In this document: positions 1-64,000 of the stretch, piece by piece
Position numbering within the stretch: position 1 is the first letter of the stretch
Layout: every line of letters begins with the position of its first letter
Assembly (NCBI GenBank): GCA_015060885.1
Contig: SUXO01000008.1
Coordinates: 1-64,000 of the forward strand
Source of the DNA: Bacteroidales bacterium
GTDB lineage: Bacteria; Bacteroidota; Bacteroidia; Bacteroidales; Bacteroidaceae
DNA: 64,000 nt
Reading direction: 5' to 3'
Program-made: the position numbers and the translations under genes
The notes under the pieces: model-generated
Database searches by the model: none
Told to the model about the DNA's origin: nothing
The model's input: only the letters and a program-made list of their open reading frames with translations

Positions 1-95
1 CAGTAGTGAGCGGCAAGGCACGAAGCGACCGAAGAATGTCGCAGGCGTAGCAGCGACTTGTGAGCAAAGCAAGTGCCGACTGGTAAGTACGACTG

Positions 96-215
96 CCCAC
101 GTTTTTGTGCACTTTTTTCAAAAAGTGTAGCAGAAATCTTCGCTTAATTGAGAGAATAGCCGACAATAACACCGAGAAGTTTTGAGTAAGTCCCATGGAA
201 TTTGCTGCCGAACAA
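96..215 (-). repeat. Dispersed intergenic repeat, copy A (core module plus hairpin module)
   Basis: Minus strand reads AAATTCCATGGGACTTACTCAAAACTTCTCGGTGTTATTGTCGGCTATTCTCTCA, then CACTTTTTGAAAAAAGTGCACAAAAACG; related to copies at 13.68 kb and 42.49 kb. Confidence 0.7.
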
Positions 216-220
216 AAAAA

Positions 221-245
221 CGGGCCACCTTTTAGGGGTGGCCCG
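221..245 (-). terminator. Intrinsic terminator of the nucleotidyltransferase gene
   Basis: CGGGCCACC-TTTTAGG-GGTGGCCCG 9-bp stem; on the minus strand followed by TTTTTTT. Confidence 0.8.
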
Positions 246-269
246 GAAGAAACAATATCCTGTATTCAA

Positions 270-1175
270 TTAAAACAATTTGTTGGGATATTCGCCTGCG
301 TCAACGAGTGACTTTATCTTCTCAACAGTAGCAGGGCGGTCGGCAGCGTATGTAACGCCGAACCACTTAGCTGTGGTGTCGAGAACCTCGCAAGTAGCTT
401 CGCCGCTGTTGATGAGGTTGTCAACAACAAGAGGAATGAAGTACTCTGCCTTGGGTTTGTCGGCATTGGCTTTGAGGAAGTCAACAAACTGCTCCTCGCT
501 GTACTTGAAGTAGTCGGGTGTGAAGCCCCAGAAGTTCATTGAAACGGGAGTCTGCTCGCCAACGGGCTGCCAGTTGCCTTCCTCGTCCTTGTAGCAGATA
601 GTGCCGTCAACGCGCATAATTTCTGTGCGCTCAACAACACCGGTAAGCAGGTCTTGCTCGTTCTTTGAGCAAATGCCGCGTGCAACGCTGCCGTTCTCGC
701 TCAATGTGTTGCAGATGCGGAAACCTACCATGCTGTATTTGCCTGTGCTGCCTTCGGGAAGTTCGCTCAACCATTTGCCCATAACGGCGAATGCATCGCG
801 GCCATAGAAGTCATCGGCATTGATAACAGCAAAAGGTTCTTTGATAACATCCTTACCCATAAGAACAGCGTGGTTTGTACCCCAGGGTTTTGTGCGCTCT
901 GCGGGAGCTGTGAAGCCTTCGGGAAGGTTGTCGATAGCCTGGAACACGAGTTCTGTGGGAATGTGGCCCTCGTACTTGCTCAATACCTTGTCACGGAAGT
1001 CCTGCTCGAAATCTTTACGGATAACGAATACCAGCTTGCCGAATCCGCCACGGATAGCATCGAAGATAGAGTAGTCCATAATTGTTTCACCGTTGGGGCC
1101 CAGACCGTCCAACTGTTTCAAACCGCCATAACGGCTACCCATACCGGCAGCCAATACAAAAAGTGTAGGTTTCAT
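270..1175 (-). CDS. Sugar/nucleotide nucleotidyltransferase family protein
   Basis: N-terminal LAAGMGSRYGGLKQLD NTP-transferase signature; full-length 301-aa ORF. Confidence 0.85.
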   Translation of the reverse strand: MKPTLFVLAAGMGSRYGGLKQLDGLGPNGETIMDYSIFDAIRGGFGKLVFVIRKDFEQDFRDKVLSKYEGHIPTELVFQAIDNLPEGFTAPAERTKPWGTNHAVLMGKDVIKEPFAVINADDFYGRDAFAVMGKWLSELPEGSTGKYSMVGFRICNTLSENGSVARGICSKNEQDLLTGVVERTEIMRVDGTICYKDEEGNWQPVGEQTPVSMNFWGFTPDYFKYSEEQFVDFLKANADKPKAEYFIPLVVDNLINSGEATCEVLDTTAKWFGVTYAADRPATVEKIKSLVDAGEYPNKLF

Positions 1176-1411
1176 ATTAGTTTAGTTTTATAGATTAAAT
1201 AAAATAAGTTCTGTCTGTTTGTGTCGTGAAGGGTAGTCGGTTGCGGCTCGGTTCTCGGCATTCTCTTGCAGTTACTGCAAATATAGCAACAATCGAGCGA
1301 GAAACACATAATATGTTTTGATGTTTCTTGCAGCGAGTGCAGTCTATCTTCACGTTTTATCGCAAAGATAAATAATTGTTTTCTTTTTAAACAATATTTT
1401 GTACTCTTTTT

Positions 1412-3721
1412 TTAAAAAGGATATCCTATTGCAAAATGCCAGGCAAAACCATCGCCGAATGGCGACAGGTTGAAGTAGCCGTTACGCTTTGTCTTGTAGG
1501 GTGCGTGCAGGCCCAGTCCGAAGTCGAGGCGCAACACCAGGAAATCCAGGTCGTAGCGCACGCCGAACCCTGTATTGAGTGCCAGCTGTTTGCCAAAATT
1601 TTTCATCTCGAACAATCCGCCGGGGCGGTTCTCGTCCTCTTTCATAAGCCACACATTCCCGACATCGATAAAGAGTGCGCCGTGCAGTTGCGATATAATT
1701 CTGAACCTGTATTCAATGTTTGCCTCGAATTTGAGTGTTCCTGTTTCGTCGAGGTACGAATAGCGTGTCTCGGCAGCGGGGTGGTAACTGCCGGGGCCCA
1801 CTGTGCGCACCGTGAAGGCACGCAGGCTGTTGGCACCTCCAATATAGAACTGCTCGCTGTATGGGGCATACTCCGAGTTCCCATAGCAGTGCAGAACACC
1901 GGCCATTATTCGTGTGGCAATGTAGTTGCCCGAATTTATACGGTAAAGCTGTCGCCACTCGGCAGTGAGTTTTATGAATTGTGCATATGGGTTCTCAAAA
2001 ACTTTCTTGTTCTTTTCGCTCCACTTCTCGCCACAGGCATACAGGAGCAGTGATGTTACGTTTCCGGCGGCAGTGATGGAGCCGTCGAAGCGGGTTTTAT
2101 TGCGGTGTCTTGTGTTGGTATTGTCGTATGTGTATGTGTACTGCATCGCCGGTATGAACTGGTCGCGGAAACTGTTTTGCAGCGAGCGGTTGTCGGCAAT
2201 AATGGCATCGAACTTCCTGGTTGTGCTGCGCAACATATCGAATGTGAGGCGGAACGGGGTGATGGTGTGTGTGGTGGTGCTGTGCGAGAATATCTTGTAT
2301 GTGGCATCGCCTCCCACCTGCACCATTCTGAAAAATCCCGAACGGTTAAGCCGGTTGGCATATACCCTGAACGATGTCGATGCCGGCACACGCAGGTATC
2401 GGCGGTGCACTATGGGCAGGAACAGGCGTGGGAACGAGAGTGTTATGTCGGCTCCCATCTCCCAGGAATTTATGAGGCTGTGGTCCTCGTCGGTCTTTTC
2501 TCCCGTCTGCCATTCGTACGAGCCTTTGAGTGCGAGTGTGAGCGTTTCGCCACCGCGGAAGAGATTCTTGCGCGACAGGCTTATCTTGCTGCCGGGCCCC
2601 ACCTGGTCGTTGCTTTTCGATGTAAGGTTCAGTTCAAACGTGAAATCGTATGGCTTGTCCATTTGTGCGGTTATTGCCAGGTCGAGTGTGTCGCTCTCTC
2701 CCCGCGGGGTGAAGTTGAAGGCGGTTCCGCTGAATATATTCATCTTGCTTATCTGCTGCAACGACAACTGTTGCTGCTGTTGCGAGTATAGGTCGCCTGT
2801 GCGCAGGTATATGTTGCGCAGCAGTGTACCCATACGTACAGGTGCTTTCTTTGCATTATATATATAGGTTACGTTTCGCCTTTTAAGCGTGTCGGCGGCT
2901 ATGTTGCCGGCTGTGGCATTATTGTTGAGCAGCTGTATCTTTATGTCGCCAATGGTGTAGGGGCGGTTGCTGCGTGCCGGCAATCCCTTTTGCGGTTCTA
3001 TGAGTATGTCGGCTCTGCCGGGGTTGTTTATGGTGTCGGCATATATCTTTGTGAACGAGGGCTGGTAATAGTAGTAACCATTGTTACGCAGCAGGGTGCT
3101 TATTCTCTCCCGTTCCTTGTTCATACCGTTGGCACTGAACTGGCCGCCGCTCTGTATGAGCCGTTCGTGTTTAGTGGTTTTTATGAGGCTGTCGGCTTTT
3201 CCCGTGAAGTTGCGGTACTCTATGCTGTCGTATGTGTAGGGCCTGTTAAGGGTAATGTGGTATGCAATTTTTGCCTTCTTGCTGTTCTTTTTGTCGGTGA
3301 TAATCTCCTCGGTTACCGCTCCGTTGAAGTATCCGTAATATTTGAGTACGTTGCTTGCCACCTGTGCACGCAGCTCCGGGTTCACTTTCGATATGAGCAC
3401 CGGGCTCTTGCCGAACGTGTCGAACAGCCATTTGCCCACCTTTCCCTTGCTGTTGTAGAAGGTATTGTACCACCACAGTCCCACCGAAAAGGTCCTTATG
3501 CGTGAACTGCCGGCAATGGAGCCGTTGGGTGCGCACGAGAGTGCTGCAATGACCTCGCTCACAGCCTCTTGCCCTGTTGCAGTGGTGGCATACTCCTTCT
3601 CATCGGCAATGGTTATCTTCTTTATGCCGGTGTACAGCTGTTCGTCATCGGCTATGTGGCGGGTGGAATTGCAACCGATAAGTGTTAATGCAAGCAGTAT
3701 GTATATTATTCTATTCCTCAT
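1412..3721 (-). CDS. TamL-type BamA/TamA-family outer membrane protein with lipoprotein signal
   Basis: Likely start at internal Met MRNRIIYILLALTLIGCNST (lipobox); C-terminal Omp85 barrel-like sequence (GGANSLRAF...); overlaps the TamB stop region. Confidence 0.85.
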   Translation of the reverse strand: MRNRIIYILLALTLIGCNSTRHIADDEQLYTGIKKITIADEKEYATTATGQEAVSEVIAALSCAPNGSIAGSSRIRTFSVGLWWYNTFYNSKGKVGKWLFDTFGKSPVLISKVNPELRAQVASNVLKYYGYFNGAVTEEIITDKKNSKKAKIAYHITLNRPYTYDSIEYRNFTGKADSLIKTTKHERLIQSGGQFSANGMNKERERISTLLRNNGYYYYQPSFTKIYADTINNPGRADILIEPQKGLPARSNRPYTIGDIKIQLLNNNATAGNIAADTLKRRNVTYIYNAKKAPVRMGTLLRNIYLRTGDLYSQQQQQLSLQQISKMNIFSGTAFNFTPRGESDTLDLAITAQMDKPYDFTFELNLTSKSNDQVGPGSKISLSRKNLFRGGETLTLALKGSYEWQTGEKTDEDHSLINSWEMGADITLSFPRLFLPIVHRRYLRVPASTSFRVYANRLNRSGFFRMVQVGGDATYKIFSHSTTTHTITPFRLTFDMLRSTTRKFDAIIADNRSLQNSFRDQFIPAMQYTYTYDNTNTRHRNKTRFDGSITAAGNVTSLLLYACGEKWSEKNKKVFENPYAQFIKLTAEWRQLYRINSGNYIATRIMAGVLHCYGNSEYAPYSEQFYIGGANSLRAFTVRTVGPGSYHPAAETRYSYLDETGTLKFEANIEYRFRIISQLHGALFIDVGNVWLMKEDENRPGGLFEMKNFGKQLALNTGFGVRYDLDFLVLRLDFGLGLHAPYKTKRNGYFNLSPFGDGFAWHFAIGYPF

Positions 3722-6700
3722 TTGCTTTTTTGCTCTTTGCTGCGGGTTCCTTGTCGCGTTTCTTGAAATATAAGAGTTCGTTAAGGTTATTGAACTTGCG
3801 CTTGTAGACATATCCCACACCTGTTTCGGTTATCTCTCCTTCGAGTATCGACTCATAGTTCTTGTCATAGAAGATGCGCAGGTAACGGTTGCCGCTGTTG
3901 CTTATCTTCCATTCGAGCGATATGTTGTTAATGAAACTCTGGTTGTTGTCGGGGCGGTCGCCGCTGTTTACCTCGCCCCCCACGACAATGGTCAGGCGGT
4001 CGTTCCAGAATCTTTTTGCGAAACTGAAACTGTAATTCATATATGAGCCGCCCGTCTCCTCGTTCTCCACATCGGCAATTCCCACGTTTATGCTCACATC
4101 CTTCATTGCGTTGCCCGCGATGTCGTTTATTTTTGCATCGAGGAACGATGTCAGGGCATTGGAAACGGTGAGGCCGCCCTTGCTGCCCACGTATGCTCCC
4201 GTTATAAGCATAGTTACGGCATATTTGTTCATGGTTTCGGTGTCGAGGGCGTTGAGCTCGTCCTGTATCACTGCGTTTTCGGGTGCTCTCATAGTGAAAT
4301 TCAGGCCCATATCGTCGAGCGAGTTGCTCAAATCGACTCCCACGTCAAATGCCACAGGCTGGCTGTTGCCGCCGTCGAAGCTCACCGGTGCTACAACTCT
4401 TTCAAGTGCCGTTATGTGCAGTGTGGGGTTAAGTGCATCACCGGTCCAGTAGACGTAGCTGCCGGGGCTTATGTTGAATGTCTTTAAAGGGATGACAGGA
4501 AGGCTGTATTTCATTTCGCCGTTGTTGAGCGTGTAGCGGCCCGTGAGCGTGAGCCCCTCCTCGTTGTTGTAGTTCATATTGAGCAGGCCACCCCCCTGCA
4601 ACTGTATGTAGCTGCTACGGTCGGGGGTGAGGTCGGCGTTTATCCACGCGCTCTCCTCGATGTCGAGCGTTATGGCCATTGTTATGTTGCCAAGCTGCGG
4701 CATCTCCTCTTTGGGCTTTGCGCTTGCAGGTTCCTTGAAGTTCACGAACTCCACAAGCCCGTCGAACTCGTTGTTGTTGGCAATTCCGCTCTCCTCCATC
4801 ACGTATGTTACATTGGTATTGCCCAGAATGGTTGCGCCGCCGTTTATCCTTAATGAATTTGCCGGTCCCTTTATGGTGGAATTTATATTGAGGTTCAGGT
4901 TGCCGTACACAATGGAGTTCTTTTGCCTGCGTGCATCCACCAGCGCATAGTTGCGTGCCCTCATTCTTATGTCGAAAAGGGGAGTGAGCAGGTTGGAAAA
5001 ATCAATGTTTCCGTCGATGTTAAAAGGGGTGTCGCCCTTTGCATAAATGTTGAAGTTGTCGAACATCATCTTGTTCTCCTTAATCTCCACCTTGTCGTTT
5101 ACAAGGCGCAGACGGCTGCCCAGCAAGGGGGCATCGAGGTTTACAGAGTCGAACCTTATGTAGCCGTCGGAGCGTGGGGCGGTTATATTCCCGTCGAGTG
5201 TGAGGTAGCCGTCGAGGTGCCCGTTGATGTCGAGGTTGCTCTCTTTGATGAATGCGTTGGCTATTTTAAGCGGGAAATGCGTTATGGTAGTTTCGCCCGT
5301 AATCATCTTGCTGTTGTCGTTGTAGTCGCCGTGCAGGTTCAGCACCTCCTCTTCATCGTGGTGGAGCAGCAGTGCAAGGTAGTGCGAACCGCTCTTCTTG
5401 GGCAGGTAAACGGCCTCGACAATCTCATTGCCAATGTATGTGCCCTCGTATGCAATGCTATCGCCGCGTATGTCGCCGCTGAACATCTCGCCGCTGTTGT
5501 CGTTGCGGTAGTGGATGTCGCAGTTCACTCTTCCGGCAATGTCGGGTGCAAAAGGCATTGTGCCGGTGAGGGTGCCCAGGTCAATGTTGTACAGTTCGAG
5601 CGTTATATCGTGCTTTGCCGTGCTGTCCTCAATGGTGTAGAGGTGCAGTCCCGCGTTGTTCCTGTCGGTTGCGGTGAGGTTGGCACTTACGGCATACTCC
5701 TTGCCAATGCTTATGTGGTTGTCGCGGTTTATGGTTATGGGCGTGCCCAGGAAGTAGGCCGACGGGGCAAAGCGTATGTCGAGCTTCTGCGGCATTATGT
5801 ATGTGGTGCTGCTTATGCTTGTCTTGCTATCGTCGCTGTGCCCTTTAAAGAATATGTCTGTATTAAGAGTGTCTTTCTGCAACTCTCCGCGTATGGCGGC
5901 AGTGAACTGCTCCTTCTTCTCTTTTGCCCTGTTGAGTGCCATAGTGTTGAATACGATGTTGTCGCCCCGCTGTCGCACGTTTATCTTTATGGTGTCGCTC
6001 TTGAAACCGGCAGCCGACAGTCTGTCGGCCTTGCCGTGCAGGGCAATGCCTTTTATGCTGTCGAGGGCGGCGGTGAGCTGTACATCGTCAAAGTTCACTC
6101 CTTGCACCGCAAGCAGGTTGGCAACAATGTTGTCGCGCCCGCAATTTATTCTTATGTCTGTTGCCGGCAATATATTGCCAAGTTCCGTAACGCGGAACGG
6201 CTCTTTCTGTGTGAAAGAGTGCTGCAACATAGCCTGCAAACTTTCTATCTGCCTCAACAGCTGCGTGTATCCGCCTTCAAGCGTGCCGTCGAGCGTGAAA
6301 TCGCCGTTGCGTGCATTTATGTGCGAGCCGTCGGGTGCTGTCGCAATATCAATGTCGAGCGGTGCGGGGGTGTACCTCTTTTTGCCTGTGTCAAGCACAA
6401 TGTCTGAACCTTTGAGTTTGAGGCTGTGTGTTTCGTGCAGGTCGCTTTGCGCCTTTATCTCCACGTTTATACCACCGCTTACAGGCTCATTGCCCAATCC
6501 CAGGGCGGCAAGGTCGATGTGCTTTATGTTCAGCTTGGTGTCGGTGGTTATTTTAAGGGTGTCGATGTGGTTGCTCGACAGCAACGTGAGGTCGGCATCG
6601 CGGTTGTACGATTGCATAGAGAGCAAGGCAATATTGTTGGCCTGATAGGCGCTCATTGTAATGTCGCTCAATGCCGAACGGTTGTAGTGGAGGCTGTCAA

Positions 6701-8258
6701 TGTCGGCTATAAGCTGGTAGTATGTATTGCCGTCGAAGATGTCGATGCCTTGCCCCGACAGGGCTGCACGCATCGTGAGTTTTGTGAGCGGCAGGGCGGG
6801 CAGCGAGGCATTTATGTCAAGTTCATCGGTTGCCACCTTTGTATCGTATGAACCGCTGTTTATGTCGTAGAAGGCGGTGATTTCTCCCTCTCCTTTGCCG
6901 GTGAGCAGCAGGTTGGTGTAGCATAAATCGCCTTGCAGCTTCGCTTCACCCTCTATAAACAGGGGTGTCGGTGTGGCAGTGCTCTTGTGTCCGGTAAAGG
7001 CATTGCTGTTTGTGATTTCTCCATTGAGGGTTAATGTTGCTTCTCTCTTTCGGTTGTCGGTAATGTTCTTGGCCCCTCCGTTGAGGCTTATTGCGGCAAT
7101 CTGCGGTATTGTTATTGTGGCGGTATCTATTTTTACATCGGCGGTTGTGCCGCTCAACAGTATGCGGGCATCGAGCAACGAGTCGGTCGCTCCTTTTATG
7201 GGGGTGACGAAAAACATCTCCGTGTCGCGCCTCTCTACGTGTGCTGTAATGTCGGCATTTATGGCTGTTGCGGTTTTAATGTCGAGTGGCAGCAGTGCTT
7301 TGCCATTGATGAACGTGCCGTTGGCACTTCTTATATCAATGACAGGTATGTTTACGCCTTTTTCGTCGGTCTCTACGGTGAGTTTTCCTTCCGTTATGGT
7401 TATGCCGCCATCCTGGGCAAATGCGAGTTTCTCAATCTTTGCGGCATATATGGGGTGGTGGTATGTTATATTTTTTCCTTGCAGGGTTATACCGCTTATT
7501 ACAACGGGGGTTGTTCCACTGCGCCTTCTTGCTGCATTGTCGAACAGGAACGAAGTGCCTTCGATCTCCAACCGTGCAGTGCTGTACAGGCTGTTGCCAA
7601 TATCGGCTACAACCCCTTTGGTGTTGAATTCGCCCACGCTTGTTGCAATGCTCAATGAGTCGGCCGGTATGTTTACTGCAACCTTTACATTTTCGATATT
7701 GCCCTTTTGCAGTTCAAAAACCCATTTCAAGGGTGTGGAACTCTCCTTTGCGGTGTTGCTCTTGGCAATATCTATGTTCACTTCGGTGTCGTGCAGGTTC
7801 AGTTGCTTTATATTAGCCTTCTCGGCTACAAGGTCGATGCCTCGCGCCACGGTTCTCAAATAACCTACCTTGCCTTTTATGCGTGTGCTTTCAATTATGT
7901 CGCGTGTGTCGACGGCAATGTTTTCGAGCGACAGGTAATCGACCTCAATTTCCCCTTTCATCAACGGCAACAGCCCCACGCTCACTGCAATCTCCTCTCC
8001 CTCGGCTATGGTGTCTTCCTTTTGTGTGAGCAGGAAATCCTTTATTGCAAGTTTCAGCGGGAAAGAGAGTCCCACGCTGCCTACGTTTATTTCAAAATCG
8101 CTGTTGGCAGCCACAGCCTCCGAAATCTTTCGTGTGGCATACTCCTGTACAGGAGGCAGGTAGAGCAGAAGCAGAAGAACCCATAGCAACACTATGGGAA
8201 CGGCAACCGCAATTGCCAAAACTCTTATGAACTTTCCTTTCCTTATGCCTTGTACCAT
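3711..8258 (-). CDS. tamB: Translocation/assembly module TamB-like (DUF490) protein
   Basis: 1515 aa, N-terminal TM helix, long beta-rich repeats, C-terminal DUF490-like region; upstream of and overlapping the TamL-like gene. Confidence 0.85.
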   Translation of the reverse strand: MVQGIRKGKFIRVLAIAVAVPIVLLWVLLLLLYLPPVQEYATRKISEAVAANSDFEINVGSVGLSFPLKLAIKDFLLTQKEDTIAEGEEIAVSVGLLPLMKGEIEVDYLSLENIAVDTRDIIESTRIKGKVGYLRTVARGIDLVAEKANIKQLNLHDTEVNIDIAKSNTAKESSTPLKWVFELQKGNIENVKVAVNIPADSLSIATSVGEFNTKGVVADIGNSLYSTARLEIEGTSFLFDNAARRRSGTTPVVISGITLQGKNITYHHPIYAAKIEKLAFAQDGGITITEGKLTVETDEKGVNIPVIDIRSANGTFINGKALLPLDIKTATAINADITAHVERRDTEMFFVTPIKGATDSLLDARILLSGTTADVKIDTATITIPQIAAISLNGGAKNITDNRKREATLTLNGEITNSNAFTGHKSTATPTPLFIEGEAKLQGDLCYTNLLLTGKGEGEITAFYDINSGSYDTKVATDELDINASLPALPLTKLTMRAALSGQGIDIFDGNTYYQLIADIDSLHYNRSALSDITMSAYQANNIALLSMQSYNRDADLTLLSSNHIDTLKITTDTKLNIKHIDLAALGLGNEPVSGGINVEIKAQSDLHETHSLKLKGSDIVLDTGKKRYTPAPLDIDIATAPDGSHINARNGDFTLDGTLEGGYTQLLRQIESLQAMLQHSFTQKEPFRVTELGNILPATDIRINCGRDNIVANLLAVQGVNFDDVQLTAALDSIKGIALHGKADRLSAAGFKSDTIKINVRQRGDNIVFNTMALNRAKEKKEQFTAAIRGELQKDTLNTDIFFKGHSDDSKTSISSTTYIMPQKLDIRFAPSAYFLGTPITINRDNHISIGKEYAVSANLTATDRNNAGLHLYTIEDSTAKHDITLELYNIDLGTLTGTMPFAPDIAGRVNCDIHYRNDNSGEMFSGDIRGDSIAYEGTYIGNEIVEAVYLPKKSGSHYLALLLHHDEEEVLNLHGDYNDNSKMITGETTITHFPLKIANAFIKESNLDINGHLDGYLTLDGNITAPRSDGYIRFDSVNLDAPLLGSRLRLVNDKVEIKENKMMFDNFNIYAKGDTPFNIDGNIDFSNLLTPLFDIRMRARNYALVDARRQKNSIVYGNLNLNINSTIKGPANSLRINGGATILGNTNVTYVMEESGIANNNEFDGLVEFVNFKEPASAKPKEEMPQLGNITMAITLDIEESAWINADLTPDRSSYIQLQGGGLLNMNYNNEEGLTLTGRYTLNNGEMKYSLPVIPLKTFNISPGSYVYWTGDALNPTLHITALERVVAPVSFDGGNSQPVAFDVGVDLSNSLDDMGLNFTMRAPENAVIQDELNALDTETMNKYAVTMLITGAYVGSKGGLTVSNALTSFLDAKINDIAGNAMKDVSINVGIADVENEETGGSYMNYSFSFAKRFWNDRLTIVVGGEVNSGDRPDNNQSFINNISLEWKISNSGNRYLRIFYDKNYESILEGEITETGVGYVYKRKFNNLNELLYFKKRDKEPAAKSKKANEE

Positions 8259-8486
8259 AACTGCGCAAAGTAATCAAAAAAAACGCTATTATTACCCTTT
8301 TTACCGTCGGTTTTTTATATTTTTCTTTTTTAGAACGCGCGACGCGGTGCGGTTGTGTGCTTTTTATGAAGTTTTATCCCTCACAACTGCTTTTTTTAAG
8401 AAAATATATGTACCTTTGGTAAAAACCTCAAATAGGTACTGCCACCGCTGTGTGGCGCGTAAATGTTTTAACAATAAATATCGGTT

Positions 8487-9368
8487 ATGAAAAGTTTATA
8501 TCTGCCACTTCTTGCATTGTTGCTTGTGTGTGCCTGTTCGGCTCCGCAGGGCGAAGCCCCGGCCGGCGAGTTCGGAATAAGAGAATTGAACGACAGCAGT
8601 CCCGACTGCGACCAGTATGTGCTTATGCAGACATCTATGGGCGATATCAAGATAAAACTCTACAAGGATGCACCGCTGCACCGCAAGAATTTTGTAAACC
8701 TTGTGATGAACGGCTTTTACGACGGGCAACTCTTCTTCCGCGTGTCACAGGGTTTTATGATACAGGCCGGCGACCCAAAATCGCGTGGTGCGGCAAAGGG
8801 CGTGAAGTTGGGTACGACCGAAGTAAGCTATAATGTGCCAATGGAAATTGATGTGGAGAAACGCTGGCACAAACGCGGTGCTCTCTCTGCGGCGAGCCTC
8901 AAACCGGGGATATCCTCTTCGGGTTGTCAGTTCTATATAATCACAGGCAAAAAGGTGTACGACAAGAACCTCGATGCCCACGAGGTGAAGTACAACAAGA
9001 CCTTGCGCCGCCTTATGTACGAGAACTTGCAGAAACCTTATGCCGACAAGATAAACAAACTCTATGCCGAAAGCAAGAAGAGTGCCCAGAAGAAACGTGA
9101 ACTGAACGATATGATTCATATGTTCAGCGAAAAGACCGACTCGGCAATGGCTGGCAAGAAGTGGAGTTACACCAAGGAGCAGCGTCGCGGCTACAAAGAG
9201 GAGGGTGGTGCTTTCCACCTCGACGGTTACTACACTGTCTTTGGCGAGGTAATAGAGGGCATTGAGGTTGTAGAGGCTATTTCGGCAGTCGATTTCGATG
9301 TGCACGAACGCCCATTGAAGGATGTCGTAATAAAGAAAGTAACCCTGCTTCCCAATGGAGATAAGTAG
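8487..9368 (+). CDS. Peptidyl-prolyl cis-trans isomerase (cyclophilin), lipoprotein
   Basis: Lipobox LLALLLVCAC; cyclophilin motifs (FFRVSQGFMIQAGDP, FGEVIEGIEVVEAI). Confidence 0.88.
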   Translation: MKSLYLPLLALLLVCACSAPQGEAPAGEFGIRELNDSSPDCDQYVLMQTSMGDIKIKLYKDAPLHRKNFVNLVMNGFYDGQLFFRVSQGFMIQAGDPKSRGAAKGVKLGTTEVSYNVPMEIDVEKRWHKRGALSAASLKPGISSSGCQFYIITGKKVYDKNLDAHEVKYNKTLRRLMYENLQKPYADKINKLYAESKKSAQKKRELNDMIHMFSEKTDSAMAGKKWSYTKEQRRGYKEEGGAFHLDGYYTVFGEVIEGIEVVEAISAVDFDVHERPLKDVVIKKVTLLPNGDK

Positions 9369-10593
9369 AGCAACGCTTGCCAATGGACTGCGCATAGTGC
9401 ATCACCGCAGCATAGGCTCGCAGATGGTCTATGTGAATCTCCTTTATGCGGTGGGTGCAAAGAACGAGAATTTCGAATACACAGGCATTGCCCACCTGCT
9501 CGAACACCTTATGTTCGAGGGAACAGCCGCAGTGCCGTCGTTCGACGAGCCATTGGAGCGAGCCGGTGGCGAGAACAATGCCTACACCAACAACGACATT
9601 ACAAACTATTACATATCGCTTCCCAAACAGAACGCCGAACTTGCCTTTTGGATGGAGAGCGACCGTATGCGCAACATCTCGCTCAATGCCAAAAAGATTG
9701 ATGTGCAGCGCAAGGTGGTGATGGAGGAGTTCAAGCAGGGCGACCTCAACCGCCCATACGGCGATGTGAGCCACCTGTTGCGTGCAATGGCATTCAAGAA
9801 ACACCCCTATCGCTGGTGTACCATAGGCCGCAAGCTGTCGCACATTGCCACGGTGCCGGCAGCCGACATACGCCGTTTCTACAACCGCTATTATGCCCCC
9901 GACAATGCAATCCTTGCCGTGGTGGGCGATATTCCCTTTGAACAGGTAATGGAGTGGAGCGAAAAGTGGTTCGGTCCCTTGCCGGCAAAGAACTTTGTGC
10001 ATCCGCAGCTGCCACAGGAGCCGCGCCAGGTGCGTATGAGGCGCAAGACTGCATTGCGCAATGTGCCCGAAAATGCGCTCTATATGGTATTTCATATGGG
10101 TGGCAGGAGCAATGCCGACTACTTCCCTTGTGATGTAATATCGGACATTCTATCCAACGGCTATTCGGGGCGGCTGTTGCAACGCCTTGTGAAGCAGCAA
10201 CGCCTTTTTACAAAGATAGATGCCTTCATATCGGGGAGCGAGCACCCAGGGCTCTTCTCGATATACTCGCGTGTGGCCCCCGGAGTAACTTTCGATGCAG
10301 CGGAGGCTGCCATTTGGGAACAGCTCGACGAACTGAAAGAGAATATTGTGCCGGCCGAAGAGCTTGAAAAGGTGAAGAACCGCTTCGAATCGGAATTATA
10401 TTTCCGTAATCTTGGCGGCGAGAGCCTGTCGAACAATCTTGCTCTTGCCGAACTGCGTGGCGATGCACGCCTGCATTTGCAAGAGGTTGAGAATTACCGC
10501 GCAGTGACAGCCGAGCAGGTGATGGGCACTGCGCGTGAACTGTTCCGCCGCGGCAATGCCTCGGTGCTGCGCTATGCTAAAAAGGAGGGGTAA
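9355..10593 (+). CDS. M16 family zinc metallopeptidase
   Basis: HLLEHLMFEGT inverted zinc motif (HxxEH); start overlaps the end of the cyclophilin gene. Confidence 0.9.
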   Translation: MEISRATLANGLRIVHHRSIGSQMVYVNLLYAVGAKNENFEYTGIAHLLEHLMFEGTAAVPSFDEPLERAGGENNAYTNNDITNYYISLPKQNAELAFWMESDRMRNISLNAKKIDVQRKVVMEEFKQGDLNRPYGDVSHLLRAMAFKKHPYRWCTIGRKLSHIATVPAADIRRFYNRYYAPDNAILAVVGDIPFEQVMEWSEKWFGPLPAKNFVHPQLPQEPRQVRMRRKTALRNVPENALYMVFHMGGRSNADYFPCDVISDILSNGYSGRLLQRLVKQQRLFTKIDAFISGSEHPGLFSIYSRVAPGVTFDAAEAAIWEQLDELKENIVPAEELEKVKNRFESELYFRNLGGESLSNNLALAELRGDARLHLQEVENYRAVTAEQVMGTARELFRRGNASVLRYAKKEG

Positions 10594-10618
10594 ACTTTCT
10601 CGGTAGCCAGAATTTATA

Positions 10619-10656
10619 AACAACCTCCGCAAGGTTTTTGCCTTGCGGAGGTTGTT
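10619..10656. terminator. Bidirectional intrinsic terminator
   Basis: AACAACCTCCGCAAGG/CCTTGCGGAGGTTGTT 16-bp perfect stem with 6-nt loop between convergent genes. Confidence 0.9.
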
Positions 10657-10674
10657 TTATCTAAAAGCGGAACT

Positions 10675-11844
10675 TTACTCGTTGCCGAGGATTATGTTCA
10701 CAAGTTTCGTAACATCGGCAACATTTACCGCGCCGTCGTTGTTTACATCACCCGTAATATTGCTTCCATTTTCTGTTTCGCTCTCAAAGTCCATTTCCTT
10801 AATGTAAAAATTACTCCACGGAGTGGCTTTTGAGTAGGCATACTGACGATCGGTTGGAACATATAGATAGGCATTATTATAAACTTCGGTGTCGAAAATG
10901 CTTTCAAGTGCTGTTATTGCCCAAATTGCAGCTATTTTAATTTCAAATAATTTGGAGCATCCTGCAAATGCGGACTCACCGATAGACTCAATAGCTTTGC
11001 CTATGTATAGACTTTTAAGACCTTTACAACCATAAAAAGCATACTTTCCTATTGATGTTACACTGTTGGGTATTACAAGTTCACCGGTGAGGCCACTACA
11101 ATTATTGAACGCATATTGCCCTATTGATGTTACACTGTTGGGTATTACAAGTTCACCGGTGAGACAACTACAATTACTGAATGCATAGTCACCTATTGAT
11201 GTTACGCTATTGGGAATTGTAACGTTTGTTAGGTTGCTGTAATTAGCGAACGCTCTACCGGCAATTCCTAATATACTGTCTCCAATGGTTATACTTGTGT
11301 TTGCGGGCATTATACCTTTGTATCCATAGAGTACTTTACCTGCATAAACAATGCCATTTGGTTGGTTATTGTACCAAACGGTATTATAGAACGCACCGCT
11401 TCCTATCGATGTTACGCTGTTGGGTATTGTTACGCTTTTTAGTCCTATGCAATTATAGAACGCATCGCTTCCTATCGATGTTACGCTGTTTGGTATGGTT
11501 ATGCTTGTTAGGTCTTCGCAACCTTCGAACGCATCGTCACCTATTGCTGTTACGCTGTTGGGTATGCTTACAGACACGAGATTGAACTTGTTCATAAATA
11601 CTCGATCCCCAATCGAAGTTACGCGGTACGTTGTATTGTTGTATGGAACAGTAGATGGAATGTTTATGCTATAATTGTATGAAGAATAATATGTATAGTA
11701 TGTTATTTCTACTGTTTTTGCGGTGGTATCGGTGATTCTGAAACTCCAGTAACCGTTGCTAAATGTTTGTCCTTGGACTGTGGCCATTGTGCTACACTGC
11801 AACAACAGTGCTGTGAGCAGGGTTTTTAGAGTAAATTTTCTCAT
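10675..11844 (-). CDS. BspA-like leucine-rich repeat (LRR_5) secreted protein with C-terminal dockerin-like repeat
   Basis: Repeated IPNSVTSIGxxAFxxCxxL; C-terminal GDVNNDGAVNVADVTKLVNIILGNE; signal peptide. Confidence 0.88.
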   Translation of the reverse strand: MRKFTLKTLLTALLLQCSTMATVQGQTFSNGYWSFRITDTTAKTVEITYYTYYSSYNYSINIPSTVPYNNTTYRVTSIGDRVFMNKFNLVSVSIPNSVTAIGDDAFEGCEDLTSITIPNSVTSIGSDAFYNCIGLKSVTIPNSVTSIGSGAFYNTVWYNNQPNGIVYAGKVLYGYKGIMPANTSITIGDSILGIAGRAFANYSNLTNVTIPNSVTSIGDYAFSNCSCLTGELVIPNSVTSIGQYAFNNCSGLTGELVIPNSVTSIGKYAFYGCKGLKSLYIGKAIESIGESAFAGCSKLFEIKIAAIWAITALESIFDTEVYNNAYLYVPTDRQYAYSKATPWSNFYIKEMDFESETENGSNITGDVNNDGAVNVADVTKLVNIILGNE

Positions 11845-12055
11845 AGGGGTAATTATTTAATGGTTATAAATTTGTGTTTTTTTAGTTAAGATGCCGGCGC
11901 AATGTGCTTGCCAACTTCTAAAATTGCACAAATTTATATATAAGGTCTGTAATTACCCCCCCGAAATGTTAAATAAGATTAAAGCGTGTTAAATAATAAT
12001 CCCTTGTTCCCCATTGTAAGAATTTGCCGTATCGTAGCCGGCTGTTTGGCTATTA

Positions 12056-12724
12056 TCACTTTCCAAAACTCTGCCACAGCTTGTCGGCGGGCAGGGGAGC
12101 GGTAATTTGTATGAGTTCTTTCGATACGGGGTGTATGAACTCCACATATCGGGCGTGGAGTGATATGCTGCCGTCGGGGTTCGAGCGTTTTGCGCCATAT
12201 TTCAGGTCGCCTTTTATGGGGCAGCCGATGGAGGCAAGCTGGCAGCGTATCTGGTGGTGACGGCCTGTTTTCAGTTCCACCTCAATGAGATTGTAGTTCT
12301 GCGAAGCGGCTATGTGGCGGTAGTGCAGCAGGGCCTTCTTTGAGCCTTTTACCTCTTTGGGGTAGGCGAAACTTTTGTTCATTTTCTCGTTGCGGTATAT
12401 CCAGCATTCAAGCTCGGCTTCGGGCTTTGCGGGGCACTCTTTGGTTATTGCCCAGTATATCTTTTTTACGGCTCCCGTGCGGAACATTTCGTTGAGCCTT
12501 TCGAGTGCCTTGCTTGTCTTGGCAAGTACCACAATGCCGCTCACGGGGCGGTCGAGGCGGTGGGGCAACCCCACAAACACATTGCCGGGCTTGGCATATT
12601 TCTCTTTGAGAAAGGCTTTCATTGCATCGCACAAGGTCTTGTCGCCGGTTTTGTCGCCCTGCACAATCTCTCCTGCGGCCTTGTTTACCGCTATTATGTG
12701 GTTGTCTTCGTAGAGAATGTTCAT
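12056..12724 (-). CDS. RluA-family pseudouridine synthase
   Basis: GLPHRLDRPVSGIVVLAKTSKAL motif; GRHHQIRCQLA. Confidence 0.9.
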   Translation of the reverse strand: MNILYEDNHIIAVNKAAGEIVQGDKTGDKTLCDAMKAFLKEKYAKPGNVFVGLPHRLDRPVSGIVVLAKTSKALERLNEMFRTGAVKKIYWAITKECPAKPEAELECWIYRNEKMNKSFAYPKEVKGSKKALLHYRHIAASQNYNLIEVELKTGRHHQIRCQLASIGCPIKGDLKYGAKRSNPDGSISLHARYVEFIHPVSKELIQITAPLPADKLWQSFGK

Positions 12725-12731
12725 GGCGGTG

Positions 12732-13328
12732 TCAATCGGTTATGTTTCTACGGCCCAGAGCGTTGAGAATAATCTTCTCGGTGAAGTGCTCCACGAACTT
12801 GTCGTCATTGTTCTTGCTCACAATACCGTTGATAAAGGGTATCTCAATGCCTTTGAGGCAGAAGTGGAGGAAGCGTGCTGCGAGGTCGGGGCTTTCAACT
12901 GTGAAGAGCCCTTGTTGCTTGCCCTCGGCAATAATTGCACGGAAGAGTGCAATTTCGCGTGCATCGAAAGTGCGGCGTATGTGTTCCACAATCCACACAT
13001 TGTTGAAATATTCTGCGTGGAGGCCGCTGTTGCGTCGTACTATGCTGCGTGTGGCGTGCAGGCGCACAAATATGAGCTTTACAATCTTCTTGTCGGGCGA
13101 GAGGTTCGACGTGGCTACCTTTGTTATGGCTGCCGAAATCTTTTTTACCTCCATCTCAATAGATGCTTCGAGCAGCTCCTCCTTGCTTTGGAAATAGGTG
13201 TAGACGGTGCGGCGGCTGCGGTTTGCAGCAACTGCAATGTCGTTCATAGTGATGTTGTCTATACCCTGTTTGGCAAACAGGCGACGTGCCACTTTTATAA
13301 GATGCTCTCTTGTGTCTATTGTAGCCAT
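12732..13328 (-). CDS. TetR/AcrR family transcriptional regulator
   Basis: N-terminal HTH: LIKVARRLFAKQGIDNITMNDIAVAANRSRRTVYTYF. Confidence 0.9.
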   Translation of the reverse strand: MATIDTREHLIKVARRLFAKQGIDNITMNDIAVAANRSRRTVYTYFQSKEELLEASIEMEVKKISAAITKVATSNLSPDKKIVKLIFVRLHATRSIVRRNSGLHAEYFNNVWIVEHIRRTFDAREIALFRAIIAEGKQQGLFTVESPDLAARFLHFCLKGIEIPFINGIVSKNNDDKFVEHFTEKIILNALGRRNITD

Positions 13329-13464
13329 TGTATGTTCAAGAAGCTGTTTAGGTTTCTAAATGCATTTGTGAGCGCAAATTTAGGCTCTTTTGCACACTCG
13401 TGCAATATCAAAAGTCTTAAAAATGGATAAAAAACGGCTTTTTCGTGAAAATGCTGCCCAAAAA

Positions 13465-13496
13465 TTTGGTTATTACATAAAGTTGCCTTATCTTTG
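13465..13496 (+). promoter_or_regulatory. Bacteroidota-type promoter for tRNA-fMet
   Basis: TTTG (-33) N20 TATCTTTG (-7), matching TTTG-N19-21-TAnnTTTG, about 22 bp upstream of the tRNA. Confidence 0.65.
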
Positions 13497-13517
13497 CATC
13501 AGTTTTGAAAACCGCAT

Positions 13518-13589
13518 CGCGGGGTGGAGCAGTGGTAGCTCGTTGGGCTCATAACCCAAAGGCCGGAGGTTCGATCCCTTCCCCCGCTA
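13518..13589 (+). tRNA. Initiator tRNA-Met (CAT anticodon)
   Basis: Cloverleaf folded by hand: 7-nt acceptor arm CGCGGGG/CCCCGCT with 1:72 mismatch, D arm GAGC/GCTC, anticodon stem TTGGG/CCCAA (three G:C pairs), T loop TTCGATC; CCA not encoded. Confidence 0.93.
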
Positions 13590-13658
13590 CTTTCGAGAGA
13601 GAAACATTTGTTTCTCTCTTTTTTGTTTTGCAATGACCTGGTGCGCGGCCACGGCCGT

Positions 13659-13985
13659 GTAGTTGCTGGCTCACTTGCAAATTCTATGGGGCTTACTCAA
13701 AACTTTTCGGTGTTATTATCTGCTATTCTCTTATGTAGGGGCGTCACCGGCGTGTGCGCCCTGTTGTTGTGTGCTACTTTTTGGGCAGACACATCGGTCT
13801 GCCCCTACGGCAGAATCGTGAACCTTCTGTGCCGGGCGTTTTTGTTACTTTTTGAGCGACAAAAAGTAAATAAAGAGTTCAATGATAGAAAGAATATCTC
13901 ACGGGCCACCGAGGATTTAGGAGTGAGAAAGTTTTATTCCCCCGACTTTTGCAGGTGAGCCTAGTTGCTGGTTCACTTGCAAAAG
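13659..13985. repeat. Dispersed intergenic repeat, copy B, with internal short direct repeat
   Basis: Core CTCAAAACTTTTCGGTGTTATTATCTGCTATTCTCTTA (13697-13732); inverted hairpin module 13830-13870; AGTTGCTGGYTCACTTGCAAA appears twice (about 13661 and 13962). Confidence 0.7.
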
Positions 13986-13996
13986 TTGAGAATGAC

Positions 13997-14042
13997 AAAA
14001 GAGGCTGACTTTCGGTCTGTATTACCGGAATCAGCCTCTTTT
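13997..14042. terminator. Intrinsic terminator downstream of the small ORF/BspA operon
   Basis: AAAAGAGGCTGA ... TCAGCCTCTTTT 12-bp stem. Confidence 0.8.
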
Positions 14043-14080
14043 GTGTAAAAAAATGTTTTTAAATGTGTTTACTGTCAAAA

Positions 14081-14242
14081 TCAGTTCTTGTTCCAAAGGT
14101 CGCCCCATTCGCCACGATGACTATTAGCATCAGGTCGAGAGGGAGTGTTGCCAACTCCGGTTATCACAGACCCGGTCATAATCGTTGTCATAGTGTTGAG
14201 TTCTGCCTCCTCAACAGTGGGCTTATTATATTTCAATTTCAT
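14081..14242 (-). CDS. 53-aa small peptide of unknown function
   Basis: MKLKYNKPTVEEAELNTMTTIMTGSVITGVGNTPSRPDANSHRGEWGDLWNKN; complete ATG-TGA ORF starting about 10 nt after the BspA stop; below the ORF-track length cutoff. Confidence 0.6.
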   Translation of the reverse strand: MKLKYNKPTVEEAELNTMTTIMTGSVITGVGNTPSRPDANSHRGEWGDLWNKN

Positions 14243-14252
14243 AGTAATTTAT

Positions 14253-17200
14253 CTATTTAAATAATACTTTCTTGCCATTTACTATATATATCCCCTTTTC
14301 GGGTGTTGTTACGGGGCGGCCCTGTAAATCATAAATCATCTCCGAATTCATATTTTTTGCATCTGAAATATTGTCAATGTTTGTTGTGCCATCGCCGGTG
14401 TCCTTGCCTATTACGCGCATTCTGATGTTCCGCGCAGCCTGCATATTGCCGTCGCGGTTCTCTATGCTCAGGTAGAAGCGGAAAGCTCCGAGTGAAGCGT
14501 CATCGGCAACAGGTTGCCATACGCCACTGCTCAAAGCGTAGCATCCGGTGAGTGAGGAAGCTGCAATTGTGCTGTAGGTGGGGATAAAGGTATATTTCTC
14601 GTGTACCGATGAGCAGTCGATACTGTTCTCCTCTGTTGCGTAGAGTGTGGCATCGGTCACAATGATATTCTTCTCTCCTGTCTCCCTTGCACGTATGAGA
14701 TATGGGTAATTGGCTTTGAGCACACCGTCTGTAACCTTAAAGGCCTCAACAACTGTCTCGTCGGCAACGCCGTCATCATCGCGGTCATACTGGCGAATGT
14801 CGTTAAGGTCGGCCACCTCAAACTCATCGAGGAACTCCTCGGTTACAGGTATTTCAAAAGGCACATACAAAGCCTGCCATTCGGTATTGTTGAACTCGCG
14901 CACATATGTTATTGTAGCAAAATTCTCATTTGCGGCCTGTGTGAACTTCTCGTAGCTGTCGAACAGAATCTTTGTATTCTGCGGTGTAATATATGTAAAT
15001 TCTTTCCAACCGTCGGCAGCTCTGTAAGCATTGACTTCATCAACATATACAGGAGTGTTTTTGTCCACGCCCTCGAATTGGTCGGAACAATCCGGTGGGT
15101 TTACTGCGTAACTGAATATTTCCACAAGATTGTCGCAATTGTCAAAAGCTCCGTCGGCAATGGATGTTATTCCATCGGTTATTGTAATAGTTTTTATTAT
15201 CTCTTTACAATCCTCCCAAGGGATTGAGGTCATTTCACCGGTACCTACTATATTCAAATAGCCTTTAAGGGCAAGTTCTGCTGTGAGATTTTCGCCACAG
15301 GCTGCAACTCCCGCAATGTTTTGCAGGTTTTTCCATCCATCAGCATTTGTGTATGACGCAATGGCCTCCAACGGCACATAAACAGCAGTGTTGCTATTCA
15401 TCCCTTCAAAGGATGACTGATTGCATATTGGAGCTGTTGTTGCCTTGCAGGTTAATGTAGAGAGTGAAGTACATTCCATAAACGCAAAACCTCCTATTGT
15501 TTGAATATTTGACGGCAATGTTATCTCCGATAGACTGCGGCACATTTCAAATGCACCACTACCAATCTTTGTAACACTCTCTGGAATAACAATAGAAGTT
15601 AAATTCATACAGTACGCAAATGAATAATCGGGAATTTCGGTTATACCATCTGCAATGGTCACTTTTGTAAAGCTACTATCAGAAAAACCTCCACCCATCA
15701 TCGGGTCTCCTGATGTCGGGAAACCATTTACTATAAGTTCACCGCTACAATAATAGAAAGCTCCCCAACCGATATGTTCGATACTTGCAGGTACAACGAC
15801 CGAAACAACCTTGTCGCAGCCCTCAAAAGCAAATTCGCCAATAGATGTTACACCCTCCTCGATGGTTATCTTTTTGATAGATTGCTTATAGTTTATCCAC
15901 GGTGCTTCAATATCATAATAATAATTGTACATTTCACCTGTTCCCTCAATAATAAGCTCACCCTCCGGGGTCAATTTCCAAGTAAGGTTGTCGCCACAGG
16001 TACCCATTGGCAGGATATTAGTGAACTCGCTCCATCCGTTGGCTGCCTTGTATGCCTCCACAGATTCTACCGGCACATAGAGAGGGATAGACATATTTAC
16101 ACTATTGAAAACACTACCTCCGAGAGAGGGTGGGGTAGTAGCTGCACACATCATAGAGACAAGGCAGCTACATCCGTAAAATGCTCCTGCCCCAATAGAT
16201 GTTACCCCCTGCGGAATAACAATGGAAGTGAGGCCGCTACAACCGGAAAATGCTGATGCTCCAATAGATGTTGCCCCCTCCGGAATAACAATGGAAGTGA
16301 GGCTGCTACATCCGGAAAATGTAGAAGATTCGATTGTAGTCACACTTTCAGGAATATTGATAGAGACAAGGCCGCTACATCCGGAAAATGCTCTTGCCCC
16401 AATAGAGGTTACCCCCTCCGGAATAACAACTTCAGTCAGGCTGTAGCATTGTTCGAATGCGAGTTCTCCAATAGAAGTTACCCCCTCCGGAATAACAATT
16501 TCTGTCAGGTTGTTGCAAATTTGAAAAACCTCTTTTCCAATAGAGGTCACACCCTGCGGAATAACAACGGAAGTGAGACTGACACAAATACGGAACGCAT
16601 GATTTCCTATTGAAATCACACTCTCTGGAATACTTATAGAAACAAGAGCGGTACAATAATGAAAAGCCTCTTTTGCAATAGAGGTCACTCCATCCTTTAT
16701 CGTGGCTTTTTTGATATTATATTTATATTTCTCTAACCAAGGAGCACTGGTCATCTCACCTGTGCCTTCAACAATCAACTCGTCGCCATACGTTAATCTC
16801 CAAGTGAGATTCTCGCCGCACGTGCCTGACGCAAGAGGCTGAATGAAATCCATCCAATAATTGGCTTGCTGATATGCAGACACAGATTCATCAGGGACAT
16901 ACAAAGTACATTTCGTGGCATCAAATGCAAAGAAACTTGTACTGTTGCAAGAAGGGGGAGTAATTGCATTGCAAGTCACAGAGGTTAATTTTCCGCAGCC
17001 GAAGAAGACTCCCCAACCCAATGAGGTTACACTCTCCGGGATAACAACAGATTGCAAGTTCCCGCAGTGATAGAAAGTACTGGTCTCTATTGATGACAAT
17101 CCTTCGGGCAGTGTCGCAGTTTTTAAGTTTCTACATTCGTAGAATACCTCAGCGCCTAATTGTGTCAAGCCTGTCGGAAGAGTAATTCCCTCCAATATAC

Positions 17201-18176
17201 TGCATCCCCTGAAAGCATTATTGCCAATGGTTGTTACACTTTCTGATATAGAAACATTGGTAAGAGCAGTACAACCGGGAAAAGCCCAATTGCCAATACT
17301 TGTCACACCGTCTTTTATATTTATGCTCTTTATCGAGCCTCTATAACTGTTCCACGGTGCTGCGGAATTGTTAGAGTAATTGTACATTTCGCCTGTACCC
17401 TCGATAACCAACTCATTGTCATCGTGATACTTCCATATAAGATTATCGCCGCAAGTTCCCGAGGCAATTATCATTGGTTGAATGTTTGTGAACCGGCTCC
17501 ATCCATCGGCTGCCTTATATGCATCAATAGATGCTGTCGGCACATAAACAGGAATACTACTGCTTACTCCACTGAAAACTTCACTTCCGATTGATGGTGG
17601 AGTCGTTGCCTTACATGTGATAGAAGCGAGGTTATAAGCTCCCTTTAAGGCCCAAGAGCCTATCTCTGTGAGGCCGCTGGGGAAAGTGATAGAATTAAGG
17701 TTTGGACAGAACTCAAAAGTATCGCTTCCAATTATCGTCACGCCCTCGGGTACAGTGATAGATTTCAAGGCATCACAATAGAGGAATACGCCTGTTCCCA
17801 GTTGTGTCAAGCCATTCGGAAGAGTAATTTCCTCCAATATGCTACACTCTCTGAATGCATCACCGCCAATGGTTGTTACGCTTTCTGATATAGAAACATC
17901 AGTAAGGGCTGAACATTGAGCAAAAGCCCAATTGCCAATACTTGTCACACCGTCTTTTATATTCACGCTCTTTATTGAGCTCTTATAGCTGCTCCACGGT
18001 GCTGCGGGATTGTAAGAGTAATTGTACATCTCGCCTGTACCCTCGATAACAAGATCACTTTCGGCAGTCAGTTTCCATGTGATGTTGTCGCCACAGACGC
18101 CTGAGGCTATTTGCGCCATTATGTTGCTCGCACAAAGCAACATGGCAGCAATAATTAAAAATGCTTTTTTTCTCAT
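14253..18176 (-). CDS. BspA-like LRR_5 surface protein, five modules, C-terminal sorting-like tail
   Basis: Five CGxNLTWxL...GTGEM headers each leading into LRR_5 repeats or related sequence; signal peptide; C-terminus IYDLQGRPVTTPEKGIYIVNGKKVLFK. Confidence 0.9.
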   Translation of the reverse strand: MRKKAFLIIAAMLLCASNIMAQIASGVCGDNITWKLTAESDLVIEGTGEMYNYSYNPAAPWSSYKSSIKSVNIKDGVTSIGNWAFAQCSALTDVSISESVTTIGGDAFRECSILEEITLPNGLTQLGTGVFLYCDALKSITVPEGVTIIGSDTFEFCPNLNSITFPSGLTEIGSWALKGAYNLASITCKATTPPSIGSEVFSGVSSSIPVYVPTASIDAYKAADGWSRFTNIQPMIIASGTCGDNLIWKYHDDNELVIEGTGEMYNYSNNSAAPWNSYRGSIKSINIKDGVTSIGNWAFPGCTALTNVSISESVTTIGNNAFRGCSILEGITLPTGLTQLGAEVFYECRNLKTATLPEGLSSIETSTFYHCGNLQSVVIPESVTSLGWGVFFGCGKLTSVTCNAITPPSCNSTSFFAFDATKCTLYVPDESVSAYQQANYWMDFIQPLASGTCGENLTWRLTYGDELIVEGTGEMTSAPWLEKYKYNIKKATIKDGVTSIAKEAFHYCTALVSISIPESVISIGNHAFRICVSLTSVVIPQGVTSIGKEVFQICNNLTEIVIPEGVTSIGELAFEQCYSLTEVVIPEGVTSIGARAFSGCSGLVSINIPESVTTIESSTFSGCSSLTSIVIPEGATSIGASAFSGCSGLTSIVIPQGVTSIGAGAFYGCSCLVSMMCAATTPPSLGGSVFNSVNMSIPLYVPVESVEAYKAANGWSEFTNILPMGTCGDNLTWKLTPEGELIIEGTGEMYNYYYDIEAPWINYKQSIKKITIEEGVTSIGEFAFEGCDKVVSVVVPASIEHIGWGAFYYCSGELIVNGFPTSGDPMMGGGFSDSSFTKVTIADGITEIPDYSFAYCMNLTSIVIPESVTKIGSGAFEMCRSLSEITLPSNIQTIGGFAFMECTSLSTLTCKATTAPICNQSSFEGMNSNTAVYVPLEAIASYTNADGWKNLQNIAGVAACGENLTAELALKGYLNIVGTGEMTSIPWEDCKEIIKTITITDGITSIADGAFDNCDNLVEIFSYAVNPPDCSDQFEGVDKNTPVYVDEVNAYRAADGWKEFTYITPQNTKILFDSYEKFTQAANENFATITYVREFNNTEWQALYVPFEIPVTEEFLDEFEVADLNDIRQYDRDDDGVADETVVEAFKVTDGVLKANYPYLIRARETGEKNIIVTDATLYATEENSIDCSSVHEKYTFIPTYSTIAASSLTGCYALSSGVWQPVADDASLGAFRFYLSIENRDGNMQAARNIRMRVIGKDTGDGTTNIDNISDAKNMNSEMIYDLQGRPVTTPEKGIYIVNGKKVLFK

Positions 18177-18267
18177 AATCAGTTAAACTTATAGTAAATA
18201 ATCAATGATGTTTGTTGTGCCTATAAGTTCCCTGATTCGGCAGAGTGTTTTTTGTTGTTTATAAACG

Positions 18268-18362
18268 AAAAAGCGTGAGAACCTGTACCTGCTGCTCATT
18301 CCGCTTTTCGAGGCCTTCGCATTGCCCACCAATGTAGAACGAGCAACGCAGAAGCCTCACGC
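18268..18362 (-). ncRNA. Candidate structured RNA / 5' leader upstream of the BspA gene
   Basis: Minus strand GCGTGAG...CTCACGC closing helix followed by TTTTT; internal complementary segments TGCTCGTTC/GAATGAGCA and CATTG/CAATG. Confidence 0.4.
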
Positions 18363-18363
18363 T

Positions 18364-18451
18364 GTATGTATAAACAAACCAATACACCAATGGTTGGCAA
18401 TGATGCATAAGCAACAACAACCTTAGTGTAATAGGTATGTATAAACACACC
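18364..18451. repeat. Direct repeat GTATGTATAAACAMACC (two copies) flanking a hairpin
   Basis: 17-nt boxes at 18364-18380 and 18435-18451 with one mismatch; TACAC/GTGTA and GGTTG/CAACC pairing between them. Confidence 0.55.
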
Positions 18452-18882
18452 ATAAGACATCTACCATTGCTTCATTCTTGACATTGATTTAGAAGTTGCG
18501 AAGTTCCGAAAAGCCAAGAAAGAGCGTAAGTAAACGCTTTTCAATAAAAATTTATACCCTCCCACATAACCCATATCGGGCTCCTGCAAGCGATATTCAT
18601 TTGCAAAAATAGAAACAAATGAGCGAGATATATGAAACTTGTTTCAATATTTCACTGCAGGTGTATGTTATTTTCGCGTTTAAACGCAAAAATACCCAAA
18701 AAACGTTATAGTACAATAGTAGAATTGGAGTTTTTTAAAAAAAAGATTCAAAGCATTTTAGGTAGTTGTACAAAATATTTGAGAGCTATTGCGTATCATA
18801 TTTTTTACACTATCCTTACAGCAAAATATTTGCTCAGCTTCTCGTTAGAACAGTACACTTAGGGTTACTTTTTTCGTGAAAT

Positions 18883-19518
18883 CTACCTGCACTCCTCATC
18901 GATAAGGCGGTTGAACAGAGCAAGCAGCAGAGGCTTGTTTTCGATAATCTCGCGGAACTGTTGCAGCCGCACAGCATTGGTCGACTGCGGAATCCATAAA
19001 CGCAGGTAGCCTTTGTGCCCGTACTTCTCTTCAAGGTGCTGGCAAGCGCGCTCGAAATGTTGCTCGCGGCTCTTTTCGGGGTAGTGGGCAAGCCCGTACT
19101 GTATGGTGCGGCGCATAATGGTTTCGCCATCTATGAGGCGGTCGGCTTCTGCTACAATCTTTCCATAAATGGTGCGTGGCGGTTGCTTGCTCGATGCGCG
19201 GTGGTCCTCCACGGCATCGGCAATAATCCCAATCTGTTCATCGGTAAAGAGCTTTTTTAGAAAGGCATCGCTTTTTACAATACGGGCCGATGCCGTGTGA
19301 TGTGTTTCGCGCCCTTCGCAAAGCCCTGTATCGTGGAAGGCTGCAATGGCATATACCATATTCGTGTCGACATTGTAATGGGTGGCAAGCCGCAGGCTCT
19401 CTTCTATCACTGTGGCGGCGTGTTCGCAGCGGTGGGCTTTGTCGAAATTGCGGTAGAGCGGGAGTATCTTTTTTTCTATATATTCACGCAGTTCGGGGTA
19501 TATTTCTTGGCTCTTCAT
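18883..19518 (-). CDS. HD domain-containing phosphohydrolase
   Basis: HRCEHAATVIEESL...FHDTGLCEG; likely start at MKSQEIYPELREYI. Confidence 0.8.
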   Translation of the reverse strand: MKSQEIYPELREYIEKKILPLYRNFDKAHRCEHAATVIEESLRLATHYNVDTNMVYAIAAFHDTGLCEGRETHHTASARIVKSDAFLKKLFTDEQIGIIADAVEDHRASSKQPPRTIYGKIVAEADRLIDGETIMRRTIQYGLAHYPEKSREQHFERACQHLEEKYGHKGYLRLWIPQSTNAVRLQQFREIIENKPLLLALFNRLIDEECR

Positions 19519-19572
19519 AGGGCAGTGGTTTTCTATGTGTAAAGGTAGTGCTTTTGCGGTAAACACACAATA

Positions 19573-19620
19573 TATATAAATAAGAGGTCGCGCCCGCGGG
19601 CGCGACCTCTTATTTATATA
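19573..19620. terminator. 48-bp perfect palindrome, likely terminator of the GH33/GH95 gene
   Basis: TATATATAAATAAGAGGTCGCGCCCG|CGGGCGCGACCTCTTATTTATATA region; 24-bp arms, no spacer, just downstream of the stop at 19637. Confidence 0.7.
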
Positions 19621-19636
19621 AGGTTCATTATTTCGG

Positions 19637-22600
19637 TTATTCGGCATACACCTTCTTGCCGTTGATAATGTAGATGCCGGGGGCTGTTATCTTGTTGAGC
19701 TTGCGGCCGGTGAGGTCGAAGATTGTTGTCACGACATTCTCGTTCTCCTCATCTTCAATCTCTTCTATATCTGTTGTGCCGTTCCAATCGAAGGAGAAAC
19801 TGTAACCAATAGTCTGGTTGCTACCTTCTATGACCATATATGCCTTGTGGCTTGCGTTGTAGAAGGTGTTTGCATCGCTACCGTTCACGGGGTTGTACAT
19901 TCCGGTTACGCCATCAACCTTTCCTAATATGTAGTAGGCATCGCCGCTCTCTTTGGTGATGAGGCTCTTTTCTACTGTACCGGTAAGGAGGTTGGCATCG
20001 AGACTTGCAGTTGTTCCTTCGTAGTTGATGGTTGCTTTGTGTGTTCCCTCGCCTTTGAGTATGACACCGGTCTCGGCAGGAATGATGTTGTCCTCGATTT
20101 TGCTGAGTATTGCATAGTTGCCTTCTACCTCATTTATATAGTATGCTTCTATGCCATCGGCGATTGCTGTCTCGACAGGTGCGTAGAACGAAGCGTAACC
20201 TGCCGCAGAAATTGTTATGGGCAGTTCGGTTACCTCTTCAATAATGAAGTCGTGTTTGGTGCCACAGATGCTGCTGCAACGGTCAGCTCTGTTGGTGTTG
20301 TCGTGGAGCTGTTTTGAACTGCCGGAATTTGAGGTAAGTGTCCAGCTGTCGCTGTTGTATGCCGAACGGCTGAATGTCCACGCATTTTTCTCGGCAGTGT
20401 CAACAGTGCCAATGTGGCGTGTACCATAGATATATGTACCGGTAGCATAGTTGAGCAGGCGGTTGTTCTCGTCGAGGTAGAATATTGTGCCTGTAAGGTC
20501 GCACTCGGCATCCGATTTCATACCCATCTGGTCGCCACTGTAAAGATTAACAGCATCAATGTAGTTCCCGCTGTTTTTTCCTTTCAATCGGTAGTACTTC
20601 CCGGTTTCGGGGCCTGTTACGGTTATGGCAGCCAGCAGGTTGTCATATGCTGTTTGCAGGTCGGCAAGTGTGGCTTTGTACTCGGCAACGGTTTGGGTTG
20701 CTGTCAACGCAGCTGTCGATTTTTCCACCTCGGTCTGCGCAGCCGCAATTGTCTCCTCAAAAATCTTTCCGGTATGGTTTATCGCAGGTTCTGCGCTACG
20801 GGGCATGAGATTGAATTCTGCCATGTGCCAGTAGATATGCCCACCGGCAGTCTTGTTGGTGGTTGTTGCTGTTACATAGAAACGGAGATAACTGTATTCT
20901 TTTCCATTTCCAATAACGGCAGATGTCCACTCTGCACCGTTCTGTATTGTTCCGCCATTCTCATTACGTGGCTCAACGGTTGCTATATCTTCGAAACTTG
21001 TACCATCGGTACTTCCCTGTATCTTTATGGTCTTGGGGTAGTCGCCGAGGCCGCCACCGGTACGTGCCTGGTAGTGGAACTTGAACTCCGATACAGCATT
21101 GCCGTCGCCCAGGTTCACCTGAATAAAGTGGTCATCGGTTATGCCGGTAACAGAGTTGTTCCAGTTGGTGTGGAGGTATGTGCCGCTCTTTCCGTCAATG
21201 AGCGCGGGAACGCCACCGCCGTCTGTCGATGAGTTGTGGTCGTTGTGGTCGGCATTTGACCATAAGTAATAATTATCGCCTTCTGTGGTAGAAAGGGTTG
21301 CCTCTTGTGTGTAATAGTCGTAGCACTGGTCGATAAGTTCCTCGGTCTGTGCTATGAGGGCTTCCAACGCGCTCTTGTCGGTTTGTGTGGCATTGGAGAA
21401 GGTGATTACAATCTTGTCACCGGCTCCAGACTCTATTTGGTAGCACACAAGGCCGTTAACGGTCTTTTCCTCGCCAAGTGCAACCGCTGTTCCGTTTACA
21501 AGAACATCGGCATCGGCAATGCCGGCACACTTTACATAACAGGGCTGGCCCTGGTTGTTGGTGATGGTTACCTTGTTGGCCTGGTTGCTCTCCCACTCGA
21601 TATCGACAGTGAAGTCGCCCACTGCTTTAAGGCCGCTGATACTGCCTTTGCTCCACTCGGTGGGGAGTGCAGGGAGAATGTCTATTACATCGGTATGGCT
21701 CTGCAACAACATTTCGTTTATACCCGAGCAGGCACCGAAGTTTCCATCGATTTGGAAGGGTGCGTGCGAGTCGTAAAGGTTGTAGTATATACCGCCGGCA
21801 CCAGCGTTAGTGCCGTATGATGTTGAGTGTTTCAATGCTTTGCGCAGGATTGCATGTGAGCGGTCGCCCATCAATGCGCGTGCCCACAAGTTAATCTTCC
21901 AACCCATTGACCAACCGGTAGATTCGTCGCCACGCAGTTTCATTGAGTTGATGGCAGCCTCGAACAGCTCTTCATCGGCGGGTGTAAGCTGGCCGAAGGG
22001 GTAGAGGGCCATGAGGTGCGACATGTGGCGGTGTCCTTGATCGTTCGATGTGTAGAAACGGCTGTATTTCCACTCGCGGATGAGATTATCGCCCGCTTTT
22101 ATGCCGTTGCGCTCTGCCGGCCAGTTGCCATTAGCCTCGTACTGCTCAATGGCAAGTCCTCTATCCATCTTTGCCAAGCGGTCCTTCAACAGGTCATAAT
22201 CCTCTTGGCTTATGATGTCTGCCTCTACACCGCCCAAGATGTCTGCGGCTTTAATAGTGTTGTCGATAGACTCCCAGGCAATTTGCTGTGCGTGTGCAAC
22301 GGCATTTTCGCTGCCGGGACCATGCTCGGGCGAATATTCGTTGGGGCACTCGTATGTGCCGTCAGATGCAAGAATCATGCGGTCTGCCCAGAAGAGCGAT
22401 GAACCCTTCATTGCAGGGAATGCCTTTGCAAGGTAGGTCTTGTCGAGTGTGTAGCGGTAGTGCTGCCATAGGTGTGTTACATACCATGCGTTGGCAATAA
22501 CGTAGTTTGTCATAAAGGTACTGTAACCACCGAATATGTTGTTCTCCGTGTAGCAGGTCCAGCTGTCTTGGCGAACAGCAGTGGTTGTGCCGAGTGTGCT

Positions 22601-25600
22601 GTTGAGGAATGTAACGGCGTTGCTTGCGAGGGTTCTCCATTCGGGTTGTGCAGCCTCGTTAATAATATAATTAAGGAAGGGCTCGTACATCTCGTTGAGG
22701 TTGCCTGCCGACACGGGCCAGTAGTTCATCTGCACGTTGATGTTGGCGTGGATATCGCTGTGCCAGGGTGGTGTGCAGGTGTTGTTCCATATACCTTGCA
22801 GGTTGTTGGGCAGATCGGCACCGCGTGAAGATGCTATTGAGAGGTAGCGGCCATAGTTGTAGTATAGCTGCTCGAGCATAAGGTTGCGTGCGCCGCTTGC
22901 TGCGTTATACTCTGTTATAAGTTCGTTGGTGGGGAGGTTGTTCTCCACGCCGTCGAGTTCGAGTGTTACGCGGTTGAAGAATTCCTGATGGTCGGCAACG
23001 TGGGCTGCATATACAGCGTTCCAGCCTCTTTCGGCAACAGCATCGGCTTGTGCCTTGTTGTCGGCGGGGAGGTTCTCGGCATTGCCGTTTACGTGTGATG
23101 CGTCGTTGCCGACAAAGTCGGTGCTGCCGACAAGAACAAGGAGTACCTCGTCGGCCTCTTCAACAATGATGCCTTCGGCACCTGTCGATGTGAAACCGCC
23201 TTTGGCCACAACTTTAAGTGTGGCGTTGTAGCTCACGGTCTGCAACTTGCCTGTGAACTGTGCATAGCCATTGGAATAGCTTGTTGAGGCATTTACTGTG
23301 GGCTTGCCGCTCTCCATTGTGATGCGGAAATTGAGCTTGCCTGCTTCCGATGCTGTGATTTTTGTAACAACGGCATTGTCGGGGTTGCTGGCAATGTACT
23401 GCTTGGTGTATTTAACACCGTTGATGTCCTCGTATGTAACAGTTCCTGTGGCTGTCGCGAGGTTGAGGTCGCGGTAGTAGTTCTTAACGGGCTTTGTACA
23501 ATTGTATGTGAAGTTGCCGCTTATATCCTCGATATATACAGAACCGAAGGGGAGGTAGTAACCGTATTCATTAGGACCACCGCTCCACAAGGTCTTGTCG
23601 TTGAAGAGAATTTCGTCTTTCGCAACGCCACCGAAGAGCGATGCACCGAACTGCCCGTTACCGATGGGGAGCGAGTACTCCATCCAGGTGTTTGCAACGC
23701 CTGTTGCGGTTGCCGGCTGTGTGTACCAGAGTGTGAGTTTCTCTTCGGGTGTAGCGGGTGACGATTCTGCAACCCGGAATTCGGGGTATACAATGTCGGC
23801 CTCGCTGATGAACTGCAAGGGGTTGCCGCCGTCATTAAAATTCCAAAGACCAATCTCTTTGCCGGCTCCTGCGCCGCCGAACATATTGAATGCGGTGGTT
23901 GTGGAGCTTGCGTGCTGTATCTCGAAATAGAGGGGGTAACTGCTGTTTTCGGTGGGTACAACCTTGAATCCTTGTGCATCGGCTGTTGTGCTAGTTTTTA
24001 CACGGCTGCCGTCGTAGGTGAGGTAGTTGCCATCCTTGTTTACAATCTGGCAGTTCTCCTTTGTACCCACAAGTTTCCACTTCTGGGTGTTGAGGTCATC
24101 GATAGAGGCTGTCTGCACATTGCTTCCTGTGCCTTTGTCCTCTATTACCCAGCCGCCGTTGCCAAACTTTATGAAGTACCAGTAGCTGTTCTCCTCGTCG
24201 CTGAAATTGGGGAATGTGGGCTCGGCGCTTACAAAAGTAAGGATGTTGTTTGGGTCACCGGCATTCCACACACCAAGTTCCTTGCCTGTTCCTGTGCCGC
24301 CGAACTGGTTCATATAATTGCTTCCGCTCAACTGTATTTCGTAGTAACCGGCATTGCTGTTCTCGTGAAGAACGAGGGTTGCCTTGTTTTCGGCCGATGA
24401 TGATGTGGCGAAGCGGCTGCCGGTGCTGTTCCAAGAGAGGTAGTTGCCGTTCTTGTTCTTCATATAGAAGCCGGTTTCGTCGCCCACAAGCTGCCACAAC
24501 TGTGCGTTGGTATAGCTCTTGGCGGCTGTCTGCACGTTGCTGTCGGCTCCTTGGTCGGCAAGCACTGCGCTGCCTGTACGGAACTGTACCCACCAGTATT
24601 CGGGTGCCTCCTCGGTTGAGAAGAAGGGGAGTTCAATAACTTCGGGTTCATTGCTTTCTTCAACGAATGCAACGGGGTTGCCACCGTCGCCTACGGTCCA
24701 GTTGCTTATCTTCTTGCCTGCGCCTGCACCTTGATACATATTCATGCAGTCGCTTGCACCTACACGCTGTATTTCGTATGCTCCCGCGTAGCTGCTGTTA
24801 GAGGTCTTGAAAACTTTTAATTCAGTTTTGTTTGTCTCACTTGTAGAGTAGTAGAACGATGTGCTTGTGCTGAATCCCAGCCAATAACCGTTCTTGCTTT
24901 TCATATAGAAACTTTCGGGTGTGCCAATGAATTGCCATTTTTGCGCGTCATCACTGCTGTTATTTGAAGCTGTGAGGGCATTCTGCTCCGAACCCTGGTC
25001 GGCCAATGCCCATTTGCCATTCTGGAAAATGACTTGGTACCACACGGGTGCATCCTCGGTTGAAAAGATTGCGGGGTCGTAAACAACCGGTGTGACATCG
25101 AGGAATGCTATCTGGTTTGCATCGCCCAATATGTCGGCATCGGCAACAGAACCTGTTATCGCGCGGGTTGTTGCCACTTGGCTCATCGATTTGTTTGAAC
25201 CTTTACGCATTATTTCCCAGCTGCCCTTGATGTTTTCTTTGAGTGTAAGAGCAACCTTCTCGCTTTTATTGGCTGTTGTCTTGTAGATATTGTTTGCAGC
25301 GTCGTAGGCAAGGTAGTTGCCCAGTTTGCTCACAAGGTAGAAACCGTCTTTGCCACCAACGATGTTCCATTTGCAAGCGTCGGTCTCCTCGGCTGTGGCA
25401 GTGGCAGCGTTGTTGCCTGCGCCCTGGTCGCAGAGAACATCGCCTGTGGCACTGAACTTAATCTGGTGCCACACGGGGGTTGCCTCACTAGCAAAAGTAG
25501 GGGGGAGTGCCGAAAGTGCTTCATATACATCGGCGGGGAGTATCTCTTTTAATTTGAGTGGCAGATACACCATTGAGTAACCGCCGGGGGCCTCTTCGTA

Positions 25601-28207
25601 ATATATGGCAAGTGTCTCCTTGTCGGGGAGGAGTGTCATTGACGAGTAGGCCGAAGATGCGTTGGAGATGGCAATCTTTGTCCAACCGCTCGATAGTTTT
25701 GTGGGGGTGTAGTCGTCGGGGTTGTTGCTCAACACCTTGTAGAATATTGCAACATTGCTGCGGTCGTTGCCTGTGGGAGCCGACTGGAAGAGTACGTTGC
25801 CCACGAGGATGGGTTCGCCGTTGGTGCTGTTGCCGCCCCATTTGAGGTCGCCGACATCGTTGGTCGACACTTCGCCAACCCAGCTGCCCTCGCCTGTTTC
25901 GGTATTGGTGTAGCGGAATACATTGAAGTAGCGGCCGTTGTATTTGCGGCTGCTCAACAGTACACTGCCGTCGGGGAGCTCCTCACACTTAGGCTCGTTA
26001 CCCCATTTCGAGGGGCAGTTTTCGTAACCGAGCTCGCCGAGGAGTTTCCAGCTCTTTCCAAAGTCGTCGGAGTAGATGGCATAGTTGTGGTGCTGGCGGT
26101 TGGTCATTGTCACAGTCCACACAGCGCAATATATACGGTAGTGTGTACCCACTTTAATCTTGCTGCTCTGTGCAATACGGCCGGCACCGATGAACATTGA
26201 ACTTGAATGTACAGTGCCTTCGCTGTCCTTGAAGAGGGGGTAAAGGTCGTAGGTGACCTCTTCGGGTTCACCAACTTCCCACTCCTGTGTGCTTTCGTTG
26301 AACTTTATGTAGAGGCGTGCCACACGGTTGGGGTTTTCGGGGTTCTCCTCGGTGCCTGCGCCGTAGTTTCCGTCCCAGCAGGTGCGGTTGCCGCAAACGC
26401 TCATGACGAGTACCTCGTTGGTCTCGCGGTCGGCAACGATAGCGGGGTCACCGAATCCCAGTTTCCATATTCCTTCGTTGGTGTGGCCCAAACCATCGGC
26501 AATGGTTACCGACTCGGTCCAGCTATGGCCGTTCCACTCGCTGCCGGCAGCTGTGCTGTGGCGCATAACGAGGTCCACCTCGCCGTAACCTATGTCGTTG
26601 CCGCAGGGGCGGTAGTCGTTTATTGCAAACACATAGCCGTTGGCTGTGGTTGCAAGGGCGGGAATACGGTATGGCTTGCCGTTGGGGCCGGGTGAGTAGA
26701 ACAGGTACTGGTACTTGTTGGCTTTGTCCACTGCAATGTTCACGTTGACGGTGAGGCCGCCTTCGGGCAATGTCTGGTTCTCTATCGATTCGCTGCCATT
26801 GAAATCCATTGTCCAGCCGTGGCACATATAACCCTTTGAGAAGCTGAATGTGGCTCCTACGGGGAGGTACATTGTGCTCGATGCGGGAATGGTTGTCTTT
26901 TCGAGCATAGTGGTGCTGGCTGCACCGTTGATGTTTATGGCAAGTTCGCCAATCTTATAGTTCTGCTCGTAACCGCCCTCGGTTTGTGCATTGTAATTTA
27001 CTGTCAAGGCTTTGTCCTTGCCAATCTTCTTTATCAGCCAGGTAGAACCTCCGTCGCTTGTGTTGTAGAGTTTTATGTTCTGTCCGACACCGCCAAACAT
27101 ATTGAAACTCTGTCCGGTGTTTCCTTTGGGGCATATTGCAAAGGCTCCGTCGGCCTGTGAAACAAGGCAGAGGTCGGTTCCGTTGGCAGTGAGTGTGGCT
27201 GCCGAGCCGCTTCCTGTACCGGCAAGTGTGACTGCGAGTGCATTGCCGGCTGTGCAGCTGTACATCTTGAACGATTCAGCTGTTCCTACAAGATACCATA
27301 TCTCGTTCTCGCCATAAATGCTGCTGCCGCTGTTTACGGCATTGCCGGCATAGCTTGCGGCGGCATTCATCTTAATTGAATAACCTTTGTTGCGGTTGTT
27401 GTATATGGCAACGGGTATGGGGCTTGCGAGTGACGGCGAGAAGATGTCGAGGCTGTAACGTGCTTCGATGCTGATGCTCTCGTCGAGTGTGTTCACTGTA
27501 TATTCGGTACCCAGGTTCTCTTCGCCGTTGAAGAAACCCACAAATGTGTATGGGTTGTTCGCTGTGGCTGTTAGTGTCACGGGGAGTGTAACGGTGTTTT
27601 CCCACTCGTTGTAGGGGAGCGTCTTTGCTTCACCGTTTACGAGAATGGAACCTGCACCAGTGTAATTGGCGGTCACGTTCAGCTGGTTGCCGCTGGGCTC
27701 GATGTACTCCACGAATACGTAGTCGGTACACCAGTTGCCACTTGTCTGGTTGTATGTGGCTGTTGACTGGTCAAAAGTGCTGCCGTCGTTCTTTGTTACC
27801 AGATAACGGCTTGCTCCATCGGACCAGATGGTTGTTCCGTCGTGTGTTGCTGCGGTCTTTCCAAGAGTGAAGTTGTAGGCTGCATCGGCAAGGGCCTTGT
27901 GCCCAAGATATTTTGCAGTGTTGCCCACATTCTGGAATGTGTACTTGTCGTTGGTAACAGTACAGAGCCATACATAGTTGTTGTTGCTCTCGTCGACAGC
28001 GGTGCTTAATGCCAGTGTTCCGTCATTGTTGTAGAAGTAACGGGGAACATAAGCGCCGTTGTAGTAGGTGTCGGCATAGATATAGTACTTCTTGCCGCTC
28101 TCGGGCGTGCCGGTTGAGGTATCGCTCATTATCGGCACTCCTGCCCAAACGTTTGCAATGCTCATAAAGAGTGTGAGCAAATACAAAAACAGTCTTTTGG
28201 TTCTCAT
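19637..28207 (-). CDS. 2856-aa multimodular secreted glycosidase: GH33 sialidase-like + ricin-like repeats + GH95 alpha-L-fucosidase-like + F5/8 type C (CBM32-like) + sorting tail
   Basis: Signal peptide; YRIPAL (about 26.67 kb) and Asp-box SDDFGKSW for GH33; LWYTQPA...LPIGNGQFGASLFGG, WNNTCTPPWHSDIHANINVQMNYWP and DGNFGACSGINEMLLQSH for GH95; C-terminus IFDLTGRKLNKITAPGIYIINGKKV. Confidence 0.88.
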   Translation of the reverse strand: MRTKRLFLYLLTLFMSIANVWAGVPIMSDTSTGTPESGKKYYIYADTYYNGAYVPRYFYNNDGTLALSTAVDESNNNYVWLCTVTNDKYTFQNVGNTAKYLGHKALADAAYNFTLGKTAATHDGTTIWSDGASRYLVTKNDGSTFDQSTATYNQTSGNWCTDYVFVEYIEPSGNQLNVTANYTGAGSILVNGEAKTLPYNEWENTVTLPVTLTATANNPYTFVGFFNGEENLGTEYTVNTLDESISIEARYSLDIFSPSLASPIPVAIYNNRNKGYSIKMNAAASYAGNAVNSGSSIYGENEIWYLVGTAESFKMYSCTAGNALAVTLAGTGSGSAATLTANGTDLCLVSQADGAFAICPKGNTGQSFNMFGGVGQNIKLYNTSDGGSTWLIKKIGKDKALTVNYNAQTEGGYEQNYKIGELAININGAASTTMLEKTTIPASSTMYLPVGATFSFSKGYMCHGWTMDFNGSESIENQTLPEGGLTVNVNIAVDKANKYQYLFYSPGPNGKPYRIPALATTANGYVFAINDYRPCGNDIGYGEVDLVMRHSTAAGSEWNGHSWTESVTIADGLGHTNEGIWKLGFGDPAIVADRETNEVLVMSVCGNRTCWDGNYGAGTEENPENPNRVARLYIKFNESTQEWEVGEPEEVTYDLYPLFKDSEGTVHSSSMFIGAGRIAQSSKIKVGTHYRIYCAVWTVTMTNRQHHNYAIYSDDFGKSWKLLGELGYENCPSKWGNEPKCEELPDGSVLLSSRKYNGRYFNVFRYTNTETGEGSWVGEVSTNDVGDLKWGGNSTNGEPILVGNVLFQSAPTGNDRSNVAIFYKVLSNNPDDYTPTKLSSGWTKIAISNASSAYSSMTLLPDKETLAIYYEEAPGGYSMVYLPLKLKEILPADVYEALSALPPTFASEATPVWHQIKFSATGDVLCDQGAGNNAATATAEETDACKWNIVGGKDGFYLVSKLGNYLAYDAANNIYKTTANKSEKVALTLKENIKGSWEIMRKGSNKSMSQVATTRAITGSVADADILGDANQIAFLDVTPVVYDPAIFSTEDAPVWYQVIFQNGKWALADQGSEQNALTASNNSSDDAQKWQFIGTPESFYMKSKNGYWLGFSTSTSFYYSTSETNKTELKVFKTSNSSYAGAYEIQRVGASDCMNMYQGAGAGKKISNWTVGDGGNPVAFVEESNEPEVIELPFFSTEEAPEYWWVQFRTGSAVLADQGADSNVQTAAKSYTNAQLWQLVGDETGFYMKNKNGNYLSWNSTGSRFATSSSAENKATLVLHENSNAGYYEIQLSGSNYMNQFGGTGTGKELGVWNAGDPNNILTFVSAEPTFPNFSDEENSYWYFIKFGNGGWVIEDKGTGSNVQTASIDDLNTQKWKLVGTKENCQIVNKDGNYLTYDGSRVKTSTTADAQGFKVVPTENSSYPLYFEIQHASSTTTAFNMFGGAGAGKEIGLWNFNDGGNPLQFISEADIVYPEFRVAESSPATPEEKLTLWYTQPATATGVANTWMEYSLPIGNGQFGASLFGGVAKDEILFNDKTLWSGGPNEYGYYLPFGSVYIEDISGNFTYNCTKPVKNYYRDLNLATATGTVTYEDINGVKYTKQYIASNPDNAVVTKITASEAGKLNFRITMESGKPTVNASTSYSNGYAQFTGKLQTVSYNATLKVVAKGGFTSTGAEGIIVEEADEVLLVLVGSTDFVGNDASHVNGNAENLPADNKAQADAVAERGWNAVYAAHVADHQEFFNRVTLELDGVENNLPTNELITEYNAASGARNLMLEQLYYNYGRYLSIASSRGADLPNNLQGIWNNTCTPPWHSDIHANINVQMNYWPVSAGNLNEMYEPFLNYIINEAAQPEWRTLASNAVTFLNSTLGTTTAVRQDSWTCYTENNIFGGYSTFMTNYVIANAWYVTHLWQHYRYTLDKTYLAKAFPAMKGSSLFWADRMILASDGTYECPNEYSPEHGPGSENAVAHAQQIAWESIDNTIKAADILGGVEADIISQEDYDLLKDRLAKMDRGLAIEQYEANGNWPAERNGIKAGDNLIREWKYSRFYTSNDQGHRHMSHLMALYPFGQLTPADEELFEAAINSMKLRGDESTGWSMGWKINLWARALMGDRSHAILRKALKHSTSYGTNAGAGGIYYNLYDSHAPFQIDGNFGACSGINEMLLQSHTDVIDILPALPTEWSKGSISGLKAVGDFTVDIEWESNQANKVTITNNQGQPCYVKCAGIADADVLVNGTAVALGEEKTVNGLVCYQIESGAGDKIVITFSNATQTDKSALEALIAQTEELIDQCYDYYTQEATLSTTEGDNYYLWSNADHNDHNSSTDGGGVPALIDGKSGTYLHTNWNNSVTGITDDHFIQVNLGDGNAVSEFKFHYQARTGGGLGDYPKTIKIQGSTDGTSFEDIATVEPRNENGGTIQNGAEWTSAVIGNGKEYSYLRFYVTATTTNKTAGGHIYWHMAEFNLMPRSAEPAINHTGKIFEETIAAAQTEVEKSTAALTATQTVAEYKATLADLQTAYDNLLAAITVTGPETGKYYRLKGKNSGNYIDAVNLYSGDQMGMKSDAECDLTGTIFYLDENNRLLNYATGTYIYGTRHIGTVDTAEKNAWTFSRSAYNSDSWTLTSNSGSSKQLHDNTNRADRCSSICGTKHDFIIEEVTELPITISAAGYASFYAPVETAIADGIEAYYINEVEGNYAILSKIEDNIIPAETGVILKGEGTHKATINYEGTTASLDANLLTGTVEKSLITKESGDAYYILGKVDGVTGMYNPVNGSDANTFYNASHKAYMVIEGSNQTIGYSFSFDWNGTTDIEEIEDEENENVVTTIFDLTGRKLNKITAPGIYIINGKKVYAE

Positions 28208-28438
28208 AAGTGTGATTAATTAAAAGTTATATAAAATTATAAATTGTTCGGATTTTGCTCCAATTTGCAAATAAACTAAAAAAAATGCAAACGGCATTGC
28301 GTTTTGCTCTTTTAATTTATAATGTAATAATTATTGTATATTGCTTGCAAGAAAGAATTTCCTTTCCGCTTGTTTTTGAGCGGGTTTTGTGTTATCTTCG
28401 CATAGTGTAATGGCTTTTGCCCTTAAAATTCGTGTATT

Positions 28439-29089
28439 ATGAGTAAAATAGTGTCGCCGTCGCTCTTGTCGGCCAATTTCGGTAATTTGCAGAAGGATTT
28501 GGAGATGATTAACCGCAGCGAGGCTGACTGGTTGCATATAGATGTTATGGATGGGGTATTCGTGCCCAATATCTCTTTCGGCCCTCCTGTGCTAAAATAT
28601 GTTGCACAGTTGTGTACAAAGCCACTCGATGTGCATCTGATGGTTGTGAACCCGATGAATTACCTCGATGCGGTGAAGGCGTTGAATGCCCGCATTATGA
28701 ACATTCATTACGAGGCTTGCACTCATTTGCATCGTGCGGTTACACAGATAAAAGATGCCGGTATGATGGCAGGTGTAACCCTGAATCCCTCAACGCCGGT
28801 GTGTATGCTGAAAGATATTATTGAGGAACTCGACCTTGTGCTGCTGATGAGCGTCAATCCCGGTTTCGGGGGACAGAAGTTCATTCCTCACACAGTGGAG
28901 AAGGTGCGTGAATTGCGCGAACTGATAGATGCGACCGGGTCGAAGGCTGTTATTGAGGTCGACGGCGGTGTGAATGCATCAACAGGCGCTTTGCTTGCCC
29001 GGGCCGGTGCCGATGCATTGGTTGCCGGCAATGCTGTCTTCGGTGCCGAAAATCCCGAGGCTGTAATTTCGGCCTTGCGTGCATTGTAA
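28439..29089 (+). CDS. rpe: Ribulose-phosphate 3-epimerase
   Basis: VSPSLLSANFGNL, DWLHIDVMDGVFVPNISFGP, VNPGFGGQKFIP, VDGGVN. Confidence 0.95.
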   Translation: MSKIVSPSLLSANFGNLQKDLEMINRSEADWLHIDVMDGVFVPNISFGPPVLKYVAQLCTKPLDVHLMVVNPMNYLDAVKALNARIMNIHYEACTHLHRAVTQIKDAGMMAGVTLNPSTPVCMLKDIIEELDLVLLMSVNPGFGGQKFIPHTVEKVRELRELIDATGSKAVIEVDGGVNASTGALLARAGADALVAGNAVFGAENPEAVISALRAL

Positions 29090-31205
29090 CGGAGTGAATG
29101 GTTTCGATATAAAGAATTACCCTCTGCTTAAACTGGCGTTGCCGCTGGTTGCAGGCATTGTTACGGGGTGGCTGTGTAGCGTGGATGTGCTGCACACGGC
29201 CACCTTGTTTGTTCTGTCGTTGCTCCTGCTTGCGGCAGGGATGCTGTCGCCTGCTCCTCGTTGGCTGTTCGGTGCAGGTGCTGTCGGTGTTATGCTTTCG
29301 GTGGGTATCTTTGTTATTACCTGTGATAAGGAGGCCGAAAATCCGGAATGGAGCGGTGAAAAGGGTGTTTTTGAGGCGCAGTTGCTCGAAGTTCCCCATA
29401 GACAGGGCGTGGCGACACGGGCGTTGGCGCGTGTTAGGCAGGCGGCTCCTGTTTCTGTGGCGGGTGCGCGTAACGAAGGCGTTGTACAACTATATTTTGC
29501 CAATAGCGTAGAGGCGGAGGCACTGAACGTAGGCGACAAGGTGCGCTTTGAGGGGGTGGTGCTGAACCCTGCCAACAACGGCAACCCTGCGGAGTTCGAC
29601 GCTGTGCGATATATGCGTGTGAAGGGTATAACAGGCTCGGTGTATCTTCCTATAAGCAGTTGGGAATTCCTGGGTGCCGGTGAACGTGGCATTGCAATGC
29701 TTGCTCTTTCTTTGCGCGAAAAGGTGCTGGATATGTATGAACGGCTCGGTTTCAAGGGTGATGACCTTGCGCTTCTCTCGGCTTTTTCGGTTGGTGAAAG
29801 ACGTGGCTTTCCCCGCTATTTGAGCGATGCCTATGCGGCGGCGGGTGTGAGTCACGTTCTTGCATTGTCGGGCTTGCACCTGGGTATGTTCTATATGGTT
29901 GCTGCCGCGCTCTTCTCTTTGATGGGCGGTGGCCGCAAGGTCTTTATAATAAGGGAATTGCTTGTTCTCCTTTTGCTGTGGGCCTTTGCTTTTGTCGCGG
30001 GGCTCACCCCGTCGGTTGTACGTGCCGCCACGCTATTTACTCTTGTGGGGGTGGGGCGTTGCTTGCGACGCGACGGGTCGGCATTGAACTCTTTGGCGGT
30101 GGCTGCGGTGGCAATGCTTCTTGTGTCGCCACGCTTGCTGTTCGATGTAGGCTTCCAGCTCTCTTTCTCGTCGGTTGCGGCAATTCTGTTGTTGCTCCCC
30201 TGGCTGCGTCGCGTGTTGCGCTGTGATGCGTACGGCAGGGTGTATGGGGTTGCTTCGTCACTTGTGGCGGTATCGCTGGCGGCACAGGTGGGCGTGTTCC
30301 CCTTTGTGTGGTACTATTTCGGTACATTCCCTTTGTATTTTCTCTTTGCCAATCTGTTGCTGGTGCCGCTTGCCTCGTTGCTTATGCTTCTTGTGGTAGG
30401 TTTGTGGCTGACAGCCTTCTGCTCCACAATCCAATTGCCTTTTGTTTGGCTGTTGTCGCAGTTGCTCTCTTTAATGAATGGCATTGTGGACTATGTAGCA
30501 TCCTTGCCGGCAGCTTCTGTTATGTTGCCGCAGGTGAGTGTGCCGGGTGCCTGTTTTGCGGCGTTGCTCTTGGCGGTTCTTTTGTGGTCGGCAATGAACA
30601 GGAGGTTTATGGCGACGCTGTTGTCGGCAGTTGTTGTATGCGCTGTGGCCCTGTTGAATGTTTTCGCAACGCGCGGCAGTGGTGCCGGAGATGCTCTGCT
30701 GCTTTTCAATAACAGAAAGATGGCGGCTGTGCTGGCCGTTACTGCCGGTGGCGATACCTATATGCTTTCGTCGGTGCCGCAGTTCGATGCCGATTGTGAG
30801 CACGTTGTTATGCCTTATGTGAAAAGAGAGTGCTTGAAGGAGCCTTGTTGGGCTGCCGACGGGTATTGTGATTCGGTGTTGGAGTGTGCCGGCGGGCTTG
30901 TCTCTTTCGGCGGTTTGCGTGTGCAGATGCTTGCCGATGATTGCTGGCTTTTCGACAGTGTGCAGTGTCCTGTGGATGCCCTGTTGTTGTGTCGCGGCTT
31001 TTTGGGGCCGGTCGAGGAGGTGCTGTTCCATTACCCAGCGAGGTGTGTAATTCTCGATGGCTCGCTCTACGAGGGCAGCAGCCGACGGCTGCTGCGCGAG
31101 TGCAGGCAGGCAGGGGTAACCTGTGTGGATATTTCACAGGCAGGCGCGCTGAAACTGGTTGGGCGGGGCGAAGACTTCTCGCTGGAATTTATGCGCGGGA
31201 AGTGA
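29079..31205 (+). CDS. ComEC/Rec2-family competence membrane protein
   Basis: Competence domain: ALLSAFSVGERRGFPRYLSDAYAAAGVSHVLALSGLHLGM; multiple TM helices; overlaps the rpe end. Confidence 0.88.
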   Translation: MHCNGVNGFDIKNYPLLKLALPLVAGIVTGWLCSVDVLHTATLFVLSLLLLAAGMLSPAPRWLFGAGAVGVMLSVGIFVITCDKEAENPEWSGEKGVFEAQLLEVPHRQGVATRALARVRQAAPVSVAGARNEGVVQLYFANSVEAEALNVGDKVRFEGVVLNPANNGNPAEFDAVRYMRVKGITGSVYLPISSWEFLGAGERGIAMLALSLREKVLDMYERLGFKGDDLALLSAFSVGERRGFPRYLSDAYAAAGVSHVLALSGLHLGMFYMVAAALFSLMGGGRKVFIIRELLVLLLLWAFAFVAGLTPSVVRAATLFTLVGVGRCLRRDGSALNSLAVAAVAMLLVSPRLLFDVGFQLSFSSVAAILLLLPWLRRVLRCDAYGRVYGVASSLVAVSLAAQVGVFPFVWYYFGTFPLYFLFANLLLVPLASLLMLLVVGLWLTAFCSTIQLPFVWLLSQLLSLMNGIVDYVASLPAASVMLPQVSVPGACFAALLLAVLLWSAMNRRFMATLLSAVVVCAVALLNVFATRGSGAGDALLLFNNRKMAAVLAVTAGGDTYMLSSVPQFDADCEHVVMPYVKRECLKEPCWAADGYCDSVLECAGGLVSFGGLRVQMLADDCWLFDSVQCPVDALLLCRGFLGPVEEVLFHYPARCVILDGSLYEGSSRRLLRECRQAGVTCVDISQAGALKLVGRGEDFSLEFMRGK

Positions 31206-31477
31206 TTATTTTGCAAGAGTGTGTTGCTAAAATGATGTGCGTTGAGTAACTTCGCGTAATGATATTTGGAAATTGATTGAATTTATTATATAAAATACAT
31301 TAAAGCTGGATGGAGTGATGTTTCGGCTTGTTTTGAGCCTGTTTCTTGCACCTTTTCTTCCTTTAAATTTGGAAATAGTCCGCTATTGCCTGCATTTGAA
31401 GTAATAAAATCTGCTAAAAAACATTCCTAAAACAATCGTGAAATAAATTTTAAACAGCTTCATAAATTGAATTTTTT

Positions 31478-32509
31478 ATGCTTGAAAGGTTGATAACGGA
31501 GGCCCAGGTGTCGGCCCTGAAAAATATTATAGAGAGTAACAGAAAGTTTGTGGTGTTGGCCCATAAAAATCCCGATGGCGATGCTGTGGGCTCCTCCCTT
31601 GCCTGTATGCTATATCTGCGTAGTCTGGGAAAGGTTGCCGATGTGGTTCTTCCCAATAACTTCCCCGATTTTTTAAGGTGGTTGCCCTCGGCCGGTGAAA
31701 TAGTCATATATGAAAACCACAAGGAGAAGGCTGTGGAGTTGATAAAAGCGGCCGATGTTATTTTTTGCCTCGACTTCAATGCCTTGTCGCGCTTGGGAGA
31801 ACTTGGCGATGCGGTTGCAGCATCATCGGCGCAGAGAGTGCTTCTCGACCACCATCTGTACCCCGAAGAGGGCTTCTCGGTTGCGGTATCTTCCCCCACG
31901 GCCTGTGCTACATCGGAACTTGTATTCCGTATGATATACAGGGTTTCCACTCTCGATGCTCTCGACCTCGCAATGGCAAAGGCTATGTACACGGGTATGA
32001 TGACCGATACCGGCTCGTTTGCCTACGCATCGAACCGCAAGGATATATATCTTATCGTGGCTGAACTTATAGCGAAAGGGGTTGACAAGGATGTTATTTA
32101 CCGCAAGGTCTTTTATAACTATTCCGAATCGCGCCTGAAACTTATGGGTTATGTCCTGTATGAAAAATTACAGTTCTTCCCCCATAAGAACGCCTCGCTC
32201 ATAACGCTTACATACGACGAACTTAAACGCTTTAACGTAATGAAAGGCGACACCGAGGGCCTTGTGAACCTCCCCTTGCAGAAGAAAGGGCTGCGTCTGT
32301 CGTGTTTCCTGCGCGAGGAGCAACCCGGTAAGATAAATGTGTCGTTACGCAGTGTGGGCGATTTTCCGTGCAACACTCTTGCTGCCGATTTCTTTAACGG
32401 CGGAGGGCACAAGAATGCATCGGGTGGTGAGGTGCACGATTCTATGGAGGCGGCAGTGCAGCGTTTCAAAAAGGCAGTGGAGGCTTACGAGGCGTTGCTT
32501 ACAAAGTGA
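31478..32509 (+). CDS. DHH-family phosphoesterase (NrnA-like oligoribonuclease/pAp phosphatase)
   Basis: AHKNPDGDAVGSSLA, LDHH, C-terminal GGGHKNASGG (DHHA1). Confidence 0.9.
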   Translation: MLERLITEAQVSALKNIIESNRKFVVLAHKNPDGDAVGSSLACMLYLRSLGKVADVVLPNNFPDFLRWLPSAGEIVIYENHKEKAVELIKAADVIFCLDFNALSRLGELGDAVAASSAQRVLLDHHLYPEEGFSVAVSSPTACATSELVFRMIYRVSTLDALDLAMAKAMYTGMMTDTGSFAYASNRKDIYLIVAELIAKGVDKDVIYRKVFYNYSESRLKLMGYVLYEKLQFFPHKNASLITLTYDELKRFNVMKGDTEGLVNLPLQKKGLRLSCFLREEQPGKINVSLRSVGDFPCNTLAADFFNGGGHKNASGGEVHDSMEAAVQRFKKAVEAYEALLTK

Positions 32510-32632
32510 TTATGCACGATTGTAACAGACTGAAAGATTTTTTATTTTATTTTTTCAAATATATTTTTGAAGTTTCGCAACTTAATTGTATTTTTGAATT
32601 TGATATACAATTTGTGGAAAGAAATAAGTTTT

Positions 32633-33256
32633 ATGATGAATAACCGTTGGCTTTTGTTGCTGCTGTTGCCTTTGTCGCTCATTCTCGTGTCGTGCGAGGA
32701 CGAGGTGTCCTATTCCGATATGAAGGACAAGGAGCAGGCGGCGATAGACCGTTTTATGGCCCTGGATGGCGTAGTTGTAATATCCCCGGCCCAATTTATA
32801 TTGCAGAATTATACTACAAACGTGGATAACAATGAATATGTTCTTATCGACGATGTATATGTGCAGTTTGTGAGAAATCCTTACGATGTGCCCGGTGCAA
32901 AGAAAATTGAGCAGGGCGAGTCAATGACTCTTCTGGTTAGCTACACCGAGTACAGTATGATGGAAGGCAGTATAATGTCGACAAACGAACAGGAGTCGGA
33001 CCTCGACGAAATGACCGTTACAAACGACAGCGGCTCTTTCTCGGCCTCTTTCCTGTCGGGTGTGATGATGGATAACTACGGAACAAGCGCTGTACCGAGC
33101 GGTTGGCTGGTGGTTATGCCCTATCTCCATTTTACACGCAGCCAGGCCAATCTGGCCGAGGTAAACCTCATTGTTCCCCACACGGCAGGAACCTCGCTGG
33201 CAGCAACCTATGTTTACCCCTGTTTCTACAACATTACATTCCAACCCGCAAGATAA
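32633..33256 (+). CDS. DUF4827-like lipoprotein
   Basis: Lipoprotein signal LSLILVSCEDE; position between NrnA-like and glmM genes. Confidence 0.65.
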   Translation: MMNNRWLLLLLLPLSLILVSCEDEVSYSDMKDKEQAAIDRFMALDGVVVISPAQFILQNYTTNVDNNEYVLIDDVYVQFVRNPYDVPGAKKIEQGESMTLLVSYTEYSMMEGSIMSTNEQESDLDEMTVTNDSGSFSASFLSGVMMDNYGTSAVPSGWLVVMPYLHFTRSQANLAEVNLIVPHTAGTSLAATYVYPCFYNITFQPAR

Positions 33257-33278
33257 CCTATACTAAATAAAAACTTAT

Positions 33279-34667
33279 ATGACACTGATTAAATCAATTT
33301 CCGGTATCAGAGGTACCATCGGAGGTAGAGCCGATGAAGGCTTGACTCCCCTGGATGTGGTAAAATTAACTTCGGCTTATGCTGCGTTAATACGTAAAAC
33401 AACAACAAAAACCAGCAACAAAATTGTTGTGGGCCGCGATGCCCGTCTTTCGGGTGAGATGGTAAACAAAATCGTGTGCGGTACCCTTATGGGTATGGGC
33501 TTCGATGTTGTTGATATAGGCTTGGCTTCTACCCCCACCACAGAGATGGCTGTTACAATGGAGGGTGCTTGCGGCGGTATCATCCTCACTGCAAGCCACA
33601 ACCCCCGTCAGTGGAACGCGTTGAAGCTTCTCAACGAGAAGGGCGAGTTCCTGAACGCTGCCGAGGGTAAAGAGGTGCTGCGCATTGCCGAGGCCGAAGA
33701 GTTCGATTATGCCGACGTGGAGACTCTTGGCAAATATCGTCTTGATGAAACTTATGACGAGAAACACATCGATGCAGTACTCTCGCTTCCTCTCGTGGAT
33801 GTTGAGGCTATCAAGGCTGCCGGTTTCAAGGTTGCCATCGACTGCGTGAACTCTGTCGGCGGTGTAATCCTTCCCCGTCTGTTCGAGAAACTCGGTATCA
33901 CAAAGGTTGACAAACTCTACTGCGAGCCTACCGGTGATTTCCAGCATAACCCGGAGCCTCTTGCAAAGAACCTGGGCGACATTATGGGCCTTATGGCAAA
34001 GGGTGGCAACGATGTTGCATTCGTGGTTGACCCCGACGTTGACCGTCTTGCCATTATCTGCGAGAACGGCGAAATGTACGGCGAGGAGTATACTCTTGTA
34101 ACGGTTGCCGACTATGTGCTGAAACACACTCCCGGCAATACCGTTTCCAATTTGAGTTCTACACGTGCGTTGCGCGATGTTACAAACGCTCACGGTTGCG
34201 AGTATGCCGCTTCGGCAGTGGGCGAGGTAAACGTGGTTACCAAAATGCGTGAGGTCAATGCCGTAATCGGCGGTGAGGGCAATGGTGGAGTAATCTATCC
34301 TGCTTGCCACAGCGGTCGTGATGCGTTGGTAGGTATCTGCCTGTTCCTGAGCCATCTTGCTCACGAGAAAAAGACTGTGAGCGAGTTGCGTGCTACCTAT
34401 CCCGCTTACTTTATGGGCAAGAACCGCATCGATTTGAAACCCGGCAGCGATGTTGATGCAATCCTTGAAAAGATTAAGGCTACATACGCAGGTAAGGCCG
34501 AAATAAATACTATCGATGGTGTGAAACTCGACTTCCCCGACAAATGGGTGCACTTGCGCAAGAGTAACACAGAGCCCATCGTGCGCATCTATTCGGAGGG
34601 CCCCACACAGGAGGCCGCCGATGCAATAGGTGAAGAAATTCTTGCACTCGCAAACAGCCTGATGTAA
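33279..34667 (+). CDS. glmM: Phosphoglucosamine mutase
   Basis: TASHNPRQWNALKLLN active-site serine loop; DPDVDRLA metal loop; GEGNGGVIYP. Confidence 0.9.
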   Translation: MTLIKSISGIRGTIGGRADEGLTPLDVVKLTSAYAALIRKTTTKTSNKIVVGRDARLSGEMVNKIVCGTLMGMGFDVVDIGLASTPTTEMAVTMEGACGGIILTASHNPRQWNALKLLNEKGEFLNAAEGKEVLRIAEAEEFDYADVETLGKYRLDETYDEKHIDAVLSLPLVDVEAIKAAGFKVAIDCVNSVGGVILPRLFEKLGITKVDKLYCEPTGDFQHNPEPLAKNLGDIMGLMAKGGNDVAFVVDPDVDRLAIICENGEMYGEEYTLVTVADYVLKHTPGNTVSNLSSTRALRDVTNAHGCEYAASAVGEVNVVTKMREVNAVIGGEGNGGVIYPACHSGRDALVGICLFLSHLAHEKKTVSELRATYPAYFMGKNRIDLKPGSDVDAILEKIKATYAGKAEINTIDGVKLDFPDKWVHLRKSNTEPIVRIYSEGPTQEAADAIGEEILALANSLM

Positions 34668-34683
34668 TAATCGGTTTATATAC

Positions 34684-34727
34684 AATACAGACAGCCGCCT
34701 TTTCGCGAAAAGGCGGCTGTCTGTATT
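34684..34727. terminator. 44-bp perfect palindrome, bidirectional terminator
   Basis: AATACAGACAGCCGCCTTTTCG|CGAAAAGGCGGCTGTCTGTATT between convergent glmM and hemW. Confidence 0.85.
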
Positions 34728-34743
34728 TATAATAGGAAAGTTC

Positions 34744-35871
34744 CTACACAAAAATCAAATCCCTCATTACAGTATCGCTTATGAACAGCCCTTTACGGGT
34801 GAGGGCAAGGTTACCGTTGTTCATTGCGAGGTTGCTGTTTACGATATGCTGCTGTGCGGCTCTCATCATATAATTATATAAGGTGTCGCCGAATTTCTCT
34901 TTTACCCACGTGAGCGGTAGTCCTGCTGCTGTGCGCAGGCGTGTGAGAACAGCATCGTTGTATTGTTCCTCGCGTGTGAGCAGTTCGGTTACAAAAGGTG
35001 TGTCACTCTCGTTTATACCTTTTATATATTGCGCAATGTCGGCAATGTTCCAGCCGCGTGAGGTGCCGTCGTAGGAGTGTGCGCCGGCTCCGCAACCAAT
35101 GTAGGGAGTGTCGTTCCAGTAGCTGCTGTTGTGGTGGCTCTCATAGCCGGGGAGCGCGAAATTCGATATTTCATAGTGGTGGTATCCGGCTTTCTCAAGC
35201 TCCTCGATAAGGGTGTTGAACTGTGCGATGTTCTCCTCTTCGCTCAATTCCGTTATCTCTCCCTTTTGCAGGGCGCGATAGAGCGGCGTGCCCTCTTCAT
35301 ATGTTAGATTGTAGGCCGAAATGTGTTCGGGTTTCAGTCCTATGGCACTGCGCAGGTCGTTCAGCCACTGTTCGGGCGTGGAGCCCGGAAGGGCAAACAT
35401 AAGGTCGATGCTTATGTTGCGGAACCCGGCATTGCGGGCATTCTTCACGGCTTGTCGTGCGCTTGCAGCAGTGTGACGGCGGCCCAGGCGTTGCAATTGC
35501 GTATCGCAAAAACTTTGCACGCCCATACTTATCCGGTTGAACCCTTGACTGTGGAGCATAGCAAGGTATGTGGGTGTGAGGTCGTCGGGGTTACACTCAA
35601 TGGTCATTTCGGCATCGGTGGCAATGGTGTATTCCTCTCTTATGGTGGAGAGGATGTCGGCAATTTGCTCCTCTTTGAGCAACGAAGGGGTTCCGCCGCC
35701 AAAGTAAATGGTTCCAATGACAGCACCTTTTATATATTCCTTGCGCGCACGAAGTTCTTTGCACAGGGCTGCCGTATAGTTCTGCTGCAAATGGTGTTTG
35801 GTTGTGGAGTAGAATGCGCAATATCGGCATCGCTGTTTGCAGAATGGTATATGTATGTAAATGCCTGCCAT
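34744..35871 (-). CDS. hemW: Radical SAM family heme chaperone HemW
   Basis: IYIHIPFCKQRCRYCAFYS (CxxxCxxC), FGGGTPSLL, HemW-like C-terminus. Confidence 0.92.
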   Translation of the reverse strand: MAGIYIHIPFCKQRCRYCAFYSTTKHHLQQNYTAALCKELRARKEYIKGAVIGTIYFGGGTPSLLKEEQIADILSTIREEYTIATDAEMTIECNPDDLTPTYLAMLHSQGFNRISMGVQSFCDTQLQRLGRRHTAASARQAVKNARNAGFRNISIDLMFALPGSTPEQWLNDLRSAIGLKPEHISAYNLTYEEGTPLYRALQKGEITELSEEENIAQFNTLIEELEKAGYHHYEISNFALPGYESHHNSSYWNDTPYIGCGAGAHSYDGTSRGWNIADIAQYIKGINESDTPFVTELLTREEQYNDAVLTRLRTAAGLPLTWVKEKFGDTLYNYMMRAAQQHIVNSNLAMNNGNLALTRKGLFISDTVMRDLIFV

Positions 35872-36114
35872 ATTTAAAAAATGTAAAATGGTTCTGCGAA
35901 GATAATTTTTTTCTCTCTTTTTTAAAAAACCTTTTATTTCTATTTGCTTTTTTAGTGGGAAATTCCTACATTGCTACCGCTTTTATAACATAACTAACCA
36001 AGCAAGATTTCTTGGGGAGAGGCAGGGCGGGTAATGGATTCCTGTAATGCAGCTATCTGTTGCCGGCGTTTGCTTATCTTTTTTGCGGTCTTGTTACAAA
36101 AACAAAAAAAACAT

Positions 36115-38268
36115 ATGAAAACTTATCAGACTAACGAAATTAAGAACATCGCAATTGTGGGATGTTCAGGCTCGGGTAAAACCACGCTCACAGAGTCTAT
36201 GCTCTTTGAGGGTGGTATTATAAAACGTAGAGGTTCGGTTGAGGCCAAGAACACAGTGAGCGACTACTTCCCTGTTGAGCAGGAGTATGGCTATTCGGTG
36301 TTTACAACCGTGTTCCAGGTGGAGCAGGCAGGCAAGAAACTGAACCTTATTGATTGCCCGGGTGCCGACGACTTTGCCGGCGGTATGGTGTGTGCTCTCG
36401 AAGTTTGCAACCTTGCAATGGTTGTCATCAACGGCCAATATGGTGTTGAGGTGGGTACGCAGAACTGCTTCCGCTATGTGCAGAAGATGAAGAAACCGGC
36501 TATGTTCGTTGTGAACCAGGTTGATAATGAGAAATGTGATTACGATAACGTTATAGAGCAGTTGCAGGCTGTTTATGGCTCAAAGGTGGTGCCTGTGCAG
36601 TATCCCGTTGCCGCAGGCCCCGGCTTTAATTCTATAATCGACGTGCTGTTGATGAAGAAACTTACCTGGACTGCCGAAGGGCAGCCGCCCCTTGTCGAGG
36701 ATATTCCCGCCGACCAGGTTGAAAAGGCAAAATCCCTGCACACCGAACTTGTGGAGAAGGCTGCCGAGAATGAAGAGGAACTGATGAACAAGTTCTTCGA
36801 CTCCGACGACCTTTCTACCGATGATATCCGTATGGGTGCCCGTCTCGGTCTTTCTACCGGCAGTGTATATCCTGTTCTTTGTTGTTCTGCTGCTACCGAT
36901 GTGGCGGTCGGCCGTTTGTTGGAGTTCTTGGCAAATGTGGCTCCCGAGGTAGACGATATGCCGCAACCGGTCAATACCGAAGGTGTTGTCGTTCCTTATG
37001 ACAGCAGTGCTCCCACATCGTTGTTCTTCTACAAGACCTCGGTGGAACCGCACATCGGTGAGGTCAATTATTTCAAGGTTATCAGCGGAACATTGAAACC
37101 CGGTATGGATTTCGTTAATGCCGACCGAGGCTCCAAGGAGCGCATTGCGCAGATATATTGCAGCGCAGGTGCCACACGTACAGCTGTTGACGAGTTGAAG
37201 GCCGGCGATCTTGGCTGTACGGTTAAATTGAAGGATGTACGCATCGGTAATACTCTTAATGACAAGGATGCCAACAATAAATTCTCATTGGTTAAATATC
37301 CGGCATCGAAATACTCTCGTGCAATACGTCCCGCCAACGAGAGCGAAATGGAGAAACTTATGCAGGCTCTTAACCGTATGCACGAAGAGGATCCTACTTG
37401 GAGAGTGGAACAGTCCAAAGAACTTCGTCAGACTATCGTTTACGGCCAGGGTGAGTTCCACTTGCGCACTCTCAAATGGCGTCTCGAAAACGTGGAGAAA
37501 ATCCAGGTTGTATATGAAGAGCCCAAAATTCCTTATCGCGAAACCATTACAAAGGCTGCACGTGCCGATTATCGTCACAAGAAACAGTCGGGTGGTGCCG
37601 GTCAGTTCGGTGAAGTACACCTCATTGTTGAGCCTTACGAAGATGGCAAACCCTTGCAGGAGGTTTACCGTTTCAACGGTCAGGAGTTCAAGATGAATGC
37701 AAAATCGACCGAGGAGATTACACTCGAATGGGGCGGCAAGCTGGTGTTCGTGAACAGCGTTGTAGGCGGTTCTATCGATACACGCTTTATGCCCGCAATC
37801 CTCAAAGGAGTGATGGAGCGTATGGAGCGCGGTCCGTTGACAGGCTCTTATGCCCGCGATGTACGTGTGATTGTGTATGACGGCAAGATGCACCCGGTAG
37901 ACTCCAACGAGGTTTCGTTTATGTTGGCAGGCCGCAACGCTTTCAGCGAGGCGTTCCGTAATGCCGGTCCCAAAATCCTTGAACCTGTTTACGATGTCGA
38001 GGTATTCGTTCCCTCCGACAAGATGGGTGATGTGATGAGTGACATTCAGGGACGTCGTGGTATGATTATGGGTATGGAGAGCGAGAATGGTTACGAGAAG
38101 CTCTCGGCAAAGGTTCCTTTGAAGGAGATGGCCTCATACTCGACATCATTGAGCTCGCTCACAGGCGGCCGCGCATCGTTCATAATGTCGCCCTCTTCCT
38201 ATGAGCTTGTGCCCGCCGATGTTCAGGAGAAACTCGTGAAGGAGTTTGCATCGAAGGAGGAAGAGTAA
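36115..38268 (+). CDS. fusA2: Elongation factor G paralog (EF-G2-like)
   Basis: P-loop GCSGSGKTT, DCPGADDF in place of canonical DTPGHVDF, EF-G domains III-V; followed by rprXY and the rpsF operon. Confidence 0.88.
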   Translation: MKTYQTNEIKNIAIVGCSGSGKTTLTESMLFEGGIIKRRGSVEAKNTVSDYFPVEQEYGYSVFTTVFQVEQAGKKLNLIDCPGADDFAGGMVCALEVCNLAMVVINGQYGVEVGTQNCFRYVQKMKKPAMFVVNQVDNEKCDYDNVIEQLQAVYGSKVVPVQYPVAAGPGFNSIIDVLLMKKLTWTAEGQPPLVEDIPADQVEKAKSLHTELVEKAAENEEELMNKFFDSDDLSTDDIRMGARLGLSTGSVYPVLCCSAATDVAVGRLLEFLANVAPEVDDMPQPVNTEGVVVPYDSSAPTSLFFYKTSVEPHIGEVNYFKVISGTLKPGMDFVNADRGSKERIAQIYCSAGATRTAVDELKAGDLGCTVKLKDVRIGNTLNDKDANNKFSLVKYPASKYSRAIRPANESEMEKLMQALNRMHEEDPTWRVEQSKELRQTIVYGQGEFHLRTLKWRLENVEKIQVVYEEPKIPYRETITKAARADYRHKKQSGGAGQFGEVHLIVEPYEDGKPLQEVYRFNGQEFKMNAKSTEEITLEWGGKLVFVNSVVGGSIDTRFMPAILKGVMERMERGPLTGSYARDVRVIVYDGKMHPVDSNEVSFMLAGRNAFSEAFRNAGPKILEPVYDVEVFVPSDKMGDVMSDIQGRRGMIMGMESENGYEKLSAKVPLKEMASYSTSLSSLTGGRASFIMSPSSYELVPADVQEKLVKEFASKEEE

Positions 38269-38284
38269 GGATATATACTAACTC

Positions 38285-38334
38285 TATTTTAACAAAAAAG
38301 CCACCCTGGTCAGGGCGGCTTTTTTGTTAAAATA
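38285..38334. terminator. Intrinsic terminator after the EF-G paralog
   Basis: TATTTTAACAAAAAAGCC-A-CCCT...AGGG-C-GGCTTTTTTGTTAAAATA hairpin. Confidence 0.85.
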
Positions 38335-38485
38335 TGGTCGTTTTTTACGAATTTAATGGCGGTTTGCTTTTCGTAATTGCTAAAATGGTAATTATAAATT
38401 TTGAAAATGTTAATTAAAAGAAAATGTTGGTTAAATATTCTTTATAAGTGATACAACCTTTGTGGCTTGTGCTTATATTTGCCGT

Positions 38486-40024
38486 ATGAAAAAGAATGCA
38501 ATATTGATAGTGGGGCTTGTGATGGGCATCTGTTGTGTGGGGCTGTTGTACTTGCAGCTCACATATATTGAGGCAATGGTTGGTATGCGCCGCGAACATT
38601 TCGAGGAGGGTGTAAGACGAAGCCTTTATCAGGTGGCCTATAATCTGGAACTCGAAGAGATGCGTCACTACCTCACAAAGGATATACAGAAGGATATTCA
38701 CAAGGGGCAGATAAAGGACGGTTTCCTTAAACTGGAACACAGTTATCTTGCTTCGTCCGAGGGCGGGAATGTGCTGTCGGCATTCGAATTGAAGACTTTT
38801 GTTAAGAATCCCAACCAGTCGGTTTCGCAGTTTAAAATAAATTCGAACAGGGGCAATATGTCGGTGCGCGATGCACAACGCCTCTCGATGGAGATTTTGA
38901 GCAAGCGTTATAAGTATCAGCGTGCCGTGCTCGACGAGGTGGTATACAATATGCTCTACAAGGCAAGTGAGAAACCGTTGCAGAGCAGAATAAATTTCAG
39001 CAAGCTCGACCAAAACCTCAAAGCCGAACTTGCCAACAACGGAATACTGTTGCCTTATCACTTCCGTGTGTTGCGTGGCGATTCAAAAGAGGTGTACCGC
39101 TGCTCCGACTATTCCTATGAAGAGGGTGAAAATGTATATAAGGAACTAATCTTCAAGAACGACCCTCCTGCACGTATGGGTACGCTCGAAATTAATTTCC
39201 CTACATCCATTTTGAACAAATATATATATAGTTCGGTTAAATTTATGATTCCTTCCATACTGTTCACTTTTGTTTTGTTAATAACATTCGTGATAACGCT
39301 TTATATGGCAGTAAGGCATAAAAAGATAACCGAAATGAAGAACGACTTCATAAACAATATGACTCACGAGTTCAAGACACCGATATCGACAATATCACTT
39401 GCGGCACAGATGTTGCAGGACCAGTCGGTGGCAAAGACACCCGAAATGTTCGAGCGTCTGTCGGGGGTTATATCGAGCGAGACAAAGCGTCTGCGTTTCC
39501 AGGTTGACAAGGTGTTGCAGATGTCGATGTTCGACAACAAGGACACCGCCTCGCTTAAAATGAAGGTGCTCGATGCCAATGAACTTGTAGAGGGTATTGT
39601 GAATACATTCGTGGTAAAAGTGGAGCAGAACGGAGGAACGCTCCAATGGGAACTTGATGCTACCGACCCGTTTGTGTATGTCGATGAGATGCACTTTACC
39701 AATGTGGTTTTCAACCTTATGGACAATGCCGTGAAATATCGTCGCAAGGAGGAACCCTTGAAGTTGGAGGTGCGCACCTGGAACAGTAATGGCAACTTTA
39801 TGCTCTCGGTAAAGGATAACGGAATAGGTGTCCGCCGCGAGGACCTTAAAAAGATATTTGATAAATTTTACAGAGTACACACCGGCAACGTGCATAACGT
39901 TAAGGGCTTTGGCTTGGGATTGGCCTATGTGAGGCAGATAATACAGGCGCACAAAGGCTCCATACGTGCCGAAAGCGAGCTTGGTGTGGGCACAACATTT
40001 ACAATTGTATTACCTTTAAAATAA
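38486..40024 (+). CDS. rprX: Sensor histidine kinase (RprX-like)
   Basis: Two TM helices; H-box MTHEFKTPISTISLAAQML, N-box NLMDNAVKYR, DNGIGV, GFGLGLAYV. Confidence 0.9.
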   Translation: MKKNAILIVGLVMGICCVGLLYLQLTYIEAMVGMRREHFEEGVRRSLYQVAYNLELEEMRHYLTKDIQKDIHKGQIKDGFLKLEHSYLASSEGGNVLSAFELKTFVKNPNQSVSQFKINSNRGNMSVRDAQRLSMEILSKRYKYQRAVLDEVVYNMLYKASEKPLQSRINFSKLDQNLKAELANNGILLPYHFRVLRGDSKEVYRCSDYSYEEGENVYKELIFKNDPPARMGTLEINFPTSILNKYIYSSVKFMIPSILFTFVLLITFVITLYMAVRHKKITEMKNDFINNMTHEFKTPISTISLAAQMLQDQSVAKTPEMFERLSGVISSETKRLRFQVDKVLQMSMFDNKDTASLKMKVLDANELVEGIVNTFVVKVEQNGGTLQWELDATDPFVYVDEMHFTNVVFNLMDNAVKYRRKEEPLKLEVRTWNSNGNFMLSVKDNGIGVRREDLKKIFDKFYRVHTGNVHNVKGFGLGLAYVRQIIQAHKGSIRAESELGVGTTFTIVLPLK

Positions 40025-40029
40025 AGATT

Positions 40030-40731
40030 ATGGACGAGAAACAGAGAATTTTATTATGCGACGACGATGAGAACCTCGGTATGTTGCTCCGTGAATATTT
40101 GCAGGCAAAGGGCTTCTATGTTGAATTGTGCCCCGACGGCGATGCCGGTTACAAGGCGTTCCTTAAAGGAAAATTCGACTTCTGCATCCTCGACGTGATG
40201 ATGCCCATTAAAGACGGTTTTGCTCTTGCGCAGGAAATCCGTGCGGTAAATTCGGAGATACCCATCATCTTCCTCACCGCAAAGGATATGAACGAGGATA
40301 TTCTCAAAGGTTTCAAGATTGGTGCCGATGACTATATAACAAAGCCTTTCAGAATGGAGGAGTTGGTATTGCGCATCGAAGCTATCCTGCGTCGTGTGAG
40401 CGGCAAGAAGTACAAGAACAAGACGCTGTATAATATCGGCAGTTTCCAGTTCGATACACAGAAACAGTTGCTCACCATCGGCGACCAACAGACAAAGCTC
40501 ACTACAAAGGAGTCGGAACTGTTGAGCCTGCTGTGCGCCCACGCCAACGAGATTCTGCAACGCGATTTTGCACTTAAAACCGTGTGGACCGACGACAACT
40601 ACTTCAATGCCCGCAGTATGGATGTATATATCACAAAGTTGCGTAAGCATTTGAAGGCCGACAGTTCAATCGAGATTATAAATATCCACGGCAAGGGTTA
40701 CAAACTCATTGCTCCCGAAGTGGAGGCGTAA
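40030..40731 (+). CDS. rprY: OmpR-family response regulator (RprY-like)
   Basis: Receiver LLCDDDENLG/CILDVMMP/FLTAKD; C-terminal winged helix with SMDVYITKLRKHL...IHGKGYKL. Confidence 0.92.
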   Translation: MDEKQRILLCDDDENLGMLLREYLQAKGFYVELCPDGDAGYKAFLKGKFDFCILDVMMPIKDGFALAQEIRAVNSEIPIIFLTAKDMNEDILKGFKIGADDYITKPFRMEELVLRIEAILRRVSGKKYKNKTLYNIGSFQFDTQKQLLTIGDQQTKLTTKESELLSLLCAHANEILQRDFALKTVWTDDNYFNARSMDVYITKLRKHLKADSSIEIINIHGKGYKLIAPEVEA

Positions 40732-40746
40732 TAACCCTGTCGCAGT

Positions 40747-40794
40747 ATATAATAAAAGGAGCTGTTTCAAACGAAACAGCTCCTTTTATTATAT
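40747..40794. terminator. Bidirectional terminator between rprY and the small membrane protein gene
   Basis: 22-bp perfect stem ATATAATAAAAGGAGCTGTTTC-AAAC-GAAACAGCTCCTTTTATTATAT. Confidence 0.9.
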
Positions 40795-40803
40795 TTCCCT
40801 TTT

Positions 40804-40983
40804 TTACTCTTCCAAAGATTTTTTACCGGCAATGATGTAGGTGATGAATCCTATAATCATTACTGCGTATGTGCTTACGTTAAGGGAGTTGATGTTGTTC
40901 CAACCGCAGAAATGGCTCAAAATAAGAACCAATGCTCCGATAAGAATCAATGCAAGACCGAGATATTTGACTTTTGTTGCCAT
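40804..40983 (-). CDS. 59-aa small membrane protein
   Basis: MATKVKYLGLALILIGALVLILSHFCGWNNINSLNVSTYAVMIIGFITYIIAGKKSLEE; two predicted TM helices; missed by the ORF track because of length. Confidence 0.75.
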   Translation of the reverse strand: MATKVKYLGLALILIGALVLILSHFCGWNNINSLNVSTYAVMIIGFITYIIAGKKSLEE

Positions 40984-41155
40984 AATTATATAATTTTATT
41001 TTATTTATTTCTGCTTTTCGTGCAAAGTAACATATAAATATTTAGAGTATAAAATTTTTTATGCAAAAAAACGTGCATTTCCCGCAATTTTGGAAAAAAT
41101 AAATACAACGTGTAGCCGCTTTGCCGCCTGTTTTTGAAAAACAGAGGCCTAAAAC

Positions 41156-41186
41156 TTTGGTAATTGAAAAATTATCTCTATCTTTG
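41156..41186 (+). promoter_or_regulatory. Bacteroidota-type promoter for rpsF-rpsR-rplI
   Basis: TTTG N19 TATCTTTG upstream of rpsF. Confidence 0.65.
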
Positions 41187-41233
41187 CACCCGCGTTTAGA
41201 TAAACGAATGTTTAACCAATTTATTAATTAAAA

Positions 41234-41575
41234 ATGAATCAATACGAAACCGTTTTCATTTTAACTCCCGTTTTGTCTGATGCACAGATGAAGGAAGCGG
41301 TAGAGAAGTTCAAAGGCATTCTCACTGCTGAAGGTGCAGAAATCATCAATGAGGAGAATTGGGGTCTTAAAAAGCTTGCTTACCCCATTGAGAAGAAGTC
41401 AACAGGCTTCTATGTGATGTTCGAGTTCAATGCAGAGCCCAAAGTTATTGCAAAGTTGGAGTTGCAGTACCGTCGCGACGAGCGCGTTATCCGCTCTTTG
41501 GTTGTGAAATTGGACAAGTATGCTGCAGAGTATGCTGCTAAAAGAAGAAATCTTAAAGGTAATAAGGAGAATTAA
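41234..41575 (+). CDS. rpsF: 30S ribosomal protein S6
   Basis: [16 protein letters not shown]...; followed by rpsR and rplI. Confidence 0.96.
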
Positions 41576-41577
41576 TT

Positions 41578-41847
41578 ATGGCACAGACACCTTCAGAAAT
41601 AAGATATTTGACACCTCCCACAGTTGATGTCCAGAAGAAAAAATATTGCCGTTTCAAAAAGAACGGTATAAAGTATATCGATTACAAGGATCCCGAATTC
41701 TTGAAGAAATTCTTGAACGAGCAGGGTAAGCTTCTTCCCCGTCGCATCACAGGTACTTCTTTGAAGTTCCAGCGTCGTATTGCTCAGGCTGTTAAGCGCG
41801 CACGTCACTTGGCATTGCTGCCTTTCGTAACTGATATGATGAAATAA
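41578..41847 (+). CDS. rpsR: 30S ribosomal protein S18
   Basis: [18 protein letters not shown]...[31 protein letters not shown]. Confidence 0.96.
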
Positions 41848-41862
41848 TAAGGAGGAATAATT

Positions 41863-42312
41863 ATGGAGCTAATATTGAAAGAAGACGTAATCAACCTTGG
41901 TTACAAAAACGATATCGTTAAGGTAAAAGACGGTTATGGCCGTAATTATTTGATTCCCACCGGCAAAGCTGTTGTTGCAACAGAGTCGGCAAAGAAAGTA
42001 CTTGCAGAGAACCTTCGTCAGAGCGCTCACAAGCTTGCCAAAATTAAGGCAGATGCAGAGGAGCTTGCAAAGAAGATGGAGGGTATTTCACTCACAATCC
42101 CCACAAAGGTAAGTGCAACAGGTACAATCTTTGGTTCAGTTGGTGCTATACAGATAGCAGAGGAACTTGCTAAACTCGGTTTCGAAATCGACCGCAAGAT
42201 CATCGCTGTTGAGGCAGCAAAAGAGATCGGTGACTACACAGCTACCGTTCGTCTGCACAAAGAGGTTGCCGTTAAGGTTGCCTACAAAGTTGTAGCAGAG
42301 GCTGCTGAATAA
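41863..42312 (+). CDS. rplI: 50S ribosomal protein L9
   Basis: MELILKEDVINLGYKNDIVKVKDGYGRNYLIPTGKAV. Confidence 0.96.
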   Translation: MELILKEDVINLGYKNDIVKVKDGYGRNYLIPTGKAVVATESAKKVLAENLRQSAHKLAKIKADAEELAKKMEGISLTIPTKVSATGTIFGSVGAIQIAEELAKLGFEIDRKIIAVEAAKEIGDYTATVRLHKEVAVKVAYKVVAEAAE

Positions 42313-42338
42313 TAGTAGAGTAACTTCATTCAACATAG

Positions 42339-42373
42339 AATTAAGCGAGGAATTTCCTCGCTTAATTTTTTTT
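42339..42373 (+). terminator. Intrinsic terminator after rplI
   Basis: AATTAAGCGAGGAA/TTCCTCGCTTAATT followed by a T run. Confidence 0.88.
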
Positions 42374-42409
42374 GTATGGTAGCTAATGTTGCTCCAATTC
42401 AATTTTACT

Positions 42410-42910
42410 TAATTTTACTGCAAAAAAAATAGGCTCAGTAGCAAAAAGGTGTGGGCACTCTATATACGATACTAAACATTCTTGCTTTTGACTTCTCGGT
42501 GTTATTTGTCGGTTATTCTCTCATTGGAAATATATCTTTTCTGTTCTTTGTCGCGCAAAGAACCAAACGCCCGGCACGCGAGAAAAATCAGTCGCTCGGT
42601 TCTTTGTTCACGTCGCCGAAAGGCGAACCCTCAGTCGAACCTCCCTTGCCGTGTTTATCTTTCTCACATTTGCAGGGTGCTGCGGGACTTCCTCAGTTAG
42701 TTGCCTTGCGGCACCTAACTCACGGGCAAACATTCCTCGCACTCTCTCCTGCAAATGCTCGGATAAACACTATGATTTTAACGGTGCCGGTTTCTTTTTT
42801 CGAATTACCATTGCAGGAGATAATTCGTTATACAAAGGGCAGCGTGAGGGAGCACAACTTATTAAAGTATCAATTTGTCCACACTAAATTTCTACTGCAA
42901 AAAAAATAAG
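42410..42910. repeat. Interval bounded by imperfect direct repeats and carrying dispersed repeat copy C
   Basis: AATTTTACTGCAAAAAAAATAGG (42411) and AAATTTCTACTGCAAAAAAAATAAG (42886) flank about 450 bp; core GACTTCTCGGTGTTATTTGTCGGTTATTCTCTCA at 42489-42523 and hairpin GTTCTTTGTCGCGCAAAGAAC at 42543-42563. Confidence 0.6.
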
Positions 42911-43008
42911 TTCTTGTGAACAATATTTTCTCTGTGATGTTCTATGTATAAATGACAGCAACTTGATTTCTATATAAAAAACTTTTTCTTAATCATTCAA
43001 TTCCCCCG

Positions 43009-43038
43009 GCAGCCCCCTGTAGTGATACACGGGGCTGC
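43009..43038 (+). terminator. Terminator-like hairpin upstream of the riboswitch
   Basis: GCAGCCCC...GGGGCTGC with inner TGTA/TACA, followed by ATTCTTTTT. Confidence 0.5.
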
Positions 43039-43055
43039 ATTCTTTTTGGAAAAAG

Positions 43056-43086
43056 TTGCATAAGTGTTTCAAATGTTTTACCTTTG
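43056..43086 (+). promoter_or_regulatory. Bacteroidota-type promoter for the cobalamin-uptake operon
   Basis: TTG N20 TACCTTTG immediately upstream of the riboswitch. Confidence 0.6.
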
Positions 43087-43094
43087 CCGGTGGA

Positions 43095-43265
43095 TAAAGG
43101 TGTAACCCACCCCTTTACGGGTGGTGTTAGTAAAAGGGAATCCGGTTAAAATCCGGAGCTATACCCGTAGCTGTGTGTCCATAATTGTTTCCGGTAATCT
43201 TTTTAGCCACTGTCGCTTGGCGATGGGAAGGCAACCGAAAACGGACAAGCCAGAAAACCTGCCTT
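43095..43265 (+). promoter_or_regulatory. Cobalamin (B12) riboswitch
   Basis: AAAAGGGAATCCGGTTAAAATCCGGAGCT, GCCACTGTCGCTTGGCGATGGGAAGGC and AAGCCAGAAAACCTGCC (B12-box-like) blocks in canonical order. Confidence 0.93.
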
Positions 43266-43319
43266 TTCCTTTTGTGTATTATGCAATGCCTCGGGTAAAG
43301 GCTTGGTAAACCTTTTTTT

Positions 43320-45311
43320 ATGCAAATAAATCTTTTGAAAATTTTGCCATGTGCGCTGTGCATATGGTTTTTGTGTGGGCACTCCGCAAAAGCACAGGTT
43401 GCCGACTCTCTCTCTTCGCGCAGGCTCGAAGAGCTGGAAGTTGTGAGCAATGCCGTTGTGAGTGCCAGCGATGCTTCTGTACCGGTACAGTCGATGAGCA
43501 GCGACGATATTGAACGTTTGGGACTTGTTAATGCAGCCGATGCTGTGAAACGTATGTCGGGAGCCCAGGTGCAGGACTATGGCGGTATCGGCGGCCTTAA
43601 AACCGTGTCGTTGAGAGGGCTTGGAGCCAATCATACCGCAGTGGGGTACGACGGTGTTGCCGTCTCCGAAGCAAATAGCGGGCAGGTCGACATAGGCCGT
43701 TTCGGGCTCGATAATGTGGAGATGCTCTCCCTTGTTGTCGGGCAGGCCGACGATATCTTTATGCCGGCACGCTTTTACGCTTCGGCGGGAATGCTCAACA
43801 TAACCACAAAACGCCCCTCGGACACAAGTACAATGGTGAAGGCGCAAGGCGGCTCGTTCGGCTTTGCCGGCCTGTCGGCAAGGCGCGAAAGGGTGTTCGG
43901 TCGCGGGTGGAGCTATTCGGCTTTTCTCAATGCCCAGCGTGCCGACGGTGATTATCCTTTTGAACTTGTGAACGGCAGTGTTGCCACAAAGGAGAAGCGC
44001 AAGGATAGCGATGTGGAGAGCCTTAATGCCGAACTTAACCTGTACGGTGATTTCGGTTCCCGCGGCAACGTAGCTGCAAAGGTCTATTATTACAAATCGG
44101 AACGTGGCCTTCCGGGAGCCGTAAACCTTTATAAGAAGAACAATAGCGAGAGGCTGTGGAACGATGATTTCTTTGTACAGGCAAAATATAAGCTGCCGGT
44201 TACGGAGCGTTTGCTTGTGCAGGCTTTGGCAAAGTACAACTACTCCTTCTCGCGTTATGTCGAGGAGAACAGGAATTATGCAGGCGGCAGCCAGACCGAC
44301 AAGAATACCCAACACGACTATTATGCCTCGCTTGGAGCGCATTACACCATAGCAAAGAGCATCTCGGTGGCACTGACAAGCGATGTTACTCATTCGGCTT
44401 TGCGAAACAACTTCATAGATGGCAACGAGCCGCAGCGTTTGAACTCCCAGACAGTGCTTGCAGCGCAATATAAGAGTACATTGTTCACGGCAACAGCAAG
44501 TCTGCTTGCCACCTATATGAAAGATAGTTTCAAGGATAAGAGTAAGGCGGCTGAAAATAAACGGCTGTCGCCGGCTTTGTCGTTCTCTTGGCAACCGTTG
44601 CCCAGTTTCCCATTGCGTTTGAGAGCTTCGTTTAAGGACGGCTTCCGTGTTCCCACCTTTGCCGACCTTTACTATTTGCGTATGGGTAACACCGGGTTGA
44701 AACCCGAACGCGCATCGCAATACAATGTCGGTATCACCTGTTCGACGGCAGTCGGCAGTGCCGGTTATATCTCATTGTCGGTCGACGGTTACTATAACAA
44801 GGTTAAGGATAAGATTGTGGCACTCCCCACAATGTATGTGTGGCGTATGCAGAACTATGGTCGTGTGCGTATGAAGGGTGTCGATGTGAACTTGTCCGCC
44901 GAGGTCGCTCTGCCTGCCGATATCTCTCTGCTGCTCGATGCAACATACAGCTATCGCCACACGGTCGACTATACCAACCCGGAATCGAAAAATTACGGGC
45001 ACCAGATTCCTTACGCACCGCGTAACACAGGCAATTTCTCGCTGACACTCAATAACAGGTGGGTGAATATCTCCTGTCTTTTCACTGTCGTGGGCAAGCG
45101 TTATATGTTGCCGCAAAATATTGTGGAGAATGAAATCCCCTCTTATGTGGAGCATTCCGTTTCGGCCAATAGGGAGTTCGGGCTCGGTCGCGGTATCCGT
45201 TTGCGCGTGCAGGGCGAACTGCTCAATGTGGCCGACAGGAATTACGATATAATACGCTATTATCCTATGCCGGGGCGTTCCTGGCGTATTTCGGCTTGTT
45301 TGACATTCTAA
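43320..45311 (+). CDS. btuB: TonB-dependent receptor, BtuB-like (cobalamin uptake)
   Basis: Plug domain (DAVKRMSGAQVQDYGGIGGLKTVSLRGLGANHTAVGYDGV), C-terminal beta-barrel; directly downstream of the cobalamin riboswitch. Confidence 0.87.
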   Translation: MQINLLKILPCALCIWFLCGHSAKAQVADSLSSRRLEELEVVSNAVVSASDASVPVQSMSSDDIERLGLVNAADAVKRMSGAQVQDYGGIGGLKTVSLRGLGANHTAVGYDGVAVSEANSGQVDIGRFGLDNVEMLSLVVGQADDIFMPARFYASAGMLNITTKRPSDTSTMVKAQGGSFGFAGLSARRERVFGRGWSYSAFLNAQRADGDYPFELVNGSVATKEKRKDSDVESLNAELNLYGDFGSRGNVAAKVYYYKSERGLPGAVNLYKKNNSERLWNDDFFVQAKYKLPVTERLLVQALAKYNYSFSRYVEENRNYAGGSQTDKNTQHDYYASLGAHYTIAKSISVALTSDVTHSALRNNFIDGNEPQRLNSQTVLAAQYKSTLFTATASLLATYMKDSFKDKSKAAENKRLSPALSFSWQPLPSFPLRLRASFKDGFRVPTFADLYYLRMGNTGLKPERASQYNVGITCSTAVGSAGYISLSVDGYYNKVKDKIVALPTMYVWRMQNYGRVRMKGVDVNLSAEVALPADISLLLDATYSYRHTVDYTNPESKNYGHQIPYAPRNTGNFSLTLNNRWVNISCLFTVVGKRYMLPQNIVENEIPSYVEHSVSANREFGLGRGIRLRVQGELLNVADRNYDIIRYYPMPGRSWRISACLTF

Positions 45312-45321
45312 AACCATAAAT

Positions 45322-46395
45322 ATGAAAAAGACAATTATCAAATTCTTTGCAGCAATGGTTGCATTTGGTTTTACCGCTTGCAGCGGTGACGACGAAACAC
45401 CGTTTATACCTTCAACAGGCTTACCTTTGCACGAACTGTCGACTCCCCGTTATATGGAATCGCACGGCGGCAAGGTGTATGCCACATTTTTCAGCGGCCA
45501 CGTAGCGCGCATAGATACCGTTTCCTTGACTGTTGATGGAATGGTGGCTGTGGGCCGTAATCCCGAGAAACTCACGGTTTCGGGCGAAAAACTCTTTGTC
45601 GCAAACTCCGGCGGCCTGGGTTGGAACTCCTCGCTTGGTTACGACAAGACCGTTTCGGTGATAGATATTCCAACATTTATTGAAGAGGCAAAGATTGATG
45701 TGGCTGCGAACCCTGCAAATATCCTGTCGGCCACCGACGGCTCACTCTTCCTTGTTTCGTGGGGCAATTACCAGGACGTACCCAATACGTTGCAGAAAAT
45801 AGACCCATCGACATACGATGTTGCCGATATCTCATCTGTTGCCAATATGAGCGAGATGTGTTATCTGAACGGTTCGCTCTATGGCCTTCTCTCAGAGTAC
45901 GATGAAAATTGGAACAATACAATAACATATAAAAAATATAATACTGTTACGGGGGCGGCATCATCGGGCTGGATAACCGACGGCACAACCATTCCCAACC
46001 CCTATAAGGTATTTACTGACGGCAAATATCTGTGTATCTCCACATCTGATTATGTGAATACCGGCGATGTCTATCTTTTTACCGAGGCAGGTACATTGGC
46101 TGCAAAGTTCGGTGCGGGAATGGGGCCGCGCAAGGCTGTGAACTTAAAGAACAGGGTATATGTGCTGAACGAGGGATTGGAAAATACAAATAATGCCTCG
46201 CTCACAATGTACAATGTTGCCGATGGCGCGGTTACAAACAACTGTTTCAAGGCTGTCAACGGCGGTGTTGGCATAGGTGATGTAGCCAATGACATCATTG
46301 TCTATGGCAGCAAGATGTATATATCTGTCTCGGCCGACAATATTATATGGGTTACTGACCTCAATGCGAAGATTATAGGTAAAATAGAACTTTAA
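45322..46395 (+). CDS. btuG: Surface lipoprotein, seven-bladed beta-propeller, BtuG-like
   Basis: Lipoprotein signal FGFTACSGDDE; YncE/propeller-like repeats; position directly after the btuB-like gene. Confidence 0.75.
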   Translation: MKKTIIKFFAAMVAFGFTACSGDDETPFIPSTGLPLHELSTPRYMESHGGKVYATFFSGHVARIDTVSLTVDGMVAVGRNPEKLTVSGEKLFVANSGGLGWNSSLGYDKTVSVIDIPTFIEEAKIDVAANPANILSATDGSLFLVSWGNYQDVPNTLQKIDPSTYDVADISSVANMSEMCYLNGSLYGLLSEYDENWNNTITYKKYNTVTGAASSGWITDGTTIPNPYKVFTDGKYLCISTSDYVNTGDVYLFTEAGTLAAKFGAGMGPRKAVNLKNRVYVLNEGLENTNNASLTMYNVADGAVTNNCFKAVNGGVGIGDVANDIIVYGSKMYISVSADNIIWVTDLNAKIIGKIEL

Positions 46396-46409
46396 CATTA
46401 ATATGTCAC

Positions 46410-46447
46410 ACAAAAAATCCCAAACGATACAGTTTGGGATTTTTTGT
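46410..46447. terminator. Intrinsic terminator after the btuB-btuG-like pair
   Basis: ACAAAAAATCCCAAAC-GATACA-GTTTGGGATTTTTTGT 16-bp stem. Confidence 0.9.
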
Positions 46448-46515
46448 TTTGTCGGTCCGGTTTTTCGGAGTGTTGTGCGTGACATTCAATAATAATTCTT
46501 ATCTTCGCCTTTGAT

Positions 46516-49500
46516 ATGCGTAATTTCCTTTGCCGAATATTATTGTCGCTGTCGCTCCTTTCGGTTGTGGCGTGTGGCGGTTCATCGGGGGTTGAGCACA
46601 ATGCTGCTGCCGACTCTCTATGCACCCGGCTTGCCGACTGCCGTTACAGGAATGTGGAGCAGCTGTACACCACAGCCGAAGAGTTGTTGTCGATGAACAT
46701 ATCGGCCGAATACAACGCAGTGGCAAGGAATTCTATGGCATATGCGGAAATGATGCGTATGGATTACCGCACAGCACGGGAACTTTATACGCAGGTGCGC
46801 AACACCACTATGTGTGAAATTGAACGTTTGGTAGCCGATGTAGGGCTTATGACAATATGTTATCGCGTGTCGGCCAACAGGAGTTTCTTCGATTATCGTG
46901 CAGGTGCCTTGAAACGTATGCGACGTATCGGTGAGGAGGAGGCGTTGTTGCCGTCGGCCGACAGGGTGCGTTTTGTGCGGGCAAAGGTCGAGTTCGGCGT
47001 TGTATCGCTCTGTCATTTTTCGAGCATAGGTCTGCTCGACGAGGCCCAGGCTGTCCGCGAGTATCTTGCGCGGGAACTCGATAAGTGCGACGATGTTGCT
47101 TTACGCGTGTATGCCCGTATGATTCTTGCCGGTTATGAACCCGATGTAATGAAGAGAACCGATACCTATGCCCGTGGTGTTGGTTTTGCGCAGAACAGAG
47201 GGCTTTTGTGGCTTGCCGGTAATTACAGGTTGCTGCTTGCAATAAGTTTGCGAGGCGAGGCTCTGCAACAAAGCCTTCGCGACAGTGTGCCGGCCGCAAT
47301 AGCAAGGCTTAATGTGGATAAGGTTCCTTATGGCGAGCTTGCTTTGTCAATGGCTGTTGATGCCGCTGACGATTTTGCCCGTTATGGCGATGACTATATG
47401 AGAATTGAAGCTATGGCGGTTGAGGCTTCGTGCAACACGCAGCAGGGGCGATACAACGCTGCGCTTGCAGTGCTTGAAGAGGCTGTGGCCGTAGTCAACA
47501 GCTATTATCGCCGCCATTCTGTGGCGAGCGATACATTGTCGCTTGCCGAAGTCGTATATTCCGACGATACCGACGAAGATGCCTTTACGCAGGACGGTGC
47601 CGTAATAAATATTCCCGAATCTCTTTTGAGTATAAGGCGTGAGGCGAGCTGTGCCTATGCCGGCTTGGGCGAAAAAGAACTTTCCGATATAAACCGCGAG
47701 GCTTATCTCGACCTTTTGCGTACCACTCGAATGAACAAGCAGATGGAGAGCCGCGTGCAGGCAGCGACCGACACCGCAACGAGGCTCTATTGGTGGACTA
47801 TCGCAGTGGTTGTTGCCCTGTTCGTTGTTGCCCTGCTGCTCTTTCTGATGAACCGCCGTTGGCGGTTGCGCAACGCGGTCTACACATCGAACCTCAAACG
47901 GCTGCTCAATCTGTCGCACCGCCTTATGTCGGCCTTGCCGCGCGAGCTGGCAAGCGAAAGCGATGTATGCAATGCCGTATGTGAGATACTTGCCGACGGC
48001 TTTGCCGGCTTTTCCGGGAATATGCGCTTCTCGCTTACCGGTAAGTTTACCCCCTGTGACGAATATCCATTTGTTTACGGGTTTGCATTGCCGGCTGTTG
48101 CCGACACACATTCGTACACGCTATTTGTGGCTGCCGAAAAGGCTCTCAATGTGGAGCAACAAGCCGTTTTGGAGATGTCGCTGCCTTATGTGTCGGTAGC
48201 GGTGGAGGAGGGGCTCCGTATAGCCGATATAATAGATGAGCAGTCACGCTTGGAGGAACAACGCCTTTCGCACGAACTCTACCTTGCCGACCACAAGCGC
48301 GAGAACCTGTTGAAGCGTGTTTCGCTATCGGTGGTCAACGGTATGCGCCCATATATGGACAGAATGCTCAACGAACTGCGTCATCTTGCGAGTGAAGAGC
48401 AGCGTGGCACCATAGAACGCCGTTTGCAGTATGTGGGTGAACTTGCCGACAAGCTCAATGATTACAACACAATTCTTGAACGCTGGATAAAGCTGCGCCG
48501 CGGCGAAGTTTGCCTGCAAGTGGAGAACTTCCCAGTAAGTGAAATATTCGATATTATAGAAAAGAGCATTCCTTATTACGATGCCCGTGGCATTTCACTC
48601 GATGTGAAAAAGAGCAATGCCGTTGTGCGTGCCGACCGTGCCCTCACCCTCTTTATGGTAAATACTCTGGTCGACAATGCAGGGAAGTTTACCCCTGCCG
48701 GCGGCTCTATTGTGGTTGATGCGCAGGAGGGTGATGGCTTTGTGGAGTTGTCGGTAGCCGATAACGGTATAGGTCTGTCGCAAAGCGACATCGACCGCAT
48801 TATGAGTGCAAAGGTCTATGATGCCTCCCTCATAGGCGATGCAAAAGAGCCGTTGAGCAAGAACAAGGGCGGTGGCTTCGGCCTTATGAACTGCAAAGGA
48901 ATCATAGAGAAATATCGCAAGGCCGATGAGATATTCTCGGTTTGCCGTATGGATATTTCGGGACGCAAGGGCGAGGGCAGCCGTTTCTCGTTCCGCTTGC
49001 CGAAGGGGGTGGTGCGCACCGTGGTGCTTTTGCTTGCAATCTGTTTCCCGCTTGCATCCTACGGCAACAAGAACTATCTCGAAACTGCCGGAATTTATGC
49101 CGATTCGCTCTTCTATGCCAATGTTGACGCGAATTACGATGCTGCCGGCCGTTATGCCGCTGCGGCAATCGATGCCTTGAATAACTATTACAGAGCAACA
49201 ATAGGCGGCAACGATACTCTTTCGCTTGCGAGCGGTGCCGCAACCGAACTGAAATGGTGGCGCGAGGAACTCTTCCCGCTATCGTTGAAAGAGGATATAT
49301 ATTTCAATATTCTTGATATACGTAATGAACTCGCAGTGGCGGCTCTTGCCACACAGCGTTGGAACGATTATCGTTTCAATAACGGAATATATGCATCGCT
49401 GTATCGTCTTGTGCACGAGGACCGCGGGCTCAATGAACATTACTCCAATATGCAGCAGCTTGCCAATTACAGACAGGTTGCAATAGCCTTGTTGGTTCTT

Positions 49501-50781
49501 CTGATGGTGCTTATGCTGGCAACCTTCCTGATGCACTATGTCCGCCACGCGGTCATTGGGCGTATGAACAGCCGTATGGTACTCGATGTCAACAGGAATC
49601 TGCTCAATGTCACCGGTGGCGAGGGTGCCGTTTCGGGTAAAGTGCTTGGCGAGTCGATAGCAAAAGAGATACTTGCTGCACTTGGTGAGGCTATGTGTAT
49701 TGAGCGCGTTTCCATTATGTTGAACGATGAAACCGGCAAGCAGATAGTGGTATCTCACCCTCACAGGAGCGACAGGGCTGTTGAAAATATGTATATGCGC
49801 GATGTGTTTGAAAGTGCAGAGCCTTATGTCGCGCCGGGCAGGTTGTCACTTACGCTTCCGTTGCTTGTGACAGTTGCAGGCGAGAAGCATACAGTTGGCG
49901 TTGTGGAACTTGTATCGGGCCGTCCGTTAAGCGACAATGAGGTACTAAACATTGAACTTGTTGCGCGCTACACAGCATCGGTGGCTTATCACTCAATGGT
50001 GCGTATGGCACGGCGTTACAAGGACCTGGCTATGGTGGAAGAGGAGGCCGGGCGCGTGAAATACGAAGAGCATCGTCTGCACGTACAGAATATGGTTCTC
50101 GACAACTGTCTTTCGGTAATAAAGCACGAAACGCTCTATTATCCGAGTCGCATAAAGGCATTGGTGGAACAGGCCCTCAAAGGAATTGGCAATGCTGATA
50201 TGTGCAAGGAAAACATTTCGGCAATGCGTGAGCTTATGGACTACTATATGTCTGTGTTCGGCATACTGAGCAACTGCGCAGCAAAGCAACTCGACGAGGT
50301 TACTTTGCGCTGCGTGCAAATCCCGCTTGAAAAGGAGTTTGGGGCATTACAGCGCTTTGTGGCGCGTAAGGCTGCGAAAAAATCCCTGCCGGTAACGTTG
50401 AGTGTCGAGCCCACCACGTTGGAGGTCTATTGCGACGAGGTAATGCTCACCTTTCTGCTGGAATCGCTTTTGGAGGCTGCTTTTGCATTGCCTCTCGGCG
50501 GCGAGTTGGTTTTGCGTGCCGTTGACGGCGGTGATGTGGTGCGCGTGGAGCTGCTCGACAAGCGGCAGTCACTGTCGAAAGATGAACTTGCTTTGGTATT
50601 TGTGCCGTCAAAGAACAATATTGCACCCACCGGGCTTGTGGGTATGGAGTATCTTGTAGCCAAAGAGATTATGCGTTTGCACGAGGACAGCCTCTTGCAG
50701 CGAGGTGGCCGCATAGAGGCGCGCCACAGTGAGGAGGGAGTAGTGTTTTTGTTTACTTTGCCTAAACGGAATATGTTATGA
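46516..50781 (+). CDS. Tandem sensor-kinase-like polypeptide (DUF5112/DUF5113-type), 1421 aa
   Basis: Lipobox LSVVAC; TM WWTIAVVVALFVVALLLFLM; first HATPase with N-box NTLVDNAGKFTP, DNGIGL, GGGFGL; second unit with TM helices, SVIKHETLYYPSRI and a C-terminal domain lacking clear N/G boxes. Confidence 0.75.
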   Translation: MRNFLCRILLSLSLLSVVACGGSSGVEHNAAADSLCTRLADCRYRNVEQLYTTAEELLSMNISAEYNAVARNSMAYAEMMRMDYRTARELYTQVRNTTMCEIERLVADVGLMTICYRVSANRSFFDYRAGALKRMRRIGEEEALLPSADRVRFVRAKVEFGVVSLCHFSSIGLLDEAQAVREYLARELDKCDDVALRVYARMILAGYEPDVMKRTDTYARGVGFAQNRGLLWLAGNYRLLLAISLRGEALQQSLRDSVPAAIARLNVDKVPYGELALSMAVDAADDFARYGDDYMRIEAMAVEASCNTQQGRYNAALAVLEEAVAVVNSYYRRHSVASDTLSLAEVVYSDDTDEDAFTQDGAVINIPESLLSIRREASCAYAGLGEKELSDINREAYLDLLRTTRMNKQMESRVQAATDTATRLYWWTIAVVVALFVVALLLFLMNRRWRLRNAVYTSNLKRLLNLSHRLMSALPRELASESDVCNAVCEILADGFAGFSGNMRFSLTGKFTPCDEYPFVYGFALPAVADTHSYTLFVAAEKALNVEQQAVLEMSLPYVSVAVEEGLRIADIIDEQSRLEEQRLSHELYLADHKRENLLKRVSLSVVNGMRPYMDRMLNELRHLASEEQRGTIERRLQYVGELADKLNDYNTILERWIKLRRGEVCLQVENFPVSEIFDIIEKSIPYYDARGISLDVKKSNAVVRADRALTLFMVNTLVDNAGKFTPAGGSIVVDAQEGDGFVELSVADNGIGLSQSDIDRIMSAKVYDASLIGDAKEPLSKNKGGGFGLMNCKGIIEKYRKADEIFSVCRMDISGRKGEGSRFSFRLPKGVVRTVVLLLAICFPLASYGNKNYLETAGIYADSLFYANVDANYDAAGRYAAAAIDALNNYYRATIGGNDTLSLASGAATELKWWREELFPLSLKEDIYFNILDIRNELAVAALATQRWNDYRFNNGIYASLYRLVHEDRGLNEHYSNMQQLANYRQVAIALLVLLMVLMLATFLMHYVRHAVIGRMNSRMVLDVNRNLLNVTGGEGAVSGKVLGESIAKEILAALGEAMCIERVSIMLNDETGKQIVVSHPHRSDRAVENMYMRDVFESAEPYVAPGRLSLTLPLLVTVAGEKHTVGVVELVSGRPLSDNEVLNIELVARYTASVAYHSMVRMARRYKDLAMVEEEAGRVKYEEHRLHVQNMVLDNCLSVIKHETLYYPSRIKALVEQALKGIGNADMCKENISAMRELMDYYMSVFGILSNCAAKQLDEVTLRCVQIPLEKEFGALQRFVARKAAKKSLPVTLSVEPTTLEVYCDEVMLTFLLESLLEAAFALPLGGELVLRAVDGGDVVRVELLDKRQSLSKDELALVFVPSKNNIAPTGLVGMEYLVAKEIMRLHEDSLLQRGGRIEARHSEEGVVFLFTLPKRNML

Positions 50782-51500
50782 TTGATAAATTCAGTGTTAT
50801 AATAGTAGAGGATGCCAAGCTGGAATTGAAAGGAACCGAGGAGATTTTCCGCACCGAAATTCCCGAGGCCGATATAATAGGCGTCGCAATGTGCGAGGAT
50901 GAACTATATCCTCTTTTGGAGAAGCAGCAACCGCAATTGCTGTTGCTCGATCTGGGATTGGGCGGTTCCACCACGGTTGGTGTTTCCATCTGTGAGAAGG
51001 TGAAACGCTGTTACCCGGCTGTGCGTGTATTGGTGTTCACGGGCGAATTGCTGAACGAGAAACTTTGGGTCGATGTACTCGATGCCGGTGCCGACGGCAT
51101 TGCCCTGAAAACAGGCGAGTTGCTCACAAGGCACGAAATTATGGCTGTTATGGCTGGGAAAAAGCCGGTATTCAACACGCCCATAACGGAGAAGATTGTA
51201 CAACGCTTCCGTGAGAGTGTCATGCACGAGGCTGCCCGTAAAAAGTCGCTTATAAAGTATGAGATTGACCGCTATGACGAATGTTTTCTGCGGCACCTTG
51301 CATTGGGCTATACAAAGGATATGATTGCCGGGCTCAAAACAATGCCGTTCGGTGTTAAGTCGCTCGAAAAACGCCAGGCCGACCTGGTTACCCGCCTCTT
51401 CCCCGATGACGAACAACGTGGCGTGAATGTTACCCGCCTTGTGGTGCGTGCCATAGAGTTCTCCATTATCGATGTTGAAAATCTTGAAGCCGATGAATAA
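50778..51500 (+). CDS. Response regulator with DUF5932-like output region
   Basis: Receiver IIVEDAKLELKG...LLLLDLGLGG...VLVFTGE...ALKTGE; ATGA overlap with the kinase gene. Confidence 0.78.
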   Translation: MIDKFSVIIVEDAKLELKGTEEIFRTEIPEADIIGVAMCEDELYPLLEKQQPQLLLLDLGLGGSTTVGVSICEKVKRCYPAVRVLVFTGELLNEKLWVDVLDAGADGIALKTGELLTRHEIMAVMAGKKPVFNTPITEKIVQRFRESVMHEAARKKSLIKYEIDRYDECFLRHLALGYTKDMIAGLKTMPFGVKSLEKRQADLVTRLFPDDEQRGVNVTRLVVRAIEFSIIDVENLEADE

Positions 51501-52230
51501 TCGCCGTCTTTTATACTATCCGGCAGTTTTTTATGCTGCAATACTGCTTTGTGTGTGGCTGCTGTCGTGGGTGATGGGTGTCGCCAACTTGTTGCGAGGC
51601 GGTGGTGCCGAAGTGGCTCCGCTTGTAAGTGCCGAGGGATTGCGTTGGGCGGTACGTAGTGCATCGGACACAATTGACAATGCTCCCTGGGCTGCAATTA
51701 TGCTTTTCGTAACATCGATAGGGTTGCTTTGGGGTTCGGGTATGGCACGGAGTGCCCGTGCGGTTTTGTGTGGAGGCTCCCTTTCGTTTGTCGAGAGGCG
51801 TGCCTGGGTTTCGGCCCTTGTGGCGTTGTTGCTCTATACGCTGTTGCTCTTCCTGTGTACAGTATCGCCCTGGAATCTGTTGCTTGGCGTTACAGGCAAC
51901 GTTTTGACATCTCCTCTAATGCAGGGGAGGGTTATATTGGCTTTTGCGGGCCTTCTTTTTGTAACGTCGGTCTATGGCTTTATGTATGGCAACTATCGCA
52001 GCGTGGTCGATGTGGCCTGCTCCGTGGGTGATGCCTTTTCGCTTTTTGCCCCGGCCTTTGTAGCGGTGTTGCCTGCTACCGGCATAGTTCCTTGTGCCGG
52101 CTATGCCGGTGTTCTCGACCTTCTCGATGTGACACCGCAGGGTGCCGCTGTTGCAGCCGATGTCATCTATCTCCTTCCATTCCTTTATACTCTCTATTTC
52201 TGTTACAGGGAGTGGAAGAAGAGCCGGTAA
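51493..52230 (+). CDS. Polytopic membrane protein, possibly related to AbgT-type transporters
   Basis: Six or so TM segments; overlaps the response regulator end; family assignment weak. Confidence 0.6.
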   Translation: MNNRRLLYYPAVFYAAILLCVWLLSWVMGVANLLRGGGAEVAPLVSAEGLRWAVRSASDTIDNAPWAAIMLFVTSIGLLWGSGMARSARAVLCGGSLSFVERRAWVSALVALLLYTLLLFLCTVSPWNLLLGVTGNVLTSPLMQGRVILAFAGLLFVTSVYGFMYGNYRSVVDVACSVGDAFSLFAPAFVAVLPATGIVPCAGYAGVLDLLDVTPQGAAVAADVIYLLPFLYTLYFCYREWKKSR

Positions 52231-52246
52231 ACTATTTTCTTGGAAT

Positions 52247-52918
52247 CTATTCGCAGAAGATGGCCGAACCCACACGCACGTGGTTGCTGCCGTGTTTTAT
52301 GGCAATGGGGTAGTCGTCGCTCATTCCTGCCGATAGTATGCCGAACCTCTCTTCGTTGGCAAAAAAACGCTCCTTTATGGTATCGAACAGTGTTTTGACT
52401 GCGGCAAATTCGGCATTTATCTGTTCTTTATTGTCGGTGTTGCTTGCCATGCACATAAGGCCGCGAATCTCCACATTCTGCAACGAACGCCACTCTCCCT
52501 CGTCGAGCATAGCGAGGCACTCATCGGGGGTGAACCCGAACTTGGTATCCTCCTGTGCTATATGAATCTGTAACAGGCAGGGAATTTTGCGCCCCACCTT
52601 TGCACCCTGCTTGTCGACCTCGCGCAGCAGACGCAGGCTGTCGATACTGTGTATAAGGTGTATGAAGGGTGCGATGTATTTTATTTTGTTGCTTTGCAGG
52701 TGCCCGATGAAGTGCCAGCATATATCATCGGGCAGTGACTGGTGTTTTGTTACAAGGTCTTGTGCCTTGCTCTCGCCAAAATGCCGTTGCCCCGCGGCAT
52801 AGGCTGCTTCGACAGCCTCCACGGGGTGGTATTTCGACACGGCGATGAGCGTCACTCCTTGCGGGAGCGTGGCACGTATCCTCTTAATCCGTTCTCCTGT
52901 TTCAGAGTATTGCTTCAT
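52247..52918 (-). CDS. YggS-family pyridoxal-phosphate homeostasis protein
   Basis: LIAVSKYHPVEAVEAAYAAGQRHFGESKAQ, WHFIGHLQSNK, GLMCMA, LSAGMSDDYPIAI. Confidence 0.93.
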   Translation of the reverse strand: MKQYSETGERIKRIRATLPQGVTLIAVSKYHPVEAVEAAYAAGQRHFGESKAQDLVTKHQSLPDDICWHFIGHLQSNKIKYIAPFIHLIHSIDSLRLLREVDKQGAKVGRKIPCLLQIHIAQEDTKFGFTPDECLAMLDEGEWRSLQNVEIRGLMCMASNTDNKEQINAEFAAVKTLFDTIKERFFANEERFGILSAGMSDDYPIAIKHGSNHVRVGSAIFCE

Positions 52919-53345
52919 AGTGGAAAATGTCCACGATTGAACTTTCGTTTACCGATGCCAGGTCGTAAGCCATCACCGAGTCCTCCATATGCTTGTTGAG
53001 CCCTGCTACTGCACCTGCGCAGTCCTCGGCCTTTACAAGTATGACAACCGATGTCTTTTTCTCCTTTGCGCTCACTTCGTCAATGGTTACAAGCACAATC
53101 TTGCATTTGAACCACTTGTCGGCTGTTTCACTGGGGCTGTCCACGAGTTCGCCATACTTTGTACGTTTCATTTCGTTTATGGTGAATTCGCCGGTTACCG
53201 ATGGTTGCAGTTCAAGGGTGATACGTTTCTCCACTTCGGTGAAACTGAACCCTTGTACAAGATATACTTCGTTTACTTTGGTGTTAAGGCCTTTTTCGCC
53301 TGCACGCTCATAGGATACTTTTACTTCGAACCAACTTTGTGTCAT
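52902..53345 (-). CDS. DUF4494 domain-containing protein
   Basis: MTQSWFEVKVSYERAGEKGLNTKVNEVYLVQGFSFTEVEKRI; adjacent to and overlapping yggS. Confidence 0.8.
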   Translation of the reverse strand: MTQSWFEVKVSYERAGEKGLNTKVNEVYLVQGFSFTEVEKRITLELQPSVTGEFTINEMKRTKYGELVDSPSETADKWFKCKIVLVTIDEVSAKEKKTSVVILVKAEDCAGAVAGLNKHMEDSVMAYDLASVNESSIVDIFHYEAIL

Positions 53346-53480
53346 ATGCTTTTTTTTGTTTTATGTTTTTGAATAGTGTCCGCAAAGTTAGTAAATGAAA
53401 TGTTTTTTGCATTCCTTTTTCGTAAATTTATTCTTGTGCGCAGCATTAAAAACGGTAATATTATAACTTCCTCTTCCCGT

Positions 53481-53756
53481 TCAGTTGAGCCACCGGTGAA
53501 CAGTGTGGCGATAGAGAAGATACAGCTCCTCATCGCTTTCGTGCACAGGCTCCTCATCGACAGGAGAGGGGTCGTCGGTGTTGTAGTCCTCGTACATCTC
53601 ATCATCTCTTCCTTCGTCTACGGAAAGGGCTGCAAAGGCACATAGTCCGTTTTTATTTATACGGGAATAGTTGTCGAGGGTTTGGGCGTGGAGTCCTTCC
53701 AGGAATTTTTCAATGGTCTTCTCCACTTCGGCGGGGGTGGGCTTGGGATTTTTCAT
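53481..53756 (-). CDS. 91-aa acidic protein of unknown function
   Basis: ORF start overlaps the malic enzyme stop (ATGA); acidic central region DEGRDDEMYEDYNTDDPSPVDEEPVHESDEE. Confidence 0.6.
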   Translation of the reverse strand: MKNPKPTPAEVEKTIEKFLEGLHAQTLDNYSRINKNGLCAFAALSVDEGRDDEMYEDYNTDDPSPVDEEPVHESDEELYLLYRHTVHRWLN

Positions 53757-55117
53757 AACGGGTTCAGTTTGTTCATTCCGGTATTGTATTTCTTATGCAG
53801 TTGTTTCTTGCTGTTGCTGTGCTGGTGGTGGCGGAAATGGGTTTCCTGTTCCACACGGCACAGAAGTGCCTCTTCGTATTCGCTCCACGATGCTATTTTG
53901 CGTCGTGCGATGCCGCTCTCCATTGCAGCTGTCGCCACTGCTTTTGCCACAGAGAACAGCAGGCGGCAATCGCCTATCTTGGGCACTATGTATTGGGGAC
54001 CGAAGTTGAGGTCGGTGCCGTAGCTCTTTTTTATCTCATCGGGTACAGGTTCGTGGGCAAGCGATGCAATGGCCTTTACGGCGGCTTGCTGCATAGCTGT
54101 GTTTATATCGGTTGCAAGGGTGTCGAGTGCTCCACGGAACAGGTAGGGGAAGGCTATGGCGTTGTTTATCTGGTTGGGTGTGTCGGTGCGGCCGGTTGCC
54201 ACAATGGCATCGGGGCGTACCTCTTTTGCAAGGTTGTAGTCAATTTCGGGTGTGGGGTTGGCAAGAGCAAAAATTATGGGATTTCTGCTCATCGAGAGTG
54301 CCATATCCTTTGTGAAAAGATTTCCGACTGACAATCCGATGAAGGCATCCTTTCCGTCGACGGCCTGTGCAAGGGTATTTATGCCTGTATCTTTAATGGC
54401 AAAGAGTTCTTTCTGGGGCGATAGTCCGTTGCGCGCTATGTTTATCACTCCTTTGCTGTCGACCATTGTTATGTTCTCGCGTTTTATGCCGATGGATGTG
54501 AGCATCCTGGCGGTGGCTATGGCGGCCGCGCCGGCTCCGTTTATCACAATTTCAAGGCTTTTCAGTTCCTTGCCTGCAACTTCGGCGGCATTGGTGAGTG
54601 CCGCTGCAATTATAACAGCCGTACCGTGCTGGTCATCGTGCATCACAGGTATATCGAGCAGTTTGCGCAGACGCTCCTCAATGTAGAAACATTCGGGTGC
54701 CTTTATGTCTTCGAGGCTTATGGCTCCGAAGGTAGGTGCAATCCCTTGCACGGTTGATATGAATTTGTCGGGGTCCTCCTCGGCAAGCTCAATGTCAAAA
54801 GCATCTATGTCGGAATATATCTTGAAAAGCATTGATTTGCCCTCCATCACAGGCTTTGCGCTCAATGCTCCTGCGTTGCCCATTCCAAGCAGGGCGCTGC
54901 CGTTCGATACTATTGCCACGAGGTTGCCTTTGTTGGTGTATCGGTAGGCTTGCCAGCGGTCCTTGCTTATTGCAGCCGCGGGTGCAGCAACTCCGGGTGA
55001 GTAGGCCAGTGACAACGCTTCGGGGCTGTTGAATGGCTTGGTAGGGATTACTTCTGTCTTGCCGGGTTTCCCACTCTCGTGATATTCGAGAGCCTTCTCG
55101 TCTAATCTATCGCTCAT
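53753..55117 (-). CDS. Malic enzyme (oxaloacetate-decarboxylating malate dehydrogenase), short form
   Basis: SLAYSPGVAAPA, GNLVAIVSNGSALLGMGN, DDQHGTAVI, FALANPTPEI; likely start at MSDRLDEKALEYH. Confidence 0.9.
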   Translation of the reverse strand: MSDRLDEKALEYHESGKPGKTEVIPTKPFNSPEALSLAYSPGVAAPAAAISKDRWQAYRYTNKGNLVAIVSNGSALLGMGNAGALSAKPVMEGKSMLFKIYSDIDAFDIELAEEDPDKFISTVQGIAPTFGAISLEDIKAPECFYIEERLRKLLDIPVMHDDQHGTAVIIAAALTNAAEVAGKELKSLEIVINGAGAAAIATARMLTSIGIKRENITMVDSKGVINIARNGLSPQKELFAIKDTGINTLAQAVDGKDAFIGLSVGNLFTKDMALSMSRNPIIFALANPTPEIDYNLAKEVRPDAIVATGRTDTPNQINNAIAFPYLFRGALDTLATDINTAMQQAAVKAIASLAHEPVPDEIKKSYGTDLNFGPQYIVPKIGDCRLLFSVAKAVATAAMESGIARRKIASWSEYEEALLCRVEQETHFRHHQHSNSKKQLHKKYNTGMNKLNPL

Positions 55118-55274
55118 AATCAACACTTTTGTAAAATAGAACATTGACGGGGAGTGGATAGTTTTCCATTATGCAATTATTTCGTTCCACTTTTTGGTTC
55201 TTTAATTTTTTGAGTTTTAATGATATTGTTATATCTTCGCATGATTTATGCTATAATGCGATAAATGTATTGAT

Positions 55275-55811
55275 ATGAGTGATTATTTCGATTTATTGAA
55301 GAATAGACGCAGTTGCAGGCTCTTCACCGGCGAACCGGTCGACAAGGAGGATGTATGCAGCCTTATGAAAGCAGCCTTGATGTCGCCGTCGGGCCACCGT
55401 TTCAACCCCTGGGAGTTTGTCCTTGTCGAGGATAAGGAGGTGCTGAAAGCCCTTTCGCAGGCCAAAGCGCAGGGTGCGGCCCTTATTGAAGGCGCTGCTA
55501 TGGCCATAGCTGTCATTGGCGATACCACAAAGACCGATGTGTGGGTGGAGGACTGCTCCATAGCATCCATTATAATTCAGCTTGCGGCACAGGAACTTGG
55601 CTTGGGTTCGTGCTGGGTGCAGATGCGTTGCCGTGTCGATGCCGAGGGTGTTCCTGCCGAGGATAATGTGAGAAAAATTCTGGATATTCCGCAGCACTAT
55701 GCCGTTCTGTCGGTAATAGCCGTGGGGCACAAGGCACGCGAGTCGAAACCTTTCGACGAAGAGAGATTGCAGTGGGAAAAAATTCACGTAGGTAAGTTTG
55801 GCGGCAAATAA
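55275..55811 (+). CDS. Nitroreductase family protein
   Basis: LLKNRRSCRLFTGEPV...MSPSGHRFNPWEFVLVED; AQELGLGSCWVQ. Confidence 0.9.
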   Translation: MSDYFDLLKNRRSCRLFTGEPVDKEDVCSLMKAALMSPSGHRFNPWEFVLVEDKEVLKALSQAKAQGAALIEGAAMAIAVIGDTTKTDVWVEDCSIASIIIQLAAQELGLGSCWVQMRCRVDAEGVPAEDNVRKILDIPQHYAVLSVIAVGHKARESKPFDEERLQWEKIHVGKFGGK

Positions 55812-56580
55812 AGGCATATTGCTTGTGGGTGCCGGCAACCTTGCGACATCGCTTGGTGTGGCTCTTGCGGTGGCGGGAATGCCTCCTGTTGCAGTGTGGA
55901 GCCGTTCACGGGAGGCTGCAATGGAACTTGGCAAGAAGACGGGCTCTCCCTCGTCGTGCTGTTTCGGTGAACTGCCTCCTGCCGATGTTGTTATAATATC
56001 GGTTGCCGACAATGCTTTGGAGAGCGTTGCGCGGGAAGTCGTGGAGCACTACCCAAAGGCTTTGGTTGCGCATACTGCCGGCAGTGTCGATGCCGATGTG
56101 CTGCGCAAGGCAGGTGCCGGGGAGTATGGAGTTTTTTACCCAATGCAGACATTCAGTAAGCAACGCATAGCCGACTTCTCCCGCATAACCACTTTTGTGG
56201 AGGGCAGCAGCGAGAGCGTTGTGTCACGCCTTGAACAGATAGCGGCCGGGATTGGCAGCAGGTCGGTAAGGGCTTGCAGCGAGCAACGCAAGTTCCTGCA
56301 TATTGCAGCAGTCTTTGCCTGTAATTTCACAAATGCGGCCTATTCAATGGCGGCCGAACTGCTCGAAGCAAAAGGGCTCCCGTTTGAGGCAATGTTGCCT
56401 TTGCTCGAAGAGACAGCCGAGAAGGTGCATCACATACACCCCTTCGATGCACAGACAGGCCCGGCGAGCCGTGGCGACGATACCATAATGAATGCCCATA
56501 TGGAAATGCTCGATGGCCGTTTAAAGGAAATATATGCCCTTATGAGCGATTATATAACCTCGAAAAGAAAAGATAAATGA
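55798..56580 (+). CDS. Rossmann-like/DUF2520 domain protein
   Basis: [20 protein letters not shown]-terminal DUF2520-like helices; TTG start overlapping the nitroreductase. Confidence 0.82.
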
Positions 56581-57101
56581 CTATGATAAACTACGATTTG
56601 ACTAAAATAAAGGCTCTTGTCTTTGATGTCGATGGAGTGTTGAGCCGCGAAACAATATCGATGTATCCCAGTGGCGAGCCCATGCGCACCGTTAATATAA
56701 AGGATGGATATGCCTTGCAGCTTGCCGTGAAGGCTGGTTTCCGTGTTGCCATAATAACAGGTGCACGCACCGAAGCCGTGAAGGTGCGGTATAACGGTCT
56801 CGGCATTACCGATGTCTATGTTGGCGCATCGGTAAAACGCGATTGTTTCGAGGAACTTATGCTTATGTACGACCTGAAACCCGAAGAGATAATGTATATG
56901 GGCGACGATATCCCTGACTATGAGGTGATGCAGATGTGCGGCCTTCCCTGCTGTCCTGCCGATGCGGCAATGGAGATAAAGGGCATATCGCGCTACATTT
57001 CGCCCATCCGTGGTGGAGAAGGGTGTGGGCGCGATGTCATAGAACAAGTTATGCGCGCACAAGGAAAGTGGATGGATGAGGCTAACGCTTTTGGATGGTA
57101 A
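56577..57101 (+). CDS. HAD-family hydrolase, KdsC-like 3-deoxy-D-manno-octulosonate 8-phosphate phosphatase
   Basis: [11 protein letters not shown]...[35 protein letters not shown]. Confidence 0.88.
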
Positions 57102-57691
57102 TGCTTATGTTGGACAATTTAAACAAATACAAAATTATACTCGCATCGGCATCGCCCCGCCGCAGGGAGTTGTTGGCAGGGCTTGATATACCCTTTGAGG
57201 TGCGCCCGTTGCCCGGTGTCGACGAGTCCTTCCCCTCGTCGTTGCAAGGTGGCGATATACCCCTTTATATTTCGAAGAAAAAAGCCGAGGCCTATCGCTC
57301 ACAAATGGCGGCAGATGAACTTGTGATTACAGCCGACACAATAGTGTGGCTCGACGGCAAGCCGCTTGGCAAGCCTGCCGATGCAGCCGATGCACGTCGT
57401 ATGCTCGAATTTATGTCGGGCAAGAGCCATTCGGTCTTCACAGGCGTTACAATAATAACAAAGGATGTGATGCGCAGTTTCGTCGCCTGTTCGCAAGTGA
57501 CATTTGCACAGCTCACAACCGAGGAGATAGATTATTATATAGAGAAATACAGGCCAATGGACAAGGCCGGCTCTTACGGAGTGCAGGAGTGGATAGGATA
57601 CATAGGGATTTCGGGTATCGACGGCTCCTATTTCAACGTGATGGGCTTGCCCGTGCAACGGCTATATAACGAACTGAAACAGATACCTTGA
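57095..57691 (+). CDS. Maf-family nucleoside triphosphate pyrophosphatase
   Basis: [43 protein letters not shown]. Confidence 0.93.
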
Positions 57692-57695
57692 AGAT

Positions 57696-58622
57696 ATGAA
57701 GATTGCCGATAACCTCACTTCGCTCATTGGAAACACGCCGCTTATGCGTGTGTCGCGTTATGCCGCAGCCGAAGGGTTGGGAACGGTCCCAATCGTGAAA
57801 ATGGAGTATTTCAACCCTGCGGGCAGTGTAAAAGACCGCACGGCCCTCTCGATGATAAACAACGCCGAGGCCCGCGGCCTTCTGCGCGAGGGTGCCACTA
57901 TAATAGAACCCACAAGCGGAAATACCGGCGTGGGGCTTGCTCTTGTGTCGGCAATAAAAGGATATAAGCTCATACTTACAATGCCCGACACGATGAGTGC
58001 CGAGCGTATGAACCTGTTGAGTGCCTATGGTGCCCGTCTTGTGCTCACTCCGGGAGCCGAGGCTATGGCAGGTGCCATAAGGAGAGCCAATGAACTTGCA
58101 GCCGAAATTCCCGGCAGCATCATTCTGCAACAGTTCGAGAATGAGGCCAACCCAGCGGCTCACATATCCACAGCCGAAGAGATATGGCGCGACACCGACG
58201 GGTGTGTCGATATTTTTGTGGCAGGTGTGGGAACAGGCGGTACAATAAGCGGTACAGGGCGCAGGCTCAAAGAGCTGAACCCCGACATCAAGGTGGTGGC
58301 TGTGGAGCCCGCCTCTTCGCCCGTGCTGTCGGGTGGGGAAAAGGGTGCCCACAAGTTGCAGGGAATAGGTGCCGGTTTCGTGCCGGCAATATACGATGCC
58401 GCTGTTGTCGATGAGGTTATCCCGGTAAAGAACGAGGATGCCATTGCCACGTCGCGCAAGCTGGTGGCGACCGAGGGGCTGCTGGTGGGTTACTCTTCGG
58501 GTGCAGCCTTGTGGGCTGCTTCCGAAATTTTGCGTCGTCCCGCTTGTGCAGGCAAGAACGTGGTTGTGCTCCTGCCCGACTGTGGCGAGCGTTACCTCTC
58601 GACCGACCTTTTTAAGGAATGA
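57696..58622 (+). CDS. cysK: Cysteine synthase
   Basis: LIGNTPLMRVSRY, NPAGSVKDRTA, EPTSGNTGVGLALV, GVGTGGTISGTGR. Confidence 0.95.
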   Translation: MKIADNLTSLIGNTPLMRVSRYAAAEGLGTVPIVKMEYFNPAGSVKDRTALSMINNAEARGLLREGATIIEPTSGNTGVGLALVSAIKGYKLILTMPDTMSAERMNLLSAYGARLVLTPGAEAMAGAIRRANELAAEIPGSIILQQFENEANPAAHISTAEEIWRDTDGCVDIFVAGVGTGGTISGTGRRLKELNPDIKVVAVEPASSPVLSGGEKGAHKLQGIGAGFVPAIYDAAVVDEVIPVKNEDAIATSRKLVATEGLLVGYSSGAALWAASEILRRPACAGKNVVVLLPDCGERYLSTDLFKE

Positions 58623-58786
58623 ATAAGGCTTGAAATTCTGATAAAGTGCAGTGTGGTAAAAATCCCCAAAAAACAGACAGAGAGGTTATTTGCTGCGTGT
58701 AGGAATGACAAAGCCACCGTTTGGATATTTGTGCATTGCGTGAAATTTGCATAATTAACAAGAATAAGGAAATAATTAAGAACTAT

Positions 58787-59668
58787 ATGAATAACAAGAA
58801 GATTGCATCGGTCTTTTCCGAAACCATAAAGGAACTTGTCGGCAACGAGGATGCGAAAGATATGTTCAACCATCGCCGCGACGGCGAGCCAATGCCTTCG
58901 TGGCGTGTGATAAACGAGGTAGTTAACCTTGTGCGTGCAATAATGTTCCCCGGTTACTTCGGCGACTCGGTACAGGAGGCTCATACACTTTCATATAAAA
59001 CAGGAATGAATGTGGACAGGCTCTACAAATTGCTCTACGAACAGGTGTATGCAGGGCTCTGCTACGGCAACGAAGATATGAAGGCCGAAGAGGTTGCCGC
59101 CGCTGCACAGCAGGCAACGCTCGACTTTATCGCCTATCTGCCCGAACTGCGCAACAAGCTGGCAAAGGATGTTGAGGCTACATACAACGGCGACCCTGCT
59201 GCCACCGGCTTCGGCGAGGTTATATGCTGTTATCCCGGTGTAAAGGCTGTGAGCAACTACCGTATGGCTCATCGCCTGCTTGAACTCGGCGTGCCTCTTA
59301 TCCCGCGCATAATATCGGAGATTGCACATAGCGAAACCGGTATAGACATCCATCCGGGTGCTTGCATAGGGGAGTATTTTACAATCGACCACGGCACGGG
59401 TATAGTAATTGGAGAAACCTGTATCATAGGTAACAATGTGAAACTCTATCAGGGTGTTACGCTTGGTGCAAAGAGCTTCCCGCTCGACGAAAAGGGCAAT
59501 CCCATAAAGGGAATTCCCCGTCACCCCATTCTCAAAGACAATGTAATTGTGTATGCCAATGCCACCATCCTCGGCCGCATAACAGTGGGCAAGGGAGCCG
59601 TAATCGGCGGTAACATCTGGGTTACCGACAATGTGCCAGACGGTGGTCAGATAGTGCAGAGGAAATAA
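58787..59668 (+). CDS. cysE: Serine O-acetyltransferase
   Basis: Hexapeptide-repeat C-terminus: GIDIHPGACIGEYFTIDHGTGIVIGETCIIGNNVKLYQGVTLGAKSF. Confidence 0.92.
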   Translation: MNNKKIASVFSETIKELVGNEDAKDMFNHRRDGEPMPSWRVINEVVNLVRAIMFPGYFGDSVQEAHTLSYKTGMNVDRLYKLLYEQVYAGLCYGNEDMKAEEVAAAAQQATLDFIAYLPELRNKLAKDVEATYNGDPAATGFGEVICCYPGVKAVSNYRMAHRLLELGVPLIPRIISEIAHSETGIDIHPGACIGEYFTIDHGTGIVIGETCIIGNNVKLYQGVTLGAKSFPLDEKGNPIKGIPRHPILKDNVIVYANATILGRITVGKGAVIGGNIWVTDNVPDGGQIVQRK

Positions 59669-59706
59669 AACGACAAAAAACAGCCCGCGGGCTGTTTTTT
59701 GTCGTT
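59669..59706. terminator. 38-bp perfect palindrome, terminator after cysE
   Basis: AACGACAAAAAACAGCCCG|CGGGCTGTTTTTTGTCGTT. Confidence 0.88.
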
Positions 59707-59901
59707 AAAATTCATTGTTTATCCACTCGCTTTTAGAACTTTACCGGCATAAATATCTTTTTTTATAAAATGGTGAAATTTTTGTATGCAATGGTTGATT
59801 ATATACAATATTTTTTACTATCTTCGCAGTTGGTAAGGCAAAATGCTTGCAAATTGTGAGCTAGCGGGTTGCCCGGCCTTGAATTTATAAAGAGATAAGC
59901 A

Positions 59902-59964
59902 ATGTTTACACAGAAAGCATACCACCATCATCACCGCATCCTATCTCAAAAAAGAGCAGGGTAA
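59902..59964 (+). CDS. Histidine operon leader peptide
   Basis: ATG...TAA encoding MFTQKAYHHHHRILSQKRAG with four consecutive His codons (CAC CAT CAT CAC), upstream of hisG. Confidence 0.85.
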   Translation: MFTQKAYHHHHRILSQKRAG

Positions 59965-60036
59965 GCGCTGCTGTGTGTGTAACTTCGGTGTAACAAGGAT
60001 AATGAGCTTACCTGCAAGATGGTGGGCTCTTTTTGT
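59960..60036 (+). promoter_or_regulatory. his operon transcription attenuator (antiterminator/terminator)
   Basis: Terminator GAGCTTACC-TGCAAGAT-GGTGGGCTC + TTTTTG (60004-60034); GGTAAGC at 59960-59966 (overlapping the leader stop codon) is exactly complementary to GCTTACC at 60006-60012. Confidence 0.8.
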
Positions 60037-60064
60037 TTTTTGAATGTAAAAAAATAATGATGAT

Positions 60065-60916
60065 ATGTTAAGAATAGCTGTACAGACCAAAGGTCGCTTG
60101 AATGAGCAGAGTATGCAATTGCTGCGTGATGCAGGTGTGACAATCAAGGAGGAGAAGAGGAAATTCCTTATGCGTGCCTCCGACTTTCCCGTGGAGGTGC
60201 TCTTCCTTCGCGACGACGATATTCCGCAAACCGTTTCAATGGGTGCGGCCGACCTGGGCTTCGTGGGTTACAACGAGGTTGCCGAGCGTGGTTACGACGT
60301 GGATGTTTTGCAGAAACTCGGCTTTGGCGGTTGCCGCATTTCGCTTGCAATTCCCAAAGCAGACAAATATGAGGGGTTGAGCTACTTCAATGGCAAGCGC
60401 ATTGCCACATCGTACCCCAATGTACTGACGAAATTCTTTGAGGAGAATGGCATCAAGGCCGAAATACACACAATAACCGGTTCGGTGGAGATTGCTCCCG
60501 CAGCAGGCCTTGCCGATGCTATCTTCGACATTGTGTCATCGGGCGGTACACTCATCACCAACGGCCTTGTTGAGGTTGAGCAGGTGTTGCAGTCCGAGGC
60601 GGTGCTCATCGGCACTCCCGGTCTTTCGGAAGAGAAGATGGCCATTGCCCGCCAGCTGATGTCGCGTTTCGAGTCGGTGCTCAAAGGTGCAGGCAAGAAA
60701 TATCTTCTGCTCAACATTCCCGAAAGCGCGCTCGAAGAGGCTGTTGCCCTGCTCCCTGCAATGCGCAGCCCGACCGTTATCCCCCTTGCACAGAAAGGGT
60801 GGTGCTCTTTGCAGACTGTTGTCGACGAGAAACAGTTGTGGAACGTTATTGAGAAACTCAAAGCCATCGGCGCCGAGGATATTCTGGTGCTGGCTCTCGA
60901 AAAAATTGTATTGTAA
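60065..60916 (+). CDS. hisG: ATP phosphoribosyltransferase
   Basis: LRIAVQTKGRLNEQSMQLL; DLGFVGYNEV; DIVSSGGTL; regulatory C-terminal domain. Confidence 0.95.
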   Translation: MLRIAVQTKGRLNEQSMQLLRDAGVTIKEEKRKFLMRASDFPVEVLFLRDDDIPQTVSMGAADLGFVGYNEVAERGYDVDVLQKLGFGGCRISLAIPKADKYEGLSYFNGKRIATSYPNVLTKFFEENGIKAEIHTITGSVEIAPAAGLADAIFDIVSSGGTLITNGLVEVEQVLQSEAVLIGTPGLSEEKMAIARQLMSRFESVLKGAGKKYLLLNIPESALEEAVALLPAMRSPTVIPLAQKGWCSLQTVVDEKQLWNVIEKLKAIGAEDILVLALEKIVL

Positions 60917-60922
60917 GGAACT

Positions 60923-62206
60923 ATGATTGCAAGATATATAAACCCGGCAAAAGAGGAGTGGGCAAAACTGTGCGAGCGCATGGTGGCCGACGATGCTGTT
61001 ATTGCCGGTCGTGTAGATGCCATTATTGAGCGTGTGAAGCGTGACGGCGACAAGGCTGTGCGCGAGCTTGCACAGGAAATCGACGGCGTGGAGCTTGCCT
61101 GCATAGAGGTGAGCGACGAGGAGAAGCGCGAAGCATTCGCGCAGGTGTCGCAGGAACTTAAAGATGCGATAGCTGCCGCGGCGCGTAACATCACACGCTT
61201 TCACATGGCACAGCGTTTCAACGATATTGAGGTGGTGACATCGCCCGGTGTAAAGTGTGTGCAACGTGCTGTTCCCATTCAAAAGGTGGGGCTTTATGTT
61301 CCCGGCGGAACGGCTCCTCTCTTCTCCACGGTGCTTATGCTTGCCATCCCGGCAAAGGTGGCCGGGTGCAAGGAGATTGTCCTTTGCACGCCCGTGAACA
61401 AGCAAGGCAAGGTTGCTCCGGCGGTGCTGTCGGCAGCAATGGTGTGTGGCGTTGACCGCATCTTCAAGGTGGGTGGCGCACAGGCTGTGGCTGCTATGGC
61501 CTACGGTACCGAGAGTATTCCCGCTGTGGACAAGATATTCGGCCCCGGCAACCGTTATGTGACAAAGGCAAAGGAGCGTGTTACCAACCGCGTTTCAATA
61601 GATATGCCGGCCGGTCCTTCGGAAGTGCTGGTTATGGCCGACGAAACTGCAAATGCCGCTTTTGTGGCAAGCGACCTCCTTTCACAGGCCGAGCACGGAG
61701 TGGACTCGCAGGCACTGCTCGTTTGCGGCAGTGCAGCCATTGCCGATGCCGTTGATGCAGAACTTGCCGTACAGCTCGAAAAACTGCCACGCAAGGAACT
61801 TGCCGCAAAAGCATTGGGCAACAGCCGCACAATAATCCTGCCGTCGAAAGAGGAGCAGGTTGAATTTGTGAACACTTATGCTCCCGAACACCTGATTATC
61901 TCAATGGAAAATCCCTGGGAAGTTGCAGCTGCCATTACTGCTGCCGGCAGTGTGTTCATAGGCAACTATTCGCCCGAGAGTGCAGGCGATTATGCTTCGG
62001 GAACCAATCACACATTGCCCACAAGCGGTTGGGCCCGCTCGTGCAGCGGTGTGAATCTCGACAGCTTCGTGCGCAAGATTACTTATCAGGAACTCACAAA
62101 AGAGGGTATAGAAACACTGGGCGGTACCATTGTGTCTATGGCACAGGCCGAGGGGCTCGATGCCCACGCGGCAGCAGCCCTCTTGCGTATGGGAAAAGAT
62201 ATCTGA
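60923..62206 (+). CDS. hisD: Histidinol dehydrogenase
   Basis: YVPGGTAPLFSTVLMLAIPAKVAG; FGPGNRYVTKAKE; GPSEVLV; HTLPTSGWARSCSGV. Confidence 0.96.
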   Translation: MIARYINPAKEEWAKLCERMVADDAVIAGRVDAIIERVKRDGDKAVRELAQEIDGVELACIEVSDEEKREAFAQVSQELKDAIAAAARNITRFHMAQRFNDIEVVTSPGVKCVQRAVPIQKVGLYVPGGTAPLFSTVLMLAIPAKVAGCKEIVLCTPVNKQGKVAPAVLSAAMVCGVDRIFKVGGAQAVAAMAYGTESIPAVDKIFGPGNRYVTKAKERVTNRVSIDMPAGPSEVLVMADETANAAFVASDLLSQAEHGVDSQALLVCGSAAIADAVDAELAVQLEKLPRKELAAKALGNSRTIILPSKEEQVEFVNTYAPEHLIISMENPWEVAAAITAAGSVFIGNYSPESAGDYASGTNHTLPTSGWARSCSGVNLDSFVRKITYQELTKEGIETLGGTIVSMAQAEGLDAHAAAALLRMGKDI

Positions 62207-62211
62207 CAACT

Positions 62212-63246
62212 ATGGAAATTAATGATGTACTGCGCCTTGTGCGCAAGAATATAAAGGCTCTCGCGCCATATTCCACGGCGCGTGACGAATATAAAGGAGC
62301 GTTGGGAGTATTCCTCGATGCCAACGAGAATCCCTTTGAAAATGGCTATAACCGTTACCCCGACCCTCGTCAGGCCGAACTTAAATCCATTATAGCACCC
62401 AAAAAGGGTGTGGCTGTGGAGCAGATGTTCATTGGAAACGGTAGCGACGAGGCGATAGACCTCTGTTTCCGCATATTCTGCGAGCCCCGCATCGACAATG
62501 TGGTTGCAATAGCTCCAAGCTATGGAATGTACCGCGTGTCGGCCGACATCAACGATGTAGAGGTGCGCGAAGTGCAGTTGGGCGAGGAGTTCTCACTGCC
62601 GGTCGACGAACTTCTGGCGGCTTGTGACGGTAATACGAAACTTATGTTTGTATGTTCGCCAAACAACCCTTCGGGCAACATATTCCCCGTGGAGGAGATA
62701 AAACGTCTGCTTGAAGGCTTCAAAGGAGTGCTGGTGGTCGATGAAGCATATATCGATTTTGCTTCGCAGCCCAGCCTCACCACCTTGCTTGGCGAGTACC
62801 CCAATCTCGTGGTGCTGCAAACCCTTTCAAAGGCATACGGCCTTGCCGGGTTGCGTCTGGGCCTTGCTTTTGCCTCCAAAGAGATTATGGCAATTTTTGC
62901 CAATGTGAAATACCCCTATAACATAAACAAGGCGGGTATGGAGTGTGCAAAGGAACTGCTTGCCCGTGATGTGCAGGCCGAAATTGATGTTGTGAAGAGC
63001 GAGCGCGAGCGTGTGGCGGCCGCTTTGGCCTCTTGCCCCTGCGTGAAGAGGGTGTTCCCATCCGATGCCAATTTCCTGCTTGTGCAGGTGAGTGCGGCGC
63101 GTGCTCTCTACGATGCTCTCATTGCCGAGCAGGTTATTGTGCGCGACCGTTCGAAGGTGAAAGGGTGCAGCGAATGTTTGAGAATAACTATTGGCACACC
63201 GGCCGAGAACGACAGAATGCTCGCGGTGGTCAGGAACTTTAAATGA
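62212..63246 (+). CDS. hisC: Histidinol-phosphate aminotransferase
   Basis: [48 protein letters not shown]; start at [10 protein letters not shown]. Confidence 0.95.
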
Positions 63247-63251
63247 TTATT

Positions 63252-64000
63252 ATGAAAAAGGCTCTTTTTATAGACCGTGACGGAACAATTATATGGGAAC
63301 CGCCTGTAACCGAGCAGGTTGACACTCTGGAACAGCTCGTATTTGAACCGGGTGTAATAGGTGCGCTCGGCCGCATAGCGGAAATGGATTTCGAGCTTGT
63401 GATTGCAAGCAACCAGGATGGCCTGGGAACTGCCGCTTATCCACAGGAACAGTTCGATATGGTACACAACAAGATGTTGCAGGTGCTTGCCGGCGAGGGT
63501 GTGAACTTCGACGACCAGCTTATTGATGTTACCTACAAGAGCGACAACAAGCCTACACGCAAGCCCGGTACAGGAATGTTCGGGAAATATATGTCGGGCG
63601 AGTACGACCTTGCGAACTGTTTCGTTATCGGCGACCGCCTTACCGATGTAGAGCTTGCGAAAAATCTGGGCGCGAAGGCTATTCTTTACACCGCCGACAA
63701 AGCCCGTATCGAGGAGATGCTCTCCTTGCCCTATGCCGATGTGTGCGTGCTTGCCACCGACAGCTGGGCACAGATTGCCGAGTTCTTGCGTTGCGAGGAG
63801 CGTCGTGCCACAATTGTGCGCAAGACAAAGGAGACCGATATAACCGTTACCATCGACCTCGACGGCAAGGGTGTGTCGGGCATAGATACAGGGCTGAAAT
63901 TCCTCGACCATATGCTCGACCAGATTGTGCACCACGCCGGCGTTTCGCTCGAAGTGAAGGCTGTGGGCGACTTGCAGGTCGACGAGCATCACACAATGGA
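63252..64000 (+). CDS. hisB: Bifunctional histidinol-phosphatase/imidazoleglycerol-phosphate dehydratase (partial, truncated by window edge)
   Basis: [18 protein letters not shown] (HAD), then [24 protein letters not shown]...[14 protein letters not shown]...DEHHTM (IGPD); open at the right edge so absent from the ORF track. Confidence 0.93.

Follow-up and report, generated by a model that had tools for sequence, protein, structure and literature searches.

A predicted leader-peptide attenuator ahead of hisGDCB in a Bacteroidales bacterium, with counterparts across much of Bacteroidota

The window, by which we mean the whole 64,000-nucleotide stretch of DNA analysed here, runs at its 3′ end into a histidine biosynthesis operon, identified through Pfam matches as hisGDCB with hisG in first position (Table 1). 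Upstream of this, with its stop codon 100 nt ahead of the hisG start, lies a short ORF carrying four consecutive histidine codons, followed by an intrinsic terminator hairpin whose arms (GAGCTTACC, 60004–60012; GGTGGGCTC, 60021–60029) include two G-U pairs. The initial annotation had reported both elements from the letters alone; its ORF proved correct to the base, and the 9-bp stem with adjoining U tract is likewise confirmed. Four CAY codons in succession occur once in the 64 kb, against an expectation of 0.18, and in a scan of both strands the hisG leader was the only convincing case of an amino-acid-run ORF preceding a terminator.

Table 1. Coordinates of the his leader, its candidate promoter and the downstream genes
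Feature	Position	Strand	Remarks
Candidate −33 element, TTG	59795..59797	+	21 bases before −7 box; presumed, by Bacteroidota promoter consensus
Candidate −7 box, TATCTTCG	59819..59826	+	Consensus TAnnTTTG; 75 nt 5′ of leader start
Leader ORF, MFTQKAYHHHHRILSQKRAG, with TAA stop	59902..59964	+	20 codons; coordinates rechecked
Segment 1, leader codons (anti-antiterminator 1:2)	59908..59923	+	Potential partner of segment 2 plus its 3′ flank
Regulatory His codons, CAC CAT CAT CAC	59923..59934	+	Base-level check
Segment 2, GCAGGGTAAGC, antiterminator 5′ arm	59956..59966	+	Overlaps leader stop codon
Intrinsic terminator hairpin (3:4)	60004..60029	+	9 bp, 8-base loop; also recovered by terminator scan
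Segment 3, GCTTACCTGC, antiterminator 3′ arm	60006..60015	+	Overlaps terminator 5′ arm
Terminator U tract, TTTTTGTTTTTT	60030..60041	+	Sequence check, terminator scan
hisG, ATP phosphoribosyltransferase	60065..60916	+	PF01634, PF08029
hisD, histidinol dehydrogenase	60923..62206	+	PF00815
hisC, class I/II aminotransferase	62212..63246	+	PF00155; histidinol-phosphate aminotransferase by context
hisB, phosphatase and IGP dehydratase	63252..64000	+	PF13242, PF00475; cut by window end

The heptamer GGTAAGC (59960–59966) spans the TAA stop codon and complements GCTTACC (60006–60012) without a mismatch, as had been noted earlier, although the extent of the pairing was then understated: the full 2:3 helix, formed by GCAG(G)GTAAGC and segment 3, has 10 pairs arranged around one bulged G. 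The locus had also been called a ‘complete’ attenuator, a description that stands for the antiterminator and terminator, both of which are supported, but that overlooked the upstream 1:2 hairpin. Taken by itself, the fold of the window is unexceptional; the whole leader has ordinary stability (z −0.71; dropped as uninformative about an attenuator), the 1:2 hairpin is no more stable than shuffled sequence (z 0.2), and the combination of segment 2 with the terminator arm gives z −2.1. The strong evidence for an attenuator is comparative.

We collected 238 hisG upstream regions from the same genus and family, from named Bacteroidales genomes and from a phylum-wide sample, and found a His-rich short ORF in 197 of them, accompanied by a terminator in 175. 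Within the genus the ORF is present in every region collected (21/21; 20/21 with a terminator), the corresponding figures being 51/69 and 48/69 for other genera of the family, and 60/71 and 57/71 for the named Bacteroidales set. Among families numbered f2–f34 within the phylum sample, the leader is present in all tested members of f2, f3, f4, f5, f6, f9, f16, f23 and f34, with f16, f23 and f34 belonging to other classes; no such leader turned up in f13–f15, f17–f19, f25, f28 or f29 of that sample, most of which are represented by one genome each. Outside the His run the leader peptides vary freely, which suggests that it is the codons, and not the peptide, that are under selection. Homologous hisG leaders were the comparison by which the initial annotation had proposed to be judged; across the phylum, His run, antiterminator and terminator all persist whilst their sequences change.

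Two further observations concern these regions. At three loci (L011, L016, L051) an insertion of ~143 nt with inverted-repeat-like ends, probably a dispersed element, separates the attenuator terminator from hisG. Separately, 23 of 44 genomes of the same genus are without a hisG match, some of them >90% complete, and histidine synthesis seems to have been lost repeatedly in the genus of the window organism.

The covariation check that had been called for gave a divided answer. For the 3:4 terminator, an 18-sequence genus-level alignment contains double changes in 6 of 9 pairs, with a covariation score exceeding all 500 shuffles and all slid versions. The 2:3 helix is conserved in the same alignment, where 78% of cells are paired and the best slid version reaches 61%, but there it covaries no more than column shuffles do, and in some rows a base is misaligned by MAFFT. 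We thus turn to an alignment-free comparison across the phylum, restricted to 132 loci with distinct terminator arms, in which cognate 2:3 pairing reaches −14.24 kcal/mol versus −11.34 when partners are permuted, and the 1:2 pairing of leader codons with segment 2 and its flank reaches −17.9 versus −14.3; in both cases 0 of 20000 permutations did as well, counts that overstate the significance because related loci are not independent. That said, restricting the test to distinct arms, together with the turnover of sequence from one family to the next, speaks against common descent as the sole cause: the same 2:3 role is filled by GGTAAGC/GCTTACC in the window and by the unrelated CTCAAGCG/CGTTTGAG in another family, and the cognate preference is also found inside each sequence type, though it is weak for the smallest type (7 loci, p 0.03). 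No consensus structure emerged when the part of the genus alignment ahead of the terminator was folded; the 1:2 hairpin was assessed through per-sequence folds with controls. Together these data support three mutually exclusive pairings—1:2, 2:3 and 3:4—across the loci.

The spacing of these elements is consistent with control by a translating ribosome. Counted from the first base of the final His codon, segment 2 begins at a median of 17 nt (quartiles 15–19), which is roughly the position expected for the leading edge of a stalled ribosome, and in 96% of loci segment 2 would be masked once a ribosome had reached the stop codon; the earlier model, which opposed stalling at the His codons to arrival at the stop codon, therefore fits the geometry. 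When the leader is treated as occupied, by removing RNA up to the stalled ribosome, the nascent window RNA folds as the antiterminator. Over 155 loci the median antiterminator probability is 0.89 with the leader occupied and 0.01 with no ribosome present, the latter because segment 2 then pairs upstream. Extending the RNA to include the 3′ arm of the terminator makes the terminator the favoured structure at equilibrium, even when segment 2 is unoccupied, so that the switch must be kinetic, the choice being made during RNA synthesis, as it is in classical attenuators. The sequence features that define this class of attenuator are thus seen here: codons for the end product in the ORF, an intervening terminator and an antiterminator just beyond the stalled ribosome; the upstream 1:2 hairpin is found across loci, being weak in the window sequence alone.

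With respect to initiation, the absence of an obvious Shine-Dalgarno sequence, remarked upon in the initial annotation, holds across 149 leaders, where SD-like 4-mers precede the start in 2.7% of cases against 7.2% in shuffles and where the region before the start is A-rich. In the same set, a TAnnTT[TC]G box lies ≤150 nt upstream of the leader ATG in 90% (13% in shuffles), at a median of 22 nt from the leader start; given how common and how near such boxes are, the candidate promoter in the window most likely serves the his leader. A GGTAAGG in the 5′ UTR (59832–59838) duplicates a portion of segment 2 and might likewise pair with the CTTACC in the terminator arm. Further upstream, between a serine acetyltransferase-like gene and the his promoter, a 17-bp terminator-like long hairpin (59669–59706) sets the cysK/cysE-like genes apart from the his operon.

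On this sequence evidence we consider it very probable that the leader is a ribosome-mediated transcription attenuator of hisGDCB that senses charged tRNA-His. We infer its action in cells, from start site and stalling through the order of folding to termination in vivo and the direction of response, to be as follows. RNA initiated from about 59832 would carry the short ORF. When tRNA-His is uncharged, a ribosome would stall on the four His codons and cover segment 1, leaving segment 2 free to pair with segment 3 before the terminator is complete, and RNA polymerase would then read through into hisG. When histidine is plentiful, the ribosome would proceed to the stop codon inside segment 2 and mask it, allowing the terminator to form. 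Were the leader not translated at all, segment 2 would be held by the leader codons (1:2), with termination as the default.

Could the same arrangement have a more mundane origin? A plain intrinsic terminator plus a hairpin in the 5′ UTR, accompanied by a His run and a complementarity that arose by chance, would sit comfortably with the ordinary fold energies of the single sequence and with the presence of 14 CAY ×4 runs in the 2.2-Mb genome; that the arrangement recurs at hisG, in different sequences, in the majority of families sampled from the phylum makes such a coincidence very unlikely, and we reject it on the conservation and permutation tests. The terminator would equally suit another type of cis-regulator—a T-box, a riboswitch or a protein-binding leader—next to which the short ORF is incidental. 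To this we attach hardly any probability: no Rfam family matches at gathering score and there is no credible weak match, whilst conservation falls on His codons whose distance from segment 2 varies little. Known riboswitches, the T-box and the Rfam His_leader were accordingly rejected, the T-box covariance model having no match in the window, and RF00514 (His_leader) having none in the window (gathering score, E 10) or in 20 related loci (gathering score).

It is also conceivable that the short ORF acts through translational coupling or mRNA protection rather than through termination, as the existence of related families with a His leader and no intrinsic terminator might imply; in the window, however, the leader stops well short of hisG and the space between holds a U tract and a terminator that covaries, and we judge such a role highly improbable.

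One of these terminator-less families is f23, in which all 12 sampled loci (L137, L139–L141, L144, L146, L148, L151, L156–L158, L233) have the His leader and no strong intrinsic terminator. Here the His codons mostly run up to or near the leader stop codon, and the gap to hisG is rich in C (25%) relative to G (6%), with a mean C minus G of 0.185 as compared with 0.005 (sd 0.09) for 63 ordinary 5′ gaps of same-family genomes. The gap is possibly a Rho-utilisation site, making the locus a Rho-dependent attenuator; the site would be shielded by ribosomes stalled at the final His codons, much as in the logic of tnaC. We would put forward only tentatively, as somewhat less likely than its opposite, the wider scenario in which an SD-free his attenuator goes back to the ancestor of much of Bacteroidota, one branch having swapped its terminator for a Rho site beside the leader stop. 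Other His-rich hisG leaders lacking an intrinsic-terminator-like hairpin, with less C/G bias, are found at L201–L204 (f2) and L133, L149 and L152 (f9).

The mechanism proposed for the window leader is classical ribosome-mediated attenuation of the textbook kind, usually taught from enteric bacteria, and the likeness to his and trp attenuation claimed at the outset is borne out by the same three exclusive helices and the same stall/stop geometry. The enterobacterial his attenuator (RF00514) places a leader peptide with His codons before hisG, with alternative hairpins and a terminator just ahead of the gene, in a layout more complex than the three helices seen here; the window leader shares these elements, differing in having no Shine-Dalgarno sequence and in its Bacteroidota promoter. 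With the classical trp attenuator it has helices 1:2, 2:3 and 3:4 and the stall/stop logic in common, whereas it senses His rather than Trp and its segment 2 overlaps the leader stop. The Bacteroid-trp RNA motif (RF01692), associated with trp operons, is a different motif and has no match to the window. Weinberg et al. 2010 (PMC2864571) list it among candidate structured RNAs of Bacteroidetes.

A precedent in the same phylum is from Flavobacterium psychrophilum, for which a structured, transcribed and conserved 5′ element without an Rfam match has been reported before hisG, along with clues for leader-peptide attenuation at amino-acid operons (PMC9723704); this work hinted at a related system, covering Flavobacteriaceae only and, in its main text, presenting neither alternative structures nor a phylum-wide test. 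In bacilli, hisZ and hisS* are preceded by a short ORF with a His-codon run and a premature terminator, the same combination in a different phylum and before different target genes; prior to that case, according to Naville and Gautheret, demonstrated leader-peptide systems were confined to Proteobacteria and Actinobacteria (PMC2965389). Short ORFs resembling attenuation leaders have also been noted in B. thetaiotaomicron (PMC7366714).

The his attenuator appears hardly catalogued in Bacteroidota, and what we take to be new, with priority uncertain, is how widely it is conserved across the phylum, the complete logic of three helices, and initiation without an SD sequence. The Lopatovskaya 2010 survey, cited in PMC4833913, may already list Bacteroidetes. 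A his attenuator in many families that rarely use SD sites would imply close timing between ribosome and polymerase there; it would offer a ready histidine-responsive switch for gut Bacteroidales, and it represents an RNA family missing from Rfam.

As for other leaders in the window genome, the regions upstream of pheA and thrA contain no obvious leader, and PF00218, sought as a marker for a trp leader, has no match. A cobalamin riboswitch lies on the + strand of the window at 43081–43280. On contig C58 of the same genome, 5′ of ilvD (L250), a short ORF (MKIQSLFINLVLVVVVLLEMVG) is followed by a hairpin (GCCTTTCTC/GAGGAGGGC) and a T run; judged by its sequence, this looks like a branched-chain attenuator.
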